Shown here: positions 1 to 64,000 of the stretch, piece after piece
Layout: every line of letters begins with the position of its first letter
Position numbering within the stretch: position 1 is the stretch's first letter
The notes under the pieces: generated by a model
Databases searched by the model: none
The model's input: the letters and a program-made list of their open reading frames with translations, nothing else
What the model was told of the DNA's origin: nothing
Assembly: GCA_028867755.1 (NCBI GenBank)
Contig: JAGWFT010000001.1
Span: 288,727 to 352,726 of the forward strand
Reading direction: 5' to 3'
Source: Nitrososphaerota archaeon
Lineage (GTDB): Archaea; Thermoproteota; Nitrososphaeria; Nitrososphaerales; Nitrosopumilaceae
DNA length: 64,000 bases
Position numbers and translations under genes: made by a program

Positions 1-3
1 GTC

Positions 4-450
4 ATGTTAATATTTAACGATGTAAAATTACGAAATGTGAGGTATATCACAGCAATACTTGCAATGGCTGCACTTTTAGTTTCAAGCTTTGCACTTCCAG
101 CTTCACAGGCAGTTGTACCTACGCAAAACTATGTACCTGAAAGTGATGTTACAATGCAAAAATCTGTTGTAAATATGAATATCCCATCCAATCCAAATCT
201 ACCGTTTGGCTGTGTCTGGGGAACAGTACAAAATGCTGCACCGGGTTATCCGGTTGATATTGAAATTTACAAAAACGGTAAACCAGTTTACTTTGCTCAA
301 GCTAATGTGACTTCAGACGGTTCGTATCAACAATATTTTAGAGTCATGAATGTTGATCATGGGCATGAAACTAACATTTTTGAGGGAGATTACACCGTTG
401 AAATTTTCAAATATATTGTAAATTCCACATCAAGCGCTGCTTCGACCTAA
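4..450 (+). CDS. Secreted hypothetical protein
   Basis: A 148-residue protein whose first 36 residues look like a signal peptide: a basic stretch (KLRNVRY), a hydrophobic core (ITAILAMAALLVSSFAL) and a small-residue end (PASQA). The mature part contains a short Ig/carboxypeptidase-regulatory-like beta pattern (GTVQNAAPGYPVDIEIYKNG, then VTSDGSY), which in thaumarchaeal surface proteins is usually a small extracellular beta-sandwich. No catalytic motif is visible. The ATG lies at the window edge, so an upstream start cannot be excluded. Function unknown; secretion is inferred from the leader only. Confidence 0.6.
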   Translation: MLIFNDVKLRNVRYITAILAMAALLVSSFALPASQAVVPTQNYVPESDVTMQKSVVNMNIPSNPNLPFGCVWGTVQNAAPGYPVDIEIYKNGKPVYFAQANVTSDGSYQQYFRVMNVDHGHETNIFEGDYTVEIFKYIVNSTSSAAST

Positions 451-468
451 AACCTAATTATAATAAAA

Positions 469-561
469 CGGGCTCGGAGGGCTTCGATCCCTCGACCTGT
501 AACTTAGGAGGCTACCGCGCTATCCATGTTTCGCGTCATTAAGACTCTGCGCCACGAGCCC
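469..561 (-). tRNA. tRNA-Arg (anticodon CCT) with D-loop insertion
   Basis: Read on the minus strand, acceptor halves GGGCTCG and CGAGCCC pair perfectly, the T arm is GAGGG/CCCTC, and the anticodon arm GTAGC-CTCCTAA-GTTAC gives anticodon CCT (Arg, AGG codons). The D arm GCGC/GCGC is intact, but the D loop is about 28 nt long. Removing about 18 nt (roughly 529-546) leaves a normal 10-nt loop and a 75-nt tRNA. I read the insert as a non-canonical archaeal tRNA intron; its exact ends are not fixed because I could not draw a convincing bulge-helix-bulge. No CCA is encoded. Confidence 0.88.
529..546 (-). other. Putative non-canonical intron in tRNA-Arg D-loop
   Basis: About 18 nt separate the 5' D-stem and AG from the CATGGATA part of the D loop. 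Its removal restores standard geometry. Archaeal tRNA introns outside position 37/38 are known in several crenarchaeal and thaumarchaeal lineages; assignment here is inference, and the ends may slide by several nucleotides. Confidence 0.55.
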
Positions 562-586
562 AGCAAAAATCAAACTTGGTAACAAT

Positions 587-1297
587 TTAAGCGTAATCGA
601 GATTCGAAATTATCATCTCTCTGATTTGCTGCCAACTAGGATCACTGTTATTGTTCCATTTCTCATAATACACGACGTCTTTCAAGGCAAGTCTGTTAAG
701 CCAGCCGGCTGTCTCTAAATCTGGTTTTTCAGCAAAACCTGTAACATGTCCAAGACACAGGTATGCAACGGGAACAACATGCTCAGGAATCTCGAGGTGT
801 TTTTTGAGGTCATCATTTGAAAGTATGCTGACCCAGCCTACTCCTATATCCTCTGCTCTTGCAGCAAGCCAGAGATTTTGTATGGCACAACAAACACTGT
901 AAATTCCAGTCTCTGGTATACTGGACCTTCCTATAACAAAAGGTCCAAACTTGGAAGGATCATAAGTGACACAAACATTTAGTGCAGAACCCAAGATTCC
1001 TTCAAGTCTCAATGAAAGATATTTTGATCTCTTGGGGTCTTCGACTAGATTAGAAGAACGAATTCTTTCTTTGTCAAAAGAATCCTTTACTTTTTTTCTT
1101 GTTTGCTTATCTTTGATTAGTATAAAGTTCCATGGCTGTGAAAATCCCACAGAAGGTGCATGATGAGCCGCATTGAGTATTCTTGACAGGACTCTTTCAT
1201 CTATTGACTCGGAAGTAAAGTGAGACCTTACATCACGTCTTGAAAAAACTGCTTTGTAAAAGCCGTCTTTTTCCTCTGGTGAAAATTCACCATTCAT
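587..1297 (-). CDS. bluB: 5,6-dimethylbenzimidazole synthase (BluB)
   Basis: A 236-residue nitroreductase-fold flavoenzyme that makes 5,6-dimethylbenzimidazole, the lower ligand of cobalamin, from reduced FMN and oxygen. BluB hallmarks visible are the N-terminal FYKAVFSRRDVRSHF (residues 13-27), AAHHAPSVGFSQPWNFI (43-59) and the C-terminal VPVAYLCLGHV...KPDLE..GW segment that sets BluB apart from ordinary nitroreductases. Length is normal for BluB. It is transcribed away from tRNA-Val and ends just before the tRNA-Arg. Its presence fits ammonia-oxidising archaea, which make cobalamin de novo. Confidence 0.92.
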   Translation of the reverse strand: MNGEFSPEEKDGFYKAVFSRRDVRSHFTSESIDERVLSRILNAAHHAPSVGFSQPWNFILIKDKQTRKKVKDSFDKERIRSSNLVEDPKRSKYLSLRLEGILGSALNVCVTYDPSKFGPFVIGRSSIPETGIYSVCCAIQNLWLAARAEDIGVGWVSILSNDDLKKHLEIPEHVVPVAYLCLGHVTGFAEKPDLETAGWLNRLALKDVVYYEKWNNNSDPSWQQIREMIISNLDYA

Positions 1298-1378
1298 ACG
1301 GTATCCATTTAGAGTGTTCGCATATTACTCTTCTTTTCTAAAACGTTAATATCGTGTACAATGAGGTCGTATTTCATT

Positions 1379-1453
1379 GGGCCGATGGTCTAGCCTGGTT
1401 AGGATACCCCCCTGACACGGGGGTGGTCGAGAGTTCAAATCTCTCTCGGCCCA
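1379..1453 (+). tRNA. tRNA-Val (anticodon GAC)
   Basis: A 75-nt cloverleaf. Acceptor GGGCCGA pairs with TCGGCCC, the anticodon arm is CCCCC-CTGACAC-GGGGG with anticodon GAC (Val), the T arm is GAGAG/CTCTC with TTCAAAT, and the discriminator is A. No CCA is encoded. The last 13 bases of this tRNA plus three flanking bases recur 11.9 kb downstream, so this gene is the attachment site of the element that follows; the tRNA itself is intact. Confidence 0.95.
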
Positions 1454-1456
1454 TTT
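1441..1456 (+). repeat. attL: 16-bp direct repeat at tRNA-Val 3' end
   Basis: CTCTCTCGGCCCATTT, covering the T-arm 3' strand and acceptor 3' strand of tRNA-Val. An identical 16-mer lies at 13320-13335. With the integrase gene immediately downstream, this is the usual pattern of a tyrosine-recombinase element inserted at a tRNA 3' end. Confidence 0.85.
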
Positions 1457-1471
1457 TATCTCACTTTACGG

Positions 1472-1481
1472 GCAACGTTGC
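1472..1481. repeat. Perfect 10-bp palindrome near attL
   Basis: GCAACGTTGC, set in a larger GC-rich context (gggcaacgttgcggccc) about 16 bp inside the left repeat. Its position between the attachment core and the integrase suggests an integrase arm site or operator; this is inference only. Confidence 0.35.
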
Positions 1482-1540
1482 GGCCCGAACTTAATCGAGA
1501 ATGAACAGGTGACTGTTTGAATCCTCTGCGCGATCAGAAA

Positions 1541-1646
1541 TTATTTTTCCAGTACAACCTTTCCGTTTGGCAGTACTGCAACAAATCTCCAACCTTCCAA
1601 GATGAGATTCTCTGTCTGCTCGCTAGATGCTACTCTCTGACCTCGG
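1541..1646 (-). pseudogene. Out-of-frame C-terminal tail of the integrase
   Basis: Just after the integrase stop, another minus frame runs without stop through ASSEQTENLILEGWRF and VAVLPNGKVVLEK to a TAA at 1541. A GW..V..LPNGK..L.K ending is typical of thaumarchaeal integrase C-termini as I remember them, and the frame joins the integrase frame near the SPRS residues if one base is gained or lost. Either a real frameshift shortened the protein or a sequencing error is present. The tail lies beyond the catalytic Tyr, so activity may survive. Confidence 0.5.
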
Positions 1647-2924
1647 ACTTGCAGATGCCATCATCTTGAGCATCTCTTGCACCTGTTCAGGGGCAGCTCT
1701 TGCAATCAAACTTTGAAACTCTTCTTTCTGTTTTTGCAGTGGATCTTTTACGGTTGTTTCCAAATCAAGCAACTCCTCACTTCTCTTGAAAGCTTCTTGC
1801 ATTTCTTTCACCAAGACTTCGGCCAAGACTCCCTTGTTTGTCGTGTACTTTGCTTCAATGGATCCCTTGTGTCCCATGAAGAAAACACGAAAGTCATGTG
1901 CAATCTTTCCCCTTGCTTCTGCGATTAGGAGCTGCGTGTCAAAGTATGCACGAAGTACATACGGTCTCCATGTGAATCGCGGTCTGAAGGTATTTCTGAC
2001 CACATTTGAGATGCGCACCGTGAGTAGGAACTTGTTTCCATCTCTTCCTTGTCTTCCGTAATTGTAATCCTTGTTTGGTGCAATCACGGCTGACTCGGAA
2101 TTGAGCATCTCGCCTTTTGCTAGTCTATCATTGAGGTATGCAAGTACTCTTTTTGCTCCTCCATCTGACAGAAAAGTAAAGTATTGGTGTCTTGCTTTTG
2201 AGAGAGTTCTGCGCACAATTATCTTTGCAGGTTCTTGTCGAAAGGTTGCAATTCCATTTGTGATAGCCAAGTCGGGCAGGTCCTTTATCAAAAGGCCGTC
2301 TGTTCCGTCATGATTTCCAAGAACTTCGGGTCTTAGTCCTGCTTTTGCCATCAGTGATATGATTGCACCTTCTCGAAGAGCTGCCCTGCTTAGTATCTCT
2401 GACATCTCGTCTGCATCAGGCACCCGTTCGTTTTCCAGTGTCGGAGTGCTGTCTGCATCTGCTATCTTTAACCTCCGTTTTATCTGGATGTCAAAGTGCC
2501 TCAGCCATGACTTCAAAGCTGTCATCATTGCCTCTATGTATTGTGGGGCATAGTCTTCCTGCTCCATCCACGTTATGTGGTCTTGGAGCAAGTCAGTTAC
2601 CGCCCTTAGATCCCTCATGCCAAGTTCTGCAAGCTCCATTGGTGTCATCTTGTGCACCTCGCAGAAGCGAATCAGCCTGCGTGATCTTGTCTCGGCAGTT
2701 ATCGGGCTTCCTCTTGCAATGTTGTCATACCATCTCTTTATGTCAGAGTTTTCAAGCAGCTTGCGCGTCTTGTTTTCTCGTTGCTTTTTGGCAGTGGTTA
2801 TGATTGTGTTGTGTGTTGTTTTTCCCATATCAGACTGCCCACTTGCTTTGCGCAAGCAGTCCTCATCGAGAATTTTAGCAATTGTATCATTATTTAGCTT
2901 TGTTACAATATTGGTAGGATCCAT
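1623..2924 (-). CDS. Tyrosine recombinase/integrase
   Basis: A 433-residue site-specific recombinase. A basic N-terminal part and a SAM-like core-binding region (about 55-150, YDNIARGSPITAETRSRRL...) precede the catalytic domain. Candidate catalytic residues are R198 (AKAGLRPEVLG), K243 (LSKARHQYF), R325 in YVLRAYF (Tyr where His is usual), H352 in FMGHKGS and nucleophile Y360 (IEAKYTTN). It sits 170 bp from tRNA-Val and faces it, inside the direct repeats, so it most likely mediates integration and excision. The reading frame is intact through the Tyr, but the extreme C-terminus seems frameshifted. Confidence 0.9.
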   Translation of the reverse strand: MDPTNIVTKLNNDTIAKILDEDCLRKASGQSDMGKTTHNTIITTAKKQRENKTRKLLENSDIKRWYDNIARGSPITAETRSRRLIRFCEVHKMTPMELAELGMRDLRAVTDLLQDHITWMEQEDYAPQYIEAMMTALKSWLRHFDIQIKRRLKIADADSTPTLENERVPDADEMSEILSRAALREGAIISLMAKAGLRPEVLGNHDGTDGLLIKDLPDLAITNGIATFRQEPAKIIVRRTLSKARHQYFTFLSDGGAKRVLAYLNDRLAKGEMLNSESAVIAPNKDYNYGRQGRDGNKFLLTVRISNVVRNTFRPRFTWRPYVLRAYFDTQLLIAEARGKIAHDFRVFFMGHKGSIEAKYTTNKGVLAEVLVKEMQEAFKRSEELLDLETTVKDPLQKQKEEFQSLIARAAPEQVQEMLKMMASASPRSESSI

Positions 2925-3156
2925 TGGTTCTACATTATTGTCTGCGCGGAGGATATATCTGAGGTCTGGCGCCCTATCCTTATATATTCAGGCACGAGGT
3001 CTAGCAGGAACTTATTTTAGGACATTGGATCTTTTGCGGGGGAGAAAATAAACTCCATTCTGTTTTTGGAGATGGCTCAGTGAGTTTTATCTGTGACACG
3101 CCCTCACTCTGTACGGTGCACCATAATATTGAAAGAGTGATTCCTGCAAAAAACTA

Positions 3157-3339
3157 TTAATCGTTTTCATCCTCAACAACCTCACAAAACTCCAAACTCT
3201 TGACCTCTTTTAGGTTGTCATACTGCCTGCACGTCAACTTTACGCGATATTCGTCTTTTTCTCCCCTAAACTTGAAACGAACAAGAATTTTCTTGCTAGA
3301 AGAGTCTGGTTGCTCATCTTTCATTGGTGGAAAGTGCAT
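3157..3339 (-). CDS. Small charged hypothetical protein
   Basis: Sixty residues, highly charged, with a basic, strand-like middle (ILVRFKFRGEKDEYRVKLTC) and an acidic tail (EVVEDEND). No known motif is recognised. It lies between the integrase and a winged-helix regulator, with the same orientation, and an AT-rich TATA-like stretch (ATAATTTTAAATG on the plus strand at about 3345) lies just upstream. A small accessory or excision-type protein of the element is possible but not shown by the sequence. Confidence 0.5.
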   Translation of the reverse strand: MHFPPMKDEQPDSSSKKILVRFKFRGEKDEYRVKLTCRQYDNLKEVKSLEFCEVVEDEND

Positions 3340-3580
3340 AACCGTATAATTTTAAATGTACCGGACAGTTGTACATAGATAACAATTAATCTCTCTATCG
3401 GTTCGAGTCAGATGTAGCTAGATTTTAAAATCATTAATTTACTATTTGTCAATGCCTGATTTTAGTAGCAATAAAATAATTGCAATGATCACATTTCCAA
3501 ATACTCATTTCTTTACCGGATGAAAAATACATCTGACCTTTTTTACACATGGAACAAACTTCCCCTGCTGTTATCGTGCA

Positions 3581-4006
3581 CTAGTCACCCCCTGATCTAA
3601 CCTTTGAGGAAATGAGATCTATCTCCGCTTTGCTGAATCTGGAAGATCGTTGTATCTCGTCTATCATTTCCATGTATTTTGAATGAGTTATTTCAGCGCC
3701 AAGTTTGGAAAGATGATCGTTGTAAATTATTCTTCCAAACATGGTATGTCTATACACGTTTTGATCTTTTGTCACAAGACCTAGCTTGACAAGATGTCGG
3801 AGCCGTGAATAATACTGCTTCTTTGAAAGTCCCATTTCTGAATGGGTGCTGGTTTGGGATTTCATCCCATCTCTTGTTGCAATAAAGATTTTCAGTGCGT
3901 CTGGTTTTGATATGAGTGATAACAAATCAATTATCTTCTGTATATGCTCGTCACTTTTGGTGGGCAGTTTACTATCATAGAAATTATAATTATCCTTACT
4001 TTCCAA
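3581..4006 (-). CDS. Winged-helix transcriptional regulator
   Basis: 141 residues with an ArsR/MarR-like winged helix: a helix pair around IQKIIDLLSLISKPDALKIF, recognition helix LSKKQYYSRLRHLVKLGLV, and the wing following it (TKDQNVYRHTMFGRIIYND). The C-terminal helix is polar and may dimerise. This layout is typical of thaumarchaeal plasmid and provirus regulators. It is divergent from the AbrB-like gene with only 71 bp between starts, so the two probably share control of one promoter region. Ligand unknown. Confidence 0.75.
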   Translation of the reverse strand: MESKDNYNFYDSKLPTKSDEHIQKIIDLLSLISKPDALKIFIATRDGMKSQTSTHSEMGLSKKQYYSRLRHLVKLGLVTKDQNVYRHTMFGRIIYNDHLSKLGAEITHSKYMEMIDEIQRSSRFSKAEIDLISSKVRSGGD

Positions 4007-4077
4007 GACATTACCTATTCTCCTTGGACACCTTAATGAAGATTCCTTTCTTTCCTTACTATCAAGGTAAGATTGTC

Positions 4078-4248
4078 ATGTCAAAGGAATCAAAACGTGA
4101 GATACTTGGAATGAGTATGATTACCTACAAGTTTCAGGTTACTGTACCAAAGAAGGTCAGAGAGAAACATAGGCTCAAGGAAGGGGACACATTGGCATTT
4201 GTAGAAGAGCATGGACGAATTTACGTTGCAAAGAGTACCGAGGTATAA
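4078..4248 (+). CDS. AbrB/SpoVT-type DNA-binding protein
   Basis: A 56-residue swapped-hairpin protein: ITYKFQVTVPKKVREKHRLKEGDTLAF is the AbrB/MazE signature (Q-VTVPK-R--L-L--GD). I place the start at the ATG at 4078 because the longer frame would overlap the divergent regulator; an alternative ATG lies at 4036. Such proteins act as transition-state regulators or as antitoxins. No toxin gene follows, so a stand-alone regulator of the element is more likely. Confidence 0.8.
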   Translation: MSKESKREILGMSMITYKFQVTVPKKVREKHRLKEGDTLAFVEEHGRIYVAKSTEV

Positions 4249-4363
4249 AGGACAATCTCAAATCTATGGCTATTGTCCCAATTTTTTATTTATGATTAAA
4301 TTTCAAAGATGTTTTAACTCCTGCCATTTCAGAATCTGACTTGAATATGTAGAGTTTTCATTT

Positions 4364-5494
4364 CTATTGAATTGACGCTGGTGCAGTTATCTCAATTTGT
4401 GACACACCATATTGAAATGGAATACTAATAATCCTGCTCTGAGACGTAGTTGTTTGATTATATCGAACTTCTGCCCCGTCTTCTAGAACAATAAATGCAC
4501 TGTCCTGACCATTAATTTTTGAATCTATCAATGCTCTTGGCAGATCCGCTATCAGCGTTCCATTTCCTGTGGTTTTCATTGATAAAATAAGTTCCTTGTT
4601 TATTATGTCAGCCTTGGCTTGTTCAATTTCACCTCCTGTAATTGTATAACTGAAAAAGTAGGTAGAGTTTTTTCCATTAATCAATAGTGAAATTTTCTCA
4701 AGTTGTGGTATTGATGTATCCAACCCGACCAGTCGAAGTATTGCAAGATCATCTGGGTTTGTGCAAGAGTTGGCGTAGGTTGGAGGATAGAAACATGTCT
4801 TGTTTGGTTTTATGACGGCATAATTGTCAACACCATTTCCAGTCACTTTCTCAATATAGATATCAGAGCCAAACCTTTGTGCTGTAAAGTTGTAGTTGCT
4901 TGAGTGTAATGGACATGGCATCCTAAATGTCTCGCATGGGTCAGGAACTCCGCTGCTTGCATTGAGTGTGACTGTCTGAATTGCATTTTCTGTGGACTGT
5001 GGAAGTGCCAAGACCCAGCCATACATCCAAGGGTGTGGTTCTGTGTCATATTGAAACTCACCTACCTTTGTAAAGGTGAAATTAAATGACTTGCCAGGAA
5101 GTAGTAACATGCTGTTGGCAGAGCGGGTTACATTCCAAAAGAGGGGATCATCATGATTGTCAGCCACGATGGTATGCGCAGCGCTTGGGGACTCGTTAGT
5201 CCACTTGACCGTATTATTTATGCCAAGAACAACCACTAGATACCTTGGCTCGTAATTTTTTCCTGAGCTTGGATCTTCAGCACCTGCTGGAATTATAATA
5301 TTTGAAATACTTGTAATGGTTTGGTTTATTTCTGTAGATGCATTTTGGATAGAGCTCGTGTTAGCCAAGGGTTGACTTGGAATCATTGGGCAGAATGTGC
5401 ACGGAGATCTGTTCTCGTGCAACGTAAAAAGAGAGATTGAGACAATCACTGCTATTGCCATCGAAGCAATTATGGCAAAAACTAGAATCTTCAT
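4364..5494 (-). CDS. Membrane-anchored cupredoxin-domain protein
   Basis: 376 residues. One N-terminal hydrophobic segment (about 3-24) anchors or exports it; then comes a plastocyanin-like domain (about 65-165) with H107 (AHTIVADN), H154 and M157 in YDTEPHPWMYG. The usual Cys ligand of type-1 copper (Y-x-C-x-x-H-P-x-M) is replaced by T151, so a blue-copper site is not expected. A roughly 200-residue beta-rich tail of unknown role follows. The gene is 2 bp downstream of the large secreted protein, so they form an operon. Ammonia-oxidising archaea use many periplasmic cupredoxins, making cargo of this type plausible. Confidence 0.8.
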   Translation of the reverse strand: MKILVFAIIASMAIAVIVSISLFTLHENRSPCTFCPMIPSQPLANTSSIQNASTEINQTITSISNIIIPAGAEDPSSGKNYEPRYLVVVLGINNTVKWTNESPSAAHTIVADNHDDPLFWNVTRSANSMLLLPGKSFNFTFTKVGEFQYDTEPHPWMYGWVLALPQSTENAIQTVTLNASSGVPDPCETFRMPCPLHSSNYNFTAQRFGSDIYIEKVTGNGVDNYAVIKPNKTCFYPPTYANSCTNPDDLAILRLVGLDTSIPQLEKISLLINGKNSTYFFSYTITGGEIEQAKADIINKELILSMKTTGNGTLIADLPRALIDSKINGQDSAFIVLEDGAEVRYNQTTTSQSRIISIPFQYGVSQIEITAPASIQ

Positions 5495-5496
5495 AT

Positions 5497-7353
5497 CTAT
5501 TTCACCGGGATGTATCCTACCTTGAATCCAGCAGTGCTGTCAATGTGAAAATCATACGGTTCTGCAGGACAGAACCATTGGTTATTATTTTCAAGCCACG
5601 GAAAATCATTTTGCTTTAGTGTGGAATTTTCATATCCTACGGCAAAAGGCATTGGCACGCAAAATATTGTCAGTCCATAAAGTCCTTTGTGATTTCCTGT
5701 TTTTATCCAGTAAACGATAGTTGAGTCACCTGCAGAAATTGTATTGTTGCCAGAATCATTCCAAGCTGATACATCTTTGGCACTCTGGGTCAGATTATTT
5801 GCCTCTGAGATTCCAATCCCTATTCGTACTGGAAAATCATTTAGGTTGTGATACCTTACACAAATCTTTCCAGTAGAGTTTAGAGGCATGTAGAGTGTTG
5901 GTATTCCTTGGTACTTTTGCGGGTATGGATCTTGACATGGCTCAAACGAGGCAGGCAAGGTCTGGTTTCTTTGATTTGTCACTGTGAAACTTGCTTGTGC
6001 TGTTTTGTTGTCAAGCAAGACTGTCATCGTATAGGTACCAGTCTTGTTGATAACTGGGCTTCCCGCAGGTCCTGCTACAACGTAAGTAAAAGTGGAAAAG
6101 GCCAGCTGTGGATCTTCAGAGTGTACTATACAACAGTTGTTCCAGACCTGTGTACCATTTGAATCAAGAATTGTCACATCGGGAATGATGCCGCCGAATT
6201 CATATCCTGTATATCTTACTGTTGCGTTGATTGGTTGGCCAGCAAAATAATTTTGTTGCAATCCAACTATACTCATATTCTTGATGAGAGGCTCGGGATG
6301 GGTTGTCCCAAGAGCCCATCCCCACATAATGAGCTTGGTTGCAGCAAGTGGATGTACACAAGCCGGAGTAAAATCTTCTGCCTTGAGAATCAACTGAAAA
6401 CCTCCCCTACAATGAAAATCCTGAGGCAGTGTACCTGGAAACATTTTGCGTTGTTGTAAAGGACTTAGAGATTGCAGATATTGATGGATATCAAAATTAA
6501 GAATAAAGTGCGATGTCGTATAGTTCTCTCCGTATTGCGCTAATACCGTATAGTTGCCAGAATAGTAAAATGCGGCTGGTGGGACTGTCCATGCATAGCT
6601 CTCATTTGACCAGAGCGGGAAAAGTTTGGAAATTACTTCTTGATGATGAGAGTCAAATATCTTGATTACCAGTGGCAATTTGCTGTTGGGGTTGGCGATA
6701 TGACCTGAAATTATTATTTTATCTTCGGCGGTGTAATTTTGAAGATTAGTGGTCACGGAGATTGCAGGAGAGGTATTGGGAGTCGTTTGATTTTCTGCAA
6801 GTATGGCAATCTCCAGAGGCTTTGACCATATTGATTCCATATGAGCGGGTATCCCTTCAGAATTAATACTTGCAATAGAATAGACCGTATAATTTCCAGG
6901 CTTGTCAAGTACGATTTCAGGAAATCCACCATACCCTGATACCCACCGACCAGTGGTAGACATGTCAGGCTTGAGAGACTCGTCGATACCTACTGTGGCA
7001 GTGGCGTCTGGCCAAATAAAAGAGGTGTCGCCATTTTGATCAAGAACCTCTATCTCAAAAAGTGGTTCGCCGTGTGTTATTGTTGCAACATTGTTTCCTG
7101 CATTTATCAAATGTGGTATAACTGAAAATTTTTCACCTGTTTTGTATTCTGTTTTGTTTATTTCCTGAGTCACTATTAGCATGGTCCCATTGTATGCAAG
7201 CCCAGTTTTTATGGCATTATCACGTTCCTGCAATATTTCTTTTGCAGTCTGTTGTGCAAAAACACTTTGCGATACAATTATGGAAGATGCAATAAGAATT
7301 ACAATTATTGAGAGGTGTAGAGTTTTCACGCTTGATATGGACGGTACAGACAT
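5497..7353 (-). CDS. Large secreted beta-sandwich protein
   Basis: 618 residues with a signal peptide (about 10-34, ending SVFAQQ). The rest reads as several Ig/CARDB-like beta-sandwich repeats: YKTGEKFSVIPHLINAGN, YTAEDKIIISGHIANPNS and YFAGQPINATVRYTGYEFGG are similar strand patterns. Many NxS/T sequons and paired cysteines point to a glycosylated surface protein. It ends 2 bp before the cupredoxin gene, so both are probably co-transcribed as envelope cargo of the element. No enzymatic motif was seen. Confidence 0.7.
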   Translation of the reverse strand: MSVPSISSVKTLHLSIIVILIASSIIVSQSVFAQQTAKEILQERDNAIKTGLAYNGTMLIVTQEINKTEYKTGEKFSVIPHLINAGNNVATITHGEPLFEIEVLDQNGDTSFIWPDATATVGIDESLKPDMSTTGRWVSGYGGFPEIVLDKPGNYTVYSIASINSEGIPAHMESIWSKPLEIAILAENQTTPNTSPAISVTTNLQNYTAEDKIIISGHIANPNSKLPLVIKIFDSHHQEVISKLFPLWSNESYAWTVPPAAFYYSGNYTVLAQYGENYTTSHFILNFDIHQYLQSLSPLQQRKMFPGTLPQDFHCRGGFQLILKAEDFTPACVHPLAATKLIMWGWALGTTHPEPLIKNMSIVGLQQNYFAGQPINATVRYTGYEFGGIIPDVTILDSNGTQVWNNCCIVHSEDPQLAFSTFTYVVAGPAGSPVINKTGTYTMTVLLDNKTAQASFTVTNQRNQTLPASFEPCQDPYPQKYQGIPTLYMPLNSTGKICVRYHNLNDFPVRIGIGISEANNLTQSAKDVSAWNDSGNNTISAGDSTIVYWIKTGNHKGLYGLTIFCVPMPFAVGYENSTLKQNDFPWLENNNQWFCPAEPYDFHIDSTAGFKVGYIPVK

Positions 7354-7426
7354 GGTTTAAAAAAGTGGCGTAGAATTGCAAATATCAACGGCATAGCTTA
7401 ACTAGTGCATATCATTTTTTATTGTC

Positions 7427-7588
7427 ATGAAAAAGAAATTTGTGTATCTTATTGTTGCTGTGATAGCTGTAGTGTTATCTTTTGTCCCTGTTTTTCCATA
7501 TCTTCCCCCATGCCCTCCTGCTACAGAGCCTTGCATGACACCGATGGAACATGTGTCACTTGTAGGGTACGTCTTCTCATACCTATAA
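7427..7588 (+). CDS. Small secreted or membrane protein (53 aa)
   Basis: ATG at 7427 opens a 53-residue frame with a basic start (MKKKF), a hydrophobic helix (VYLIVAVIAVVLSFVPVFPYL), then a Cys/Pro-rich stretch (PPCPPATEPCMTPMEHV). The hydrophobic leader plus conserved-looking CP motifs make it more credible than the overlapping Cys-rich frame starting at 7405. It is divergent from the large secreted protein. Function unknown; perhaps a small metal-binding or redox envelope peptide. Confidence 0.5.
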   Translation: MKKKFVYLIVAVIAVVLSFVPVFPYLPPCPPATEPCMTPMEHVSLVGYVFSYL

Positions 7589-7756
7589 AAAACTGATCTA
7601 AATAGAATTCAAATCCCTACATTGTAATTAATGAATTTAGTTATGTGATTTTAACTATCCATTCCTAGTCTGGTAAGGCCCATCTACTGTATCAGATAAT
7701 CTCGACCCCACAAAACACGGCTAGATTATAATACCAAATCCCTGTATCTTGACTGG

Positions 7757-8158
7757 ATGCCTGACAAATTTTCGAGAGAGACGAGAAGCAAGATAATGTC
7801 ATCCATAAGATCCAAGAACACAAAGCCTGAAACCACAGTAAGGCATCTTTTGTGGTCAATGGGAAAGCGTTATCGTATACATGACAAATCAATTTTTGGC
7901 ACCCCTGACATATCCAGTAAAAAAAACAGGGTTGCAGTTTTCATTGATGGTTGTTTCTGGCACGGCTGCAAATTGTGTTATCAAAAACCAAGAACCAACA
8001 CAGAGTTTTGGAGCAACAAAATTGAAACCAACAGGAAACGAAGGAAATCTGTCATGTCTAGACTGAAAAAGGATGGATGGCGTGTGCTAGAGATATGGGA
8101 ACACGATGTTGAATCAAAACCCCAGAATGTGGTCAGGCGAATATCGAAGATGCTTTAA
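7757..8158 (+). CDS. vsr: Vsr-type DNA mismatch/short-patch endonuclease
   Basis: 133 residues, full length for Vsr. Motifs: IMSSIRSKNTKPE (13-25), catalytic D51 in GTPDI, H69 in FIDGCFWHGC, Cys71/Cys74, and FWSNKIETNRKR (84-95). Classical Vsr nicks at T:G mismatches made by deamination of 5-methylcytosine; relatives also serve as nucleases in restriction systems. It converges with the C5-methyltransferase, whose stop codon is 5 bp away, which supports a functional pair. No other restriction nuclease is visible in the element. Confidence 0.9.
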   Translation: MPDKFSRETRSKIMSSIRSKNTKPETTVRHLLWSMGKRYRIHDKSIFGTPDISSKKNRVAVFIDGCFWHGCKLCYQKPRTNTEFWSNKIETNRKRRKSVMSRLKKDGWRVLEIWEHDVESKPQNVVRRISKML

Positions 8159-8163
8159 AAAAA

Positions 8164-9363
8164 TCAATATGACGTTTTTACCCAACGGCTAGATTTCACT
8201 TCCAGTTTTATTTCCAACAGTTCTTTTATGGATTCTGCTATTGCTTTTGCAAACAGTGGCGGAACGGCGTTGCCTATCTGTATGAATTGTTTTGTGCGTG
8301 GTCCTTCGAAAACATAATTGTCACCAAATGACTGGAGTCGTGCAGCTTCTCTGGGTGTAATGCTTCTGTTTTGTTTTGTGTCCGGATGAATATGCATCAG
8401 TCCGTCCTTTGACAGGTGTGCGATTATTGTGGACGATGGCCTGTTCCATGGCATCTTCTTGAACCTGTCCTGGAAGATGTCCTTTCTGTAAGGATTGTAT
8501 CTTTTTGGCAGATCCTTTATCCATTGTCCTGGCTTCAGCAGATGAAAGATTTCAAGATCCCTCTCGTTGTGTGTCCTTGCCACATGACCGTGTACACCAT
8601 CAGATCCTTGTCTCATTTTTGTTTGATAATGGCTTTGATTTTCAGTGTACGGATAAGCAGAAAATTCTCTTCCTTCCCCCGCATGTATCTTCGGAAGATC
8701 AGACAATGCTGAACATACAGTCTCATATGGTTTTCTCCCTTTTGGATCTTCCTTCAGTGGATCATAATGTGAATGCTTCAACACAGGATTTTGTAGACCC
8801 AGCTTGTTTCCTATTGCCAACACCCTTGTCCTGAATTGCGGTACGCCAAAATTTGCAACTTCCTCAAGATAAAAGGTTACATCGTATTTTCCCGCGAGCT
8901 CGTTTTCTATCTCATCTTTGATAGTACCGTCACTCATGGAGAACATTCTTGGCACGTTTTCCATCACAAAAAATTTTGGTTGCAGCCCTTTTACCAATCT
9001 GAAAAATTCTCGGTATAATGTGTTCAGTGGGTGTCTGCGATTGGTTGATCTTCCCATTGATCTGAGTTTTGCACAGGCAATTGTGCTAAACGCTTGACAA
9101 GGAGGCCCACCTGCAAGAACATCTATTTCTCTGCTATTGATTTCCCTTAACACATTATCAACTGTAAGATTTTCGATCTTATACTCAACTGCATTACCAT
9201 GATATTTTCTGAAAGTATCTAATGACCATTTGTCACAGTCAACTCCAAGAAGAGTCTCAAAACCTGCTTGCTTGAATCCCTCTGAGAGACCACCTGCACC
9301 ACAAAAGAGATCTACTACCGTATGTTTTTGCTTCAATTCTATATGATTACAATTTGAGATCAC
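8164..9363 (-). CDS. dcm: DNA (cytosine-5-)-methyltransferase
   Basis: 399 residues with ordered C5-MTase motifs: I (VVDLFCGAGGLSEGF, 16-30), IV with catalytic Cys89 (GGPPCQAFS), VI (MENVPRMF, from residue 134), VIII (QFRTR, 176-180), a variable target-recognition region, and X (IQIGNAVPP). It methylates cytosine C5 in an unknown target site. The start is GTG at 9363, preceded by GGTGA, and both sit inside a perfect inverted repeat, so expression may be autoregulated. Its neighbours are Vsr (convergent) and, upstream on the same strand, a response regulator and GHKL kinase. Confidence 0.93.
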   Translation of the reverse strand: MISNCNHIELKQKHTVVDLFCGAGGLSEGFKQAGFETLLGVDCDKWSLDTFRKYHGNAVEYKIENLTVDNVLREINSREIDVLAGGPPCQAFSTIACAKLRSMGRSTNRRHPLNTLYREFFRLVKGLQPKFFVMENVPRMFSMSDGTIKDEIENELAGKYDVTFYLEEVANFGVPQFRTRVLAIGNKLGLQNPVLKHSHYDPLKEDPKGRKPYETVCSALSDLPKIHAGEGREFSAYPYTENQSHYQTKMRQGSDGVHGHVARTHNERDLEIFHLLKPGQWIKDLPKRYNPYRKDIFQDRFKKMPWNRPSSTIIAHLSKDGLMHIHPDTKQNRSITPREAARLQSFGDNYVFEGPRTKQFIQIGNAVPPLFAKAIAESIKELLEIKLEVKSSRWVKTSY

Positions 9364-9380
9364 ATGTCACCATGTGATCT
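9357..9380. promoter_or_regulatory. 10-bp inverted repeat over the dcm start
   Basis: AGATCACATG (9357-9366) and CATGTGATCT (9371-9380) are perfect reverse complements with a 4-nt spacer. The repeat covers the GTG start and Shine-Dalgarno-like GGTGA of the methyltransferase. It could be an operator or an RNA hairpin blocking translation; both are inference. Confidence 0.6.
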
Positions 9381-9420
9381 AAATTAGACAAACTGATAAA
9401 AATTAGAGCCATGACCTAAT

Positions 9421-10032
9421 TTATTCCCCAAGTTGTCGAAAATTATGAGGATGTCCATCCTCAGGAATCATATTTCTGTTACAAATTCCAGTCATAAGAT
9501 CCTTCAACTCATTTTCCTCATCATAGGTAAATTTTTTCTTAAACACATCCCCTAACCATTCTCTGATTTTCCTTGTAGACCCATTGTAGGTAAGATATTC
9601 ATTTTCTAATCCTAAGGATGTGATTTTTTTAGTTACGGGATAAAATCTCTTCTTTCTGTCACTCAAGATTTTTAGTGCTGCTGATTCTAGTCTCACATAC
9701 AGTTTTTTAGGTTGACCTGTTTTGTGAACTATTTCCTCGATTCCAATTTCATTAAGGATATTCTGTGTTTTTTTATTCACTTCAAACGCTGTGAATACAA
9801 TCCCCGGAACAGACTTCCCCTTGAAAAACAATTCCCTGAAAACTTCATACCCTTCCTTGCCTTTGGCCAGTTTTATGTCAGCCACAATGAAGTCAATTCC
9901 ACCCTTAAGTAATTCTTTGATGGCCTGCTTAACCGTAGTTACGCCAACTACTTCAAATTTGGTTATTGTCATATTCAAAATCCTGAGCATAGATCCATCA
10001 TTTTCTACTATGAGCATTTTTCTCTTATCCAC
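9421..10032 (-). CDS. Response regulator (receiver domain, novel C-terminus)
   Basis: 203 residues. The receiver domain (about 5-120) keeps acidic E10/D12 (LIVEND), phospho-acceptor D52 (IVADIKL), T81 (GIVFTAF) and K104 (EIVHKTG). The remaining 80 residues (LTYNGSTRKIREWLGDVFKK...) do not match a DNA-binding output domain I recognise and end with GHPHNFRQLGE. The gene overlaps the upstream GHKL/histidine kinase by 8 bp, so they are translationally coupled and almost certainly cognate partners. Output unknown: it may act on the neighbouring methyltransferase or nuclease rather than on a promoter. Confidence 0.85.
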   Translation of the reverse strand: MDKRKMLIVENDGSMLRILNMTITKFEVVGVTTVKQAIKELLKGGIDFIVADIKLAKGKEGYEVFRELFFKGKSVPGIVFTAFEVNKKTQNILNEIGIEEIVHKTGQPKKLYVRLESAALKILSDRKKRFYPVTKKITSLGLENEYLTYNGSTRKIREWLGDVFKKKFTYDEENELKDLMTGICNRNMIPEDGHPHNFRQLGE

Positions 10033-12184
10033 GTTTGATTTTCTCCCATGGAATGGTAATCACAAATGTAGCACCACGTCCAAGTTCACCATCTTTAAGA
10101 ATTTCAACCTTGCCTCCGTATGATTCCACTGTCTCTTGAACTATACTGAGTCCAAGTCCGGTGCCATTTTCATATTCTGAGAATAATGGTCTAAAAATTT
10201 TGTGTCGGATTGAATCACTCACCCCCTTTCCATTATCACTAAATTTCATCTTTATTCCATGTGATTCTTTGGTGCAAGTTACTTTGATCATTTTTTTATT
10301 AGTTTTTTCAAGGGCCTTGACAGAGTTCGTTAGCATGTTAAGCGCTATAGATAAGAAATCTGCCTTGTTCATGAAGATGGTAAGATCCTTTGGATATGCT
10401 TTTGCTTTCGCATCTATCTCATAGTCCAACACAGTTACAAAATCATCAAGTATGTCATTCATTTCCTTTTCAATCTTAATTGGTTCTTTTATTCTAGATT
10501 CCACTGAATGACCTACTCCTTGAACAAATTTTCTTATGAACCATGTAAAGTGAGACACAGTTACAATTTTATCATCCAAATCTTTTATCACGGCATCTAA
10601 TATTGAGTCGTTGATGCCAAGTTTTTTAAGATATTTTGATATGGCATCTGGGGTGGATTCTATTCCAGCAATAATGTTGAAAATTTCGTGGTAAGAAGCA
10701 GCTGACGAAATTCCCAAAGATGCAAGATTTCTATATGTACGTTCCCGGTTTTCTAGGTCTTGATATTCCTCTGTCAAGTCATCTCTATAACCAGTAAACA
10801 CTTTGCTGATTTTGTTCAGAGATTTTTGAATGACCTTTTTATCAGTTTTATCGAGTTGTGGATTTTCCTCAACCAACTCAGAGAGATATTTAATTTCTGA
10901 TTCTAGAACCCGTTCATGTTTTACTCTGGTTCCTTTTTCTTGCTGTCGTTTGCGTTCTTCACTCCTAAAGTAAAAGAATTCTGTAAATATGTCATTTACA
11001 AAATAAACCATGTTAAGATAAGCATCATTTTCTACAAGCTTTTCCCTAGTAGTAGTATCTATCAATAACGGATTTTCTTCTCTCGATATTTCGACAAAAC
11101 CTATTACTTGAGAATTATAGACCCTGAGGGTAGATTGAACTCTTTGGGCCTCTAAACTAAGCCAATCATTACCCAATGCACCGTATGGACTAACCCAAAA
11201 GCCATCTCGGTATATCTTAATGCCATGGTGATCTCTAACAATAGACGTTATCTCACTCGATTTCAGAACATCGCGATAATATTCATCCCAGGGATCATAT
11301 CTAGTTGAATGAGGAAAGAAGTAGAATACCACCTTGCATAGGCCGAAAGATTTCCAAGGAAGCCCGTTTGATTTCATTATGTCTTCATATGATAATGATC
11401 TTTTCTCTACAAATTTTCCTTCTCTCCAAATTGTCATGGTGGTGTGATTAAAACCTGAGGGAATGGCAGCACTTACTTTGTAGGGAGCTTTCTTAAACAT
11501 TAGACTTTCAATTTCTGAAGTAACACCTGAACCAAATTCGTTAGCAATTATCTTTACTCCAAATTTTTCTTTTTGGGATCGTCTCAATTCAGGTGGAAGC
11601 AAAATAGAAGCTATAGACAAACGTAGTTTTTGGATTTTCTTTTCGTCCCATGGTTCACGAATATTTTCAAGCATTATTGTTGTGCCATGTTCTGAAATAT
11701 TATCGCGTTGAGGATTGATTTCTACTGGATTTTTTATTTGAGTAAATTCCACTGTTTCATCCTCGTATTTGTCCCAATCAATATGAAGGGTTATTTCTTC
11801 TGTGCTAGATACCGGCCGCGAAATTATTGTTGTTTTCTTTGATAATTTTTCTGTTGAAAATCTTCCAATACCTTTGTTTCCAAGTACACGACGACCCATA
11901 TTGGTTATTTTTTGTTTTTCTTTTCCATAGGTGCCGATCACCATCCATTTATTTTCGATGTCAACATAGGTCATTCCTTCACCATTATCTTTCAGGATGA
12001 TTCTTGCATTGATTCCACCACCTTCAAGTAGATTTTCAAATGTAATTGTTAATTCAGTTGCATCTGCATCATATGCATTTTTTACCAACTCAAACAGGGC
12101 TGCAGTATCACTAGAAACTGATTCACGTCCCAAAAGACGTGCCACTTTGCTGGTAAATTTAAAACTTAGACTCTCAGGCTCCAT
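10025..12184 (-). CDS. Dual GHKL protein: MORC/Hsp90-like ATPase fused to histidine kinase
   Basis: 719 residues with two ATP sites. The N-terminal MORC/MutL/Hsp90-like module has E32LVKNAYDADA, D66NGEGM and G102NKGIGRF, followed by a transducer-like domain with KIYRDGFWVSP (323-333). A coiled-coil-like linker (about 405-480) leads to a DHp helix with H499 in SAASYHEIFNIIAG and a kinase catalytic domain: N616 (ALNMLTNSVKAL), D650NGKG, F664 and G674TGLGLS. No membrane segment, so it senses a cytoplasmic cue. MORC/MutL-like ATPases are known partners of restriction-modification genes (Iyer, Abhiman and Aravind 2008, cited from memory); here the fused kinase has its own receiver gene. Confidence 0.85.
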   Translation of the reverse strand: MEPESLSFKFTSKVARLLGRESVSSDTAALFELVKNAYDADATELTITFENLLEGGGINARIILKDNGEGMTYVDIENKWMVIGTYGKEKQKITNMGRRVLGNKGIGRFSTEKLSKKTTIISRPVSSTEEITLHIDWDKYEDETVEFTQIKNPVEINPQRDNISEHGTTIMLENIREPWDEKKIQKLRLSIASILLPPELRRSQKEKFGVKIIANEFGSGVTSEIESLMFKKAPYKVSAAIPSGFNHTTMTIWREGKFVEKRSLSYEDIMKSNGLPWKSFGLCKVVFYFFPHSTRYDPWDEYYRDVLKSSEITSIVRDHHGIKIYRDGFWVSPYGALGNDWLSLEAQRVQSTLRVYNSQVIGFVEISREENPLLIDTTTREKLVENDAYLNMVYFVNDIFTEFFYFRSEERKRQQEKGTRVKHERVLESEIKYLSELVEENPQLDKTDKKVIQKSLNKISKVFTGYRDDLTEEYQDLENRERTYRNLASLGISSAASYHEIFNIIAGIESTPDAISKYLKKLGINDSILDAVIKDLDDKIVTVSHFTWFIRKFVQGVGHSVESRIKEPIKIEKEMNDILDDFVTVLDYEIDAKAKAYPKDLTIFMNKADFLSIALNMLTNSVKALEKTNKKMIKVTCTKESHGIKMKFSDNGKGVSDSIRHKIFRPLFSEYENGTGLGLSIVQETVESYGGKVEILKDGELGRGATFVITIPWEKIKRG

Positions 12185-12460
12185 CTTGTTCCTGCGATTT
12201 CTTACAGTTTCTTGTTTTTAACCTTAGTTAGAAAGGTTTGAATCTGTTGGGACACAATATAATTTGATCTAACTAGAGATCCAAGCGATCATTTGTTAGA
12301 AATTGTATAATGTAGTTTTCATCAGGCTCCCATGACAATCAACAAATCTGTACCGATTTCCACCTTCCAATCTCTGACACTATGACATGATTATACCTAT
12401 TCGATTCAACTAATGATGAGCCCCAACATGACCCAACACATGAAAACCTGCAAAATATGG

Positions 12461-12592
12461 TTACCTGCCACGTTTTGCCTTGGTAAAATAATCCACCATG
12501 CACTCTTTATGTGCATATTCGGCAGTATTGCACGAGGTTTGACAAAACCAGCAAATGCCTTTGCGAAATTTCGGTGACTCGACCTCTCGCAC
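12461..12592 (-). CDS. Possible small zinc-finger protein (43 aa)
   Basis: A GTG at 12592 opens a 43-residue frame containing FRKGICWFCQTS, then HKECMVDYFTKAKRGR before TAA at 12461. The C-x2-C ... H-x2-C spacing and the basic tail look like a treble-clef/zinc-ribbon peptide of phages and plasmids. The same frame continues upstream of the GTG to a stop 14 codons earlier, without an ATG. It lies between the kinase and the iteron field. The protein pattern is convincing, the start is not. Confidence 0.38.
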   Translation of the reverse strand: MREVESPKFRKGICWFCQTSCNTAEYAHKECMVDYFTKAKRGR

Positions 12593-13319
12593 TTGATAAT
12601 ATTTACGACATTCTTGCCCTTAACTCTGATCGTAGGATAGGATCGTAGAGTACTGGTGCTATAACCCACTGGATTATCTGGCCTTCAAAACTATAGGTAG
12701 TTTTTTCCAGTTACTGATTAGTACACTTACGATCATTCAGCTATCAATAGCAGTTTTTTCAATCAGTCAACTACTATAGATAGCAGTCAGTAGCAGTAGT
12801 TGTTTTGACTATAGGTAGCAGTCAGTAGCAGTAGTTGTTTTGACTGCTATAGGTAGCAGTCAGTAGCAGTCGACTACCTATGGACCTTGACTGCTATAGG
12901 TAGTTTTCAAATGACTGCTACTCGTGATTTTTGTCAAGTTGGCAAAAACTGGTGATGACTACCTATAGTCATTTAGTTGATAGAAAAACTAGCAGTTTTT
13001 TCAATCAGTCAACTACTATAGGTAGTAGTTATCAATACTGGTATCGATACAAATGGTCTGGGTTTTGAAAAACTATAGGTAGTTTTTTCAATTCATGTTA
13101 TCGATATAGGTGTATTACGCAGATGCGTAGTATGCGCGTACTCTTACACCTTGCGTACTACGAGTATGTTTTTTCTGCATTTTTTAATGCATAGAAAGAT
13201 TAACAAATGTGTAGTTGTATAGATATAGTAAGATTTCTGAAAAAAAAGAAATGGGGTAGGAACTGCGAAGCTGTTCCAATAGCTTACTGCCAGTGTCTAC
13301 AACCTCTGTGTCAGTCGAC
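12593..13319. repeat. Iteron-like repeat field at the element's right end
   Basis: No gene seen here. The decamer CTATAGGTAG occurs perfectly seven times: plus strand at 12691, 12809, 12847, 12894, 13016 and 13073, and inverted at 12959. Near copies lie at 12774 and 12873. Units from 12781, 12816 and 12854 form tandem repeats with periods 35 and 38 bp (TAGCAGTCAGTAGCAG core), and a 30-bp block at 12749-12778 recurs exactly at 12991-13020. Dense iterons next to an attachment site suggest a replication origin, partition site or recombination/regulator-binding region. Confidence 0.75.
13126..13192. repeat. Inverted repeats next to attR
   Basis: CGTAGTA (13126-13132) pairs with TACTACG (13156-13162), bracketing alternating GCGC-rich sequence. 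Shortly after, TGCAT (13177-13181) pairs with ATGCA (13188-13192) around a T-run. These hairpins close the iteron field and precede the right repeat; they may be part of an origin or of integrase arm sites. Confidence 0.4.
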
Positions 13320-13335
13320 CTCTCTCGGCCCATTT
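13320..13335 (+). repeat. attR: 16-bp copy of the tRNA-Val 3' end
   Basis: Identical to 1441-1456. Only the tRNA 3' strand is present, with no D or anticodon arm upstream, so this is the displaced end of the original locus and not a tRNA gene. The chromosomal flavin-type gene begins 30 bp further on, as it would have followed the tRNA before insertion. Confidence 0.85.
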
Positions 13336-13365
13336 CTTTTTATTTTAATGTATGTAACACAAGGC

Positions 13366-13764
13366 ATGGTAAAATTTACTCCAAAAGAGATCAAGTTTCT
13401 AAAAGCAAATGAAGGATGCAGGGTTGCAACAAGCTTAGATGACAATCCGCACATAGCTCCTGTGACATATTACTTTGAGGATGGATACTTTTATTTTGCA
13501 ACCGATTATGACACAAAAAAGTATGCGAATCTAAAAAAGAACAACAAAATTGCAATATCTGTTGACATTTACAATCCTGGAAAACACAAGGGAGTGGTGG
13601 TACAGGGCTTGACGACCTTCATTGAGAAGGGAAGTGAGTTCAAGCGACTGTATGACATATTTTACAAAAATTATGCATGGGTGAGAGCCATACCATGGAA
13701 AGAAGAGGAAGCTCCTTTTGTGAAAATTGTTCCTAAAAAGAAAGCAAGCTGGGGTATAGGCTAG
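13366..13764 (+). CDS. Pyridoxamine 5'-phosphate oxidase-like flavin-binding protein
   Basis: 132 residues from the ATG at 13366 (an ATG six codons upstream is possible; the longer frame would run back across attR). The split-barrel pattern is clear: FLKANEGCRVATSLDDNPHIAPVTYYFEDGYFYFAT, then KYANLKKNNKIAISVDI. This fold binds FMN, F420 or haem. F420- or FMN-dependent oxidoreductase or binding protein is all that can be said. It is the first chromosomal gene past attR and converges with the LEA14-like gene with a 4-bp tail overlap. Confidence 0.78.
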   Translation: MVKFTPKEIKFLKANEGCRVATSLDDNPHIAPVTYYFEDGYFYFATDYDTKKYANLKKNNKIAISVDIYNPGKHKGVVVQGLTTFIEKGSEFKRLYDIFYKNYAWVRAIPWKEEEAPFVKIVPKKKASWGIG

Positions 13765-14261
13765 CCAAGTGTTACGTCAAAGTCTTTAGTGATCAGGGTA
13801 AGAGTTGACTCTATTGTTACCTGACCCTTTGCCTCGTACTTGACTGAATCTCCTTTTACTATTGAATCATACACGTCAGCTATACTAGGTGAGTTGACAA
13901 GCTGGAAAGTATCATCAGGAACTGTCATGTTGCTATTTGGGAACAATTCAGGCCTTCCAGCCATTGGGATGTCCTCTACACTATAATGGCCTTGACCAAT
14001 ATCTTTCCCGTTTGCATACAATTCATAATTAATTGTTGAAATGGTAGAAGTGATTGTTGTTGGATTGTATAGAATATAGTCGATCTCAAGATTTGCACGG
14101 TTGTTGATCTTGTCTACACTGAGTAATTTGATAGTTTGAATATTTACAGTTACTTGGTTTAGTTGAGGTTGATATGAATTTGCATATAGATAGAAGAAAA
14201 GCATAAGGCCACCTAAACCAACAAAAGCTGCAATTAACACTGCCTTTCCCTTGCTAACCAA
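13761..14261 (-). CDS. Membrane-anchored LEA14/WHy-like protein
   Basis: 166 residues with one N-terminal transmembrane helix (about 7-27) and an extracytoplasmic beta-sandwich. VTVNIQTIKLLSVDKINNRANLEIDYILYNPT is typical of LEA14/WHy domains, which bear alternating hydrophobic strands and an NP motif. Such domains occur in many archaeal envelope proteins and are linked to desiccation or stress, but no specific role can be read here. It overlaps the flavin-protein gene tail to tail and is divergent from copD. Confidence 0.65.
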   Translation of the reverse strand: MVSKGKAVLIAAFVGLGGLMLFFYLYANSYQPQLNQVTVNIQTIKLLSVDKINNRANLEIDYILYNPTTITSTISTINYELYANGKDIGQGHYSVEDIPMAGRPELFPNSNMTVPDDTFQLVNSPSIADVYDSIVKGDSVKYEAKGQVTIESTLTLITKDFDVTLG

Positions 14262-14362
14262 ATCTAAAAGCTAGCGGTCTGACTGAATTAAAAACCTTCT
14301 CAGATGAACTTGCATTAATTGTAAGAATAGAGATATTATTGCGTTAACTATGATATAGAAAC

Positions 14363-14857
14363 ATGGCAATTTCTGATGCGCTAATTATGTGGGCGCATCT
14401 TGTTGCTGCATCAATATGGGTTGGAGGTTCCATATTCATAGGAATAGTTCTAGCTCCACTTCTCAAGACAATGTCAGACACTGCGGAGGGAAGACTCTCA
14501 ATTATGATTCGTGTGGGAAGAAAATTCAACAAACTTGCCGTTCCTTCTTTAATCATACTCATTGTAACTGGAATCTACAACTCTAGCAACTTATTGAGCA
14601 AGCCATCATTGATACTTTCGACAACCTATGGGCAGATTCTTGTGATAAAAGTCATTCTTGTCATAATCTTGCTGATAACATTTGCAGTACACGTAAGATT
14701 GATTCGAACTGAAATAGAAAAGAAGATTGAATCAAGGCAATTTTCTGAGGAACTTGTACAAAAACTCCGCTCAAAAATCATTATTTTAGGAAGGATAACT
14801 GTAGTAGTATCTGTAGCCATACTTCTTATGGCTGCGCTACTGCATTCCGGGGTCTGA
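14363..14857 (+). CDS. CopD-family membrane protein
   Basis: 164 residues, four predicted membrane helices (about 7-34, 56-73, 89-113, 138-161). WAHLVAASIWVGGSIF matches the CopD signature with a conserved His12 in helix 1. TGIYN after helix 2 and the Lys-containing helix 3 also fit. CopD proteins are associated with copper handling across the membrane, which suits a copper-dependent ammonia oxidiser. It converges with the RtcA-like gene, overlapping by 21 bp. Confidence 0.78.
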   Translation: MAISDALIMWAHLVAASIWVGGSIFIGIVLAPLLKTMSDTAEGRLSIMIRVGRKFNKLAVPSLIILIVTGIYNSSNLLSKPSLILSTTYGQILVIKVILVIILLITFAVHVRLIRTEIEKKIESRQFSEELVQKLRSKIIILGRITVVVSVAILLMAALLHSGV

Positions 14858-15868
14858 GCTTCCAACTATTCGCACTTCAAACCCATTATCGAGCTTTCCT
14901 ATTCCATACTTGCAATTGGTTATCTTTGATGCAACAAAGAGATTTGTCTCTAAATGTTTTGTAATCTGGTTTACTCGAAAGATCGAAGTCTCGGGAATCA
15001 ATGAGAGTGGAACCACAAGCATGTCTGAGAGAGAAGGATCTGTTCCCATGTTTGATTCAATGAACTTTCTTGCTACTGCTTTTCCCATTCCTGACATGCT
15101 TTTGTAATAAATCATGTCAGAGCCAATTACTGAAGAATCATCATGTGAAAATACCATAATTGAGCATCCGATGTCCAGGGCATCATCCTCTTTGACATGA
15201 TGCTCAACCTCGAAGCCGCCATCTTCAAGAATTTTCTTGGCATCACTGACTTCTTGTAGTACAGTTTCCTCTTGTATGTCATGATAAGAACAGACCATCT
15301 TTGCAGATTTTGTTGTGCGTTCAAGAAATGATATGGCTTTTGCATTTTTGCAAGGAAGAATTTTTGTCTCTATTAATCCGCCGCCCTTTGGATAATACCC
15401 ACGTTTTTTGATGTCAAGCGAAAAATCAATGCCAATTCTAGAAAATGCTTCACCTAGCACAAATTTTGTATAATCTGCAGTTGGGCTCCATGGGACATCT
15501 GTTCCACCTGTAATGGCAATTTCTAGCCTCTTTTTGAGAAGTGAAGCGGCAGGGATCAAGACTTGTAAAATTAAAGGAATGCTTCCAGCAGTACCGACAT
15601 CCTCTCTAAGCTGCATGTCTACTCCCTGCGATGGGTAGAACTTTAGGCTGGTAGAACCAACATGTAATCCATCGACTTTTGCCTGGCAAATCTTTGAAAG
15701 AATTTTTACTCCTAGCATATGCTGTGGCCTCAGGCCAGGAATCTTTCGATTACTGCGAATGTTTTCTATCTCTACAGGCCTTCCAGTTATTGCAGACAGT
15801 GTTACTGCACTCCGAATTATCTGTCCACCGCCCTCTCCAAAAGAACCGTCTATTTTTATTGATTCCAC
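14837..15868 (-). CDS. rtcA: RtcA-like RNA 3'-terminal phosphate cyclase family protein
   Basis: 343 residues, normal length. The family N-terminus is clear (IDGSFGEGGGQIIRSAVTLSAITGRPV; RKIPGLRPQH, 41-50), as are G98-containing GTAGSIPLILQ and the PKGGG motif (160-164). RtcA turns RNA 3'-phosphate ends into 2',3'-cyclic phosphates using ATP and a His nucleophile in a D-E-H-L-A-D-like motif. Here the aligned segment is TDPSLSDM, giving Ser279 where that His is expected. Either this lineage uses another residue or the protein is a non-catalytic, Rcl1-like homologue. Confidence 0.88.
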   Translation of the reverse strand: MESIKIDGSFGEGGGQIIRSAVTLSAITGRPVEIENIRSNRKIPGLRPQHMLGVKILSKICQAKVDGLHVGSTSLKFYPSQGVDMQLREDVGTAGSIPLILQVLIPAASLLKKRLEIAITGGTDVPWSPTADYTKFVLGEAFSRIGIDFSLDIKKRGYYPKGGGLIETKILPCKNAKAISFLERTTKSAKMVCSYHDIQEETVLQEVSDAKKILEDGGFEVEHHVKEDDALDIGCSIMVFSHDDSSVIGSDMIYYKSMSGMGKAVARKFIESNMGTDPSLSDMLVVPLSLIPETSIFRVNQITKHLETNLFVASKITNCKYGIGKLDNGFEVRIVGSSDPGMQ

Positions 15869-15905
15869 CAGTTGGTGTAATCTATGAATTTAATTAAATG
15901 ATGGT

Positions 15906-16091
15906 TTAGACGTTTGCAGTGTCTTCCCTTATGGCTGACCTGACCCTCAATAGCAGATCATCTGGCATCTCAAAGTAACCATGGGCTTTTGCATGGTTTT
16001 CTACCATTACCATAAGCTCTCCTTCTGTTTTTGCTGCAGCACGCCATTCGCAATCGACTCCTACATCTGAACATCGAATGCTTTTTGTCAT
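15906..16091 (-). CDS. DUF1059-family small protein
   Basis: 61 residues: IRCSDVGVDCEWRAAAKTEGELMVMVENHAKAHG fits DUF1059, a short family with a Cys-x5-Cys N-terminus and an AxxHA helix. These proteins are thought to bind metal or act as small regulators; the function is not known. It follows the RtcA-like gene's start region on the same strand and ends near 15906. Confidence 0.8.
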   Translation of the reverse strand: MTKSIRCSDVGVDCEWRAAAKTEGELMVMVENHAKAHGYFEMPDDLLLRVRSAIREDTANV

Positions 16092-16321
16092 TGAAATAAT
16101 TTAGTTCACAGTACGATTTGTCCTTATGGTACATAGTTCACATAAAAATAGATTAGATATGAAAAAAATCACAAGATATGTTTGTACCTGTCATCTATAG
16201 GTGCCATAATTTTATCTAGACAAATTATAGGACAACCGTAAAAACCATTGGAAATTTTTACATCGATAACGAGTATAAGAAAATCACGCAAGAACTATCA
16301 CAAGTTGATCATACTCATAAA

Positions 16322-16576
16322 ATGGAAACAGCTCATCTCATGATAAAATGTACGTCTGGGGAAGAAAATCATGTTATTGAACAATTAAAAAATATTGAAG
16401 GTGTCAAAATTGTACAGAAGACAATTGGAGAGTTCGATATTTTAGTAAAAGTAGAGTCTGATAATTCTGATTCATTGCGAAGATTGATCACGTGGAAAAT
16501 TATGAAAAATGACAAAATCAAGTCTGTTACCACTTTGATGTGCACAAGAAAATCACTCTGTGTGGTTGTAGAGTAG
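16322..16576 (+). CDS. Stand-alone Lrp/AsnC ligand-binding (RAM) domain protein
   Basis: 84 residues forming a complete alpha-beta RAM domain (AHLMIKCTSGEENHVIEQLKNIEGV, IGEFDILVKVES) with no helix-turn-helix. Such single-domain proteins are numerous in thaumarchaea; they oligomerise and may sense small molecules or modulate full-length Lrp regulators. The stretch upstream (16092-16321) is AT-rich with no further gene seen. Confidence 0.82.
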   Translation: METAHLMIKCTSGEENHVIEQLKNIEGVKIVQKTIGEFDILVKVESDNSDSLRRLITWKIMKNDKIKSVTTLMCTRKSLCVVVE

Positions 16577-16743
16577 TATGAAAAAAGAACAAAAAACCAC
16601 TGGTACAAGAAAACTCCATGACAGACCACGCTTTCTTGGTTTACCGACAGCCAAGTGGGAATCTAGTGATCTTTACATAAAATTCGTTAATTATGCAGTG
16701 TCATAATAACAAACGTAAAAGCCAATTTTGAGAAATATGTCTA

Positions 16744-17133
16744 TTATTTTCTATGTTCTGAGGAGCCAAATTTGATTATGATTTGTGCAATTTTTGTAGC
16801 CAGAGATATGGGACTGATGTTTTTCATTGTTGTAACAACAACACAATTTTCATTGAGAGGAAAGCTGAACATGGCAAAATTACCCTCTGAAAAATGATAT
16901 TGGATAGGACCATAAAGATCATCCAACCTTTCTCCCAACGATATATCAAAAAGACATTTACCTAAACTTCTCCTGCTTTCTTCTTTGTTTGAATTTATCG
17001 TCTTGTCAGAACCAAGTCTTTCAAGTATTAGGCCAGATTTGCTGATTATTTCTACCGACTGGATGCTATTGCTTGAATTGATTATTGATCTGCATAATTT
17101 ACCAAGATTGAGTGTTTTTGTAGCAGAATACAC
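16744..17133 (-). CDS. Roadblock-like thaumarchaeal small protein (copy 1)
   Basis: 129 residues with the pattern of short thaumarchaeal roadblock/LC7-like proteins (annotated DUF6659 in databases, from memory): an N-terminal helix, a strand pair carrying IQSVEIISKSGLILERLG, and C-terminal strands (NFAMFSFPLNENCVVVTTMK) leading into a final helix. Two more such genes are in the window (18991 and 22086). Probably a cytoplasmic signalling or adaptor fold; no catalytic residues. Confidence 0.55.
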   Translation of the reverse strand: MYSATKTLNLGKLCRSIINSSNSIQSVEIISKSGLILERLGSDKTINSNKEESRRSLGKCLFDISLGERLDDLYGPIQYHFSEGNFAMFSFPLNENCVVVTTMKNISPISLATKIAQIIIKFGSSEHRK

Positions 17134-17208
17134 GTGTTTTCTATCATTCTACTCTTTAAAAAAACTGATCATGATGACATAGGATAACGTCCTCTATCTT
17201 CCTGAATG

Positions 17209-17589
17209 CTAGCGTGACTTGGACCATTTTTTCATCCATTGCAAAAGATCTATCATAGATTTTACAAGTTCTTGTCCCTTACTAGTTAGCTTGTATTCGA
17301 CTCTTGGTGGAATTTCATTATACGATAACCTTTCCAATACTCCACTCTTCTCTAGCTCCTTTAATCTGGTAGCAAGTGTCTTGCTACTTATTCCCTTCAA
17401 AGTATCTCTGAATTGTTTATACCTCACAGGTTTTGTGGTACAACATAAAGGAATTAGAATCTCAAGGGTACCTCTTTTAGTAATTATTTTTCTTAGTCTT
17501 GATGTCTCTGACATCAAAGATGAGGCATTGTATCCCTCAAAACTGCAACCATCTTGAATCATTGGAATTGTTTTCTTTTTAGTTTCCAT
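17209..17589 (-). CDS. HxlR-family winged-helix regulator
   Basis: 126 residues. After an N-terminal extension with a Cys, the HxlR core is clear: RGTLEILIPLCC, RYKQFRDTLKGISSKTLATRLKELEKSGVLERLSYNEIPPRVEYKLTSKGQEL. HxlR regulators respond to thiol, electrophile or metal stress. It is divergent from the ArsC-like gene with 73 bp between starts, so it is the likely regulator of that gene and the aquaporin; CC at about residues 58-59 and C14 are candidate sensor thiols. Confidence 0.88.
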   Translation of the reverse strand: METKKKTIPMIQDGCSFEGYNASSLMSETSRLRKIITKRGTLEILIPLCCTTKPVRYKQFRDTLKGISSKTLATRLKELEKSGVLERLSYNEIPPRVEYKLTSKGQELVKSMIDLLQWMKKWSKSR

Positions 17590-17662
17590 CTTTACACCAA
17601 CTGTAATTATTTCTCCTTAACAACTTAAATGGTTTACTATCTAAACTATTATCAGAATTAAA

Positions 17663-18079
17663 ATGGGGTTGTTTGGAAAGCCAAAAAAGAAAATACTATT
17701 TGCATGCATAGAAAATGCAGGACGAAGCCAAATGGCTGAAGGGTTCTTTAGAAAATATGCTCCAAAAGGATGGGATGTAATAAGTGGTGGGACAGAACCC
17801 AAGTCGTACGTAAATCCACTAGCAATAGAGGTAATGAAAGAAGTTGGAATTGACATTAGTAATCAAAAGGCAAAGATGCTTTCTGAAGATCAAATTCGTA
17901 CTGCAAATCTAAAAGTGAATATGGGTTGTATGGATACAACCAAATGTCCTTCTCTTGTTCTAGGAAATTATGTAGACTGGGGAATTGAAGACCCTAAAGA
18001 CAAGCCAATAGAGAAAGTTCGTGAGATAAGGGATCAGATAGACACAAGAGTAATGAGACTTTGCAAAACTCTAGAATAA
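17663..18079 (+). CDS. arsC: Arsenate reductase (low-molecular-weight PTPase type)
   Basis: 138 residues. P-loop C15-x5-R21 (ACIENAGRSQMAEGFF) near the N-terminus and a late acidic D-P loop (GIEDPKDKP) define the LMW-PTPase/thioredoxin-linked ArsC family. Thiols at Cys95 (MGCMDTTKC) may serve the disulfide cascade that reduces arsenate to arsenite. The aquaporin gene overlaps its 3' end by 19 bp, and an HxlR gene is divergent. This context favours arsenic detoxification over phosphotyrosine phosphatase activity. Confidence 0.85.
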   Translation: MGLFGKPKKKILFACIENAGRSQMAEGFFRKYAPKGWDVISGGTEPKSYVNPLAIEVMKEVGIDISNQKAKMLSEDQIRTANLKVNMGCMDTTKCPSLVLGNYVDWGIEDPKDKPIEKVREIRDQIDTRVMRLCKTLE

Positions 18080-18744
18080 CTGACAAGTTAACCTCTAATC
18101 AAAAGAGGTTTTTTGCTGAATTAATTGGTACTTTCATGGTAGTTGTATTTGCAACTGGATCAGTAGTCCTTGATGTAAAATATGTAGGAACATTTGGATT
18201 ATGGTTTGTAGCTTTAGCACCTGCTGTTGCAGTAGCTCTTATGGTTTATGCATTTGGAAAAATATCGATGGCACACTTTAATCCTGCTGTAACAGTTGGA
18301 TTTTTGATTACAAAACATATGCCAAAAAATCTGCTGCTGACATATTTAGCTGCAGAAATAATTGGTGCCCTGCTAGGAAGTGTCTTTGTAAAATATGTGA
18401 TAGGAACAGAAGCAAATCTTGGGGCAAATGCACCAGACTATCATTTTCCAATTCTGCTTATAGTTGGTGTTGAAGTTCTGGCTACTGCATTATTGATGGC
18501 AGTGATTTTGGTAGTTGTCCATACAAAGGAATTGAAGGGCTTTAGTGGGATTGCAATAGGTGGTATAATAGGACTAGACATCTTCTTTTTGGCGTTTATT
18601 TCAGGTGCCTCGATGAACCCGGCAAGATCTCTTGCACCAGCTCTGCTATCTGGATATCTCAATGACTTGTGGCTATATCTGACTGCAACTTTTGTAGGCT
18701 CTGGTATAGCAGCATGTATATACAGAATAAAATTTGCAAGATAG
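18061..18744 (+). CDS. aqpS: Aquaglyceroporin (AqpS-like arsenite channel)
   Basis: 227 residues, six membrane helices and the two NPA boxes of MIP channels: HFNPAVT (72-78) and GASMNPARS (182-190). The TTG at 18061 is used because the first helix (FFAELIGTFMVVVF) starts soon after and no ATG precedes it. The overlap with arsC indicates translational coupling. In Sinorhizobium meliloti aqpS replaces an arsenite pump by letting arsenite flow out after ArsC reduction; the same is inferred here. Confidence 0.86.
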   Translation: MQNSRITDKLTSNQKRFFAELIGTFMVVVFATGSVVLDVKYVGTFGLWFVALAPAVAVALMVYAFGKISMAHFNPAVTVGFLITKHMPKNLLLTYLAAEIIGALLGSVFVKYVIGTEANLGANAPDYHFPILLIVGVEVLATALLMAVILVVVHTKELKGFSGIAIGGIIGLDIFFLAFISGASMNPARSLAPALLSGYLNDLWLYLTATFVGSGIAACIYRIKFAR

Positions 18745-18809
18745 AAAACCGAAAATCATGCTCTATAATCATATCCAGACGACCTAAATCTTGTTAATAA
18801 TGGGGAGTA

Positions 18810-18852
18810 GGTCTACCTTAATCATAAAATGGATAAGTGACCACGGTAGACC
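18810..18852. promoter_or_regulatory. GGTCTACC/GGTAGACC inverted repeat
   Basis: GGTCTACC (18810-18817) and GGTAGACC (18845-18852) form an 8-bp stem in the 246-bp gap upstream of the roadblock-like gene. The same stem sequence closes the longer hairpin at 21419-21479. It may be a hairpin RNA or a regulator site. The rest of this gap holds no gene that I can see. Confidence 0.45.
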
Positions 18853-18990
18853 ATTACAATTACTACAACAGTGAAATTATCTAAGGATATGCTATAGTTT
18901 TTTGTATACTTCATAGATCTATGTAACTGCTATAAATGAACCACATTCTATACGGTCAATCCTTTTCATAGCCAAAATCAATTCTATGGT

Positions 18991-19401
18991 ATGACAACAG
19001 AGACTCTTGAACGTAACCAATCATTAGATATCCTGTGCAAACAAGTTTCAAGCATCGACAATCATATCGAGCTTGTAGCCATTTTAAATCGTAAAGGTCG
19101 AGTTGTGGAAATGATTGCTAAAGACGATGGAGTAAATAGAGATCTGCCAGCTCAAAAGAGAGAAATGTTGTTTATGGAATTTGTACTCCAAGCTTCCATG
19201 AATACAGAATATGATAACGAATTTGGTAAAGTCAAGGGTTTGATTCTGCAAAGAGAAAAGATCTCTGCATTCTCATTTCAGATATATGATCATGTTTTGG
19301 TAGTTATAACCAGACCAATGTTTGAACCAATAGTTGTACAGCAAAGAATTACTGAAATAATTTTCAATCACGCCAAATTAGAGTTAACAGTAAACTACTA
19401 G
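18991..19401 (+). CDS. Roadblock-like thaumarchaeal small protein (copy 2)
   Basis: 136 residues with helix-strand pattern SLDILCKQVSSIDNHIELVAILNRKGRVVEMIAKDDG, then FSFQIYDHVLVVITRPMFEP and a terminal helix (DUF6659-type by recollection). It shares layout with the proteins at 16744 and 22086 but little sequence. Likely a signalling or sensor adaptor; no enzyme motif. It stands alone, after the hairpin-bearing gap. Confidence 0.6.
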   Translation: MTTETLERNQSLDILCKQVSSIDNHIELVAILNRKGRVVEMIAKDDGVNRDLPAQKREMLFMEFVLQASMNTEYDNEFGKVKGLILQREKISAFSFQIYDHVLVVITRPMFEPIVVQQRITEIIFNHAKLELTVNY

Positions 19402-19528
19402 AAATCAAAATAATCCTTGAAAACATAAACTAGGTCTAGGACTCGAGAAGAACCAGTGAATAAGTATTCGTCAATTTTGTAACCTATTACAGAATCAAAT
19501 TTAAAAATAAAGAGAGAGGGGGAAGTTA

Positions 19529-21058
19529 TTATGTTGATGGACAGAGGCCACCAGATGGTGGAACTACTTGTCCAGTTGTAGGGCTTATGCACACTTTTGG
19601 AGTGCTACCATGGTTGTCAAAGTCAAACATGCTATCTAGCGAACCAGCCTTGTCATCAAATGATTTCTGGCCTAATGTATCAGGAATACTGCCTGTGTGC
19701 CAGTTGTCCTCAATGAATTTGAGTACTGATGACTGGTCTGATACATCATGGGAGATGAAGTTTGATTTTGCATATGGTGATACTACTAGCAATGGCTGTC
19801 TTGGACCGTAACCACATCTGTCATCTGCACCACCTAGGCCTGCTTTCTTGTCACCACATGTTGGGGCAAAGTCATTGAGTGGGTCATTAGAGTGGTTTAC
19901 TAAAGGAGGCACAGCATGATCATACCACCCATCCGAGTCATCATATAAGATGAATTCGGCGGTGCTTGACCAATCTGGGCTATTCTCCAATGTATTTGTG
20001 ACATTAGCTAGGAATACTTGCTCGTCAAGTGGATCAGAATTTCCTGGATGACCATCTTGAGCTCTAGGTGCTTTTAGGAAAGTCACGGCTGGCAAGTTGC
20101 CATTATTTACTGCCGCATAAAAGAGACTAAGGTCATACTGGTGATTTGCCTGACCATTGTGTCCTATCTCAGCAAGAGATGCAGGGGGTAAATGATGGAT
20201 GTTTGCAGTTGAATTATAGTATTCAAATGGCTCGTGATGTGCACTATATGCTCCAACTGCTGCATTGTCGGTTGCAGTTCTGTGGGTTGTTGCACCGCAA
20301 ACAGCCTTTCCACCGCTAGTTGCTGTTGGTGTAAATCCACCTTGGAACCAACCCCATGTGATACCTTTGTCATTGAGAAGGTCTCCAATGTTCTTTCCGC
20401 TCATAGCTATTGTAGTACCGGCTGAACAGTCATCATATATTGGATCTGCATCAGAAATAGCAGAACCGCCACCAACTGCACCTTCAGTAGCACCAAACGT
20501 CTGACCAGAAATCAAGTTAATCGCTCCTGGTGTTGACGGGCCCCACATTGTGGAAAATGAGTTGTCACTCATTGCAAAGTTTTGAGCAATATTCCATAGT
20601 CCAGTAACAACGCTTCCATCATAATATGCCATTACAGTACTTCCATCTGGTTTACAATTTGTTCCGGTCTTACCTGTGAATTGAACAAACTTGTCGGCCA
20701 GTCCTCCATCATATGCTTTCTGTTCATCAAGGTAACCGTGATCAAAATCACAGGTTATTGCTTGAGATGCACTCAGAAGGAATGGATTAGCCAGGTTTGG
20801 ATTGGCTGTAAGCAGGTTAGGATGTGAGATGTAGTTGTTAGATGATGGGGTATTTGGCTTTGCAGTAAATCCTGCAGCGTTAGGATATGTACCAAAGTAG
20901 TGATCATAAGAAATATTTTCTTGGAATATTACGACCACGTGTTTGATTGGTGTTTTGCTGTCTGTATCTAGATCTGGTCCGAGCGCCCAACTTGAGCTGC
21001 TCATGACAAGAGATGTTATAAGAAGTCCTACGAGAGTTGTTGTTAGAATTTTCGTCAT
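19529..21058 (-). CDS. Secreted phosphoesterase (phospholipase C/acid phosphatase family)
   Basis: About 509 residues from the ATG at 21058, which gives a compact signal peptide (KILTTTLVGLLITSLVMSSSSWA); an in-frame ATG lies six codons upstream. The phosphoesterase family signature is present: HVVVIFQENISYDHYFGTYPN (active-site Asn/Glu region), SDNSFSTMWGPSTPGAINLISGQT, and the late FILYDDSDGWYDHAVPP with metal-binding Asp/His, followed by PLLVVSPYAK. It hydrolyses phosphate esters outside the cell, so it may supply phosphate to the Pst system encoded downstream. Length is normal. Confidence 0.85.
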   Translation of the reverse strand: MTKILTTTLVGLLITSLVMSSSSWALGPDLDTDSKTPIKHVVVIFQENISYDHYFGTYPNAAGFTAKPNTPSSNNYISHPNLLTANPNLANPFLLSASQAITCDFDHGYLDEQKAYDGGLADKFVQFTGKTGTNCKPDGSTVMAYYDGSVVTGLWNIAQNFAMSDNSFSTMWGPSTPGAINLISGQTFGATEGAVGGGSAISDADPIYDDCSAGTTIAMSGKNIGDLLNDKGITWGWFQGGFTPTATSGGKAVCGATTHRTATDNAAVGAYSAHHEPFEYYNSTANIHHLPPASLAEIGHNGQANHQYDLSLFYAAVNNGNLPAVTFLKAPRAQDGHPGNSDPLDEQVFLANVTNTLENSPDWSSTAEFILYDDSDGWYDHAVPPLVNHSNDPLNDFAPTCGDKKAGLGGADDRCGYGPRQPLLVVSPYAKSNFISHDVSDQSSVLKFIEDNWHTGSIPDTLGQKSFDDKAGSLDSMFDFDNHGSTPKVCISPTTGQVVPPSGGLCPST

Positions 21059-21205
21059 TGAGGCACAAAACAACACACATCAATTTGATCATGTTGTAAT
21101 TAGATTGCGTTGGACTACTTGTCAAATATTGTCACAATAAAAATTTCTATTTTCTATGTATCTTATTCGATCAAACTATCATAATATGTTTCAAACAAGA
21201 TCAAT

Positions 21206-21518
21206 ATAGAAAACCTTTAGATGGAAAAAAAGTGTGTGATTACACAGGTCTACTGTGATCACATTATCCATTCTTATGATCCAGTAGGCAGCTCCCCGCA
21301 TAATTTTATGGATCATTTTTAGTTGACTAGGTTGAAAAAAAATTTCATTTTGTTAGATCTTACGCGATCATGTAGATCTTTATAATAATTTTACAAATAA
21401 AATTCTGTATTGATGTTGGCGGTCTACCCAAAGTGACTTTGGCCTGGAGAACCTGCGCTAATACAAAACGGTAGACCGCATTTTTGTAATGATTTTTTTC
21501 TATCTAAAGGTTTTCTAT
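21206..21518. repeat. 313-bp block bounded by a 26-bp inverted repeat
   Basis: The 26-mer at 21206-21231 matches the reverse complement of 21493-21518 at 25 of 26 positions (core AGAAAACCTTTAGAT). The block holds no ORF but contains the hairpin at 21419-21479. It accounts for half of the 650-bp gene-free stretch 21059-21708; the rest is AT-rich. Terminal inverted repeats with no coding capacity suggest a MITE-like element; no clear target duplication is visible. Alternatively it is a large regulatory cruciform. Confidence 0.5.
21419..21485 (+). ncRNA. Candidate structured RNA or terminator hairpin
   Basis: GCGGTCTACC (21419-21428) pairs perfectly with GGTAGACCGC (21470-21479). Inside, CCAAAG-TGA-CTTTGG (21428-21442) forms a second hairpin, followed by an unpaired purine-rich stretch. 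A run of five T's follows the stem. The nested structure with a T-run could be a small RNA or a factor-dependent terminator. It resembles no RNA family I know, and it is not a tRNA. Confidence 0.35.
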
Positions 21519-21708
21519 GATTTCTTGATTGCTTACCATTAGCATTGGTATTTTATGAAATCAATATAGATATGAGATAAATGCCTGCACTACTATCTTT
21601 ACAATAAAAAACTCTAAAAGGTTTTCAAAAAATAAAACAAAAACAATTAGCAATATAGGTATATCCCATGTTAGACACAGAAAATCTCGATCACGTTTTT
21701 ATTTACGA

Positions 21709-22095
21709 ATGTGGCATCTTTATCAGGTTAAAAATTTGGCCGCAACTATAACAAAGATAGTTCGATATAAGGTGAAGAAGAAAAAACTATCAAAGCTAAA
21801 AACTGCTCTTGTAGCGTTTGTTGAGGATATAAAAAGGCACGAGTCTGGCATAGTCCTTTACGAGGTATTCCAAGAAAAGGATGATTCTACCACATTAGTA
21901 CACGTGATGACATTCAAAGATAAGAAGGCCGAGACTGCTCATGTAAAGAGTACACATGTCAAAAAATGGATCAAAACATTACACTCTATTTGCAAAGAAA
22001 ATCCCGAAGTTACAGATCTTAAACTAGTTAGATCGATCAAGGACTTGAAAGAACCATCCTCAGATACTAGTACTGTTCAAGAGCCTCAACAATAA
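21709..22095 (+). CDS. ABM-like (monooxygenase-fold) small protein
   Basis: 128 residues. The ferredoxin-like dimeric alpha-beta barrel pattern is seen in ITKIVRYKVKKKKLSKLKTALVAFVEDIKRHESGIVLYEVFQEKDDSTTLVHVMTFKDKKAETAHVKSTHVKKWI, typical of antibiotic-biosynthesis-monooxygenase-type domains. The first 14 residues may be upstream sequence, as no good start signal is seen. Substrate unknown. It converges with the roadblock-like gene, overlapping by 10 bp. Confidence 0.65.
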   Translation: MWHLYQVKNLAATITKIVRYKVKKKKLSKLKTALVAFVEDIKRHESGIVLYEVFQEKDDSTTLVHVMTFKDKKAETAHVKSTHVKKWIKTLHSICKENPEVTDLKLVRSIKDLKEPSSDTSTVQEPQQ

Positions 22096-22490
22096 GTGTG
22101 GGTTATTTTGATGATTTTTTGAGCAGTCTCATCTATGTCTACATCTGGTTCCGCGGTTACAAGTAATACTCTTCTGCCAAGCGGAAAACTCATCATAACA
22201 GCTTTTTCTCTTCTAGAGGCAGAATACATCACATGTCCCAAGCTATAATCAAAGTCTTTTCTCAAGGATACACGTAGCACAACATCAGAGTACATCTTTT
22301 TTTGTTCAGCTTCATCTTCGATTGGTACTATTCCATGCTTAAAACCGCCTGTCACTAGATTTCCCATATGATCAATTAGCCCTGCAAATCTTATCTCCGG
22401 CTCTCTAAGCAATCTAACACATTTTAGATCATAAGAAAATAATTCTTGATTGCGTTCCATTATATTTACAGATAATGGCCCTTTGTTCAT
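22086..22490 (-). CDS. Roadblock-like thaumarchaeal small protein (copy 3)
   Basis: 134 residues with CVRLLREPEIRFAGLIDHMGNLVTGGFKHGI, a central helix and KAVMMSFPLGRRVLLVTAEPDVDIDETAQKII. The FAG.ID..GNLV.GG strand pair is a hallmark I associate with thaumarchaeal DUF6659 proteins, of which this is the clearest of the three here. Role unknown, presumably signalling. Confidence 0.65.
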   Translation of the reverse strand: MNKGPLSVNIMERNQELFSYDLKCVRLLREPEIRFAGLIDHMGNLVTGGFKHGIVPIEDEAEQKKMYSDVVLRVSLRKDFDYSLGHVMYSASRREKAVMMSFPLGRRVLLVTAEPDVDIDETAQKIIKITHTYC

Positions 22491-22586
22491 AAGTCTTGAA
22501 TCTATATTTTATGAATCCTATGTAGATTATGTATATGAAAACTAATAGTCCAGTAGAACAGATGGCCTGAGGATATTCTATGTGTA

Positions 22587-23312
22587 TTAATAATGCATTA
22601 CACGATCAAGGAATTGATCTATTCTATGTTGCAAATCCTTGTTAATTTCTGCAACAGCCCTGTTTCCATTGATAGGTATGAGACCGTATATCTTTTGCAT
22701 CAAGTGAAATTCTCGAGAAATCTTATTTTGATAAATGAGAAAAGACTCATACATATCATTTGAAAGCCCTATGTCGGCACCAGACTCGTAATGATCTAAA
22801 GACAAATTCTTTTGAAATACTCTATGTATCAGGACTTGGGGTTCAACATCTAGATAAAATACTAGATCAGGCTTTATGGCAAAACCATAGAGACTGTGAC
22901 ACCAATTCTTATCGAGGCCTCGTACCACGTTTCTTGCTATGAGAGTGTAGATGTATCTATCAGCAAGTACTATGTATCCAGCCTGCAATGCAGGTATGAT
23001 CTTGTATTCAAATTGGTCTGCAAAATCTGCAGCGTAGAATAAGGCTAGTGTTTTTCTACCTAGATCATAATGTTGTTTTGCCTCTAAAATTCCCTTGCTT
23101 ACAAGCTCTGATCTTTTGAGACCTGTATTCAAAACAGCATGACCATCAGCTTCTAGTTTTGCCGTAATTTTCTCAATCTGGGTACTTCGGCCAGATGCAT
23201 CAGGTCCCTCGATGACAATTAGCCTACCTTTGATTTCTACATCTTGAAGATGTTTTATACCATGTCCGTAAAACTCGACAGTTCTGTTGTCTAATTCTTT
23301 CTTGTGTTTCAT
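22587..23312 (-). CDS. Thymidylate-kinase-like protein with atypical P-loop
   Basis: 241 residues of thymidylate-kinase fold. The P-loop reads IEGPDASGRSTQ with Arg42 in place of the invariant Lys, while the DRY-like motif (LADRYIYTLIARN) and lid region remain. A 30-residue N-terminal extension precedes the fold. It overlaps the canonical paralogue upstream by 4 bp. With P-loop Lys lost it may be a regulatory subunit or use a different donor. Close to SixA, Ppx, CHAD and PhoU genes, so a role in phosphate or polyphosphate handling is possible. Confidence 0.75.
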   Translation of the reverse strand: MKHKKELDNRTVEFYGHGIKHLQDVEIKGRLIVIEGPDASGRSTQIEKITAKLEADGHAVLNTGLKRSELVSKGILEAKQHYDLGRKTLALFYAADFADQFEYKIIPALQAGYIVLADRYIYTLIARNVVRGLDKNWCHSLYGFAIKPDLVFYLDVEPQVLIHRVFQKNLSLDHYESGADIGLSNDMYESFLIYQNKISREFHLMQKIYGLIPINGNRAVAEINKDLQHRIDQFLDRVMHY

Positions 23313-24004
23313 GCTTGTACTTTCCTGGTTTTTACACTCGATGTTTTATGTGGAAGTAATGGCATGATCATTTTTCTTACCATTTTCTGTTGTTCCTCAA
23401 TGTTCAATGTTCCATCTATTATGGTAAATCCCTCTGGCTCTGCCAGAGCATCATACTGTTCAATTATTCTTCCTTGAAATACTCTATAACTCTCATAAGG
23501 ATCATTACTCAAGTTCAGGTCCATTCCTGCTTCATAATACTTTAGTTTGGGGCGGCCTACCAGTATTCTGTCAACTGCAATATCTACTGGAACTCTAAAG
23601 TAAAAAGCTAAATCTGGCTTGATAGCAAAATCATAAACCTTTCTGACCCAATCCGGATTGCAGCCTCTTACAATATCTCTTACAAAAGCAGTGTAAACAT
23701 ATCTGTCTGCCAGTACAAAATATCCTGCACGAAGCAAAGGCAGAATGTTTCTTTCATATCTATCAGCAAAATCTGTTGCATGTAAAAGACTAAAGGTAGT
23801 AGGTGTAAGCAGTCCCTTTTTCTTTCCTTTCGAAGTTATTTCCTTTACCATCTCTGAAGAATTCCACTCTGACTTGAAAATATTGATTCCCTTGTAACCA
23901 AGCCATTTTTCTAAAAGGTGAATCTGGGTTGATTTTCCTGAACCATCTATTCCTTCTACAACAATAAGTTTCCCTTCCATCTTCGATGGTTTTGTTGCTT
24001 TCAA
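23309..24004 (-). CDS. tmk: Thymidylate kinase-like protein (canonical P-loop)
   Basis: 231 residues. P-loop VEGIDGSGKSTQIH (16-29), DRY motif (VLADRYVYTAFVRDIVRG) and a lid with basic residues. It phosphorylates dTMP if it is the cell's Tmk, but the similarity to the following gene and the polyphosphate context leave open another nucleotide or phosphate substrate. First gene of a two-gene overlapping unit, divergent from sixA with 263 bp between (AT-rich, no gene seen). Confidence 0.75.
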   Translation of the reverse strand: MKATKPSKMEGKLIVVEGIDGSGKSTQIHLLEKWLGYKGINIFKSEWNSSEMVKEITSKGKKKGLLTPTTFSLLHATDFADRYERNILPLLRAGYFVLADRYVYTAFVRDIVRGCNPDWVRKVYDFAIKPDLAFYFRVPVDIAVDRILVGRPKLKYYEAGMDLNLSNDPYESYRVFQGRIIEQYDALAEPEGFTIIDGTLNIEEQQKMVRKMIMPLLPHKTSSVKTRKVQA

Positions 24005-24267
24005 GGTAATCTAATAACCCCCCCATCCATTTTTAGGTCTTCCACTTCTTGTACTCATTTTGTATACTGTAATCAAACCTCTTAACAATGTAAATTATGT
24101 TTGTAACTACAATTATGACCTTGATCTATATAGTCCTCATAAGCATATGAAAGATAAGAAATTATAGTCACATATTAGATATCTCACTAAATTTCACCTT
24201 TACATGTGAATAAGATAATTTGTAACTTTACAAAAGTTCTTGTATGAATTAAGGTGATGATATCAGA

Positions 24268-24765
24268 ATGGACTTGTTTATCTTAAGACATGGGGAGGCA
24301 GGCAGAAGCTCTGCCACGGTGAGGGATGATTCAAAAAGAACTCTATCCGTTGAAGGAGAAAAGGAAGTCAAAGACATTTCAAAAGGAATCAAAAGCCTTG
24401 GAATAGAATTTGATTATATCTTAACTAGTCCGCTTTTGCGATCAAAGCAAACTGCAGAACTAGTCTCAAAAATTATAATGCCTAAAAACCCAATTAAAGA
24501 ATTAGATGAGCTAAAGCCTGAAGGCAACAAGCTACAATTCTACAATAAACTATCTAATCTAAAACAGGACTCCTCGGTGCTCATTGTGGGACATGAGCCA
24601 TATCTGAGTGAACTGATAGGAGAGGCGATATCACATGGGGAATGCAAAATAGATTTGAAAAAAGCAAGTCTTGCTCGTATCAGGATAACAATCACGCTTC
24701 CAAAACTTAAAGGAGAATTGAGATGGTTGCTTACTCCGAAACATTTGAAGAGAATGGCTCGATGA
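24268..24765 (+). CDS. sixA: SixA-like phosphohistidine phosphatase
   Basis: 165 residues of the histidine phosphatase superfamily: LFILRHGEAG (3-12) with the catalytic RHG, and VLIVGHEPYLSELIGE with the second His. Conserved LTSPLLRSKQTAE confirms SixA type. Such enzymes remove phosphate from phosphohistidine proteins or small phosphoesters. It precedes the Ppx/GppA gene with 92 bp between, in the phosphate/polyphosphate region. Confidence 0.88.
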   Translation: MDLFILRHGEAGRSSATVRDDSKRTLSVEGEKEVKDISKGIKSLGIEFDYILTSPLLRSKQTAELVSKIIMPKNPIKELDELKPEGNKLQFYNKLSNLKQDSSVLIVGHEPYLSELIGEAISHGECKIDLKKASLARIRITITLPKLKGELRWLLTPKHLKRMAR

Positions 24766-24857
24766 TCTGTGTATTCTATATTTTTCACTTGGTAAAAAAA
24801 TGTAAATCTAATCTAGATTAATAGTGATATGTCTATATCGAAACGAGGTAATGTTGG

Positions 24858-26366
24858 CTGAAAATATCAGTAATTGATTTAGGATACAACTCGGCCAAGT
24901 TAGTTACATACAACGTAAAAGATGACGACTTGTTTGACGTTTCTCAACAAGAAGGAATGAAAGTTAAGCTTGGTGAAGGGCTAGATGAAAAGGGAAAACT
25001 GGGCAAAAAGCCAATGTTGCGTGCCATTGAGACTCTAAAGCTGTTCAGAGACATAATCCAGTTACAGCCAATAAAATCTGTTTTGCCAATAGCCACAAGT
25101 GCAGTAAGGGAGGCAAGTAACAAGGACGAGTTCCTAGACGAGGTTTACAGGGAAGCAGGATTCAGATTCAAAGTACTCTCTGAAAAAGAAGAAGCGCTAT
25201 ACTCCTATGTGGGTGCCATCAAATCTCTTCAAATTCCAGATACGCTGTTTTTCGATATAGGGGGAGGTAGTCTAGAGATAGTTCATGCCGAGGGATTCAA
25301 GATAAGAAAGGTAATATCCCTACCACTAGGAGCTCTGAGATTAACACAACAATTTGATGGGGAAAATGAAAGATTCAGTGATAGAAATTATAAGAATATG
25401 AGGAGATTCATCTCAAGTCTTCTACCTGAAAAAAAGGAGATGGGTCTTGGTAAAGATGTAAAACTTGTTGGCGTTGGTGGTGTATTGCGAGCATTAGCTA
25501 GATATGATCAAAAAAATTCGAAATACCCACTAGACAAGATGCACAATTATACAATGAATCTCAAATTTGTTAACTTTGTTACAAAACAGCTTTACAAGAT
25601 GAAATATGATGACATTGCAAAGATCCCAGTCATTGGCTCTAGCAGAGCTGAAACAATAGTGGCTGGTTCTTGTGTGATAGATATACTGATGGAAAAATTT
25701 GGATTTGACAACCTGCATGTTAGCAATCATGGTCTAAGAGAGGGTGCGCTTTCAGTATTTCTTGAAAACCCAAAGGCATATCATGCAAAAAATATCACAG
25801 CAGAACAAATTCGCCAAACAATAGGGTCCAAGATCTCATTTCAGATATTCCAACATACCAAGAGCTTTGTAGAAGGTTTGGTCTCCTCAAGACTACTAAA
25901 TAAACGCGAACTTGAGATCCTCTCATATGCTGAAAAGAAAATATCAGAAAAATTATCATTCAACAATCCACAAAACCTGTTCTATTCCATAATGGATGAG
26001 GACATGGCACTAAGTCATGATAATCAATTAGTTTTGGGATTAGCTCTAGTTCATACAAGACATGTGAAAACATCCGACTGGCTATTTACAAGATACAAGT
26101 CAATTCTATCTCAAAATGACAAATCTACAATAAGAAAAATCTCGTCATTGGTTGTACTGTTAAGAGTTTTGGAGCAGACTAGGTCAAAAATAGAATTGAA
26201 GCGTTACACAGATGGAATAATGGAATTGCATGTTATGCAGTCAAAATCATTGCCAAAGCTATTGCTGAGAAATGCGCTAAATAAATTTGAAAATGCATTT
26301 GATGTCCATGTTATTTGCATGTTAAGAGATAACCAGAACATGCAGAATTCTGTTCTAGAATTATAA
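24858..26366 (+). CDS. ppx: Ppx/GppA exopolyphosphatase-type phosphatase
   Basis: About 502 residues, starting at CTG 24858: this gives the required ASKHA phosphate-1 motif (ISVIDLGYNSAKLVTYNV) right after the start, with GAGGT 9 nt upstream. The first in-frame ATG (24930) would delete this motif, so it cannot be the true start unless a frameshift occurred. Further motifs: LPIATSAVREASN, FFDIGGGSLEIV (phosphate-2) and VGVGGVLRALAR. A C-terminal HD-like helical part follows. It degrades polyphosphate or pppGpp, and lies next to a convergent CHAD gene. Confidence 0.88.
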   Translation: MKISVIDLGYNSAKLVTYNVKDDDLFDVSQQEGMKVKLGEGLDEKGKLGKKPMLRAIETLKLFRDIIQLQPIKSVLPIATSAVREASNKDEFLDEVYREAGFRFKVLSEKEEALYSYVGAIKSLQIPDTLFFDIGGGSLEIVHAEGFKIRKVISLPLGALRLTQQFDGENERFSDRNYKNMRRFISSLLPEKKEMGLGKDVKLVGVGGVLRALARYDQKNSKYPLDKMHNYTMNLKFVNFVTKQLYKMKYDDIAKIPVIGSSRAETIVAGSCVIDILMEKFGFDNLHVSNHGLREGALSVFLENPKAYHAKNITAEQIRQTIGSKISFQIFQHTKSFVEGLVSSRLLNKRELEILSYAEKKISEKLSFNNPQNLFYSIMDEDMALSHDNQLVLGLALVHTRHVKTSDWLFTRYKSILSQNDKSTIRKISSLVVLLRVLEQTRSKIELKRYTDGIMELHVMQSKSLPKLLLRNALNKFENAFDVHVICMLRDNQNMQNSVLEL

Positions 26367-27179
26367 AATTAATTTTCTAGGGTTATCCAGTCCCTCATTT
26401 TTAAAAACTTGAACAAATCTTTGATATTTTTCCCTTCTCTCAAGAATTTCCTCTCTTATTGTTTCTGACAATTCATGAGGTCCCTCTACTCCCCTCAAAT
26501 AATCTAGAAACATATCGCTATCATGAATTGAGCCTAGTTCATCTTGGATCTTTTTCAAACTTTTAATTGATTTTAGGGAATCTATCTTATCGGAAGTTAA
26601 TTCAATTGAGTAGCGTAGTTTCTTGAAATCTTTTCGTAGTTCATGAATCTCCTCTATTTTCTTGTCATCATTTAAGACAATGGGAATGTTACGATCTATT
26701 TCATCAATTAATTCCGATATGATTTTTTGAAATCTTTTACGAAGTTTTGTTTCCATAACATCTTTTTCTTTCAGTCTGGGCGGGGAAATGCTCTTTAATT
26801 TTAAGGCCAGTCTATGTCCTGCATTTAGCTGGTGTTTGCGTTTGCCATTTATAGAATCTATAATCTGGTTGAATTGAGTAGGATGACGTTTCTTTAATTT
26901 GGCACAAATTATGTCAAAATCCCTCATTTGCGTATTAATATTGAATAGGGCTTTGGCTTGCTTTACATAGCCCTGAATATCCTCGGCTTTTCTATTCTTT
27001 TTAGGCAAAATTCTGTAAATTGATCCCATACGTCTAATTGCTATTCTTATATCGTGAATGTTGGCCTCGTTTGGGTCTTCGATATAGTTATCTAATTTTT
27101 TGGTAAATGTCTTGATAATTTTTTTAAATTTTTTTACAAGTAATTTCTTTCTGGGATAGATTACTTGTTTTGTTCTCAT
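26361..27179 (-). CDS. CHAD-domain (polyphosphate-binding) protein
   Basis: 272 residues, two CHAD half-repeats of basic helices: NIHDIRIAIRRMGSIYRIL and IHELRKDFKKLRYSIEL carry the paired His/Arg/Lys. CHAD binds polyphosphate and often occurs next to Ppx or polyphosphate granule genes. It converges with ppx, overlapping 6 bp. It may tether the polymer for the phosphatase or localise it to acidic bodies. Confidence 0.9.
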   Translation of the reverse strand: MRTKQVIYPRKKLLVKKFKKIIKTFTKKLDNYIEDPNEANIHDIRIAIRRMGSIYRILPKKNRKAEDIQGYVKQAKALFNINTQMRDFDIICAKLKKRHPTQFNQIIDSINGKRKHQLNAGHRLALKLKSISPPRLKEKDVMETKLRKRFQKIISELIDEIDRNIPIVLNDDKKIEEIHELRKDFKKLRYSIELTSDKIDSLKSIKSLKKIQDELGSIHDSDMFLDYLRGVEGPHELSETIREEILERREKYQRFVQVFKNEGLDNPRKLIL

Positions 27180-27271
27180 TATGATTTCATCTCCAATGAC
27201 ACGTCTTTGGATCTTCTAATTTGAATTGTTATGACAAAAAATTAACATTTTAATCGACTGGAACGTATTTT

Positions 27272-28321
27272 TTATGAGCCATTTTCCGAGATTACATCTT
27301 GCACTGTCTCGTTAATTACTGCTTCTGCAATATCGCTTGAATACTCGGCCGTTCTGCGAATATCTTCCAAAACAAACTTGATTACACTGGAATACTTTTT
27401 GGATTCTTCCAGGCTGTCTGTGAATTCTTTCTCTTTTTCAGCTATTCTGCATGCATTTGTTGCAACAACATCTGCTAGTGTATAATCTCTTTTGTTGAGA
27501 GCGGCAATTGAATCCTCGAAGACTTTGAGCGATTCCTCGCTTAGTTTTGTAATCTTTTGTAGAAGAGCTGGTTCAAGTGTAGATTTGAGAAATTTTACTC
27601 TGCTTGCTATTGAGACTGCATGGTCTGCAACCCTTTCTATTGATTTTACCACTATCCTATAGCTTATACAATCAGAGGGTTTCTTTAATCCAATATCTCG
27701 TAATATTCTTTCATGTTCTACTGCGAGTGTAAGGTTTCGTAATATGTATAGACTAAAACGATCAACCTCATCATCCAAATGAGTGATCTCTTCTCCAAGC
27801 TCTACATCCATTTCCTTCAAGGCATCAATGGCCTGTCTGTGCATTGTGATTGTTAACAAGGACATACGTTTCAAAGCATCATTTATGGAAAGCTCTGGCA
27901 GACTAGTCAAGATTTGAATTGTGATGGATTCTGGTGTTGACTCGACAATTTCTGTACCTATCATGTTTCTTCTCACAAGATCTCTTATTGCCTGCTTATG
28001 CTCTAGTTGTATCCTTCCTCCTTTGGAGTGGATCTCAATTACTTGATAACCAGACAAGTACATCGCTATCACCTTTCGTTGAATGGATTCAACTGGTTCT
28101 TTTTGGCTTATGACAGTCTTTGATTTTGCTACCTTGGATGACTGGGAGCTTCCTGTTGGTAAGATTGAAAGAGATCTATTAACATTTTTTACAATAGAAA
28201 CTGGGTCTCCTGTTTTAAGATTTAACTCATCAATCCATTTCTTAGGAAGTGAGAGTACGTAGGTAGATCCACCTACAAGCTGTAGCTTTCGTACCTCTTT
28301 CTCGTTTAGTAGTTCTGCCAA
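27272..28321 (-). CDS. phoU: Phosphate regulator: AbrB domain fused to PhoU
   Basis: 349 residues. The N-terminus is an AbrB-like swapped hairpin (VRKLQLVGGSTYVLSLPKKWIDELNLKTGDPVSIV, 10-44), followed by two PhoU three-helix bundles (from LSINDALKRMSLLTITMHRQA to the end, with ERVADHAVSIASRV as the metal-binding motif). The DNA-binding part makes it a candidate transcriptional sensor of phosphate status. Divergent from pstC, it likely binds the 140-bp region between them, which has a 14-bp near-palindrome. Confidence 0.9.
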   Translation of the reverse strand: MAELLNEKEVRKLQLVGGSTYVLSLPKKWIDELNLKTGDPVSIVKNVNRSLSILPTGSSQSSKVAKSKTVISQKEPVESIQRKVIAMYLSGYQVIEIHSKGGRIQLEHKQAIRDLVRRNMIGTEIVESTPESITIQILTSLPELSINDALKRMSLLTITMHRQAIDALKEMDVELGEEITHLDDEVDRFSLYILRNLTLAVEHERILRDIGLKKPSDCISYRIVVKSIERVADHAVSIASRVKFLKSTLEPALLQKITKLSEESLKVFEDSIAALNKRDYTLADVVATNACRIAEKEKEFTDSLEESKKYSSVIKFVLEDIRRTAEYSSDIAEAVINETVQDVISENGS

Positions 28322-28349
28322 TGTTTTTCTCTATATCTGTATAATTAAA

Positions 28350-28384
28350 GCGGTTATGACCGCGTTCTATGTAGTACTATATAG
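28350..28384. promoter_or_regulatory. phoU-pstC intergenic palindromes
   Basis: GCGGTTATGACCGC (28350-28363) is a near-perfect palindrome. CTATATAG (28377-28384) is a perfect one that also occurs before both pstS genes (31804 and 33134). Their placement between divergent phosphate genes makes them operator candidates, for example for the AbrB-PhoU protein. Confidence 0.5.
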
Positions 28385-28464
28385 AACTATATTCAAATAT
28401 GAAACTTAAGAAATCACGGTCGAACTTCTGATATCTTTCTCGACGATCAGACAAATTGTACTTG

Positions 28465-29433
28465 ATGGAAACTGTTAAGCTAAGGGGAGGCTCTCCTCTA
28501 TATGATAAGATTTTCAAAATTGGAGCTGCTATTGCTGCCACTTATGTGCTGGCAATCATAGTTCTGATCGTAGTTCAGCTAGTTACTAACTCGTATCAAA
28601 TATGGGCTCAGGAGGGGATCTCGTTTCTGATTGGATCAGATTGGAATGCTGTAGAAGGCAGCGAATCATATGGTGCAGCACCTTACATAATAGGCACGTT
28701 TGTGACTGCCGGGCTTGCTATGCTTATCGGAGTGCCGTTAAGCATGGGCATTGCAATGTTTCTGTCAGAACTTGCACCTAAATTTCTGCGTTCTATACTC
28801 TCATTTATAGTTGAGTTGCTAGCTGCTATTCCAAGTATAATTTACGGGTTATGGGGGCTGTTCGTGTTTAGGACTTACCTTCTGAATTGGGTTGAAACCC
28901 CACTTAACAATGCTTTTGGCGGTAGTTTCTGGCTCTTCTCAGGAACTCCATTTGGACTTGATATCTTCACTGCAAGTGTAGTACTTGCTATTATGATAAT
29001 TCCAACAATAGCTTCTATTTCACGAGAGATCATGATTGCAGTTCCAAACAGCCAGAGAGAGGCTGCATACATGCTAGGTGCAACAAAGTGGGAAGTATTC
29101 AAGATGGCCGTAGTTCCATATTCCAAGTCTGGTCTTGTTGGCGCCTCAATACTTGGACTTGGACGGGCAGTAGGAGAAACCATGGCTATTACAATGTTAA
29201 TTGGAAATGCCACAGGACAAAGTGCATTCCCCTCATCTTTGTTCTCACCAGGTCAAACATTGTCAAGTATAATTGCAAATGAGTTTCCAGAAGCTTCCAG
29301 TGGAAGTCTTCACATGGCAGCACTAATTGGATGTGGATTGATACTTTTCATTATTGCAATAGTCATAAACATAGTTGCACAACTCCTAGTTTCTAGAGTA
29401 CTAAAAACACACCAAGGAGCAGTTTTAGTATGA
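28465..29433 (+). CDS. pstC: Phosphate ABC transporter permease PstC
   Basis: About 322 residues from the ATG at 28465 (an in-frame TTG precedes it by three codons). Six membrane helices and the EAA loop (SQREAAYMLGATKWEVFKMAVVP) identify it. The long periplasmic loop with EGSESYGAAPYIIGTF is typical of PstC. It overlaps pstA by 4 bp; together they form the high-affinity phosphate channel. Confidence 0.93.
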   Translation: METVKLRGGSPLYDKIFKIGAAIAATYVLAIIVLIVVQLVTNSYQIWAQEGISFLIGSDWNAVEGSESYGAAPYIIGTFVTAGLAMLIGVPLSMGIAMFLSELAPKFLRSILSFIVELLAAIPSIIYGLWGLFVFRTYLLNWVETPLNNAFGGSFWLFSGTPFGLDIFTASVVLAIMIIPTIASISREIMIAVPNSQREAAYMLGATKWEVFKMAVVPYSKSGLVGASILGLGRAVGETMAITMLIGNATGQSAFPSSLFSPGQTLSSIIANEFPEASSGSLHMAALIGCGLILFIIAIVINIVAQLLVSRVLKTHQGAVLV

Positions 29434-30344
29434 TCACAATAGAGCAACGAGCAGAATTTAGGAAACATTTTAGAAATAATATCTCAAGTAGGCTAATTAC
29501 CGATAAGATAGTAAAGGGAATTGTATTTGGCTGTGTTCTACTAGCCATAATTCCTCTAGGAAGTATTCTTCTTGAAATTGTAAGAAACGGAGCTCCTGTA
29601 TTGAGCATAGAATTCCTTACTGCTCCTCCTGGAGCAGTAGGATCAGATGACCCTGGTGGAATTGGTCCTGCGATTCAAGGAACTTTAATGTTAATTGGTA
29701 TGTCAAGCTTAATTGGAGTACCAGTTGGGGTCTTGGGGGGCATATTTCTTTCAGAGTATGGCAACAACAAATACGGCCAGATGATAAGATTTTTCAACGA
29801 TGTCTTGGCAGAATTTCCTACCATCGTAATAGGACTTTTTGCATTTGCGGTCATCGTACTTACACTTGGTTACTTTTCTATTGTTGCAGGAATGTTTGCA
29901 CTATCAGTTATAATGTTGCCAATTATAACAAGAACAACTGAAGAATCACTGAAGCTTGTTCCTGTGACATACAGAGAGGCAGGATATGCACTTGGAATCA
30001 AAAGATCGGTGGTAATATTTAGAATTCTGTTAACAAGTGCCAAAAGTGGCTTGATCACGGGAATCATGTTATCAATAGCAAGAATAGCAGGTGAGACGGC
30101 TCCTCTAATTTTTACAATTCTTGGTAACAGTGACTTTTTTTCAGGTTTTGATCAACCGGTGGATGCTTTACCGCTCAGAATCTACCGACTCGCAAATCTT
30201 CCTTATGACACTGCAACAGCTCAAGGATGGGGAGGGGCGTTAATTTTGATATTAATAATACTCACACTTAACGTAGGAGTAAGATACTTGTTCCTAAGAA
30301 AACGTGGAGGAGGTGGCAGATTTAGAATCGCAGCAGGTGGATAA
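29430..30344 (+). CDS. pstA: Phosphate ABC transporter permease PstA
   Basis: 304 residues, six membrane helices; EAA-loop [22 protein letters not shown] and the N-terminal motif [20 protein letters not shown] fit PstA. Coupled to pstC by a 4-bp overlap. PstB starts at the next codon pair, so the permease and ATPase genes are co-translated. Confidence 0.93.
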
Positions 30345-30345
30345 A

Positions 30346-31152
30346 ATGGAAACGCTCACAAGAACTCCGACTACACAGAAATCTTCAGAAGAACCACGAT
30401 ACAAGCTAATTGCAGAAGATATTGTTGCAAGCTACAATGGTATTCAAGCTGTAAAGAAAGTTAACATGAAATTTAGAGAAAAAGCAGTTACTGCACTAAT
30501 AGGACCATCTGGATGTGGAAAAACTACATTCCTTCGCTGTCTTAACAGAATGCATGAATTGACAAAGAGTGCCACAGTGACTGGAAAAGTTTTGCTGGAT
30601 GGTCAAGATCTGTATTCAAATCGAGAAGATGCCATTATGCACAGAAGAAAGATAGGAATGGTCTTCCAAAAACCAAATCCATTTCCTACAATGTCAATTT
30701 ATGATAACGTAGCTGCAGGACTGAAGTTAAACGGTGTAAAAGACAAAAAGGTCATGGATCAAATAGTACAAGGATGTCTAGAAATGGTATACCTCTGGGA
30801 TGAGGTAAAGCATGATCTGAAAAAGGCTGGAATGAGCCTTTCAGGAGGACAACAACAACGTCTGTGCATTGCGCGTGCCCTTGCTATACAACCCGAAGTT
30901 CTCTTGATGGATGAACCTGCATCTGCACTTGATCCAATTGCTACTCAGAAGATTGAAGAAATGATAAACGAGCTTAAAAAAGAATATACCATAATCATAG
31001 TAACACATAACATGCAGCAGGCTGTGAGAGTGTCTGATTATACCGGCTTTATGTATCTGGGAGATTTGGTTGAGTTTGGGGAGACTAAACAAATCTTTGA
31101 GAATCCAAGAAATGAGATTACGGCCAAGTATGTCCAGGGGCAATTTGGCTAG
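30346..31152 (+). CDS. pstB: Phosphate ABC transporter ATP-binding protein PstB
   Basis: About 268 residues from the ATG at 30346, immediately after the pstA stop. Walker [11 protein letters not shown], signature SLSGGQQQR, Walker [10 protein letters not shown] and the H-loop VTHNMQQA are all intact. [17 protein letters not shown] is specific to PstB. Drives phosphate import with PstCA. An earlier in-frame start within pstA is less likely. Confidence 0.94.
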
Positions 31153-31779
31153 TTGACAAGACTAATAGATCCCCATCTACAAAAACTATCTTTCCTGATG
31201 GGGAAAATGGGTACAATGGCTCTTCAATCCATAAACTTGTCCTTAGATTCTTACCTTGAGGGAAAAAATGTGCGCCATGAAGCACACAAGTTGTCTCAGG
31301 AGATAATGAGCCTGTATGACGAGGTAGGCAACTTGACGTTTGAAATGATACTGAAATACCAGCCTGTTGCAAGCGATTTTAGATTAATCAGGTCATGCAT
31401 TGAGGTTTCCTATGGTTTCACTCGTTTTGGTCGCTATGCATATGACATTGCAGCAGTCAGAGACATGTTCGGTGATCTTTCAGAATGCAGAAACGATGTC
31501 ATCTACACGCTTTCAGGCGAGATAAAACATATGATAAATCTAGCAGTAGAGTGCTTTGCAACTTTGGACTTGGAAAAGACAAAGCAACTTAGAACAGATG
31601 AGGACTTGGTAGACAAGTACTATAACAAACATCTTCCAATGTTGATTAATTCCAATAATGTAAAATGCGCCCTTGCTGATGCATTGGTTCTTAGATATCT
31701 GGAAAGAATAGCTGATCACGCTGCATTCATGGGTGAGTCGGCAGAGTATATTGTCACAGGACAACGACGTTTTCACTAA
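31153..31779 (+). CDS. phoU: PhoU-family phosphate signalling protein
   Basis: 208 residues, TTG start directly after the pstB stop. Two PhoU bundles; the metal-binding motif ERIADHAAFMGESAEYIVTG closes the second. Unlike the protein at 27272 it has no DNA-binding domain, so it likely senses transport through PstB. Last gene of the pstCAB-phoU unit, followed by 105 bp and pstS. Confidence 0.9.
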   Translation: MTRLIDPHLQKLSFLMGKMGTMALQSINLSLDSYLEGKNVRHEAHKLSQEIMSLYDEVGNLTFEMILKYQPVASDFRLIRSCIEVSYGFTRFGRYAYDIAAVRDMFGDLSECRNDVIYTLSGEIKHMINLAVECFATLDLEKTKQLRTDEDLVDKYYNKHLPMLINSNNVKCALADALVLRYLERIADHAAFMGESAEYIVTGQRRFH

Positions 31780-31803
31780 CTATTCTTCATAACTGTATCA
31801 TAT

Positions 31804-31837
31804 CTATATAGTTAACATAGCTTATGGGTAATTATGT
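31804..31837 (+). promoter_or_regulatory. pstS-1 promoter element
   Basis: CTATATAG (31804-31811) and a 23-bp element (31815-31837) with half sites ACATA and TTATGT lie 47 bp before the pstS start. The same 23-bp element, with 18 or so positions matching, lies exactly 47 bp before the second pstS. It is a candidate phosphate-starvation operator. Confidence 0.55.
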
Positions 31838-31884
31838 AAACTATTCTGAACATATGTAAATAACAAATCTTTTGCCATCCAATC

Positions 31885-33063
31885 ATGAAGAAAATTCTTC
31901 TTGCATTAGTTTTCATGCTAGTGCTAATAATGCCGGCAACTATGCTACATGCAAGTGCACAGACACAGTCATATTCAATCACAGGAGCTGGCTCGACCTT
32001 TGTATTTCCACTAATGGATACATGGCGAGTGCAATACAACAATCTGCATTCCAATATACAGCTAAACTACCAATCCATTGGAAGCGGAGCAGGTATCAAG
32101 CTCTTGGAACAAAAGACTGTAGACTTTGCAGCGTCTGATGCTCCATTGCAACCATCTGAACAAGCAAAGGCGCCAGGAGTGTTGACCCTCCCAGAATCAA
32201 TTGGGGGAATAACAATATCCTACAACCTTCCTGGAATAGACAAGGGCCTTAAACTGACAGGTCCAGTAATTGCTCAGATCTTCATGGGCAATATCACTAT
32301 GTGGAACGATCCTGCCATTGCAAATCTCAATTCTGGAATCAATCTCCCAGCACAGAAGATCGAAATAGCTCATCGTTCAGATGGATCAGGAACAACCTAT
32401 GCATTTACAGATTATTTGTCCAAAGTCTATCCTCAGTGGAAAACGGTTGTAGGTCAAGGTAAAACAGTCCCATGGCCAGTAGGTACTGGCGGTCCAGGCA
32501 ATGCAGGTGTAGCCAACATTGTGAAAACTACGCCATATGCATGTGGATATGTGGAGCTTGCATACGTGTACCAAAACAACATGACATATGCATTTGTACA
32601 AAATGCTGATGGAAATGCATTTGTTGAACCCACACTAGATTCAGTAGCTGCCGATGCAGCTGCTGCATCAACAAATCTCCCAGCAGCTGATGGCGATTGG
32701 AGCAAAGTCTCTATCGTAAACCAACCTGGCAGTAATTCCTATCCAATATCTACTTTGACTTATGTAATGGTCTACAAGGACCTAAGCCAAGTAAGCGGAG
32801 AGACACAGGACAAGTCACAAGAAGTGATAAACTTCCTAAATTGGATAATACATGATGGGCAACAATATTCTTCGACGTTATTGTATGTGCCATTGCCTAA
32901 TTCAATAGTAAAGGCAGATGAACAAGGTATTGCACAAATACAGTTTGGCGGTAGCACAGTTCCGGAGTTTGGTCCAATCACAGCTCTAGTATTTACAATT
33001 GCAATTATATCTATAATTGCAGTTTCTGCTAAGACTGGTCTGCGACTTGTGTCAAAATTCTAA
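31885..33063 (+). CDS. pstS: Phosphate-binding protein PstS with PEFG-type anchor
   Basis: 392 residues. Signal peptide (1-24), then PstS motifs: GAGSTFVFPLMDTWR, IGSGAGIKLLEQKTVDFAASDAPL, HRSDGSGTTYAFTDYLSK and PVGTGGPGNAGVAN. The C-terminus has VPEFGPITALVF, a hydrophobic helix and a basic end, matching the thaumarchaeal PEFG-CTERM sorting signal, so it is anchored at the cell surface, probably by an archaeosortase. Follows pstCAB-phoU. The downstream paralogue lacks this tail. Confidence 0.92.
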   Translation: MKKILLALVFMLVLIMPATMLHASAQTQSYSITGAGSTFVFPLMDTWRVQYNNLHSNIQLNYQSIGSGAGIKLLEQKTVDFAASDAPLQPSEQAKAPGVLTLPESIGGITISYNLPGIDKGLKLTGPVIAQIFMGNITMWNDPAIANLNSGINLPAQKIEIAHRSDGSGTTYAFTDYLSKVYPQWKTVVGQGKTVPWPVGTGGPGNAGVANIVKTTPYACGYVELAYVYQNNMTYAFVQNADGNAFVEPTLDSVAADAAAASTNLPAADGDWSKVSIVNQPGSNSYPISTLTYVMVYKDLSQVSGETQDKSQEVINFLNWIIHDGQQYSSTLLYVPLPNSIVKADEQGIAQIQFGGSTVPEFGPITALVFTIAIISIIAVSAKTGLRLVSKF

Positions 33064-33133
33064 AAAACCCCTTTTTTCATTTTTAAAAGATCATTTAATG
33101 AAACATATCATACACATGTGTATGCCTGCAAAA

Positions 33134-33206
33134 CTATATAGATTTAGTTGGTCTATGATTTTAGAAATTATTTTCTGTTGTAAACATAACTTATAGCTAA
33201 TTATGT
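33134..33206 (+). promoter_or_regulatory. pstS-2 promoter element
   Basis: CTATATAG at 33134-33141, and the 23-bp element at 33184-33206 with half-sites ACATAA and TTATGT (a dyad) 47 bp before the ATG. It is shared with the first pstS at the same spacing, which suggests coordinate control by one factor. Confidence 0.55.
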
Positions 33207-33253
33207 ATTCTATACCGATCACTTAGAAATAACTGAGAAGATCCCATAGCCTT

Positions 33254-34423
33254 ATGGTACGAAAAACAATCTTAGGTTTAGTTTTGACACTAATCCTAAT
33301 AATGCCAACCACAACGATGGTAGCACACGCACAACTAGTACAAACACCACCAACCACACCTCCAGACACAGCAAACATCAAGCTTACTGGTGCAGGTTCA
33401 TCATTTGTATTTCCAATAATGGACAAATGGAGAGTTATGTATCACGGGCTATATCCTGGAGCAACTCTCAACTATGCTTCAGTTGGAAGTGGTGCTGGTA
33501 TAACACAAATGACCAAAAAGACAGTTGACTTCGGAGCTTCCGATGCCCCATTGTCACTGAGTCAACAAAAGGCAGCTCCAAATACGCTAACCTTTGTAGA
33601 TTCAATTGGTGCAATTACGGTGTCGTACAACATACCAAGCGGTGTGATCAAGAATGGTGTTAACCAAATCATACCTAGTGGACTAAAATTAGATGGTCCA
33701 ACTATTGCAAACATCTTCGAGGGCAAGATAATATATTGGAATGATCCGGCCATACAAGCCAATAATCCAGGAATGTATCTGCCACCGGCAAAGATTACAG
33801 TAGTTCACCGTTCTGATGGTTCAGGAACAACATATGCATTCACAGACTACTTGTGCAAGGTTAGTAGTACTTGGAAACATGATATCGGAGAAGGAACCGC
33901 AGTTCCATGGAGATCTGGAATTGGAGGTCCTGGCAATGCAGGCGTTGCACATTATGTCCAAATAACTCCATATTCAATTGGATATGTAGAACTTGCATAT
34001 GCACAACAAAACCATATGTCATATGCAGCTGTTAAAAATGCCGACGGAAACGCATTTTTACTACCAACATTAGATGGAACAAAGGCAGCAGCTAGCACTA
34101 TAACGAGTCTACCTGCCTCAAATGGAGATTGGAGCAAGGTTTCAATCACTAATGCACCGGGAGCTAATTCCTATCCAATTGCTTCATTGACCTACATCAT
34201 GGCATATCAGAACCGCGATACAATAAAGAACACTGACTTGAACAAAGCAAATGCTCTAGTCTCTTTCATATATTGGATCGTAACAGATGGGCAGCAATAT
34301 GCTACAAATCTCTGGTATGTGCAACTTCCTCAAAACATCCAACTGGTTGACATCAACGGACTTCAAATGTTCAAGTACAAAGGACAACAGTTGTGGAACG
34401 ACACGGCCAATTCAGGCACTTAA
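33254..34423 (+). CDS. pstS: Phosphate-binding protein PstS (soluble paralogue)
   Basis: 389 residues, close in sequence to the preceding PstS: GAGSSFVFPIMDKWR, VGSGAGITQMTKKTVDFGASDAPL and HRSDGSGTTYAFTDYLCK. It has a signal peptide (1-25) and a Pro/Thr linker, but ends LWNDTANSGT with no C-terminal helix, so it may be a released or complex-bound form. A tandem duplication with divergence in anchoring and a retained promoter element is the simplest reading. Confidence 0.92.
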   Translation: MVRKTILGLVLTLILIMPTTTMVAHAQLVQTPPTTPPDTANIKLTGAGSSFVFPIMDKWRVMYHGLYPGATLNYASVGSGAGITQMTKKTVDFGASDAPLSLSQQKAAPNTLTFVDSIGAITVSYNIPSGVIKNGVNQIIPSGLKLDGPTIANIFEGKIIYWNDPAIQANNPGMYLPPAKITVVHRSDGSGTTYAFTDYLCKVSSTWKHDIGEGTAVPWRSGIGGPGNAGVAHYVQITPYSIGYVELAYAQQNHMSYAAVKNADGNAFLLPTLDGTKAAASTITSLPASNGDWSKVSITNAPGANSYPIASLTYIMAYQNRDTIKNTDLNKANALVSFIYWIVTDGQQYATNLWYVQLPQNIQLVDINGLQMFKYKGQQLWNDTANSGT

Positions 34424-34609
34424 ATGCCCTAATTTTTTCATTTTTTTGAATTATATCACTAATGTAAATTATGATATAGTTTCTCGATAACTTGGCAGTA
34501 CCTAAATTATGAACTCAAAAGAAGAAATCATGCGCATATAGAAGCTATGATAACTATTTGCGCTGGATTAAAGTTGCATCTAGAATATCTATAGTGTAGT
34601 GATAGAATC

Positions 34610-34801
34610 GTGCCAGACAAGATCTGCAGAACATGTGGTGAAGAGTTGATCGGATATTCACAGTGCTTTGAATGTAAAAAACCAATACAACATATCTGTA
34701 TAAAATGCGGAAAAAGAACTGTAGAACGACTCCATTTGAGATGTTTTACTCACATAAAGTATGACTTTTCAGTGCCTGCCAATATTTCCTTGGCGGAATG
34801 A
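34610..34801 (+). CDS. Small zinc-ribbon protein
   Basis: 63 residues from a GTG start at 34610. Two Cys-x2-Cys knuckles (CRTCGEE and CFECKKP), then CIKCGK and a later Cys-His pair (LRCFTH) indicate two small zinc-binding sites. Such small ribbons are common in thaumarchaea and may bind nucleic acids or proteins; no specific role is visible. It stands alone upstream of a secreted protein gene. Confidence 0.6.
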   Translation: MPDKICRTCGEELIGYSQCFECKKPIQHICIKCGKRTVERLHLRCFTHIKYDFSVPANISLAE

Positions 34802-34924
34802 TTGATCTTTGACCCTACAGGTTAACTATAGAATACGTTAATTCAATTTTTTTTCATAGCATGATTGTTTCTATGAAATCTATTTTCTACAAAGAAAAAT
34901 ACAATGTCTTTCCATCACAATCTA

Positions 34925-35464
34925 ATGACAAACAAACTGTTTATTCCATCTGGAATCATAGCAATTCTTACGCTACTGTCAATAATTCCAGTAATGCCGG
35001 CATCAGCAGGTGATGCGACAATGCAACAAGTCATCTCTACGAGCATAAACGGATTTGCGTTTACAAATGACAATGGTTGTTGTCCAGACGTGTCGGTTTA
35101 TCTTGGTGGTAACATGGTAACAGGTACAGACGGAACAATAACACTCTCACAACAAAGTGGAAGTATTACAATAGGCTCAACTACCTACAAACTACAATTC
35201 ATACCAAGTGACAAACTGGGAACAGAAATAATTAATGACAATAACTGTTCTTCGGGAATCACTTATCAACAAGATGGAAAGGTTGACTTGATTGGAAACG
35301 ATGGAACAGTAATCAAAGGATCGGGAGTCTATTCTTGGGGTACAGGGCCTAGCTGCTCTGGGGAAAAAAATTCCTTTACTAACTTTAGTGGAAAGATACA
35401 AGACTCTGTAGGTCAGACTTCGGAATTCTACACTGGTACAGATCTATTACCAAACATTCAGTAA
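34925..35464 (+). CDS. Secreted hypothetical protein
   Basis: About 179 residues from the ATG at 34925 (an ATG seven codons upstream gives a less typical leader). Signal peptide (KLFIPSGIIAILTLLSIIPVMPASAG), then a beta-rich domain with a Cys pair CC at NGCCPDVSVYLGG and two later cysteines. Pattern SINGFAFTNDNGCCPDVSVYLGG suggests a small extracellular fold, perhaps disulfide-stabilised. No family recognised. Confidence 0.55.
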   Translation: MTNKLFIPSGIIAILTLLSIIPVMPASAGDATMQQVISTSINGFAFTNDNGCCPDVSVYLGGNMVTGTDGTITLSQQSGSITIGSTTYKLQFIPSDKLGTEIINDNNCSSGITYQQDGKVDLIGNDGTVIKGSGVYSWGTGPSCSGEKNSFTNFSGKIQDSVGQTSEFYTGTDLLPNIQ

Positions 35465-35525
35465 ATTTCCTACTTTTCTTTTTTTCTATACAGATTCATG
35501 TTACAACTAACGAATTGTTCCATTA

Positions 35526-36059
35526 GTGATCTTTTTTAAAGAAGCAAGTGAGATCTCGACAGTGGACGGACTCTTAATTGGCAGATTCCAGCCATTTCAC
35601 ATTGGACATCTATCGGCTGTCAAATTTGCCCTCTCAAAGGTAGAAAACCTCTGGATAGGAATAGGAAGCTCAAACAAGAGCAATGAAAAAAGGAATCCAT
35701 TTACTGCAGACGAAAGAAAAGAGATGATTCTCTCCTCGCTTGACCCTCAAATTGCGAAGAAGATCCAAGTGTATTATGTTCCAGACACAGGAGACCATGA
35801 TAAATGGACATACCATGTTGATTCAATCGTACCAAAGTATGATGTTGTGTTTTCAAATGATGACTTTACCTTATCCCTTTACCAAAAAAGAGGAATAGAG
35901 GTAATTCCCGTTCCATTGTTGCAAAGGGAGATGGTTTCTGGCACAAACATACGGGAAATGATCGCTAGGGAAAAAGATTGGTACAGTCTGGTTCCAGAAG
36001 GAACCAAGAATGTTCTAATGAAGATAGGCACCAAGGAAAGACTATCCAAAATCCTGTAA
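35526..36059 (+). CDS. nadM: Nicotinamide-nucleotide adenylyltransferase (archaeal NadM)
   Basis: 177 residues. The nucleotidyltransferase motif LIGRFQPFHIGHLSAV is intact, with a Ser-x-x-Ile/Asn-type end motif (SGTNIREMI). GIGSSNKSNEKRNPFTADER is typical of archaeal NMN adenylyltransferase, which joins ATP and NMN to NAD. GTG start at 35526; a later start would trim the N-terminal strand only. Upstream of the aminotransferase by 42 bp. Confidence 0.9.
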   Translation: MIFFKEASEISTVDGLLIGRFQPFHIGHLSAVKFALSKVENLWIGIGSSNKSNEKRNPFTADERKEMILSSLDPQIAKKIQVYYVPDTGDHDKWTYHVDSIVPKYDVVFSNDDFTLSLYQKRGIEVIPVPLLQREMVSGTNIREMIAREKDWYSLVPEGTKNVLMKIGTKERLSKIL

Positions 36060-36101
36060 TTATAAATAATGGTCATTAATTTTAGGGAATAGAGAATTTA
36101 T

Positions 36102-37250
36102 TTGGAATATCTAGTAATGTTGCCCGGACCAACAAATGTCCCGGAAAGAGTAACACGTGCGATGTTTACTCACATGATAAATCACAGGAGTAAGGATTTT
36201 GTAAAATTATACGCTGATGTAGTTGAAAAGACCCAGAAAGTTTTTGATACAACAGGCGATGTTGTTGCACTGAGTGCTTCTGGTACCGGTGCAGTCGAGG
36301 CTTCTGTTGTAAACATGATCAAAAAAGGCGATAAGGTAATCATTCCAGTTAACGGCGAGTTTAGTTCAAGGCTTGCAACCATGCTAGAATGGGCAGGTGC
36401 AACTGTTGTACGCCTTACCACGCCATTTGGACAGAACGCAAGCTTTGATCAAGTAAAAGAGGCATTTGACAACAACAAGGATGTCAAGGCATTCTATGTG
36501 GTATGGAACGAGACCTCAACTGGAACAATGGTAAAATATCTAGACAAAGTTTCAAGTCTTACTGCAAGAAATGACTCGTTCTTTGTAGTTGACGGTGTAT
36601 CAATAGTTGGTGGCGAGGAACTACACATGGACAAGTGGGGAATAGATGTATGTGTTACAGGAGCACAAAAGGCTCTGGCAGCTCCACCAGGAATTTCACC
36701 AATTGCAGTAAGTCCAAAGGCAAAAAAACACATGATTGCAAACCAACCACCTACATTCTACTTTAACATGGCACGATACTTCAAGTATTACGACGAAAAC
36801 AAGGAGACTCCATTTACTCCTGCAATACCTCTGCTCTATGCATACAAAGAGGCACTAGACATGATCTTGGAGGAGGGAATGGACAAGAGAGTACATAGGC
36901 ACAGAGTTTGCTCTGATGCATTTTACAGCGGCCTTAGTGCACTTGGTCTTACGCCATTTGCAAAAGAAGATGCACGATCTACAGTTGTCATTGCACTAAA
37001 CTATCTGCAAGGACTGGATGACAAAACTTTCAGAGGAACATTATCTGAAAAATTCCGAGTTCTAGTTGCAGGTGGATTTGGTGAATTGAAAGGAAAGGTG
37101 TTCAGAGTTGGTTGCATGGGAGAAGTCAGCAAGTATCATGTCATGAGAACTATTTCTGCAATTCACTCAACTCTTGATATGATGGGCTACAAGACAAATC
37201 CAGAAGCACTCAAAGTAGCTGAAGAGAAACTAAAAGCATTTGCTGTATAG
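36102..37250 (+). CDS. Class V aminotransferase (alanine/serine-glyoxylate type)
   Basis: 382 residues, TTG start. PLP-Lys motif in VCVTGAQKALAAPPG and the N-terminal MLPGPTNVPERVTRAM identify alanine-glyoxylate/serine-glyoxylate aminotransferases. It would move amino groups between alanine, serine or aspartate and glyoxylate-like acceptors. Some phosphonate and purine-catabolic relatives share the fold, so the substrate is not decided. It stands alone; the 169-bp downstream gap carries a GTAGNTTACG-type motif. Confidence 0.85.
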   Translation: MEYLVMLPGPTNVPERVTRAMFTHMINHRSKDFVKLYADVVEKTQKVFDTTGDVVALSASGTGAVEASVVNMIKKGDKVIIPVNGEFSSRLATMLEWAGATVVRLTTPFGQNASFDQVKEAFDNNKDVKAFYVVWNETSTGTMVKYLDKVSSLTARNDSFFVVDGVSIVGGEELHMDKWGIDVCVTGAQKALAAPPGISPIAVSPKAKKHMIANQPPTFYFNMARYFKYYDENKETPFTPAIPLLYAYKEALDMILEEGMDKRVHRHRVCSDAFYSGLSALGLTPFAKEDARSTVVIALNYLQGLDDKTFRGTLSEKFRVLVAGGFGELKGKVFRVGCMGEVSKYHVMRTISAIHSTLDMMGYKTNPEALKVAEEKLKAFAV

Positions 37251-37294
37251 AACGAAAAATAAATTACCCAAACCACTCCTTACCACCATTAATT

Positions 37295-37304
37295 CGTAAT
37301 CTAC
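37295..37304. promoter_or_regulatory. GTAGNTTACG motif upstream of tbp
   Basis: CGTAATCTAC, reading GTAGATTACG on the minus strand, 115 bp before the TBP gene. One of several copies of this motif in intergenic gaps of the window. Confidence 0.4.
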
Positions 37305-37419
37305 AAAACGTTTTTTCATTTAGAATAAGGCAAAAATAAGATAAATTTTTTCTTGTCTGATATAAAATCAGTAAATTACATATTTTATAATCTGATATAT
37401 ATTCAAGAATATTGCATCC

Positions 37420-38013
37420 ATGTGGGTGCCACAAACAAAGCCAATAGTGGAGATTGTAAACGTAGTTGCTTCTGCATCAGTTGATCAAAAAATTGATCTC
37501 AATGAAATTACAAGAAAATTTCCAGAAGCTGAATATCATCCAGAACAATTTCCCGGTCTTGTCTTCCGATTGAAATCTCCAAAAACTGCCACTCTCATAT
37601 TTAGTTCAGGTAAGTTTGTCTGTACGGGTTCAAAATCAGAAAAAAGCGCGATTAATGCAATAAAAACTGTAGTAAAATTGCTTCGAGAAGCCAAAATAAA
37701 GATAAAAAACGATCCAACTATAACCATTCAAAATATTGTTGCATCAGTAGATCTTGGTGGCGGGGTCCATCTGCCTCTTGCTGCAAGAAGCCTCCCAAGA
37801 AGTATGTATGAGCCAGAACAATTTCCAGGTATCATACACAGGATGCTTGACCCCAAAACCGTAACTCTAATCTTTGTTTCTGGAAAACTTGTATGTGCTG
37901 GAGCGCGAAATGAAACAGATGTACACAGGTCAGTTCATTATCTGCATACATATCTTGAGGAAAAGAAGCTGATGAGATATCAGGATCAACCTGCTCAAAT
38001 TCTAAAAACCTAG
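37420..38013 (+). CDS. tbp: TATA-box binding protein
   Basis: 197 residues with the two TBP repeats: IVNVVASASVDQKIDLNEITRKFPEAEYHPEQFPGLVFRL, ATLIFSSGKFVCTGSKSEKSA and the second half IQNIVASVDLGG...YEPEQFPGIIHRM, TVTLIFVSGKLVCAGARNE. It recruits TFB and RNA polymerase to promoters. Acidic/basic ends are short and the fold complete. Thaumarchaea often have more than one TBP; this one shows no odd substitution. Confidence 0.97.
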   Translation: MWVPQTKPIVEIVNVVASASVDQKIDLNEITRKFPEAEYHPEQFPGLVFRLKSPKTATLIFSSGKFVCTGSKSEKSAINAIKTVVKLLREAKIKIKNDPTITIQNIVASVDLGGGVHLPLAARSLPRSMYEPEQFPGIIHRMLDPKTVTLIFVSGKLVCAGARNETDVHRSVHYLHTYLEEKKLMRYQDQPAQILKT

Positions 38014-38043
38014 ATCAAGCAAGAAAAACATCTGCAAATATAT

Positions 38044-38223
38044 CTAAACCCTCTTTTGGTGCATAGTTGACAACTGGGAATCTCTGATAACTATACTGTG
38101 TCCATAAAATTCATGCAAGCCACAATACTGATTTGCAATTTTTGCAAGTGATTTTTCATTATAATATTTTTCATTGTATAGGCCAAATGACTTGTTGCAA
38201 TTGAGACAGAATATCTCCTTCAA
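38044..38223 (-). CDS. Small zinc-binding protein (59 aa)
   Basis: TTG at 38223 opens a 59-residue frame: LKEIFCLNCNKSFGLYNEK then YCGLHEFYGHSIVI, with Cys-x2-Cys and Cys-x2-His at zinc-ribbon spacing. An ATG is not available because an in-frame stop lies close upstream. The pattern is typical of small thaumarchaeal zinc proteins. It is convergent with tbp and downstream of the UreA-like gene. Confidence 0.5.
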   Translation of the reverse strand: MKEIFCLNCNKSFGLYNEKYYNEKSLAKIANQYCGLHEFYGHSIVIRDSQLSTMHQKRV

Positions 38224-38273
38224 ATCAGAATCAGCTCATTTCTTTTTTGTCATCAGGCCCAAAAGAAATCTTT

Positions 38274-38696
38274 CTATGAACTCTTTTCACAATTGGTTAC
38301 TCCAATTGCTCCATGAACTCCCATGATGTAATTTACAATAGGAATAGGTTTGATAAATTGAATTGTCTTTTTTGGAAAATTATCTACTGCGATATCAAAT
38401 TTAATATCTCTCAAGGTCTCAGGTACTCCAATTAAAACATCATTCTGTGTTAAAACCTTTGATGAGTTATTTGTTATGTTAGAATCTGATCTTCTTGATC
38501 TAATCTCGCTTACAAGATAAGCGCAATAAGCCAGTAAAGCCTCATGAACATTTAGTCTGAGATTTCTAGATAGCTTATTCTTTATCATTTCTATTACATT
38601 TAAAAAAATTGGTTCATCTTGATCTGAGAATTCAAAAAACTTGGTAAAAGGAGTAACGTCTGGCTCTCCTTTTACCAATACTTGGATACTGATCAA
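38274..38696 (-). CDS. UreA-like protein coupled to ureohydrolase
   Basis: 140 residues. From residue 27 it follows urease gamma subunit: IFLNVIEMIKNKLSRNLRLNVHEALLAY corresponds to the UreA helix pair, and VLTQNDVLIGVPETLRDIKFDI to the VL.RDDVL.GVPE strand. The first 26 residues are an extra beta pair, and no UreB/UreC partner accompanies it. It overlaps the ureohydrolase gene by 4 bp, so it is co-translated with it. It may help pass urea, act as a subunit of the ureohydrolase, or swap into urease; the last is least certain. Confidence 0.72.
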   Translation of the reverse strand: MISIQVLVKGEPDVTPFTKFFEFSDQDEPIFLNVIEMIKNKLSRNLRLNVHEALLAYCAYLVSEIRSRRSDSNITNNSSKVLTQNDVLIGVPETLRDIKFDIAVDNFPKKTIQFIKPIPIVNYIMGVHGAIGVTNCEKSS

Positions 38697-39811
38697 TTTC
38701 TTTTTGGAATCTTTGCTTTTGGACCGTTGCCAAAGTCATAGGTGTGGTTTTTGCCACGATATTGCCTTGGTCTTACTGGGCTGCCATTTTGTACACCCTT
38801 CTTTGTAAGAGATAGTCCAGCCAATAGTTCTACTATTAGTCGGTTTGCAAGGCCAGAAGTGATTCCACCGTTATAGGAATTACCGTCACTTACGTCGTAG
38901 TTGGGAGCTACTTCCACTAGATCAAATGCAAACTTGTCGGGGTCAAATGAGGTGGAAAGTAATCTCATCAATCTCATTCCTTCCCTAGATGTCAAGCCGT
39001 TGGGTTCTGGTTCTCCAGTTCCTGGAGCATATGCGGGATCAAATGTGTCTATATCCCAGCTAATGTAAACTGCGTCGACATTATCATTTGCTCTGTCTGC
39101 AGCTTCTTTTGCAATTTGGTCTATACCAAGTTCTTCTACATCAAGCATGGTAAACCATTGAAAGTCTTGGTCTGCCATCCATTTGTAGAGATCTGGGCCT
39201 GGCCAGTATCCACGAGGTCCTATCAAGGTGTAATTCTTACCCTTCAAACAACCTAGTTCCATAATTCGTCGTATGTGTGCCCCGTGATCATACTTGAAAC
39301 CACATAGGCCTTGTGGGGCACAATCAGCGTGAGTATCAATGTGAATCATTCCGATATTCTTGTATTTCTTTGCAAAGGCTCTTACATTTGCAAAGGTAAT
39401 GGAATGATCACCGCCAAGCATGACTGGGATGCCGTCTATGTCTAAAACTTCTTTGACCTTATCAGTCATCCTTCTATGGGATTCGACCACATCGCCTGGC
39501 GAAATGTTAACGTCACCATAATCAATTGTTCTAAATACTCCAAAAGGATCAACTCCTGTTTCAATGTTAAAATGCTCGTATGGTGGAGATGGCACTGTAG
39601 AAGCTGCTCTTATAGCTCTGGGTCCATATCTTGCACCTGGTCTAATAGTCGTTCCAAAATCAAAGGGCTCTCCTATTATTGCTACATCTGGTCGTATCTT
39701 TTCTAACTCTGCCTTGCTTCTTAGCCAGGGCAATTTCAAGAACGTAGGAATACCTACAAAAATTGGTTCGTCATTGCCTCTGTATGAATCTCCATAAAAT
39801 TCCATTCCCAT
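38693..39811 (-). CDS. speB: Ureohydrolase (agmatinase/guanidinase family)
   Basis: 372 residues. Metal-binding motifs of the arginase fold are intact: LGGDHSITF, IHIDTHADCA and YISWDIDTFDPAYAPGTG. RPGARYGPRAIRAAS is the agmatinase-type start motif. With a pyruvoyl arginine decarboxylase in the same window, agmatine to putrescine and urea is the favoured reaction; the segment GPRGYWPGPDLYKWMADQD also resembles guanidinase/guanidino-acid hydrolases. Urea released would feed urease 6 kb away. Symbol speB is tentative. Confidence 0.82.
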   Translation of the reverse strand: MGMEFYGDSYRGNDEPIFVGIPTFLKLPWLRSKAELEKIRPDVAIIGEPFDFGTTIRPGARYGPRAIRAASTVPSPPYEHFNIETGVDPFGVFRTIDYGDVNISPGDVVESHRRMTDKVKEVLDIDGIPVMLGGDHSITFANVRAFAKKYKNIGMIHIDTHADCAPQGLCGFKYDHGAHIRRIMELGCLKGKNYTLIGPRGYWPGPDLYKWMADQDFQWFTMLDVEELGIDQIAKEAADRANDNVDAVYISWDIDTFDPAYAPGTGEPEPNGLTSREGMRLMRLLSTSFDPDKFAFDLVEVAPNYDVSDGNSYNGGITSGLANRLIVELLAGLSLTKKGVQNGSPVRPRQYRGKNHTYDFGNGPKAKIPKRN

Positions 39812-39857
39812 GTTTATCGCATTAGTAATACGTTAGTACATACTTAAATTTGTCTAA

Positions 39858-39868
39858 GTAATCTACGT
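39858..39868. promoter_or_regulatory. GTAGNTTACGT motif upstream of ureohydrolase (1)
   Basis: GTAATCTACGT, 47 bp upstream of the ureohydrolase start, with a second copy at 39930-39942. Both lie in the 225-bp gap, next to the GTTCTACCGTCGAAC palindrome. Confidence 0.45.
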
Positions 39869-39878
39869 TTTTAATTTA

Positions 39879-39893
39879 GTTCTACCGTCGAAC
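39879..39893. promoter_or_regulatory. Palindrome GTTCGAYNGTCGAAC-type (site 1)
   Basis: GTTCTACCGTCGAAC, 67 bp upstream of the ureohydrolase start; one mismatch in the left half. Related to the perfect palindromes at 41104, 43286 and 45529. Confidence 0.5.
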
Positions 39894-39929
39894 TTTTTCC
39901 TGTTTGACTCTTGGATTACAACCATAGCT

Positions 39930-39942
39930 ACGTAATCTACGT
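39930..39942. promoter_or_regulatory. GTAGNTTACGT motif upstream of ureohydrolase (2)
   Basis: ACGTAATCTACGT; both strands carry the GTAGATTACGT core. Lies about 120 bp upstream of the ureohydrolase start and 95 bp before the small membrane protein. Confidence 0.45.
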
Positions 39943-40036
39943 GCAATAAACAAGAAACACCACAAGAATCATTTTAACATAATGAAAATTTATATCAAAA
40001 TAAAATTTTAAATATATTAGAATTAATAATAGTTGG

Positions 40037-40177
40037 ATGGCAACTGATTTAACTGAAGTTTATGCAATATTTGCAGCAATTCTTGCTGCCTCGGGATTCT
40101 TCTTGTTCTTGGGAACAATTGGAATAAAAGGAGACAAAAAAGAAGACCAATTGCACAAATCAGAAGAAAATACCTAA
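40037..40177 (+). CDS. Small membrane protein (46 aa)
   Basis: ATG at 40037 opens a 46-residue frame with one hydrophobic helix (VYAIFAAILAASGFFLFLGTIG) followed by a basic/acidic cytoplasmic tail (IKGDKKEDQLHKSEENT). Typical of small single-helix archaeal proteins of unknown role, perhaps a subunit of a neighbouring membrane complex. AT-rich promoter sequence lies just upstream. Confidence 0.55.
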   Translation: MATDLTEVYAIFAAILAASGFFLFLGTIGIKGDKKEDQLHKSEENT

Positions 40178-40228
40178 AATTTTCTTATACATATACTATT
40201 TTAAACTACATCTGCAAATGATAATGAT

Positions 40229-40750
40229 ATGATATTTCACTGGTTCAAAAAAAATCAACCAGAACTTCCGCCTACTATAGAATACAAGAAAGCTTCTTCT
40301 AAAAAAGAAGCCTCTGAAGATCTAGTAAAAATGGGTGAAGATGCAGCAAACAAAGCCAATTACGAACACGCTTTGAGGTATTTTGAGAAAGCCATAGAGA
40401 TGAACTCAAAAAATGATTTTGCCTGGGGAGACCGTGGGCTCATGCTAGATAAGCTAGGCAAAAGAGATGAGGCAATTGAATCATTTTCCAAGGCATTAGC
40501 GATAGATTCATCCAATGCCATAACTTGGCATAACAAAGGATTGATGCTCATAAAATCAAATAAGCTTGAGGAGGCCATAGAATGTTTTGATAAATCCATT
40601 GAATTAAATGGAAAATATGCAAAAGCGTATTATAACAGAGGCCGTGCCCTGGCCCTCTTAGGAAATGAAAAGGAGGGTCAAAAGAGCTTTGATACTGCAA
40701 AAAGGCTAGATCCTCTGCTATATACCAAACTTAAGAAAATGAAATCGTAA
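40229..40750 (+). CDS. TPR-repeat protein
   Basis: 173 residues with about three tetratricopeptide repeats (for example NYEHALRYFEKAIEMNSKNDFAWGDRG, EAIESFSKALAIDSSNAITWHNKG, EAIECFDKSIELNGKYAKAYYNRG). It provides a protein-binding scaffold. The short N-terminus (FHWFKKNQPELPP) has no signal peptide. Partner unknown. Confidence 0.85.
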   Translation: MIFHWFKKNQPELPPTIEYKKASSKKEASEDLVKMGEDAANKANYEHALRYFEKAIEMNSKNDFAWGDRGLMLDKLGKRDEAIESFSKALAIDSSNAITWHNKGLMLIKSNKLEEAIECFDKSIELNGKYAKAYYNRGRALALLGNEKEGQKSFDTAKRLDPLLYTKLKKMKS

Positions 40751-40826
40751 ATTTTTTTGGCAATAATAAGCATGCTCTTCAAACATCAAGAAATTTTTAA
40801 ATAAAAACAAATCTAAAAACGCACAA

Positions 40827-41009
40827 TTGTTTGGAAAAAGCTATGGATGTGGTGCATGTGGTATGCGATTCAAATATCGTGATGAGTTGGTCAAGCATGC
40901 ACAAGACATCCATGACAAAAAGACCACATATTTGTGCATCACATGTGATGAATCTTATGAAAACGAGTCATCTTTTATGTTACACATGGCACGCGAACAT
41001 AGAGTTTGA
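40827..41009 (+). CDS. Two-finger C2H2 zinc protein
   Basis: 60 residues from TTG 40827. Two C2H2 fingers: CGACGMRFKYRDELVKHAQ, then DIH, and CITCDESYENESSFMLHMAREH, each with Cys-x2-Cys and His-x3/4-His spacing. Small C2H2 proteins occur in thaumarchaeal genomes and mobile elements, probably binding DNA or RNA. Located just before the urea transporter gene but separated by 160 bp. Confidence 0.7.
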   Translation: MFGKSYGCGACGMRFKYRDELVKHAQDIHDKKTTYLCITCDESYENESSFMLHMAREHRV

Positions 41010-41103
41010 GCATTTTTTTGTTTTTGAAAGATTGGATTATTTTTGATATCAACACAAAAAATGATTTCACATTAAAAAATTAACCCGTGTTAGAAGCTTC
41101 TCT

Positions 41104-41118
41104 GTTCGACTGTCGAAA
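41104..41118. promoter_or_regulatory. Palindrome GTTCGAYNGTCGAAC-type (site 2)
   Basis: GTTCGACTGTCGAAA, 51 bp upstream of the urea-type transporter start and about 20 bp upstream of its TATA-like TTTAATAATATATA stretch. Well placed as an operator. Confidence 0.6.
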
Positions 41119-41169
41119 TTTAGTGCAATTCCGACATATTTAATAATATATATTTACTAATCATGGGGG

Positions 41170-42759
41170 ATGGGAGACATTCCAATCGCGTATCCTATAG
41201 TGGTGCTCGCATTTGTAGCAGCAACTGCTGCTATTGGAGTTCTCGCAGTAAAATTCGTTAAAAGAAGTAGCAAGCGCTACATTGTGGCAGGCAAAAGCTT
41301 GCCACTATTTTTTATCGGTACAATGCTAGTGTCTGAAGCTGTTGATGGAAATGCTTCGCTTGGAAACGTTTCAGCTACTTTTGGAGGCGGATTCTGGGCA
41401 GGAGCGACCATACCGCTTGGTTTGGCTATTTGTCTTGTCTTAACTGGGGCCTTTTTTGGAAAAAGATTCAATAGAATGTCCATGATCACACTTGCAGATT
41501 TCTACTATAGGCGATATGGAAACACGACCGAAGTAATGTCAGGAACACTCATGGCAGTAAGTTTCATTGTTCTTGTTGCAGGAAACCTGGGTGCAAGTGG
41601 CTACATTTTGTCTGTGTTACTTGGAATACCTTTGATTTATGCAATGTTGATTTCCACTGCTGTAGTATTACTGTATACTTATTTTGGAGGTTTGTTCTCC
41701 TGTGCTTATACCGACATATTTCACATTTATCTTGCAATAATAGGATTTTGGGCCGGCTTTCTCTACTTTATCGGCCCATGGTCGCCAATTCCTGGAGGAC
41801 TAGAGACCATAGTTGCAAATGCACCTGGTAACTTCATGGACATGTCTGGTCTATACGATCTCGGTAATGGCGCGTTACCAAATTGGGCAACTCTAATATC
41901 GCTAGGGGTTGGGGACCTTGTCGCATTAGATTTCATGGAAAGAGTATTTGCAGCAGATGGTGGAAGGACTGCTCAAAAGAGTTGCTATTTTGGAGCAGGC
42001 TTGACGTTGTTATTCATAATCCCTACTACAATGGTAGGAATAATTGGAATGACTTTGGAGCCAAGCCTTACTGATTCCTACACACTCTTTCCAATTGTAG
42101 CAATAAAACATGCACCTATGGTTATAGGCATCTTGATGCTTGTAAGTACAATAAGTTGCGGCATGTCAACTGCAAACGGAGGTACATTAGCTATTGCTAG
42201 TGTACTATCAAGAAACTTTTTGCAACGCAATATCTTAAGGCTAATGAAGAAACAAAAATACAATGATAGGCAGTTGTTACTTGCCACAAGGCTTCTTGTA
42301 ATTCCTATGTTCTTTACCGCTTTTGCCCTAGGCGATCTGATTCCAAGACCTGGCTATTACCTCATACTTGCATTTGATATTGTGTTAGCAGGATGTCTAG
42401 TACCACTAGTTTTTGGAACGTATTGGAAGAAATCTACAGCTTCTGGTGCAGTAGCATGTATCGCAATAGGCACTGGACTGAGAATATTCCTATTCTTCCT
42501 CATCACAATCGCACCAGCTGGTAGCCCCTATCTAGCCTATTCGGGACTTGACACCATTATTCCACCATTGATATCGTTACCAATATTCATACTCGTAAGT
42601 CTGGCAACACAAAAGAAGACACCGCCACGACACGATGTAGTGTATCTCATTCCAAGCGACATGGATGTAGTTACTGGTAGTGATGTGAAAGACTGGGTCA
42701 ATCCAATAGACATGAGAATAGTTGACAGCAAGGGCGGCGCTAAGAGAGATCCGGTATAG
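41170..42759 (+). CDS. SSS-family transporter (urea permease-like)
   Basis: 529 residues, about 13 membrane helices. SSS features: a long first helix, RYIVAGKSLPLFFIGTMLVSEAVDG (sodium-solute-symporter core), ADFYYRRYGNTTEV and a final hydrophilic tail. This Dur3-like subgroup imports urea in ammonia-oxidising archaea; the urease cluster 3 kb away supports that, though other polar solutes are possible. The start ATG is close to the promoter palindrome. A universal stress protein gene follows by 43 bp. Confidence 0.8.
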   Translation: MGDIPIAYPIVVLAFVAATAAIGVLAVKFVKRSSKRYIVAGKSLPLFFIGTMLVSEAVDGNASLGNVSATFGGGFWAGATIPLGLAICLVLTGAFFGKRFNRMSMITLADFYYRRYGNTTEVMSGTLMAVSFIVLVAGNLGASGYILSVLLGIPLIYAMLISTAVVLLYTYFGGLFSCAYTDIFHIYLAIIGFWAGFLYFIGPWSPIPGGLETIVANAPGNFMDMSGLYDLGNGALPNWATLISLGVGDLVALDFMERVFAADGGRTAQKSCYFGAGLTLLFIIPTTMVGIIGMTLEPSLTDSYTLFPIVAIKHAPMVIGILMLVSTISCGMSTANGGTLAIASVLSRNFLQRNILRLMKKQKYNDRQLLLATRLLVIPMFFTAFALGDLIPRPGYYLILAFDIVLAGCLVPLVFGTYWKKSTASGAVACIAIGTGLRIFLFFLITIAPAGSPYLAYSGLDTIIPPLISLPIFILVSLATQKKTPPRHDVVYLIPSDMDVVTGSDVKDWVNPIDMRIVDSKGGAKRDPV

Positions 42760-42802
42760 GGTGTTTGGAAAAATGAAACAAAGGAGGCTAGTAAAGTAAA
42801 AC

Positions 42803-43270
42803 ATGTCAGAAAAAAACAATGTTAAAGTAAACAAAATACTTTTGGCAGTTGACAAATCAGGCTACAAAGACAAGGCAACAGGATATGCTATTACATTGGC
42901 AAAATCTTTGGGCGCTGAAGTTATAGCAATTCATGTAATTGGCAGTTCATCATTGGGTGCAACCAGAGATGTCTTGGGCTATTACAGAGGCGGCAAACTG
43001 AAGGGGTATCAAGATGCGTTAAAGAAAGATGCTGAAAAATTTCTTGATAAAGTAGTGGACGTAGGAGAAAAAGAAGGTGTGACGATAAAGTCAGATGTCA
43101 TAGTAGGATCTCCTGTCAAAAAGGCGATAATAGACTATGCCAAAAAACAAAAAGTAGATCTGATCGTGATTGGATCAAGAGGTATGACCGGCATGGAAAA
43201 ATTTGTTCTGGGAGGAGTAGCTCATGCTGTTGTATCATATGCACATTGCCCTGTACTGGCTGTAAGATAA
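42803..43270 (+). CDS. Universal stress protein (UspA family)
   Basis: 155 residues. The core motif VDLIVIGSRGMTGMEKFVLGGVAHAVVSYAHCPVLAVR is the ATP-binding UspA G-x2-G-x9-G-S/T pattern. It binds ATP and dimerises, often as an accessory to transporters. It lies 43 bp downstream of the SSS transporter, in the same orientation, so it may regulate the permease. Converges with the ParB-like gene. Confidence 0.92.
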   Translation: MSEKNNVKVNKILLAVDKSGYKDKATGYAITLAKSLGAEVIAIHVIGSSSLGATRDVLGYYRGGKLKGYQDALKKDAEKFLDKVVDVGEKEGVTIKSDVIVGSPVKKAIIDYAKKQKVDLIVIGSRGMTGMEKFVLGGVAHAVVSYAHCPVLAVR

Positions 43271-43285
43271 CCTGTTGAATGATAA

Positions 43286-43302
43286 AGTTCGATTGTCGAA
43301 CT
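43286..43302. promoter_or_regulatory. Palindrome AGTTCGA-TTG-TCGAACT (site 3)
   Basis: A perfect 17-bp dyad with a 3-bp centre. It overlaps the stop codon of the ParB-like gene and lies between two convergent genes. It could be a ParB-type binding site or a hairpin terminator for both genes. Confidence 0.6.
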
Positions 43303-44050
43303 AATTGAGATGCTTTATCAGGAGATTTTTGACAAAGTCTGTAACTTCTAATCCATTCTGAGATGCTTTTACGTTTAATTGATCCCACATTTTTTTGTCG
43401 AATTTCTTCTTTGGGTTGAAAACAAGACGTACAGTCAAGAGGCCTTTGGGCGCTCCGCGTTTAACCCCAGTTTTTATCATTACTTCTTGGAGTTTTCCAT
43501 CAGATACTGCATTTACTAGCTTTTCTTGAATTGCTTTTGGTTTTCTTGCTATCTGTATTGCCTCATATAGCGTAATTTCCTCACTCTCTATTGCTTGCTG
43601 CAAAGGCTCTGCCAGTGTCAAGATACTCAGCCATTCGCTAACCGTACTCTTTGAGAGTCCATATCTCCTTGATACACCTGTAATACCTGATTCAGTAGAG
43701 TCAACTAACTTTCTTACCATTCTTGCTTTTTCAAGCGGGGGAAGATCCTTCCTTATCAGGTTCTCAAATAATGATGCAGCTTCTGCTTCTGCACCTTCAA
43801 GCTCGGTTACTACTGCAGGTATCTCCCTAGTTCCCTTTGCACTCAGTGAAAGAAATCGTCTACGACCAATCAGTAGTTTGTATCTCTTACTTGCACTATC
43901 AAATCTGACAACTACTGGTTGTAGCAGCTCAAATTTTGACAAATGATCTTTGATAAGTCTGTCTCTGGTATCTTCACCAAAGGGATGATCTTTTCTGACA
44001 TTTTCATCTGCAATATCTATGAGTTTAAGCGGTATGTTCTTGATCTTCAC
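43301..44050 (-). CDS. ParB/Spo0J-like DNA-binding protein
   Basis: 249 residues. ParB N-terminal nuclease-like domain (LIDIADENVRKDHPFG; RDRLIKDHLSKFELLQPVVVRF; KLLIGRRRFLSLSAKG with GRRR) followed by the helix-turn-helix (ITGVSRRYGLSKSTVSEWLSI). The C-terminal portion is short and basic. No ParA partner is adjacent. It may bind the palindrome repeated in this region, as ParB proteins do with parS, possibly as a transcription regulator. Start ATG 44050. Confidence 0.82.
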   Translation of the reverse strand: MKIKNIPLKLIDIADENVRKDHPFGEDTRDRLIKDHLSKFELLQPVVVRFDSASKRYKLLIGRRRFLSLSAKGTREIPAVVTELEGAEAEAASLFENLIRKDLPPLEKARMVRKLVDSTESGITGVSRRYGLSKSTVSEWLSILTLAEPLQQAIESEEITLYEAIQIARKPKAIQEKLVNAVSDGKLQEVMIKTGVKRGAPKGLLTVRLVFNPKKKFDKKMWDQLNVKASQNGLEVTDFVKNLLIKHLN

Positions 44051-44156
44051 AAATATTTCTTAATTAGTAAATGTATTTATGAATTTCTTTTCTTTTGTTC
44101 TAAATATTTTTTTGTTCAGGCACGATGCAATATTTACAACAAGTTTCAAGTAAAAT

Positions 44157-44200
44157 GTAGATTACGTATCATTTTTCGGCTGTGAATCAGTAGTTTACAT
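44157..44200. promoter_or_regulatory. Two GTAGNTTACRT motifs in the ParB-44.2 kb gap
   Basis: GTAGATTACGT (44157-44167) and GTAGTTTACAT (44190-44200) on the plus strand, in tandem with a 22-bp gap. A TATA-like CTTTAAAT is 12 bp past the second. They precede the small gene at 44248 and lie behind parB. Confidence 0.5.
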
Positions 44201-44247
44201 TTTTTACCCCAATCTTTAAATCATTTTTGAAGGATCTATCTAAAACT

Positions 44248-44541
44248 ATGGAGAGAGCGAGTATCAGGTTTGACACGAAAACTGAAGAATTTCTGAGCAA
44301 AGCGTCTGTCCTTAGTTATTACATCGCAACATACAATGCCGTAAACGGCGAATTAGGACTTGATAATGAGCCTGTCACAGTAGATGAAATATTTGATTTC
44401 ATAAATGATCTAAAACATGAGGGAGGCGCAACAAACATCCAAAATGTAACAAAAGCAGATATCTCATTAACTTTCAGAATACTGCTAAAAGCAGGGCTAG
44501 GAAGGCAAAATCCTCTCGACCTTGCTTCTCTATCAAATTAG
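44248..44541 (+). CDS. Hypothetical thaumarchaeal protein (97 aa)
   Basis: 97 residues from the ATG at 44248 (an in-frame TTG at 44227 adds seven residues). Mixed helical, no known motif; RASIRFDTKTEEFLSKASVLSYYIATYNAVNGELG suggests an RHH-like or all-helical fold. An upstream TATA box about 35 bp before the ATG would make the transcript nearly leaderless. Near the tandem GTAGNTTACRT motifs, so it may belong to the same regulon. Function unknown. Confidence 0.5.
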   Translation: MERASIRFDTKTEEFLSKASVLSYYIATYNAVNGELGLDNEPVTVDEIFDFINDLKHEGGATNIQNVTKADISLTFRILLKAGLGRQNPLDLASLSN

Positions 44542-44585
44542 ATAACTGACCTTACATGTTCCAGTTATGGAAAAACCGATAATCG

Positions 44586-45107
44586 CTATAATGTAAGCAT
44601 TTTTTTTGCAGAGTTGATTCTTTCGAGCAAATCTTTAAGGAAGACATCAGCAAAGTGCTCGAATGTTTTTACACCGTGCTTTGTTTCATATTCTTTTTTT
44701 CTTTGGTCATATTCTGACTTGAGCCAGGTAAAGTCTGCTTCTTTTAGATTAATAATATTGTCTCTGGAGACTGCTTTTGATTCAAACATGTTAAGCATGA
44801 AAATACTTGCAAACTTGGTGAAATTGTTTGCTCTGTATTTCTTTTCATATTTTTCCTTCAATATTTTGTAGTTCTCTTCAAACCATTCTTTAACATCGGA
44901 TCTAACTGTTAAGGAAGTGTATCTTCCAGAGAAATCGATTTTAATGTTATGCATTCCTACCGCATAATATTCTCGCTTTATTTCATTCATCATAATTATC
45001 AAAGCGCTAGGAAGAAACATTCCTGGATAATACTCGTCAGTTGCATTTTGCAGTTTAGATATGATGGCAGGCTTTAGCCCTATGGTTGCATACCCTTGAC
45101 TAGGCAT
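44586..45107 (-). CDS. Hypothetical protein with internal helical repeat
   Basis: 173 residues. Two similar stretches, LTVRSDVKEWFEENYKILKEKYEK.. and FTWLKSEYDQRKKEYETKHG.., suggest duplicated helix-turn-helix-like or coiled-coil units. The N-terminal segment (ATIGLKPAIISKLQNATDEYYPG) reads like an RHH beta-helix start. Thus a DNA-binding role is conceivable; no family recognised. Its upstream gap has a GTAGGTTACGT copy. Confidence 0.5.
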   Translation of the reverse strand: MPSQGYATIGLKPAIISKLQNATDEYYPGMFLPSALIIMMNEIKREYYAVGMHNIKIDFSGRYTSLTVRSDVKEWFEENYKILKEKYEKKYRANNFTKFASIFMLNMFESKAVSRDNIINLKEADFTWLKSEYDQRKKEYETKHGVKTFEHFADVFLKDLLERINSAKKMLTL

Positions 45108-45119
45108 GAAAACCGATCG

Positions 45120-45130
45120 GTAGGTTACGT
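45120..45130. promoter_or_regulatory. GTAGNTTACGT motif (45.1 kb)
   Basis: GTAGGTTACGT, 13 bp upstream of the hypothetical gene on the minus strand, in an otherwise AT-rich gap. Confidence 0.45.
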
Positions 45131-45234
45131 TAAAAATCTTTAATTAGTATTTAAATAAAATCTGCCTTTTTGGTTTTTGTATATAGAAAATTAAATGACT
45201 AAAAAATAATTAAAAATATTATTTTACAATGGGT

Positions 45235-45489
45235 CTACAAAGGAACCATTGTATCAATCAGTCTTGAATTGGTTATGTTACCGTCTTTCATTTGAATAAC
45301 CAAATCGACTGTATGTTTCAACTTGTTCAACAGAAAAGTCACTTGTACATCCCAAGAGTCTTGAGGACCTTTTTCTGGTAATGGAAAGAGCTCTCTTATC
45401 TTGAAATCCTGGATTTCAGTGCCATAGAGTGCCTCTGTTGCTTTCTTTGAAGCTTTTTCAACGTCGTCACGTGTCTTTACTGGTGACAT
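45235..45489 (-). CDS. Hypothetical thaumarchaeal small protein
   Basis: 84 residues, alpha-beta with basic/acidic mix: DVEKASKKATEALYGTEIQDFKIRELFPLPEKG then DSWDVQVTFLLNKLKHTVDLVIQMKDGNI. Compact fold but no known family. It lies immediately downstream of ureC on the same strand (53 bp) and the palindrome at 45529-45543 is 40 bp before its start, so it may be controlled with the urea genes. Confidence 0.55.
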   Translation of the reverse strand: MSPVKTRDDVEKASKKATEALYGTEIQDFKIRELFPLPEKGPQDSWDVQVTFLLNKLKHTVDLVIQMKDGNITNSRLIDTMVPL

Positions 45490-45528
45490 ATTTTATTTTA
45501 TACTTAGTAAATATAAAAATATATTGAT

Positions 45529-45543
45529 TTTCGATTGTCGAAC
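45529..45543. promoter_or_regulatory. Palindrome GTTCGAYNGTCGAAC-type (site 4)
   Basis: TTTCGATTGTCGAAC, with its last base in the ureC stop codon. On the minus strand the sequence TAGTTCGACAATCGAA is identical to the end of the ParB gene, stop included. It is 40 bp upstream of the small gene at 45489. Confidence 0.6.
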
Positions 45544-47255
45544 TAGAACAGGTGGTATAGTCTGGTCATCGATAGTTTTTTTGACGGTTCAGTTGTAGCC
45601 AACTTTCCATCCACCAAAACTTTGTAGGTTTCAGGGTCGATCTCTATCTTAGGCAACAAATTGTTGTAAAACATATTCTTCTTGCTTATCTTTCGGCAAT
45701 TTTTGACCGGAAGTAATTTCTTTTTTAAACCTAATTTTCTTGATAAGCCATTTTGTATTGCTAGTTTTGAAGTAAAAGTTACCGAGGTAGAATATACTGC
45801 CTTTCCAAATGCGCCAAACATGGGACGATAATATACTGGCTCTGGGGTTGGAATTGATGCATTTGGGTCTCCCATAAGAGAATAGGCAACAAATCCTCCT
45901 TTAATTATGAGTCTGGGCTTTACACCAAAGAATTCAGGTGACCACATCACAATGTCAGCTAATTTACCTACTTCTAAGGAACCAACGTAGCTAGAAATTC
46001 CATGAGTTATTGCTGGGTTGATGGTAAGTTTTGCAAGATATCTTTTGACTCGAATATTGTCATTATCTCCTGTTTCTTCCCCTAGACGACCAGACATCTT
46101 TTTCATTTTGTCAGCAGTTTGCCATGCTCTGATGCCTACCTCTCCAACTCTTCCCATTGCCTGACTATCAGAAGAATACATGCTTAAAGCTCCAATATCA
46201 TGCAGAACATCTTCAGCAGCAATTGTTTCGCCTCTGATCCTAGACTCTGCAAATGCTATGTCCTCTCTTACAGACGGATTTAGGTGATGGCAAACCATCA
46301 TCATGTCAAGATGTTCCTCTAACGTGTTAACCGTAAATGGTCTTGTTGGATTTGTAGAAGAGGGAAGAATATTTTTCTCACCAGCTATTTTCATAATGTC
46401 TGGTGCATGTCCACCGCCGGCTCCTTCTGTGTGATATGTGTGAATTGTTCTTCCGCCTATTGCTCTGATTGTATCGTCAACAAAACCACATTCATTTAAT
46501 GTGTCTGTGTGGATAGCCACTTGAGTATCTGTTTTGTCTGCAACACGCAGAGCAGCATCAATAGTTGCAGGAGTAGAACCCCAATCTTCATGTAATTTCA
46601 AACCGCAAGCTCCCGCAGCAATCTGCTCCATTAGTGCAGGTTCTCTTGAGTCATTTCCTTTTCCAAGTAGCCCAAAATTTAGAGGAAACTCGTCAAGAGA
46701 CTCAAGCATTCTATGGATATTCCATGGGCCAGGTGTACATGTTGTTGCTTTAGTGCCATCAGCAGGCCCCGTACCGCCGCCAATCATAGTTGTGGTGCCA
46801 CTACAGATTGCATCTATTGCCTGTTGAGGTGCAATGAAATGAATGTGTGTATCAATTATTCCAGGAGTGCATATTGTATGCTCTCCTGCAATTACTTCTG
46901 TGTTTGCAGATATTACCATGTCTACATTGTCCATGATATTTGGATTGCCTGCTTTTCCGATACCAGCTATTTTGCCATCTTTGATGCCAATGTCCGCCTT
47001 GATGATACCAAGGACAGGATCCATGATAACGGCATTTGTTATTACTAGGTCAAGTGAATTTCTGCTAATGACACCACTTGCCTGACCCATCCCATCCCTT
47101 GCACTCTTACCTCCGCCAAAAACTATCTCATCCCCATAGGTCTGAAAGTCCTTCTCGATCTCAATTATGAGATCCGTATCGGCAAGTCTAATTTTGTCGC
47201 CCTTGGTAGGACCGTAAAGGTCAACGTATTGCTTTCTGGGAATTATTAGTGTCAT
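45543..47255 (-). CDS. ureC: Urease alpha subunit UreC
   Basis: 570 residues, full length. Nickel ligands and active-site motifs are visible: [31 protein letters not shown] (carbamylated Lys), [37 protein letters not shown], the flap region [37 protein letters not shown] and [12 protein letters not shown]. Hydrolyses urea to ammonia and carbamate. Overlaps ureB by 4 bp; operon order ureA-ureB-ureC on the minus strand, with accessory genes divergent. The tail carries the palindrome at 45529. Confidence 0.97.
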
Positions 47256-47623
47256 TTTTGATCACTGTCCTTGAATCCTAGTTTTTGTGCTTTCTTGATT
47301 GCAATTTGCTTTCTGGTGGCAAGATCTCCATTGACAAGACCACTGAATCCGTATACTCTTTTCAGTCCACTGTACTCTGTAATTTCTACTTCCTTTGTGT
47401 CACCGGGCTCAAACCTCACTGATGTCCCAGCTGGGATATTTAGATGAAAACCATAAGATCTCTTTCTAGAAAATACTAGAGCCTTGTTGGTTTCAAAGAA
47501 ATGCGTGTGAGAACCTACCTGTATTGGCCTGTCTCCAGAATTGCTAACTTTGATCTTTATTGTGTTTCTGCCTTTATTTGCAATAATGGGAACATCATTT
47601 ATGAAATATTCTCCAGGGATCAT
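47252..47623 (-). CDS. ureB: Urease beta subunit UreB
   Basis: 123 residues; family signatures [45 protein letters not shown] and [28 protein letters not shown] are complete. A structural subunit of the (alpha-beta-gamma)3 urease. Separated from ureA by 2 bp and overlapping ureC by 4 bp, so all three are translated together. Confidence 0.97.
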
Positions 47624-47625
47624 AT

Positions 47626-47943
47626 CTATACGATAGGATCATGAACAGTGACAAGTTTAGTTCCGTCTTCAAATGTTGCCTCAGTCTGCACTGTCTTAAT
47701 CAACTCAGGCACTCCAGGCAAAACATCATCTCTTGCTAAAACTCTCCTTCCTGAACTCATTAGTTCTGATACTGACTTGCCGTCTCTTGCACCCTCAACT
47801 ATGTGGTCTGCAATTAGTGCCAAAGCTTCTACGTAATTAAGCTTCAAACCTCTTGCTTTTCTTCTTCGTGCAACTTCTGCTGTCATAAAAATATAGAGCT
47901 TGTCTATCTCTCTTGGAGTAAGCATCATATCTGTATCTATCAT
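47626..47943 (-). CDS. ureA: Urease gamma subunit UreA
   Basis: 105 residues, canonical: [39 protein letters not shown] and [38 protein letters not shown]. First gene of the ureABC unit, 81 bp from the divergent ureE start. A second, diverged UreA-like protein occurs at 38274. Confidence 0.97.
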
Positions 47944-48024
47944 GACTTCTTGTATTTATTATTTATAACAAATTACTAAGACCTTGATCAAAAAATATAA
48001 TTTCATAGTTTAAGCTAGGTCATC

Positions 48025-48525
48025 ATGCTTACTATCACGTCAATAATAGGAAACATTTTTCACGACAAAGAATTGATGGACAAGTTCAAACAAATGGAAT
48101 CTCAAAAAAGATGTGAAAGGATAAAGATCTCGCGCCTTGAGTTGGAAAGAGGCAGAATTAGGAAAACAACAGACCTTGGAACCGATGTTGGTCTTGTTCT
48201 TGATTCCAGGCTTTATCATGGAGATGTCATACTGTCAGATCGGGAAAAATTCATTTTAGTTGAACAATTGCCTGAAAAAGTGATCTCCATAAAAATAAAA
48301 AGTCTAAACGATAATCCTGTTGGTCTACTTACTCTTGGCCATATTGTGGGAAACAGACACAAGCCAATCGTGATAAATAACGATGTTCTCTCATTTCCAA
48401 TCCAGGCAGATTCAGAGGCTGATGTGTTCAAGAAGCTGTTGTCTGGAATTGTGGCTAATCTTGAGTTTGATGTAGAGGAGCAGATTTTTCAACCACAACA
48501 TGGGATGTATATGCATGAGCACTAG
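48025..48525 (+). CDS. ureE: Urease accessory protein UreE
   Basis: 166 residues. UreE N- and C-domains: LELERGRIRKTTDLGTDVGLVL, LGHIVGNRHKPIVINNDVL with the conserved nickel-binding His. The C-terminus PQHGMYMHEH has a short His pair rather than a long His-rich tail. It carries nickel to the UreG-UreF-UreD complex. First gene of ureEFGD; overlaps ureF. Confidence 0.93.
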   Translation: MLTITSIIGNIFHDKELMDKFKQMESQKRCERIKISRLELERGRIRKTTDLGTDVGLVLDSRLYHGDVILSDREKFILVEQLPEKVISIKIKSLNDNPVGLLTLGHIVGNRHKPIVINNDVLSFPIQADSEADVFKKLLSGIVANLEFDVEEQIFQPQHGMYMHEH

Positions 48526-49216
48526 CCATGAATTTTTTTTAATGCAACTATCAGATTCTTTCTTTCCGTCCGGTATGTTTGGATTGTCTAATGGTTTAGA
48601 GTCGCTTGCAAAGCACAAGAAAATAAAAACTGATAACGATGTTCTAAATTTCATTGAACAGCAAATAGAATTTCAGCTAATACCATGTGATTGCATGATT
48701 TTTCTAATAGCAATGGATGCAGCAAAGAATGAAAATATCGAAGAACTCGTTGAAGCAGATAAAAAATTCTACTCGATGAGGCTGATAAGAGAGGCAAGAA
48801 ACACTTCTGCCAGGTCTGGTTCACAAATATTAAACTGCATAATCCAAATGGCATCTGACAAGGAAGAAAACAGAATTGCAAAGCAATTTCAAAAGAAAAT
48901 ATCGTCAAACGAAACTCCTGGAACATATCCAGTTTGTTTGGGAATAACTGCAAGCCTATTTGGAATTCCGCCTGAGAGTGGAACAAGAATGATGCTTTAT
49001 TCATTTAGCCAAAGCATTATTGCTGCAGCAATAAGACTAGGAATAATTGAGCACGTTAGCGGTCAGAAAATTCTCACGTTGCTCTCAAGCAAGATAAACA
49101 ACATCTCAAAGAATCTCAAAAAAGAACCCCTGGACAATCTCTGGCAACTGACACCCATAACAGACATTTTCCAAATGATTCATGAGCATGATAGTTCCAA
49201 GATGTTCATAACATAG
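48515..49216 (+). CDS. ureF: Urease accessory protein UreF
   Basis: About 233 residues from the ATG at 48515, which gives the family N-terminus STSHEFFLMQLSDSFFPSGMFGLSNGLES (an earlier ATG five codons upstream is possible). Conserved SARSGSQIL and GTYPVCLGITASLFGIPPES fit UreF. It acts as a gatekeeper for UreG GTPase activity in urease maturation. It overlaps ureE by 11 bp. Confidence 0.9.
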   Translation: MSTSHEFFLMQLSDSFFPSGMFGLSNGLESLAKHKKIKTDNDVLNFIEQQIEFQLIPCDCMIFLIAMDAAKNENIEELVEADKKFYSMRLIREARNTSARSGSQILNCIIQMASDKEENRIAKQFQKKISSNETPGTYPVCLGITASLFGIPPESGTRMMLYSFSQSIIAAAIRLGIIEHVSGQKILTLLSSKINNISKNLKKEPLDNLWQLTPITDIFQMIHEHDSSKMFIT

Positions 49217-49233
49217 ATCTAAAGTTGTTTTTC

Positions 49234-49899
49234 ATGTCAAAAAATAAAAAAATACCAAAAGTTGGAATCGGTGGACCGGTAGGATCAGGTAAAACTCGCC
49301 TAATAGAAAGAGTGGTGCCAGTCTTGATAGAAAAAGGCTACAGGTGCTGTATCATATCAAACGATGTCATATCAAAAGAAGATGCAGAAAGAATGCAGAG
49401 AGTGCTATCTACAGAGCTTAAAGTCATGCCTGAAAACATGATTATAGGAATAGCTACTGGAGGCTGTCCACACACTGCAATACGTGAAGACCCTACAATA
49501 AATCTGGCAGTTATTGATGAAATAGAAAAAAAAGATCCCAGCCTTGATTTGATTATCATTGAAAGTGGTGGTGATAACGTTATGACTACATTTAGCCCGG
49601 CTCTTGCAGACTATTTCATTTACATAATAGACGTGGCAGGAGGCGACAAGTATCCAAGAAAAGGTGGGTTAGGAATAGAAAGCAGTGACTTGCTTGTAAT
49701 CAACAAGATTGATTTGGCATCACATGTGGGTGCAGATCTTGCTATCATGGAAAGAGATGCAAAAAAAATTCGAGGAGAAAAGCCCTTTGTGTTTGTCAAC
49801 TGCCAGACTGGTGAGGGAATAGAACGTGTTGCTGAAAACATAATCAAGTCTATTCTGTTTGACAAAAAACCTATTGCAAAAAAGGATAGAATAAGATGA
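49234..49899 (+). CDS. ureG: Urease accessory GTPase UreG
   Basis: About 221 residues from the ATG at 49234 (TTG at 49225 is an alternative). P-loop VGIGGPVGSGKTRLIER, Ni-coordinating GGCPHTAIREDPT (the CPH motif), ESGGDNVMTTFSP and NKIDLA are intact. It hydrolyses GTP to load nickel into urease. 4-bp overlap with ureD. Confidence 0.96.
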   Translation: MSKNKKIPKVGIGGPVGSGKTRLIERVVPVLIEKGYRCCIISNDVISKEDAERMQRVLSTELKVMPENMIIGIATGGCPHTAIREDPTINLAVIDEIEKKDPSLDLIIIESGGDNVMTTFSPALADYFIYIIDVAGGDKYPRKGGLGIESSDLLVINKIDLASHVGADLAIMERDAKKIRGEKPFVFVNCQTGEGIERVAENIIKSILFDKKPIAKKDRIR

Positions 49900-50789
49900 G
49901 CTCTCACATCCCAGACATTTTCAAAAATTTTGTAAATAAGGAAATCAAAATGCCAGGACAAAATGGTACAATAAAGATAGAGATTCGATCAGACGAAAAT
50001 TCTAAAACGTACATCAAATCATTGATGTCAAAAGCTCCATTTCTGATTCAGAAAGCCATATACCCAGACTCGGGCTATCCGCAATTTGCGCATATCTACA
50101 TGATGTCATCTTCTGGAGGTATATTACAAGGTGATGAACAGAGAATTGACATCATAATGGATTCAAATTCTGCAGCAAGAATCACTAACCAATCCGCGAC
50201 TAAAATTTACAAGATGGAAGGCGGCTATGCCTCACAATACATCAACATACGCGTTAAAGAAGGAAGCTATATGGAATTTGTTCCACACCAGATAATTCCA
50301 TTCAAATCATCAAGATTCTATCAAGAGGTAAATCTTGAAGTTGACGAGAATGCAGTACTGGTATATTCTGAGATCATATCTGCAGGTCGCATAGCGTCGG
50401 GCGAAAAATATGATTTTGATCTCTGCTTTCTTCGCACTTCGGCCCATAGAAAAGATCAGGTACTCTTTACAGATGTCATGAGCCTGAACCATAAAGACAA
50501 ACCAAATCTTGAATCAGTATTTGGCGGGAAAAGCATCTTTTCTACTGTTTACATAATTGGTAGCTCTATTGCAACAGAAAAAATTGTAGATGAAATCAAT
50601 TTGGCAACAAAAAATACGTCTCTTCTAGCAAGCTGCTCATCCCTTCCATATGATTGTGGGATAATTGTGAGAATGCTTGCAGATTCTGCTTCTGAAATCA
50701 TTGTACTAACAGAATCTATAGCCAATATCTTGAGAGCTTATGTCAAGACAGAACACAAAATAGAACCTGCAATTAGCAACCATCAATAG
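49896..50789 (+). CDS. ureD: Urease accessory protein UreD (UreH)
   Basis: 297 residues. UreD motifs: IYMMSSSGGILQGDEQRIDIIMDSNSAARITNQSATKIYKM, EFVPHQIIPFKSSRFYQE and IISAGRIASGE. It scaffolds UreF and UreG on apo-urease. Last gene of the accessory unit; the thermosome-like gene follows after 94 bp with an own TATA-like element (TTTTATAATTAC). Confidence 0.9.
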   Translation: MSSHIPDIFKNFVNKEIKMPGQNGTIKIEIRSDENSKTYIKSLMSKAPFLIQKAIYPDSGYPQFAHIYMMSSSGGILQGDEQRIDIIMDSNSAARITNQSATKIYKMEGGYASQYINIRVKEGSYMEFVPHQIIPFKSSRFYQEVNLEVDENAVLVYSEIISAGRIASGEKYDFDLCFLRTSAHRKDQVLFTDVMSLNHKDKPNLESVFGGKSIFSTVYIIGSSIATEKIVDEINLATKNTSLLASCSSLPYDCGIIVRMLADSASEIIVLTESIANILRAYVKTEHKIEPAISNHQ

Positions 50790-50883
50790 ATACAGCATAA
50801 AAATATTTTCTAATTTTTCTTGTAAAAATTTCTGGAGATTTGATGATCAGAAGTTTTATAATTACTAAATATGTCATACCTGC

Positions 50884-52581
50884 GTGGATTCTGCAAGTAA
50901 TTTGCTTGGTGAAGGGACAGAATTTTCTGTAGGCGAAGAGACTCGTAGATATAATTTACTTGCAGGAAAATTAATTGCAGATCTCATCAAGACATCGTTT
51001 GGACCACGAGGATTTGAAAAAATGTACATTGATCTTCTGGGCGAGGTCACTTTGAGCAAGAATGGCTCTACCATATTGCGCAAGATCGATGTTGACCATC
51101 CAGCTGCTAAGGTAATGATAGATGCATCAAATTCCGTTGATAATGAGGTAGGCGACGGAACAATATCTGTAGTTGTTCTGACCGGTTCTCTTCTTGAAAA
51201 AGCAGAAAAAATGCTGGATTCAGGAATCTCCCCTTCAACCATTGAAGCAGGATACAAGGAGGCTGCCGAGATGGCACTAAACATTGTAAGATCAATTGCA
51301 AAATCACCAAGCTATAAGGATAAAGAAGTGATGGCCAAGCTAGCTGAAACATGTCTGAGCTCAAAAGCAATTTCCATTTTATGTGAAAGTAAATCTGTAT
51401 CAGAGCTAGTCACTGAAGCCTTTTGTACGATAGCAGATTTTGCAAACAGAAAAGTTGAAACAGATGATATCAAGATAGAAGAAAAACCAGGCAATACAGC
51501 AGACATTGAACTAGTTAGAGGAGTAGTCATTGACAAGACAATCGATAATTCTGCCATGCCTAGGATGATAGAGAATGCAAAGATCCTTCTAATTAATCAT
51601 GAACTTGACAATGAAAGAACAAAGACTGATGCAGAAATCACAATCAACTCCCCAGAAGAAATGCAGGCATACATTTCAAGAGAAAGCAAAGATGTAAAGG
51701 AAAAAACCCAGAAGATAATTGATTCAGGCGCAAATGTTGTAATTTCTCAGAAGGGAATTAGTCTGCTGGCTCAGCATTATCTATCGCGTGCAAACATAAT
51801 CTCTCTTCGCAGGGTAAAGGAAAATGATCTCCACTGGCTCAAGAAGGCAGTGGGCAGTGAGATAACAAATGATCTAGATAACATAACTGAACAACACCTG
51901 GGCTTTGCAGGCAAGGTCTATGAAAAATTTATCGGCGATGATAAAATGGTGTTTGTAGAAAAGTGTAAAAATCCAAAATCAGTCACTATATTATTACGAG
52001 CAAATTCCAAGAGGTTGCTAGATGAATATCATCGTACGGTGCTTGATGCTATCGCAGTTCTAAAAGACTTTTTTATCAATCCATCAATAGTGGCAGGCGG
52101 AGGTTCAACTGAAACAATTATTGCAGGTGAACTACGAAAAAGATCGCTTTCTATAGAAGGCAAGGAACAGACTGTGATTCAAAATTTTGCCGAGGCTCTT
52201 GAGGAAATTCCATTAACAATAGCCAGAAATTCTGGAATGAATGTAATTGACACGCTTGTTCAGCTAAGAAGCAAGAATGCTCAATACAATAATGGAACAA
52301 TTCACTCTTGGTACGGCGTAGATGCAATCGAGAGAAAAGTAAAAGAAATGTATTCTCAAGATATCATTGAGCCGCTTGTAGTCAAAGAACAAGTAATAAA
52401 GACAGCATCAGAGGTTGCATCACTACTTTTGCGCGTAGATGAAGTCGTTATGAAACAACCTGTAATGTATACACATACCCATGCAAATGGTACTAAACAC
52501 TCGCACAAAAAAGGAAACACACCACATGATCACTTTGACAATCTTGGAAAGATGCAGAGACCTTCGCATCATTATTACTGA
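50884..52581 (+). CDS. Divergent thermosome (group II chaperonin) with His-rich tail
   Basis: 565 residues, chaperonin throughout (SFGPRGFEKMYIDLLGEVTLSKNGSTILRKID; EVGDGTISVVVLTGSLL; SIVAGGGSTETIIAGELR). Key positions deviate: the invariant NDG-A/S-T Asp is Asn (SKNGST), and GDGTT is GDGTIS. The C-terminus after residue 525 has eight His in THTH, KHSH, PHDH and SHH clusters, unlike the usual Gly/Met tails. Beside ureEFGD and 3 kb from a nickel transporter, it may be a metal-binding chaperonin for urease or nickel storage. GTG start. Confidence 0.88.
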   Translation: MDSASNLLGEGTEFSVGEETRRYNLLAGKLIADLIKTSFGPRGFEKMYIDLLGEVTLSKNGSTILRKIDVDHPAAKVMIDASNSVDNEVGDGTISVVVLTGSLLEKAEKMLDSGISPSTIEAGYKEAAEMALNIVRSIAKSPSYKDKEVMAKLAETCLSSKAISILCESKSVSELVTEAFCTIADFANRKVETDDIKIEEKPGNTADIELVRGVVIDKTIDNSAMPRMIENAKILLINHELDNERTKTDAEITINSPEEMQAYISRESKDVKEKTQKIIDSGANVVISQKGISLLAQHYLSRANIISLRRVKENDLHWLKKAVGSEITNDLDNITEQHLGFAGKVYEKFIGDDKMVFVEKCKNPKSVTILLRANSKRLLDEYHRTVLDAIAVLKDFFINPSIVAGGGSTETIIAGELRKRSLSIEGKEQTVIQNFAEALEEIPLTIARNSGMNVIDTLVQLRSKNAQYNNGTIHSWYGVDAIERKVKEMYSQDIIEPLVVKEQVIKTASEVASLLLRVDEVVMKQPVMYTHTHANGTKHSHKKGNTPHDHFDNLGKMQRPSHHYY

Positions 52582-52614
52582 TTGGATAATGTTTTACTGT
52601 TGTTAGAGTTTCAG

Positions 52615-53550
52615 CTATTTTACTCTGGCAAGAAGGGCAGAATAAAGAAATGGTAGAATCGTGGTTATCTCTGCATGTATTGTAGTTTGTTTTGCATTCT
52701 GAGTTACCTTTCCCCATGAGATTGCTTCTTTTACAAGTGCACCGCTCAAACTACCGTCAAACTCTTGTGCTGTAGTGATGTAGACGGCATAATCTAGACC
52801 ATCTCTATATTGGTTCCACCAAAGAGTGTGATGCTTTGATATGCCTCCACCTAGCATGAGAGCTCCTGATTTTTTTGCCTTGAATATTAGTCCAGACAAC
52901 AAGTCCCCATCAGCTGCAACATTTAGTTTGAAATCCTTATGTTTTTGTGTAAACATCCAGATCTGGCTTCCTACAGCACCATCCACTATTCCAGGTACAA
53001 TCACTGGAATGTTATTTTTGTATGCCCAGTACAGGAAAGAACCTTCACCTAGGTGTTCGCCAATCATTCTTGTAATGTCTGCAGTGGACATCTCTCTTGT
53101 ACCAGCTTTGTAAGCTTCCTCTAGGAATTGTTGCATTTTTTCTTCAATTATGGGTCCATAGCTATCCATTGGAACAAGCACGTTGCCTAATCTGTGAATG
53201 TTTTTCTCCAAAAGCTCTGAATCATCAAGGGTAAAGGATCCTTCTAAATAATTTGAAAAATATCTTGCAATGTCATGATCAAGAGCACCACATGTAGTAA
53301 TGGCAACATCGAACATTTTCTTTTTTAACATATCTACAATTATTCCACGAAGACCAGTTGACGTAATTGCCGCTACAAATGAAAGAAATTTTACACACTG
53401 CTTGTCGTTTATCATTGTTGAGAGAATCTCAAGACCGTCAGCAAGATTTCTTGATTCAAAACCGCCAGACTCTGACATCTGTTTGAAGATAGTCTGTAGA
53501 TCGGTGTCACTTTTTATAGAAATGTCTCGTACTGGTCTGCCCTCGCTCAT
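52615..53550 (-). CDS. dhs: Deoxyhypusine synthase
   Basis: 311 residues. The NAD-fold and active-site segments match: LMLGGGISKHHTLWWNQYRDGLDYAVYITTAQEFDGSLSGALVKEAISWGKV, with Lys of SWGK as the catalytic residue. It makes deoxyhypusine on initiation factor 5A from spermidine. It is divergent from the pyruvoyl arginine decarboxylase (PdaD) with 121 bp between, matching a polyamine locus. Confidence 0.92.
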   Translation of the reverse strand: MSEGRPVRDISIKSDTDLQTIFKQMSESGGFESRNLADGLEILSTMINDKQCVKFLSFVAAITSTGLRGIIVDMLKKKMFDVAITTCGALDHDIARYFSNYLEGSFTLDDSELLEKNIHRLGNVLVPMDSYGPIIEEKMQQFLEEAYKAGTREMSTADITRMIGEHLGEGSFLYWAYKNNIPVIVPGIVDGAVGSQIWMFTQKHKDFKLNVAADGDLLSGLIFKAKKSGALMLGGGISKHHTLWWNQYRDGLDYAVYITTAQEFDGSLSGALVKEAISWGKVTQNAKQTTIHAEITTILPFLYSALLARVK

Positions 53551-53607
53551 TCTTTTATGGCTTGATCAGCGGTATAAATTTCTTGTATTGCTTTTAAAAA
53601 ATAGAAA

Positions 53608-53619
53608 ACGTAATATACG
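53608..53619. promoter_or_regulatory. GTAGNTTACGT-like variant between dhs and pdaD
   Basis: ACGTAATATACG: one mismatch to ACGTAATCTACG, in the shared promoter region of the polyamine genes. Confidence 0.35.
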
Positions 53620-53671
53620 AATCAAAGACCAATTTTTAAATAATAACCGCTTAAGAGAGACATGAGATAAT

Positions 53672-54223
53672 ATGCTTGATTTAGTTCCAAAAAAATTATT
53701 CCTCACTAAAGGCAAGGGTGTACATGCAGATCAGCTTACAAGTTTTGAATATGCACTAAGAGATGCAGGTATTCCAAACACGAATCTAGTGTTAATCTCA
53801 AGTATATTTCCTCCAGGTGCAAAAATAATCTCGCGTCAGGAAGGATTGAAGTTGATACGTCCTGGCAGTGTCCAGTTCGTAATATACGCAAGACAGCAAT
53901 CTAATGAACCACATAGATTAATGGCAGCATCTGTAGGATTGGCAGAACCATCTGACAGGAAAAGATGGGGATATCTGTCCGAGTATCACTCTTTTGGAGA
54001 AACAGAAAAGGAAGCTGGTGATTATGCTGAAGACATTGCAGCACAGATGCTAGCATCATCAATTGGAATACCATTTGATGTAGACAAAAACTGGGACGAG
54101 AAAAGACAACAATGGAAAGTATCTGGACAGATATACAAGACTAGAAACATAACCCAGAGCGCAGTTGGAGATTCCAAGGGAAGATGGACAACTGTTTTTG
54201 CAGCAGCAGTTTTAATTCTTTAA
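53672..54223 (+). CDS. pdaD: Pyruvoyl-dependent arginine decarboxylase
   Basis: 183 residues. The self-cleaving serine pair is in LISSIFPPGAKI (about 49-54), generating the pyruvoyl group, followed by VQFVIYARQQSNEPHRLMAASVGLA. Converts arginine to agmatine. It sits between two DHS-family genes and upstream in pathway of the ureohydrolase at 38.7 kb. The length matches known archaeal enzymes. Confidence 0.93.
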   Translation: MLDLVPKKLFLTKGKGVHADQLTSFEYALRDAGIPNTNLVLISSIFPPGAKIISRQEGLKLIRPGSVQFVIYARQQSNEPHRLMAASVGLAEPSDRKRWGYLSEYHSFGETEKEAGDYAEDIAAQMLASSIGIPFDVDKNWDEKRQQWKVSGQIYKTRNITQSAVGDSKGRWTTVFAAAVLIL

Positions 54224-54258
54224 AAATATATTTTCTTGTAACAGCAAAACACACTGTT

Positions 54259-55335
54259 TTATCGTCTAGTTGGCTTCTTTTTGCCAGAATAAATATCAGA
54301 TATGTCTTTATAATACTGACCTAATTTTTTGTAGATGCGTTTTGGTTTTCTTGGGGCTTCATTGCTCAATGCATACAAGCATAAAACTGGAAATGCTATT
54401 GTGGCATCAGCATATACAACTATCACATCCTCGTGAGAATCTTTTACCTTTCCCCAGCTCTTGCCTTCCTGGAGTGTGGCACCAGACAGTCCCCCTGTGT
54501 CTGGTCTTGCGTCAGTGATCTGAATAATGTAATTTTGTCCTCCATGACCCATGCCTAAAATCTGATCCAGTAGAGGGCCTGTCTGCTGGGCAGTATTCTT
54601 AGGCACTCCACCACCTATCTCTACAATTCCTGCCTTTTTGGAATTGTATAGAATTGCTGCTTGTTCAATTATTTCACGCACAAAATCCAATGAAAATTGC
54701 TTATTTGCAAGCCTAAGAGGAGCTAGATCCAGTGCTAGCGACGAATCTTTTAGTGTAGAGATGTAAAGTGGCACATCATAATCATAGGCAGAGACTACAA
54801 AGCTTTTTTCAGGATACTTGGAATGTTCTTTAGAATATTTGCCCATCCAATTTGCAAATTCAGCTGTCGTAAATGGTTTGTTAATTGGATTATTTTCAAA
54901 CATTTTCTGTACTATCTTGTCTTGTTTTTTCAATGTCTCCTCGCCTTTGATATAGACATCTCTAATTCTGACAATGTCCTTTTGATAGAGAATCATGTCA
55001 TCTACCTCATAATGCCCTTGCTTTACTGGTAGGTTCCAGGCAAAATGATCCTCATGGTACAAGTTAGAACCAGTAGATATTATCCAGTCTACAAATCCAT
55101 TTTCAATAAGAGACTTGAACAGTCCCCCAAACCCAACAGGTGTCATTGCACCAGCAATTGTAAGGCAAATTGTGGCGTCATCTTCAATCATCTTACGGAA
55201 TAGCTTTGCAGCCTCTCCAAGCTGTCTTGCATTATACCCTGATCTTGAGTAGATTTCTACAAGATCGTTAATCTTCATATCAGGTCCGACCTCGATATGA
55301 GGGATATTTTTTCCATGAAAATGATGGTAATCCAT
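54259..55335 (-). CDS. Deoxyhypusine synthase-family paralogue
   Basis: 358 residues, longer than its neighbour. The fold and active-site loop are kept (IVEIGGGVPKNTAQQTGPLLDQILGMGHGGQNYIIQITDARPDTGGLSGATLQEGKSWGKV), but the C-terminal part differs (DVIVVYADATIAFPVLCLYALSNEAPRKPKR). It may be a homospermidine-forming or second DHS-type enzyme acting on another polyamine. It is adjacent to pdaD (convergent) and divergent from the nickel transporter. Confidence 0.82.
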   Translation of the reverse strand: MDYHHFHGKNIPHIEVGPDMKINDLVEIYSRSGYNARQLGEAAKLFRKMIEDDATICLTIAGAMTPVGFGGLFKSLIENGFVDWIISTGSNLYHEDHFAWNLPVKQGHYEVDDMILYQKDIVRIRDVYIKGEETLKKQDKIVQKMFENNPINKPFTTAEFANWMGKYSKEHSKYPEKSFVVSAYDYDVPLYISTLKDSSLALDLAPLRLANKQFSLDFVREIIEQAAILYNSKKAGIVEIGGGVPKNTAQQTGPLLDQILGMGHGGQNYIIQITDARPDTGGLSGATLQEGKSWGKVKDSHEDVIVVYADATIAFPVLCLYALSNEAPRKPKRIYKKLGQYYKDISDIYSGKKKPTRR

Positions 55336-55402
55336 TGTTCTCTAGTCATTTACTGCCACTAGATAATTTTTTCTAAACGGCATCAAAAAATACAAAAGTT
55401 TT

Positions 55403-55413
55403 GTAGTTTACGT
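55403..55413. promoter_or_regulatory. GTAGNTTACGT motif before NiCoT gene
   Basis: GTAGTTTACGT followed by a T-run, in the 189-bp gap between the DHS paralogue and the nickel transporter. A TATA-like TTTTTATAC follows by 15 bp. Confidence 0.45.
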
Positions 55414-55524
55414 TTTTTTAAGGCATATTTTTATACAAAGATTTGACAAAACGCTTGTGCAAATAGTATTACTCTTACCAACTTTTGTAATACTAGAAAA
55501 AATGCCTTACGGGGGCTATTTTAG

Positions 55525-56340
55525 ATGATGGATACATCTTGGGCCTTTATCTTGTTATCAATACCCACCATGATAGTTCTAGGAATGCGTCATGGTCTTG
55601 ACGTTGACCATATTACTGCAATTGATAATCTGGTCAGGTTACACAATGCTACAAAAAAATCCCGATTGGTAGGAGCAGGATTCAGTTCTGGCCACATGAT
55701 ATCAGTCCTGGCCGAGATGATTCTCATAATTTACGTGGTAGGCAGTCTTACCAATACAGGAAATCTTCAATTTTGGGGTGGTGTAGTGGGAGCAGTTGCA
55801 CTGGGAGCAATTGGTGCTATCAACATCTATGCCCTAAAGAAATGGGGCAAGAGCGGCTCTGCAATACTTGCAACAAAGATTTTGCAGAGAACAGGAATGT
55901 TGGGGCCTATTGGTTCATCTTTTGTTACTGGTCTAGTTTTTGGTCTGGGCTTTGATACGGCCACGCAGATTTCTGCAATCACACTATCTGCTGTTGCATC
56001 GGCAACAACTGGAATTCAGACAGCATTGATTCTCTCAGGGTTCTTTGCACTTGGGATGATTCCTATAGATACACTAGACAGTATCTTGCTCCGTTCTGCA
56101 TTTTCCAGAATATTTAACACCAAAGGCTTTAGGTACATGGCTTATGCCCTAAGCGGTGCTGCAGTGTCAGTGGCATCTCTTGAGTCATATGGAACAGTTA
56201 CCCACACAGACATTTTGCCACAATGGGCAGGGCCGGTTCTTGCCGTAAGTATTGTCTCTATATCATTTGCATATGCCTTTATGACAAGAAAGAAAAGTGT
56301 ACCTAGTCATAATGTGGAAAAAGAGACAGAAGAAAAATAG
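55525..56340 (+). CDS. Nickel/cobalt transporter (NiCoT, NicO/HoxN type)
   Basis: 271 residues, about seven helices. Signature MRHGLDVDHITAIDN (residues 21-35), with the metal-selective HxxxxDH, and FGLGFDTATQISAIT in helix 5 are diagnostic. It imports Ni2+ or Co2+; given urease nearby, nickel is likely, with cobalt for cobalamin as a second use. The last ~20 residues are polar. It stands alone. Confidence 0.93.
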   Translation: MMDTSWAFILLSIPTMIVLGMRHGLDVDHITAIDNLVRLHNATKKSRLVGAGFSSGHMISVLAEMILIIYVVGSLTNTGNLQFWGGVVGAVALGAIGAINIYALKKWGKSGSAILATKILQRTGMLGPIGSSFVTGLVFGLGFDTATQISAITLSAVASATTGIQTALILSGFFALGMIPIDTLDSILLRSAFSRIFNTKGFRYMAYALSGAAVSVASLESYGTVTHTDILPQWAGPVLAVSIVSISFAYAFMTRKKSVPSHNVEKETEEK

Positions 56341-56343
56341 AAT

Positions 56344-56466
56344 CTAATCAAATTTTACTTCTTCTTGTTGTGCTGACGCATTGCAGTGTGCACATCTCTC
56401 TGATGGAGTTTTAAAGTACACCATGTGGCAGTTTTTACAAGCCCTAAGATCACTTAGTTTAACCAT
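56344..56466 (-). CDS. Small zinc-ribbon protein (40 aa)
   Basis: ATG at 56466 opens a 40-residue frame: MVKLSDLRACKNCHMVYFK, then RCAHCNASAQQEEVKFD. Two Cys-x2-Cys knuckles at zinc-ribbon distance, resembling a minimal RpoE2/Spt4- or Rpb12-type ribbon but too short to call. It converges with the nickel transporter tail (3 bp apart). Confidence 0.55.
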   Translation of the reverse strand: MVKLSDLRACKNCHMVYFKTPSERCAHCNASAQQEEVKFD

Positions 56467-56571
56467 GTGATCCTAACCTGTAACCATATAGAAAAATCTT
56501 ATTTTGTTGTCTTTTTGCATGACGTATCACATAGTGACTTGATTTATGTGCAACATGTTAGAAGAAAAATC

Positions 56572-57024
56572 ATGAAAAAACACTATAAGGAATATCTCAA
56601 GTTAAACAAGAACATTCTATTTGGTTTCTTTACGTCAGTTACAGTTTCTGCTATAGTATCACAGATTCTGTCTGTTCAGGCAAAATATCTCAATAGTTCG
56701 GCAACCCTTGCAGTTGATTTATCAGTATATTACGCAGCTTTTTCAGGTTTTTTTTATATCGATAACAGGAAAAAATACCTCCTAGAATCAGGCAAGCTGG
56801 ACAAATCTAGACTGAAAACAGATCTCATAAAAATAATCACATCATTAGGAACAAGCGAGATAATTTACAGCATTTGTAGATGGCTAGTACAGTACTACCT
56901 GTTAGCTAGCAATTATGAAGCGTATGTCTCATCTATCTTGGCCCAATCTATATCGTTTATAGTATATCTGATTAGTGTAAACCTAATCGCAAGATCTGTG
57001 AGATTATACAAAGACAAAGAATAG
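56572..57024 (+). CDS. Polytopic membrane protein
   Basis: About 150 residues from the ATG at 56572 (a longer frame to 56467 would precede the likely start). Four hydrophobic segments: ILFGFFTSVTVSAIVSQIL, LAVDLSVYYAAFSGFFYI, LIKIITSLGTSEIIYSIC and ILAQSISFIVYLISVNLIA. Basic inside loops. No family recognised; it may be a small permease-like or DUF-type membrane protein. Confidence 0.6.
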   Translation: MKKHYKEYLKLNKNILFGFFTSVTVSAIVSQILSVQAKYLNSSATLAVDLSVYYAAFSGFFYIDNRKKYLLESGKLDKSRLKTDLIKIITSLGTSEIIYSICRWLVQYYLLASNYEAYVSSILAQSISFIVYLISVNLIARSVRLYKDKE

Positions 57025-57067
57025 TCAAACCTATCTCTAAACTTAATATAAGGAACAAAAAGGATCG

Positions 57068-57820
57068 TTGACGTTGGCTTTCCAAAAAGGTACCTTAGTT
57101 CTGGCAGACTATACTGCCAAGGTAAAAGACACAAACGAAGTCTTTGAAACTACTAGAGAAGCTGACGCAAAGTCTAGCAACATCTTTGATGCAAACATCA
57201 AGTATCAGCCAAGACTTGTCTCAGTGGGAGAGTCCTGGGTGCTCAAGGGGTTCGATGATGCACTCTTGGCAGCAAATGCAGGTGACAAGCTCACAATAGA
57301 GGTTCCACCAGAGAAGGGATTTGGTACAAGAGATCCAAGCAAGGTAAGAATGATTCCTTTGCGAAAACTAGGAGATGATGCAGAGAAAGTTTCTGTCGGA
57401 GATGCAATTGAACTTGATGACAGGACTGGAATCATTAGATTCATTGGCTCAGGACGAGTCCAAGTTGATTTCAATCACAGGTTTGCAGGTAAAACTATTT
57501 TGTATGATGTTAATGTAATAAAATCACTTGATACTGATCAGGACAAAGTCATGGGGCTCCTCAAAAGGAGATTCCCAATAGATGACTCGAAATTAAAATT
57601 TGAGATAAAAGGAACACAGCTTGATGTCAGCATACCAGATGAAGCATTAATGATGGAGGGTCTTCAGGTAGTAAAGCGAGCAATTGCAAATGAGGTCTTC
57701 AAGTTTGTGTCAAGTCTTGACAAAATTAACTTTGTAGAGACCTACACCAAGGCAAAACCGCAGGAAAAGCCAGCAGAACAAAAGGCTGAGGCTGCACCGG
57801 CACAGCCAAAAGCTGCCTAG
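57068..57820 (+). CDS. FKBP/SlyD-type peptidyl-prolyl isomerase
   Basis: 250 residues, TTG start. FKBP core with inserted IF domain: VLADYTAKVKDTNEVFETT, SVGESWVLKGFDDALLAANAGDKLTIEVPPEKGFGTRDPSKV and DFNHRFAGKTILYDVNVIKS. The C-terminal half (LDTDQDKVMGLLKRRFP...) is a domain typical of long archaeal FKBPs. It helps prolyl isomerisation and has chaperone activity. Ala/Pro-rich tail. Convergent with egsA (4-bp overlap). Confidence 0.93.
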   Translation: MTLAFQKGTLVLADYTAKVKDTNEVFETTREADAKSSNIFDANIKYQPRLVSVGESWVLKGFDDALLAANAGDKLTIEVPPEKGFGTRDPSKVRMIPLRKLGDDAEKVSVGDAIELDDRTGIIRFIGSGRVQVDFNHRFAGKTILYDVNVIKSLDTDQDKVMGLLKRRFPIDDSKLKFEIKGTQLDVSIPDEALMMEGLQVVKRAIANEVFKFVSSLDKINFVETYTKAKPQEKPAEQKAEAAPAQPKAA

Positions 57821-58857
57821 AGAACGCCAGTACTTTTTGCAAGAGAGACAGCTTTTTCTTCAGTCATCTTTACCTCACTGAGTATTGTGTATCTCTCTGG
57901 TCTTAACGACTGTGCAATGGAAAGAGCCTCTGCTAGAATCTGGGCTGAAAGCCCAATCTCTTTTGCAGTAGTCGGTGCACCGACATTTTTTAGCATCTGA
58001 ATTATTTTCTTCCAGTCTTGGCCCTGAAGCTTTGCAATCAATATTGCCCCAATTCCGCACTTTTCTCCATGCAATCCAATTCCTGGCTGGATATAGTCAA
58101 CTGCGTGGGAAAACAAGTGTTCTGCACCAGAGCAAGGCCTGCTAGAGCCAGCTATGCAGGCAGCAACACCTGAGCTTATCAGAGCTTCAACAATCATTCT
58201 AACATCAGGTTTTTTCTTGAAGTTTTTTGAGTTGTCAATCACTATTTTGGCGCTCATAGATGCCAGATTTGCGGCATATGTGCCAAAGTATTCCCCAACC
58301 TTATCTCTTGCAAGCTCCCAGTCTCGTACTGCTGTAACCTTTGCCATGAGATCACCGCAACCGCTTGCAATAAGCCTGTGCGGCGCCTTCTTTAGTATCT
58401 CAGTGTCCACAAAGACCCCAAGCGGTGCAGTAGCAATTATGGAATATGGCTTGTCACCGCGCAGAGAAACAAACGGGCTTGCAATTCCATCATGTGATGC
58501 AGAGGTTGGGACACTAACAAATGGTTTTTTGATCTTAAATGCAATCATCTTTGCAATATCAACAGACCTGCCCCCGCCGATTCCAACTATAAGATCACAC
58601 TTGTCTTTTTTTATCTCAAGCAGAATCTTTTTTGCAGAATCTATGTCATTACTTGTGCTGCGATGCCAGACATTTTTTATCTTTGATTTAGAAAGTGATC
58701 TGGATACTTTATCATAAGTTATCTTTCTTACCTGATCGCCTGAAACAAGAGAAACTTTTCTTGGATTGGCAAGGCCCTGCAAGAAACGTCCAATATCGCC
58801 AATGTTTTTCTCACCGACAACTATCTGCCTTGGCAGTTCCATGACGTGGTAAGGCAT
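57817..58857 (-). CDS. egsA: Glycerol-1-phosphate dehydrogenase
   Basis: 346 residues. NAD(P) and metal motifs: LIVGIGGGRSVDIAKMIA, VPTSASHDGIASPFVSL, ASGCGDLMAKVTAVRDWELA and the H of PGIGLHGEKCGIG. It makes sn-glycerol-1-phosphate, the archaeal lipid backbone, from dihydroxyacetone phosphate. Diagnostic of an archaeal genome. Divergent from the proteasome beta gene. Confidence 0.96.
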   Translation of the reverse strand: MPYHVMELPRQIVVGEKNIGDIGRFLQGLANPRKVSLVSGDQVRKITYDKVSRSLSKSKIKNVWHRSTSNDIDSAKKILLEIKKDKCDLIVGIGGGRSVDIAKMIAFKIKKPFVSVPTSASHDGIASPFVSLRGDKPYSIIATAPLGVFVDTEILKKAPHRLIASGCGDLMAKVTAVRDWELARDKVGEYFGTYAANLASMSAKIVIDNSKNFKKKPDVRMIVEALISSGVAACIAGSSRPCSGAEHLFSHAVDYIQPGIGLHGEKCGIGAILIAKLQGQDWKKIIQMLKNVGAPTTAKEIGLSAQILAEALSIAQSLRPERYTILSEVKMTEEKAVSLAKSTGVL

Positions 58858-58963
58858 GAACTTTTCTTCAAATCTCGTTATTTATCAATTCCCAAGAGCA
58901 GTCCAAAGTTTATTAAACGGTGAAATCCTATTCAGGATATCTCTAGTTAGGGAGAATAATTAT

Positions 58964-59596
58964 TTGTCAGACTACATTGAACAACACACATTTCATGGAA
59001 CAACTACAGTAGGAATAGCCTGTACTGACGGTGTAGTCTTGTGCGCTGATATGAGAGCAAGCGCTGGCTATTTCATAGCAAACAACAACACCATGAAGAT
59101 TCAAAAAATAGACAACCATGCAGGCATGACAATAGCCGGTGGAGTTGCAGATGCTCAAAATGTCACTGACATGTTGAGATATCATTGCAATCTTCACAGA
59201 GTGGACAAGGGAGAATATCTTCCAGTCAAATCAGTTGCAAGGCTTGCTTCGCTAATATTCTTCCAAAATAGATACTATCCATTTATCGCCGACATTCTTG
59301 TGGGCGGATATGACAAACTAGGACCAGCGTTATACAATATCGACATGTTTGGTTCTCTTGACCAGAAAAAATATGTTACAACAGGAAGCGGTTCGCCGGT
59401 CGCATATGGCTTGTTAGAAAGTGAATATCGAGATGGACTCACAGTAGAAGAGGGCAAGACAATTGCTCTCCGAGCTGTCAAGGGTGCGATAACAAGAAAC
59501 ATTGGAACAGGTGACGGAATAAATGTCGCAATCATTGACAAGCAAGGATACCAACTTTTAACAAAAGAACAGAAGAAAGCCATCATTACGCTCTAA
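58964..59596 (+). CDS. psmB: Proteasome subunit beta
   Basis: About 210 residues from TTG 58964, which has a strong GGGAG Shine-Dalgarno and follows a TATA-like TTTATTAAAC; the longer frame from 58856 would run into the promoter. The propeptide MSDYIEQHTFHG precedes the mature Thr1 (TTTVGIACTDG). D17 (ADMRAS) and K33 (NNTMKIQK) of the catalytic triad are present. It forms the proteolytic core of the 20S proteasome. Followed by aCPSF1 after 8 bp. Confidence 0.94.
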   Translation: MSDYIEQHTFHGTTTVGIACTDGVVLCADMRASAGYFIANNNTMKIQKIDNHAGMTIAGGVADAQNVTDMLRYHCNLHRVDKGEYLPVKSVARLASLIFFQNRYYPFIADILVGGYDKLGPALYNIDMFGSLDQKKYVTTGSGSPVAYGLLESEYRDGLTVEEGKTIALRAVKGAITRNIGTGDGINVAIIDKQGYQLLTKEQKKAIITL

Positions 59597-59604
59597 GTGA
59601 TTTA

Positions 59605-61536
59605 ATGCAAAGAAAACAGCAACAACGAGAAGTGTCGCCATTACCCAACATCATGGGCACCATACTACAAAGTATACCAAAAGAAGCTGAAGTTACCAAG
59701 ATAGAGTACGAGGGCCCAAGAATTGCAATCTATACAAGAAATCCCCGTTACCTGATGGAACACAACGAAGTAATCTCCAACATGGTCAATGTGATAAAAA
59801 AAAGAATTGTTGTAAGAACAGAAGATTCTATTAGAAAAACCGAGGAGGAGGCAAGACAGATTCTTGTCCAGATGCTCCCAAAGGACACTGATCTGCGCGG
59901 CACGTTTTTTGATACTGCAATAGGGGAGCTTACAGTAGAAGTAAAGCATCCTTGGCTACTAAACAACAGCGAGTCTTTTAACATGGCAGACCTTGTCTCA
60001 AAAACAGGCTGGCGTGTAAGAATCAGAAAGGCAACTACCATCCAGTCCCAGACTATTCAGACAATAAACTATAACCTCAAGATATCATCAACTGAAAGAA
60101 GCAAGCACCTGCGACAGATAGGAGAGCAAATATTTCGTCCAAAATTATCCGAAGATGCCGAAGTTTCATTGACCACACTTGGGGGATTCAGCCAGGTAGG
60201 CAGGTCATGCATGTTACTTACCACACATGAAAGTAAGATACTCATTGACTGCGGTGTAAATCCAGGTGCCCGAAGCCCGCTGGAGGCATTTCCGCGACTT
60301 GACTGGGCAAATATTACACTTGACGAGCTTGATGCCATTGTTATCAGCCATGCCCACCTTGACCATACCGGATTTTTGCCTGTTCTTTTCAAATATGGCT
60401 ACAAGGGGCCAATCTACTGTACAGAGCCTACCCTGCCAATGATGAACTTGATCCAGCTTGATGCCATCAAGGTGGCTGCCGCACAAGGCAAGGTTCCAAT
60501 GTACTCTGAAAGGGACGTCAAGCAGGTTATGAAGCAGACAATATCGCTTGCCTATGGCACTGTTACTGATATATCGCCTGACATCAAACTGGTCTTTTCA
60601 AATGCAGGACACATACTTGGCTCTGCATCGTGTCATTTTCACATTGGAAATGGAAACCACAACTTTGTCTACACTGGAGACCTAAAGTATGGTAAGTCAA
60701 TGCTCTTTGAGAGTGCGTCATGGAACTTCCCAAGAGTTGAAACATTATTGATAGAGAGTACATATGGTGCAAAAGAAGACATCCAGGCAACAAGAGAAGA
60801 AGTCGAAGGCGCATTTATCAAATCAGTAAACGAGACACTGCGAAACGGCGGCAAGGTCTTGATTCCAATTCCGGCAGTTGGACGTGCACAGGAACTTATG
60901 ATGGTAATCGATCAATACATGAAGGCAGGGCATCTGATGGAGGCACCTGTATTTACAGAAGGAATGATCGCAGAGGCAACTGCAATACATGAGGCATATC
61001 CGGAATATCTGGCCAGAGACTTGCGCGAAAAGATCTTGAGCACAGAAGAAAATCCATTTGATTCTGAATATTTCACAAACATCGAGCACTCTGATGCAAG
61101 AGAAGAGCCGCTCCGAGATGGACCTTGTATAATAATGGCAACATCAGGTATGCTAGAGGGTGGACCAGTGCTTGAATATTTCAAAAACATTGCACCAGTA
61201 CAGAAAAACAAGATCTTGTTTGTATCATACCAGGTAAATGGTACCATGGGAAGAAGGGTGCTTGATGGCTCAAGACAGGTCTCAGTTGTTGGAAAGGACG
61301 GAAAGATTGAAGTTATCAACATAAATTGCTCAACTGAAAAACTTGATGGGTTTTCAGGACACAGTGACTATAACCAATTAATGTCGTATGTGCACAAGCT
61401 AAGACCAAAGCTTAGGCGAGTAATTGTAAACCATGGTGAGAGAAGAAAGTGTGAGAACCTTGCAAGCTCGATTCACAGGATGTTTAGAATTGCAACAACG
61501 TGTCCACAAGTGCAAGAAGGCATAAGACTACTTTAA
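59605..61536 (+). CDS. aCPSF1/FttA beta-CASP ribonuclease (termination factor)
   Basis: 643 residues. Two N-terminal KH-like domains (to about 150), then the metallo-beta-lactamase motifs (VISHAHLDHTGFLP with HAHLDH; AGHILGSAS; VYTGDLKYG), the beta-CASP domain and the C-terminal GFSGHSDYNQLMSYV, VNHGERRKCENLASSI. aCPSF1 is an essential archaeal 3'-end nuclease and transcription terminator. It follows psmB in one transcription direction; complete. Confidence 0.96.
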   Translation: MQRKQQQREVSPLPNIMGTILQSIPKEAEVTKIEYEGPRIAIYTRNPRYLMEHNEVISNMVNVIKKRIVVRTEDSIRKTEEEARQILVQMLPKDTDLRGTFFDTAIGELTVEVKHPWLLNNSESFNMADLVSKTGWRVRIRKATTIQSQTIQTINYNLKISSTERSKHLRQIGEQIFRPKLSEDAEVSLTTLGGFSQVGRSCMLLTTHESKILIDCGVNPGARSPLEAFPRLDWANITLDELDAIVISHAHLDHTGFLPVLFKYGYKGPIYCTEPTLPMMNLIQLDAIKVAAAQGKVPMYSERDVKQVMKQTISLAYGTVTDISPDIKLVFSNAGHILGSASCHFHIGNGNHNFVYTGDLKYGKSMLFESASWNFPRVETLLIESTYGAKEDIQATREEVEGAFIKSVNETLRNGGKVLIPIPAVGRAQELMMVIDQYMKAGHLMEAPVFTEGMIAEATAIHEAYPEYLARDLREKILSTEENPFDSEYFTNIEHSDAREEPLRDGPCIIMATSGMLEGGPVLEYFKNIAPVQKNKILFVSYQVNGTMGRRVLDGSRQVSVVGKDGKIEVININCSTEKLDGFSGHSDYNQLMSYVHKLRPKLRRVIVNHGERRKCENLASSIHRMFRIATTCPQVQEGIRLL

Positions 61537-61543
61537 GAAAAAA

Positions 61544-61822
61544 TTATTTCAGATCGTATTCTGCTCTCCAGATCTTAACACCTGAAGGAGTAACAATGAT
61601 TCTTTCTTCTCCAAGCCTTGCAATATCTGCATCCTGTGTCTTTGCAATGCTGTAAATCTCTTCTACCACCTTTCTTAGCTCGTCGACATTTTTTTGCGCA
61701 AGGGGAGTCACTCGCAGAACCAAAATCATGCCCTTTTTGATATCCTCCTTTACAGTATGTATATCACTATGGTCTCGAAGCGTAATCGCCTTGAGGTAGG
61801 TCGGGGTCTTTTGTGTCTGCAT
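61544..61822 (-). CDS. sepF: SepF-like cell division protein
   Basis: About 92 residues from the ATG at 61822 (an earlier one five codons upstream is possible). SepF core: YLKAITLRDHSDIHTVKEDIKKGMILVLRVTPLAQKNVDELRKVVEEIY, IARLGEERIIVTPSGVKIWRAE. Archaeal SepF anchors FtsZ; thaumarchaea divide mainly with CdvABC, so its role here may differ. Convergent with the aCPSF1 gene. Confidence 0.88.
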   Translation of the reverse strand: MQTQKTPTYLKAITLRDHSDIHTVKEDIKKGMILVLRVTPLAQKNVDELRKVVEEIYSIAKTQDADIARLGEERIIVTPSGVKIWRAEYDLK

Positions 61823-61895
61823 GTCATTGGTATGCAATTATCTCCCTCAAAAAGTCTTTGCAGTCAATTGCAATTCACAGACTGGGTTGATTTGA

Positions 61896-62942
61896 CTAGA
61901 GTCTGTATTTTAGGTAGTCTGGCTCAGAAATGGTACCAGCAGCAATCTCGGAACTGGCATTGTCCTTCTGTACTAGTATGACACCTGGCAAATCTTTTGG
62001 TGCATCAGAGTATCGAAATGTAATGTCTGAAGATAATTTTAGATTGTTCTGGGAATCGTCTCCGCGCAAAAGTGATATTGGTCCCATGTGATCTTTTGTC
62101 TCAAACAATGTATCTCCTGGAAGGGCAAGGGCCTTTAGCATCTCGTTTTCGTCCTTGTTTCTTCCAACAATTAATTTTGTTTTTGCGTCAAACCTGAAAT
62201 GTCTTCCAATCTTTAGCAGATCAATATCATTTGTTGTTGGGGTTTCAGTATGCTTGAAAAGATCTTTTGCTCTGATTGCAAATCTTGGATCTGTAAGCAG
62301 GCAACCGCCACCTGCATTTGGAGGATCGACAAACCCAAACTCTTCTGCCATCTTTAGCTGTTCTTTTCTTGATCGCCCGCGAATCATTCCAAGATTTTCC
62401 CGCTTGATGATGCCGTTCTCTTCAGGCTCTGTCTTTGGCAGTAGTGCACCAGAAAGTGGCCTTACAATTTTTCCCTCAAGACCTGATTCTTTTTCAATTG
62501 TTCTTAATGCCGGGCCATGCTGTGACATTGGTCGCTGCCCCAGGACCTCGCCTGAGATGATAAACTCTGCACCAATGTCTTCCATGACTTGTTTTCCGGC
62601 CTTGAACATCATTGCACGACAATCGATGCACGGGTTCATGCCAGAACCAAATCCGTGCTTTGGATTTTTTAGCATCTGGATGTAATCGTCTCCAAGATAA
62701 ACTGTTTTGAGGTCAACGCCCAGCATATCTGCAGTACCTCTAATCTCAAAACCACAACCTCTCCCACAATCAAAATCACAAAACGGAGTCTTTATTGCAA
62801 CCGCAGTAACATCAAAGCCCTGCTTTTGCATCATCTTGACAGCTAGTCTACTGTCTAGTCCTCCTGATAGCAATGCTACAACTTTTTTCTTTTCTTCCAC
62901 GATACCAAAATTCTGTTTTCCATTATCTAAAGGTACTGTCAT
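61896..62942 (-). CDS. PP-loop sulfurtransferase (MnmA/ThiI-like)
   Basis: About 348 residues from the ATG at 62942 (a start at 62993 would overlap the divergent gene). PP-loop motif ALLSGGLDSRLAVKMM, catalytic-type Cys in KNPKHGFGSGMNPCIDCRAMM and FIISGEVLGQRPMSQHG. C-terminal domain with KLIVGRNKDENEMLKALA. It likely thiolates tRNA (2-thiouridine type) or another target. Archaeal members of this family are poorly characterised. Divergent from the M24 peptidase. Confidence 0.8.
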   Translation of the reverse strand: MTVPLDNGKQNFGIVEEKKKVVALLSGGLDSRLAVKMMQKQGFDVTAVAIKTPFCDFDCGRGCGFEIRGTADMLGVDLKTVYLGDDYIQMLKNPKHGFGSGMNPCIDCRAMMFKAGKQVMEDIGAEFIISGEVLGQRPMSQHGPALRTIEKESGLEGKIVRPLSGALLPKTEPEENGIIKRENLGMIRGRSRKEQLKMAEEFGFVDPPNAGGGCLLTDPRFAIRAKDLFKHTETPTTNDIDLLKIGRHFRFDAKTKLIVGRNKDENEMLKALALPGDTLFETKDHMGPISLLRGDDSQNNLKLSSDITFRYSDAPKDLPGVILVQKDNASSEIAAGTISEPDYLKYRL

Positions 62943-62987
62943 TGTTCCAGCAAACATAAATTGAGATGTGCCAATATTTGAGACTGG

Positions 62988-64000
62988 ATGCAAAATCGCA
63001 GAAAAAATCTCTTGAAATTTTGCAATAAACTAGAATGCGATACGCTTGTTGCCTTTGAGCCTGAGAACCTCTTTTACATGACTGGATTTTGGGGAGAAGC
63101 TATAGGGATACTTGACAAGAGTGGTGCTACGATAATTGCGCCAGAGCTTGAGGTGGGACGCGCAAAGGAAGAGTCGGTAAACTGTAGGGTGGTAAAATCC
63201 GAGCGCGGCAAGGGGTCTATTTCCACTCTTATTGATGTTATCAAAGGCAGAAAGATCTGCACTGACACAAACAACTATGACATGGTATTATCTCTCAAGA
63301 AGAGCCTGTCGCGGGTAAGGTCAACAACTGAGCCATTCTACCAGGCACGACAGGTAAAGGACCAGGATGAAATTGGTATACTCAAAAAGTGTTCGTCGAT
63401 ACTAGACGAGATGTATGAGCTCTGTGTGGATGAAATCAGGATAGGCATGTCAGAGATGGAGCTCCAGACCATATTGATGTCGTATGCGATGGAACGCGGT
63501 GCATTTGCAACAGGATACAAGTCCACACTCCAGCCGTTGATTATAGCTGGAGGACCAAACAGTGCACTTCCACATGCACAGGTAACAGAGCGTAGGTTTC
63601 AGGATGGTGATATGATTGTGGCAGATCTTACACTACGACACAAGGGGTATGTCTCTGATGCGACAAGAACATTTGGATTGGGCAATGTATCAGCAGAGGC
63701 AAAAAAAGTATATGATATTGTAAAAAAATCACAGGAGGCAGGTCTGCGAGCAGTAAGACCTGGTGTTTCTTGCAAGTCAGTTGACGATGCATGCAGAAAG
63801 GTGATATCAAAAAAAGGATACGGAAAATATTTCATCCATTCGACAGGACATGGCATAGGTCTTGAGGTGCATGAGCTGCCAAACCTTGGGCCATCAAGTC
63901 AAGCTGTATTGTCAAAGAACATGGCAATAACAGTAGAGCCTGGAATCTATCTTCCAGGGAAATTTGGTGTGAGAATTGAGGATTCGTTGATTGTTGGAGC
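62988..64000 (+). CDS. M24-family aminopeptidase (Xaa-Pro type), partial
   Basis: 337 codons visible from the ATG at 62988; the frame is open to the window end, so the C-terminus is missing. Metal ligands of the pita-bread fold are seen: MIVADLTLRHKGYVSDATRTF (two Asp), HSTGHGIGLEVHELP (His) and EPGIYLPGKFGVRIEDS (Glu pair). It cleaves N-terminal residues before proline or from dipeptides. N-terminal domain short. Strand pair divergent from the sulfurtransferase. Confidence 0.9.
   Translation, partial: MQNRRKNLLKFCNKLECDTLVAFEPENLFYMTGFWGEAIGILDKSGATIIAPELEVGRAKEESVNCRVVKSERGKGSISTLIDVIKGRKICTDTNNYDMVLSLKKSLSRVRSTTEPFYQARQVKDQDEIGILKKCSSILDEMYELCVDEIRIGMSEMELQTILMSYAMERGAFATGYKSTLQPLIIAGGPNSALPHAQVTERRFQDGDMIVADLTLRHKGYVSDATRTFGLGNVSAEAKKVYDIVKKSQEAGLRAVRPGVSCKSVDDACRKVISKKGYGKYFIHSTGHGIGLEVHELPNLGPSSQAVLSKNMAITVEPGIYLPGKFGVRIEDSLIVG

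What the first reader, a model, noticed from the sequence alone, without database searches (positions are those of the whole stretch)
7757..12184. Vsr nuclease - C5 methyltransferase - receiver - MORC/HK fusion: possible new defence system
Vsr and dcm converge 5 bp apart. A receiver protein and a cytoplasmic protein bearing a MORC/MutL-type ATPase plus a true histidine kinase are coupled next to them on one mobile element. MORC/MutL-like ATPases with methyltransferases and nucleases are known from restriction-type islands (Iyer, Abhiman and Aravind 2008, from memory); adding a phosphorelay with a dedicated receiver is unusual and suggests that infection or foreign DNA sensing is converted into a phosphotransfer signal.
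Basis: partly seen in the sequence, partly recalled or inferred. Interest (0 to 1): 0.82.

Follow-up and report, generated by a model that had tools for sequence, protein, structure and literature searches.

The report
MORC-kinase relay linked to DNA methylation
A mobile DNA element in an archaeon carries a DNA-marking enzyme, a repair-type nuclease and a two-protein relay whose sensor fuses a DNA-handling ATPase to a histidine kinase; the relay recurs beside DNA-modification genes across bacteria and archaea, was described from bacteria in 2021, and its function has not been tested as far as I could find.

Summary
All four genes are intact: vsr 7757-8158 (+), C5 methyltransferase 8164-9363 (-), receiver 9421-10032 (-), and a 719-residue protein 10025-12184 (-) with a MORC-like GHKL+S5 half and a complete DHp/CA histidine kinase (H499). 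They are cargo of an 11.9-kb integrative element at tRNA-Val (16-bp att repeats; empty sites in relatives).

The module is real. Among 102 loci found by kinase similarity alone, a receiver gene directly follows in at least 79 and a DNA methyltransferase lies within 6.5 kb in 75. A C5 enzyme is present in only 41 and Vsr in only 17, so dcm and vsr are optional partners.

It is not new in kind. The architecture, with C5 methyltransferases and Vsr, was published for bacteria in 2021 (HEF_HK/Response_reg_2), and paraMORC-Dcm-Vsr linkage in 2008. The window proteins fail both 2021 Pfam models. They form an archaeal clade with two close relatives: G174 (vsr-dcm-HK-RR) and G222 (dcm-HK-RR). No restriction nuclease is recognisable in the window.

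Best reading: a modification-linked, phosphorelay-controlled anti-foreign-DNA module, with Vsr most likely the methyltransferase's mismatch-repair companion. The output step is unknown. Nothing here demonstrates defence.

The parts
1378..1454 (+). tRNA-Val(gac), integration target of the element that carries the module
   Evidence: ARAGORN; same tRNA at the same locus in seven relatives scanned
1441..1456 (+). attL: CTCTCTCGGCCCATTT (3' end of tRNA-Val plus 2 nt)
   Evidence: 16-bp exact direct repeat
1623..2924 (-). integrase-like protein (433 aa) of the element
   Evidence: phrog_1 integrase E=0.0025; 1e-224 and 4e-222 relatives beside the same tRNA-Val in G006 and G019
7757..8158 (+). Vsr-type endonuclease, 133 aa; D51 and H69 conserved
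   Evidence: PF03852 5e-31, TIGR00632 above cut-off, PADLOC Vsr; E. coli Vsr structure 1cw0 E=5e-22; alignment A6
8164..9363 (-). C5-cytosine DNA methyltransferase, 399 aa (GTG start); PPCQ at 87, ENV at 135
   Evidence: PF00145 2e-56; PADLOC MTase_II 4e-100, DrmMII 3e-92; motifs
9421..10032 (-). response regulator: REC domain (about 1-115; E10, D12, D52, T81, K104) plus about 88-aa helical tail without a recognised output domain
   Evidence: PF00072 5e-11; AlphaFold2 model; PDB fold search
10025..12184 (-). 719-aa paraMORC-histidine kinase: MORC-like GHKL+S5 ATPase (about 1-380), long helices with DHp (H499), CA ATPase (about 567-719)
   Evidence: PF13589, PF02518; AlphaFold2 mean pLDDT 80.7; PDB folds MORC2/MORC3 and HK853
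13320..13335 (+). attR: second copy of CTCTCTCGGCCCATTT, 12 bp before the chromosomal PNPOx-type gene (13348-13764)
   Evidence: in L217 (G018) the PNPOx-type gene follows tRNA-Val directly

Best explanation
A DNA-modification-linked, phosphorelay-controlled module against foreign DNA, carried as cargo by a tRNA-Val integrative element. The C5 methyltransferase marks the cell's own DNA. The 719-residue protein is a soluble sensor: its MORC/paraMORC ATPase half engages DNA (inferred: foreign or unmarked DNA, or a DNA structure made during invasion) and closes as an ATP-dependent dimer. That sets the attached DHp/CA half to autophosphorylate on H499 and pass the phosphate to D52 of the adjacent receiver, which carries the signal to an output. 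In related subtypes the likely output is a linked enzyme: HNH, MBL-fold, HerA-NurA, LlaMI-type or type I restriction enzyme, or a caspase-like protein; a kinase of the same family also sits inside DISARM loci without a receiver. In this archaeal subtype no restriction enzyme is linked, so the output is either the paraMORC half itself acting on DNA or an unlinked host factor bound by phospho-receiver. Vsr most likely repairs T:G mismatches left when the methyltransferase's 5-methylcytosines deaminate. Shown by sequence or model: the genes, domains, conserved residues, recurrence, mobility and MORC-like fold. Inferred: the sensed ligand, phosphotransfer, defence role and output.
For: Complete catalytic motifs in both ATPase halves, H499 and D52. 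Receiver gene immediately downstream in at least 79 of 102 loci and a DNA MTase within 6.5 kb in 75, with steep decay over distance. Closest relatives keep dcm-HK-RR, with or without vsr, in another genus (L234, L235). The kinase tree splits by linked enzyme: N6+HNH, N6+MBL, N6+unknown ~250-aa protein, C5+caspase-like, DISARM, C5 with or without Vsr. DISARM DrmA/B/C and a DrmMII-type MTase flank the kinase in L039. Fold match of residues about 1-440 to MORC2/MORC3 and of the C-terminal part to HK853, including its complexes with RR468. Published over-representation of R-M genes around such pairs (PMC8011034). A paraMORC3-type GHKL-nuclease protein restricts phage and needs its ATPase (PMC12137116). 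Patchy distribution, 16 of 400 genomes of the order, and element mobility.
Against: No restriction nuclease is recognisable in the window, in G174 or in G222. No member of this family was found to be tested experimentally. 20 of the 80 public-genome loci show no detected MTase or Vsr within 6.5 kb under the stricter cut-off (some contigs are short, and my query set was limited). Kinase and C5 MTase distances do not correlate (Mantel 0.09, p=0.20), so a specific sensing of one MTase's mark by one kinase is not indicated. The receiver tail has no known output domain and only moderate model confidence.
Confidence: 0.5

Rival explanations
1. Degenerate or solitary modification system with a regulator: the restriction enzyme was lost (or never present), the MTase and Vsr persist as an orphan methylation-repair pair, and the kinase-receiver pair tunes methylation or gene expression rather than attacking DNA.
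For: No nuclease other than Vsr within the element; REase present in other archaeal relatives (LlaMI-type in L246 and L247); the receiver has a short helical tail, no nuclease or known output domain.
Against: Three relatives in this clade keep the same minimal set (window, G174, G222), which argues against recent random loss; catalytic residues intact in all four window genes; no recognised DNA-binding output domain in the receiver.
Confidence: 0.2
2. Vsr is the effector: phospho-receiver switches the Vsr-fold nuclease from mismatch nicking to cutting foreign DNA, giving a phosphorylation-gated restriction system.
For: Vsr is the only linked nuclease in the window and G174; Vsr stayed with the kinase (64% identity window/G174) while the MTase was exchanged (25%); over 20 loci Vsr distances follow HK (Mantel 0.35, p=0.0025) more than C5 (0.19, p=0.037).
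Against: G222 has dcm-HK-RR with no Vsr in the 20 kb read; most kinase loci have none (17 of 102 do); Vsr coexists with REase (L246, L247) or HerA-NurA (L106); an HhH-GPD glycosylase occurs in the corresponding place in L040 (PF00730) and, by sequence resemblance, L122, which fits a mismatch-repair role; in L033, L246 and L247 Vsr tracks the C5 gene.
Confidence: 0.12
3. Maintenance or exclusion function for the element itself: the module protects its carrier element by excluding rival elements at the tRNA-Val site or by post-segregational killing, like selfish R-M systems.
For: Cargo of an integrative element at a site used by the same integrase family with different cargo in G006 and G019; a related module lies beside a solo Cas1 in G222.
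Against: No toxin or REase to kill segregants is seen; in G006 the HK-RR-vsr-dcm genes lie about 0.5 Mb from the tRNA-Val element, so linkage to this element type is not fixed.
Confidence: 0.13
4. Chance neighbours on a mobile element with no common function.
For: Mobile elements accumulate unrelated cargo; the plastocyanin-like gene (4364-5494) and the 618-aa gene (5497-7353) look unrelated.
Against: Recurrence in many phyla and sharp distance decay, overlapping HK/RR genes, and published linkage of 91.6% for the related pair.
Confidence: 0.03

Closest known systems
HEF_HK / Response_reg_2 two-component-like elements (Bellieny-Rabelo et al. 2021, PMC8011034; PF19191, PF19192)
   Same: HATPase_c_3 + DHp + HATPase_c protein next to a receiver protein, beside C5 MTases, with Vsr in 20 genera
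   Different: Window kinase and receiver match neither Pfam model; only 2 of 49 broad-family kinases match PF19191 and 1 of 25 long receivers PF19192; the published set is bacterial, this one archaeal; Vsr is convergent with dcm here rather than mostly downstream of the receiver gene
paraMORC ATPases of restriction-modification islands (Iyer, Abhiman and Aravind 2008, PMC2292703)
   Same: N-terminal GHKL+S5 module with MORC-like fold, linked to cytosine methylase and Vsr-type nuclease
   Different: C-terminal histidine kinase and dedicated receiver; no superfamily II helicase found in the window element
DISARM (class with DrmMII)
   Same: C5 MTase resembles DrmMII models; a kinase of this family lies between DrmMII-type MTase and DrmA in L039, and next to DrmA in L061 and L034
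   Different: No DrmA/DrmB/DrmC in the window; the DISARM-linked kinases have no adjacent receiver
BbrUII/HgiDII-type restriction enzymes (NF050001)
   Same: N-terminal GHKL domain, matched at residues 15-192
   Different: 87.7 bits against a cut-off of 550; no nuclease part, kinase instead
DUF4145-fused paraMORC with C5 MTase and Vsr or HhH-GPD-like glycosylase (L058, L083, L122)
   Same: 28-30% identical over the alignment (33-37% in the best tblastn segment); same C5 plus mismatch-repair company
   Different: C-terminus is DUF4145-like; no kinase half and no receiver: the output half is exchangeable
GHKL-Shedu / VcSduA (paraMORC3, PMC12137116)
   Same: GHKL ATPase needed for direct phage restriction (experimental)
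   Different: Output is a fused PD-(D/E)XK nuclease, no phosphorelay

Membership tests
HEF_HK/Response_reg_2 system (2021) | HATPase_c_3 N-terminal and HATPase_c C-terminal in one protein | tested here: met
HEF_HK/Response_reg_2 system (2021) | PF19191 HEF_HK domain | tested here: not met
   no match at E<=0.1; genome scan places only sub-threshold matches elsewhere in the genome
HEF_HK/Response_reg_2 system (2021) | PF19192 Response_reg_2 in the adjacent protein | tested here: not met
   PF00072 instead; no PF19192 match in the genome up to E=10
HEF_HK/Response_reg_2 system (2021) | Linkage to C5 MTase and often Vsr | tested here: met
   window genes; family-wide counts
paraMORC/MORC-like ATPase | GHKL ATPase motifs followed by an S5-like domain | tested here: met
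   E32, N36, D66, G70, G102-G107 conserved; fold match to MORC2/MORC3 over about 470 columns
Two-component system | Phospho-acceptor His in a DHp, N/G boxes, receiver Asp with acidic pair, Thr, Lys | tested here: met
   HK853 fold match
Two-component system | Phosphotransfer H499 to D52 | not testable with these tools
   needs biochemistry
Type II restriction-modification system | Cognate restriction endonuclease | tested here: not met
   no REase family among the element's proteins searched; only Vsr
Type II restriction-modification system | DNA methyltransferase | tested here: met
   PF00145 2e-56 with motifs; activity not testable
Vsr very-short-patch repair endonuclease | Family model above cut-off, catalytic Asp/His | tested here: met
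   TIGR00632 148.8 over 97.85; D51, H69 invariant in A6
DISARM | DrmA and DrmB | tested here: not met
   absent from the module and no large ORF of that kind in the element; present in L039
BbrUII/HgiDII restriction enzyme | NF050001 above cut-off | tested here: not met
   87.7 bits against 550

The most novel reading that the evidence does not exclude
A nuclease-free immune relay: methyl-marked self DNA is ignored, while the paraMORC-kinase traps or compacts unmarked invading DNA and reports it by phosphotransfer to a receiver that acts on a host target. More broadly, one phosphorelay front end (paraMORC-HK plus receiver) has been plugged into at least six alternative effectors (HNH, MBL-fold, caspase-like protein, HerA-NurA, LlaMI-type or type I restriction enzyme, Z1-AIPR), and its kinase also into DISARM.
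Probability: 0.15. Interest if true: 0.85.

Novelty: new variant of a known kind. Interest (0 to 1): 0.46.

Why it matters
If the relay gates DNA attack, it would be a clear case of classical two-component signalling used inside a restriction-type immune system, with a MORC-like ATPase as the sensor. The effector genes beside it vary by kinase clade, which makes the idea directly testable by mutating one histidine or one aspartate. The archaeal four-gene set, lacking any recognised restriction enzyme, is a compact version for asking what the relay itself does. The MORC-like part also bears on where eukaryotic MORC proteins come from.

Tried and rejected
Searches with the receiver or its tail in viral contigs and plasmids gave nothing; the tail search in the order led to the best relatives. 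No PDB sequence relative for the caspase-like third protein. PADLOC has only weak matches for kinase and receiver (REase_II 2e-10 over the GHKL part; PDC-M60B 5e-5), so it is not a catalogued PADLOC system. Paper searches for a characterised defence system of this architecture returned only the 2021 and 2008 works plus indirect hits. I considered calling it a HEF_HK member and rejected that because both defining domain models fail. I considered chance co-location and rejected it for HK-RR-MTase on distance decay. Mantel results on 20 loci are suggestive only: small, taxonomically uneven sample.
Full report
OBSERVATION. The four genes are present exactly as described and are intact. Pfam, NCBIfam and PADLOC identify a Vsr endonuclease, a C5 methyltransferase, a receiver protein and a protein with HATPase_c_3 at its N-terminus and HATPase_c at its C-terminus. 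HK and RR overlap by 8 nt and dcm follows 57 nt later on the same strand; vsr is convergent with dcm, stops 5 bp apart. Receiver residues E10, D12, D52, T81, K104 and kinase residues H499, N616/N620, D650, G674/G676/G678 are present. Over 108 homologues E32 and N36 of the first ATPase are invariant and H499 is His in 104.

STRUCTURE. The AlphaFold2 model of the 719-residue protein (mean pLDDT 80.7) shows a GHKL fold, an S5-like region, long helices spanning the DHp with H499 (lower confidence, about 52-70), and a second ATPase domain. Foldseek matches residues up to about 440 to MORC2 and MORC3 ATPase structures (also Hsp90) and the C-terminal part to HK853, including complexes with its receiver RR468. 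The receiver model (mean pLDDT 73.9) is a REC domain followed by a helical tail of moderate confidence with no recognised output fold.

MOBILE ELEMENT. A 16-bp repeat of the tRNA-Val 3' end lies at 1441-1456 and again at 13320-13335. An integrase-like gene sits next to the tRNA. In many congeners the two flanking chromosomal genes are about 1.7 kb apart instead of 13.5 kb. In L217 (G018), for example, tRNA-Val is followed directly by the PNPOx-type gene that lies beyond attR in the window. G006 and G019 carry the same integrase family at the same tRNA with other cargo; G006 also shows a second tRNA 3'-end copy. The element is therefore 1457-13335 and the four genes are its cargo. It resembles the 'cryptic integrated elements' described for Thaumarchaeota, which can carry R-M genes and a CheY-like receiver (PMC6563490); that the host is a thaumarchaeon rests on one relative, G019, whose contig equals a public Thaumarchaeota record (L117).

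RELATIVES AND NEIGHBOURS. I searched with the kinase only, in relatives, plasmids, phages, public genomes and viral contigs. In 102 loci annotated with purpose-built profiles, the next gene is a receiver in at least 79, a C5 MTase lies within 6.5 kb in 41, an N6/N4-type MTase in 36, either in 75, Vsr in 17, and C5+Vsr+receiver in 12. These are lower bounds, since my profiles came from a limited query set and many contigs are short; one locus (L117) duplicates L040. In the 80 public-genome loci density falls steeply with distance: C5 82, 24, 4 and receivers 198, 0, 2 per 1000 ORFs in three bins out to 12 kb. The association is not chance.

SUBTYPES. A kinase tree groups loci by linked enzymes: N6 MTase with HNH nuclease (PtuB-like), N6 with MBL-fold protein, N6 with a ~250-aa unknown protein, C5 with a ~200-aa protein bearing an invariant His-Gly and Cys (caspase-like dyad), DISARM loci (DrmA/B/C and a DrmMII-type MTase), and C5 with or without Vsr. 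Some carry HerA and a NurA-like protein (L040, L075, L106; NurA by sequence resemblance only), LlaMI-type REases (L246, L247), Z1/AIPR genes, or type I R-M. The window belongs to an archaeal clade with G174 and G222 (HK 42-45% identical). G174 has vsr-dcm-HK-RR on one strand; G222 has dcm-HK-RR beside a solo Cas1. Kinases at this similarity occur in 16 of 400 genomes sampled in the order.

WHAT MOVES WITH WHAT. In this clade Vsr is 64% identical between window and G174 while the C5 enzymes are only 25% identical; the window C5 enzyme is instead 59% identical to one in G019 next to a kinase of another clade. Over 20 loci Vsr distances correlate with HK (0.35, p=0.0025) more than with C5 (0.19, p=0.037), and HK with C5 not at all (0.09, p=0.20). 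The MTase thus appears exchangeable. The sample is small and uneven, so I do not lean on it. Against Vsr as effector: it is absent from most loci, coexists with dedicated nucleases, and an HhH-GPD glycosylase takes its place in L040 and apparently in L122. That fits repair of deaminated 5-methylcytosine.

THE ATPASE HALF WITHOUT THE KINASE. L058 (Micrarchaeota), L083 (Pacearchaeota) and L122 (Aminicenantes) carry paraMORC proteins whose C-terminus is DUF4145-like instead of a kinase (PF13643 matches two of the members scanned), next to a C5 MTase and Vsr or a glycosylase-like protein, with no receiver. The ATPase half is therefore the shared part and the output half is exchangeable.

KNOWN OR NEW. 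The 2021 paper described the two-ATPase kinase plus receiver, its linkage to C5 MTases and Vsr, and its relation to paraMORC in bacteria. The 2008 paper described paraMORC with cytosine methylases and Vsr. The window proteins do not match the Pfam domains defined in 2021, and only 2 of 49 kinases of the wider family do. So the window is the same kind of system but not a member of that domain family: an archaeal variant with canonical REC and no recognised restriction enzyme. I found no experimental study of any member.

CONCLUSION. The most likely function is a methylation-linked phosphorelay that controls action on foreign DNA; the output step in this subtype is open, and defence itself is inferred.

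Noticed in passing
L039 1102-12139, L061, L034: A paraMORC-histidine kinase lies next to DrmA in three DISARM-like loci (in L039 between a DrmMII-type MTase and DrmA-DrmB-DrmC), with no receiver gene: a possible kinase-bearing DISARM variant.
   Followed up: partly
L063, L066, L069, L070, L077, L078, L091 (third gene; L103 similar position): A ~200-aa protein with invariant His-Gly and Cys (caspase-like dyad) follows the receiver in the C5-linked clade; no Pfam or PADLOC hit worth naming and no PDB sequence hit.
   Followed up: partly
L035 and L036 (G058, 2.663-2.697 Mb): Tandem array of at least four paraMORC-kinase homologues with ~330-400-aa companion genes in one archaeal genome.
   Followed up: no
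L235 9815-15179: dcm-HK-RR module directly beside a solo Cas1 (PF01867 5e-61), casposon-like setting.
   Followed up: partly
L040, L075, L106: HerA plus a NurA-like protein between the C5 MTase and the paraMORC-kinase in an archaeon and two Bacteroidota.
   Followed up: partly
window 1441-13335; L218, L219: The tRNA-Val site is an integration hotspot in the genus; the same integrase family brings different cargo (plastocyanin-like and large secreted proteins recur).
   Followed up: yes
L048, L053, L068, L084, L110, L115, L116, L119, L124: An MBL-fold protein (LmuA/PDC-M48B-like by PADLOC in L068) follows the receiver in bacterial loci, several with an N6 MTase upstream.
   Followed up: partly
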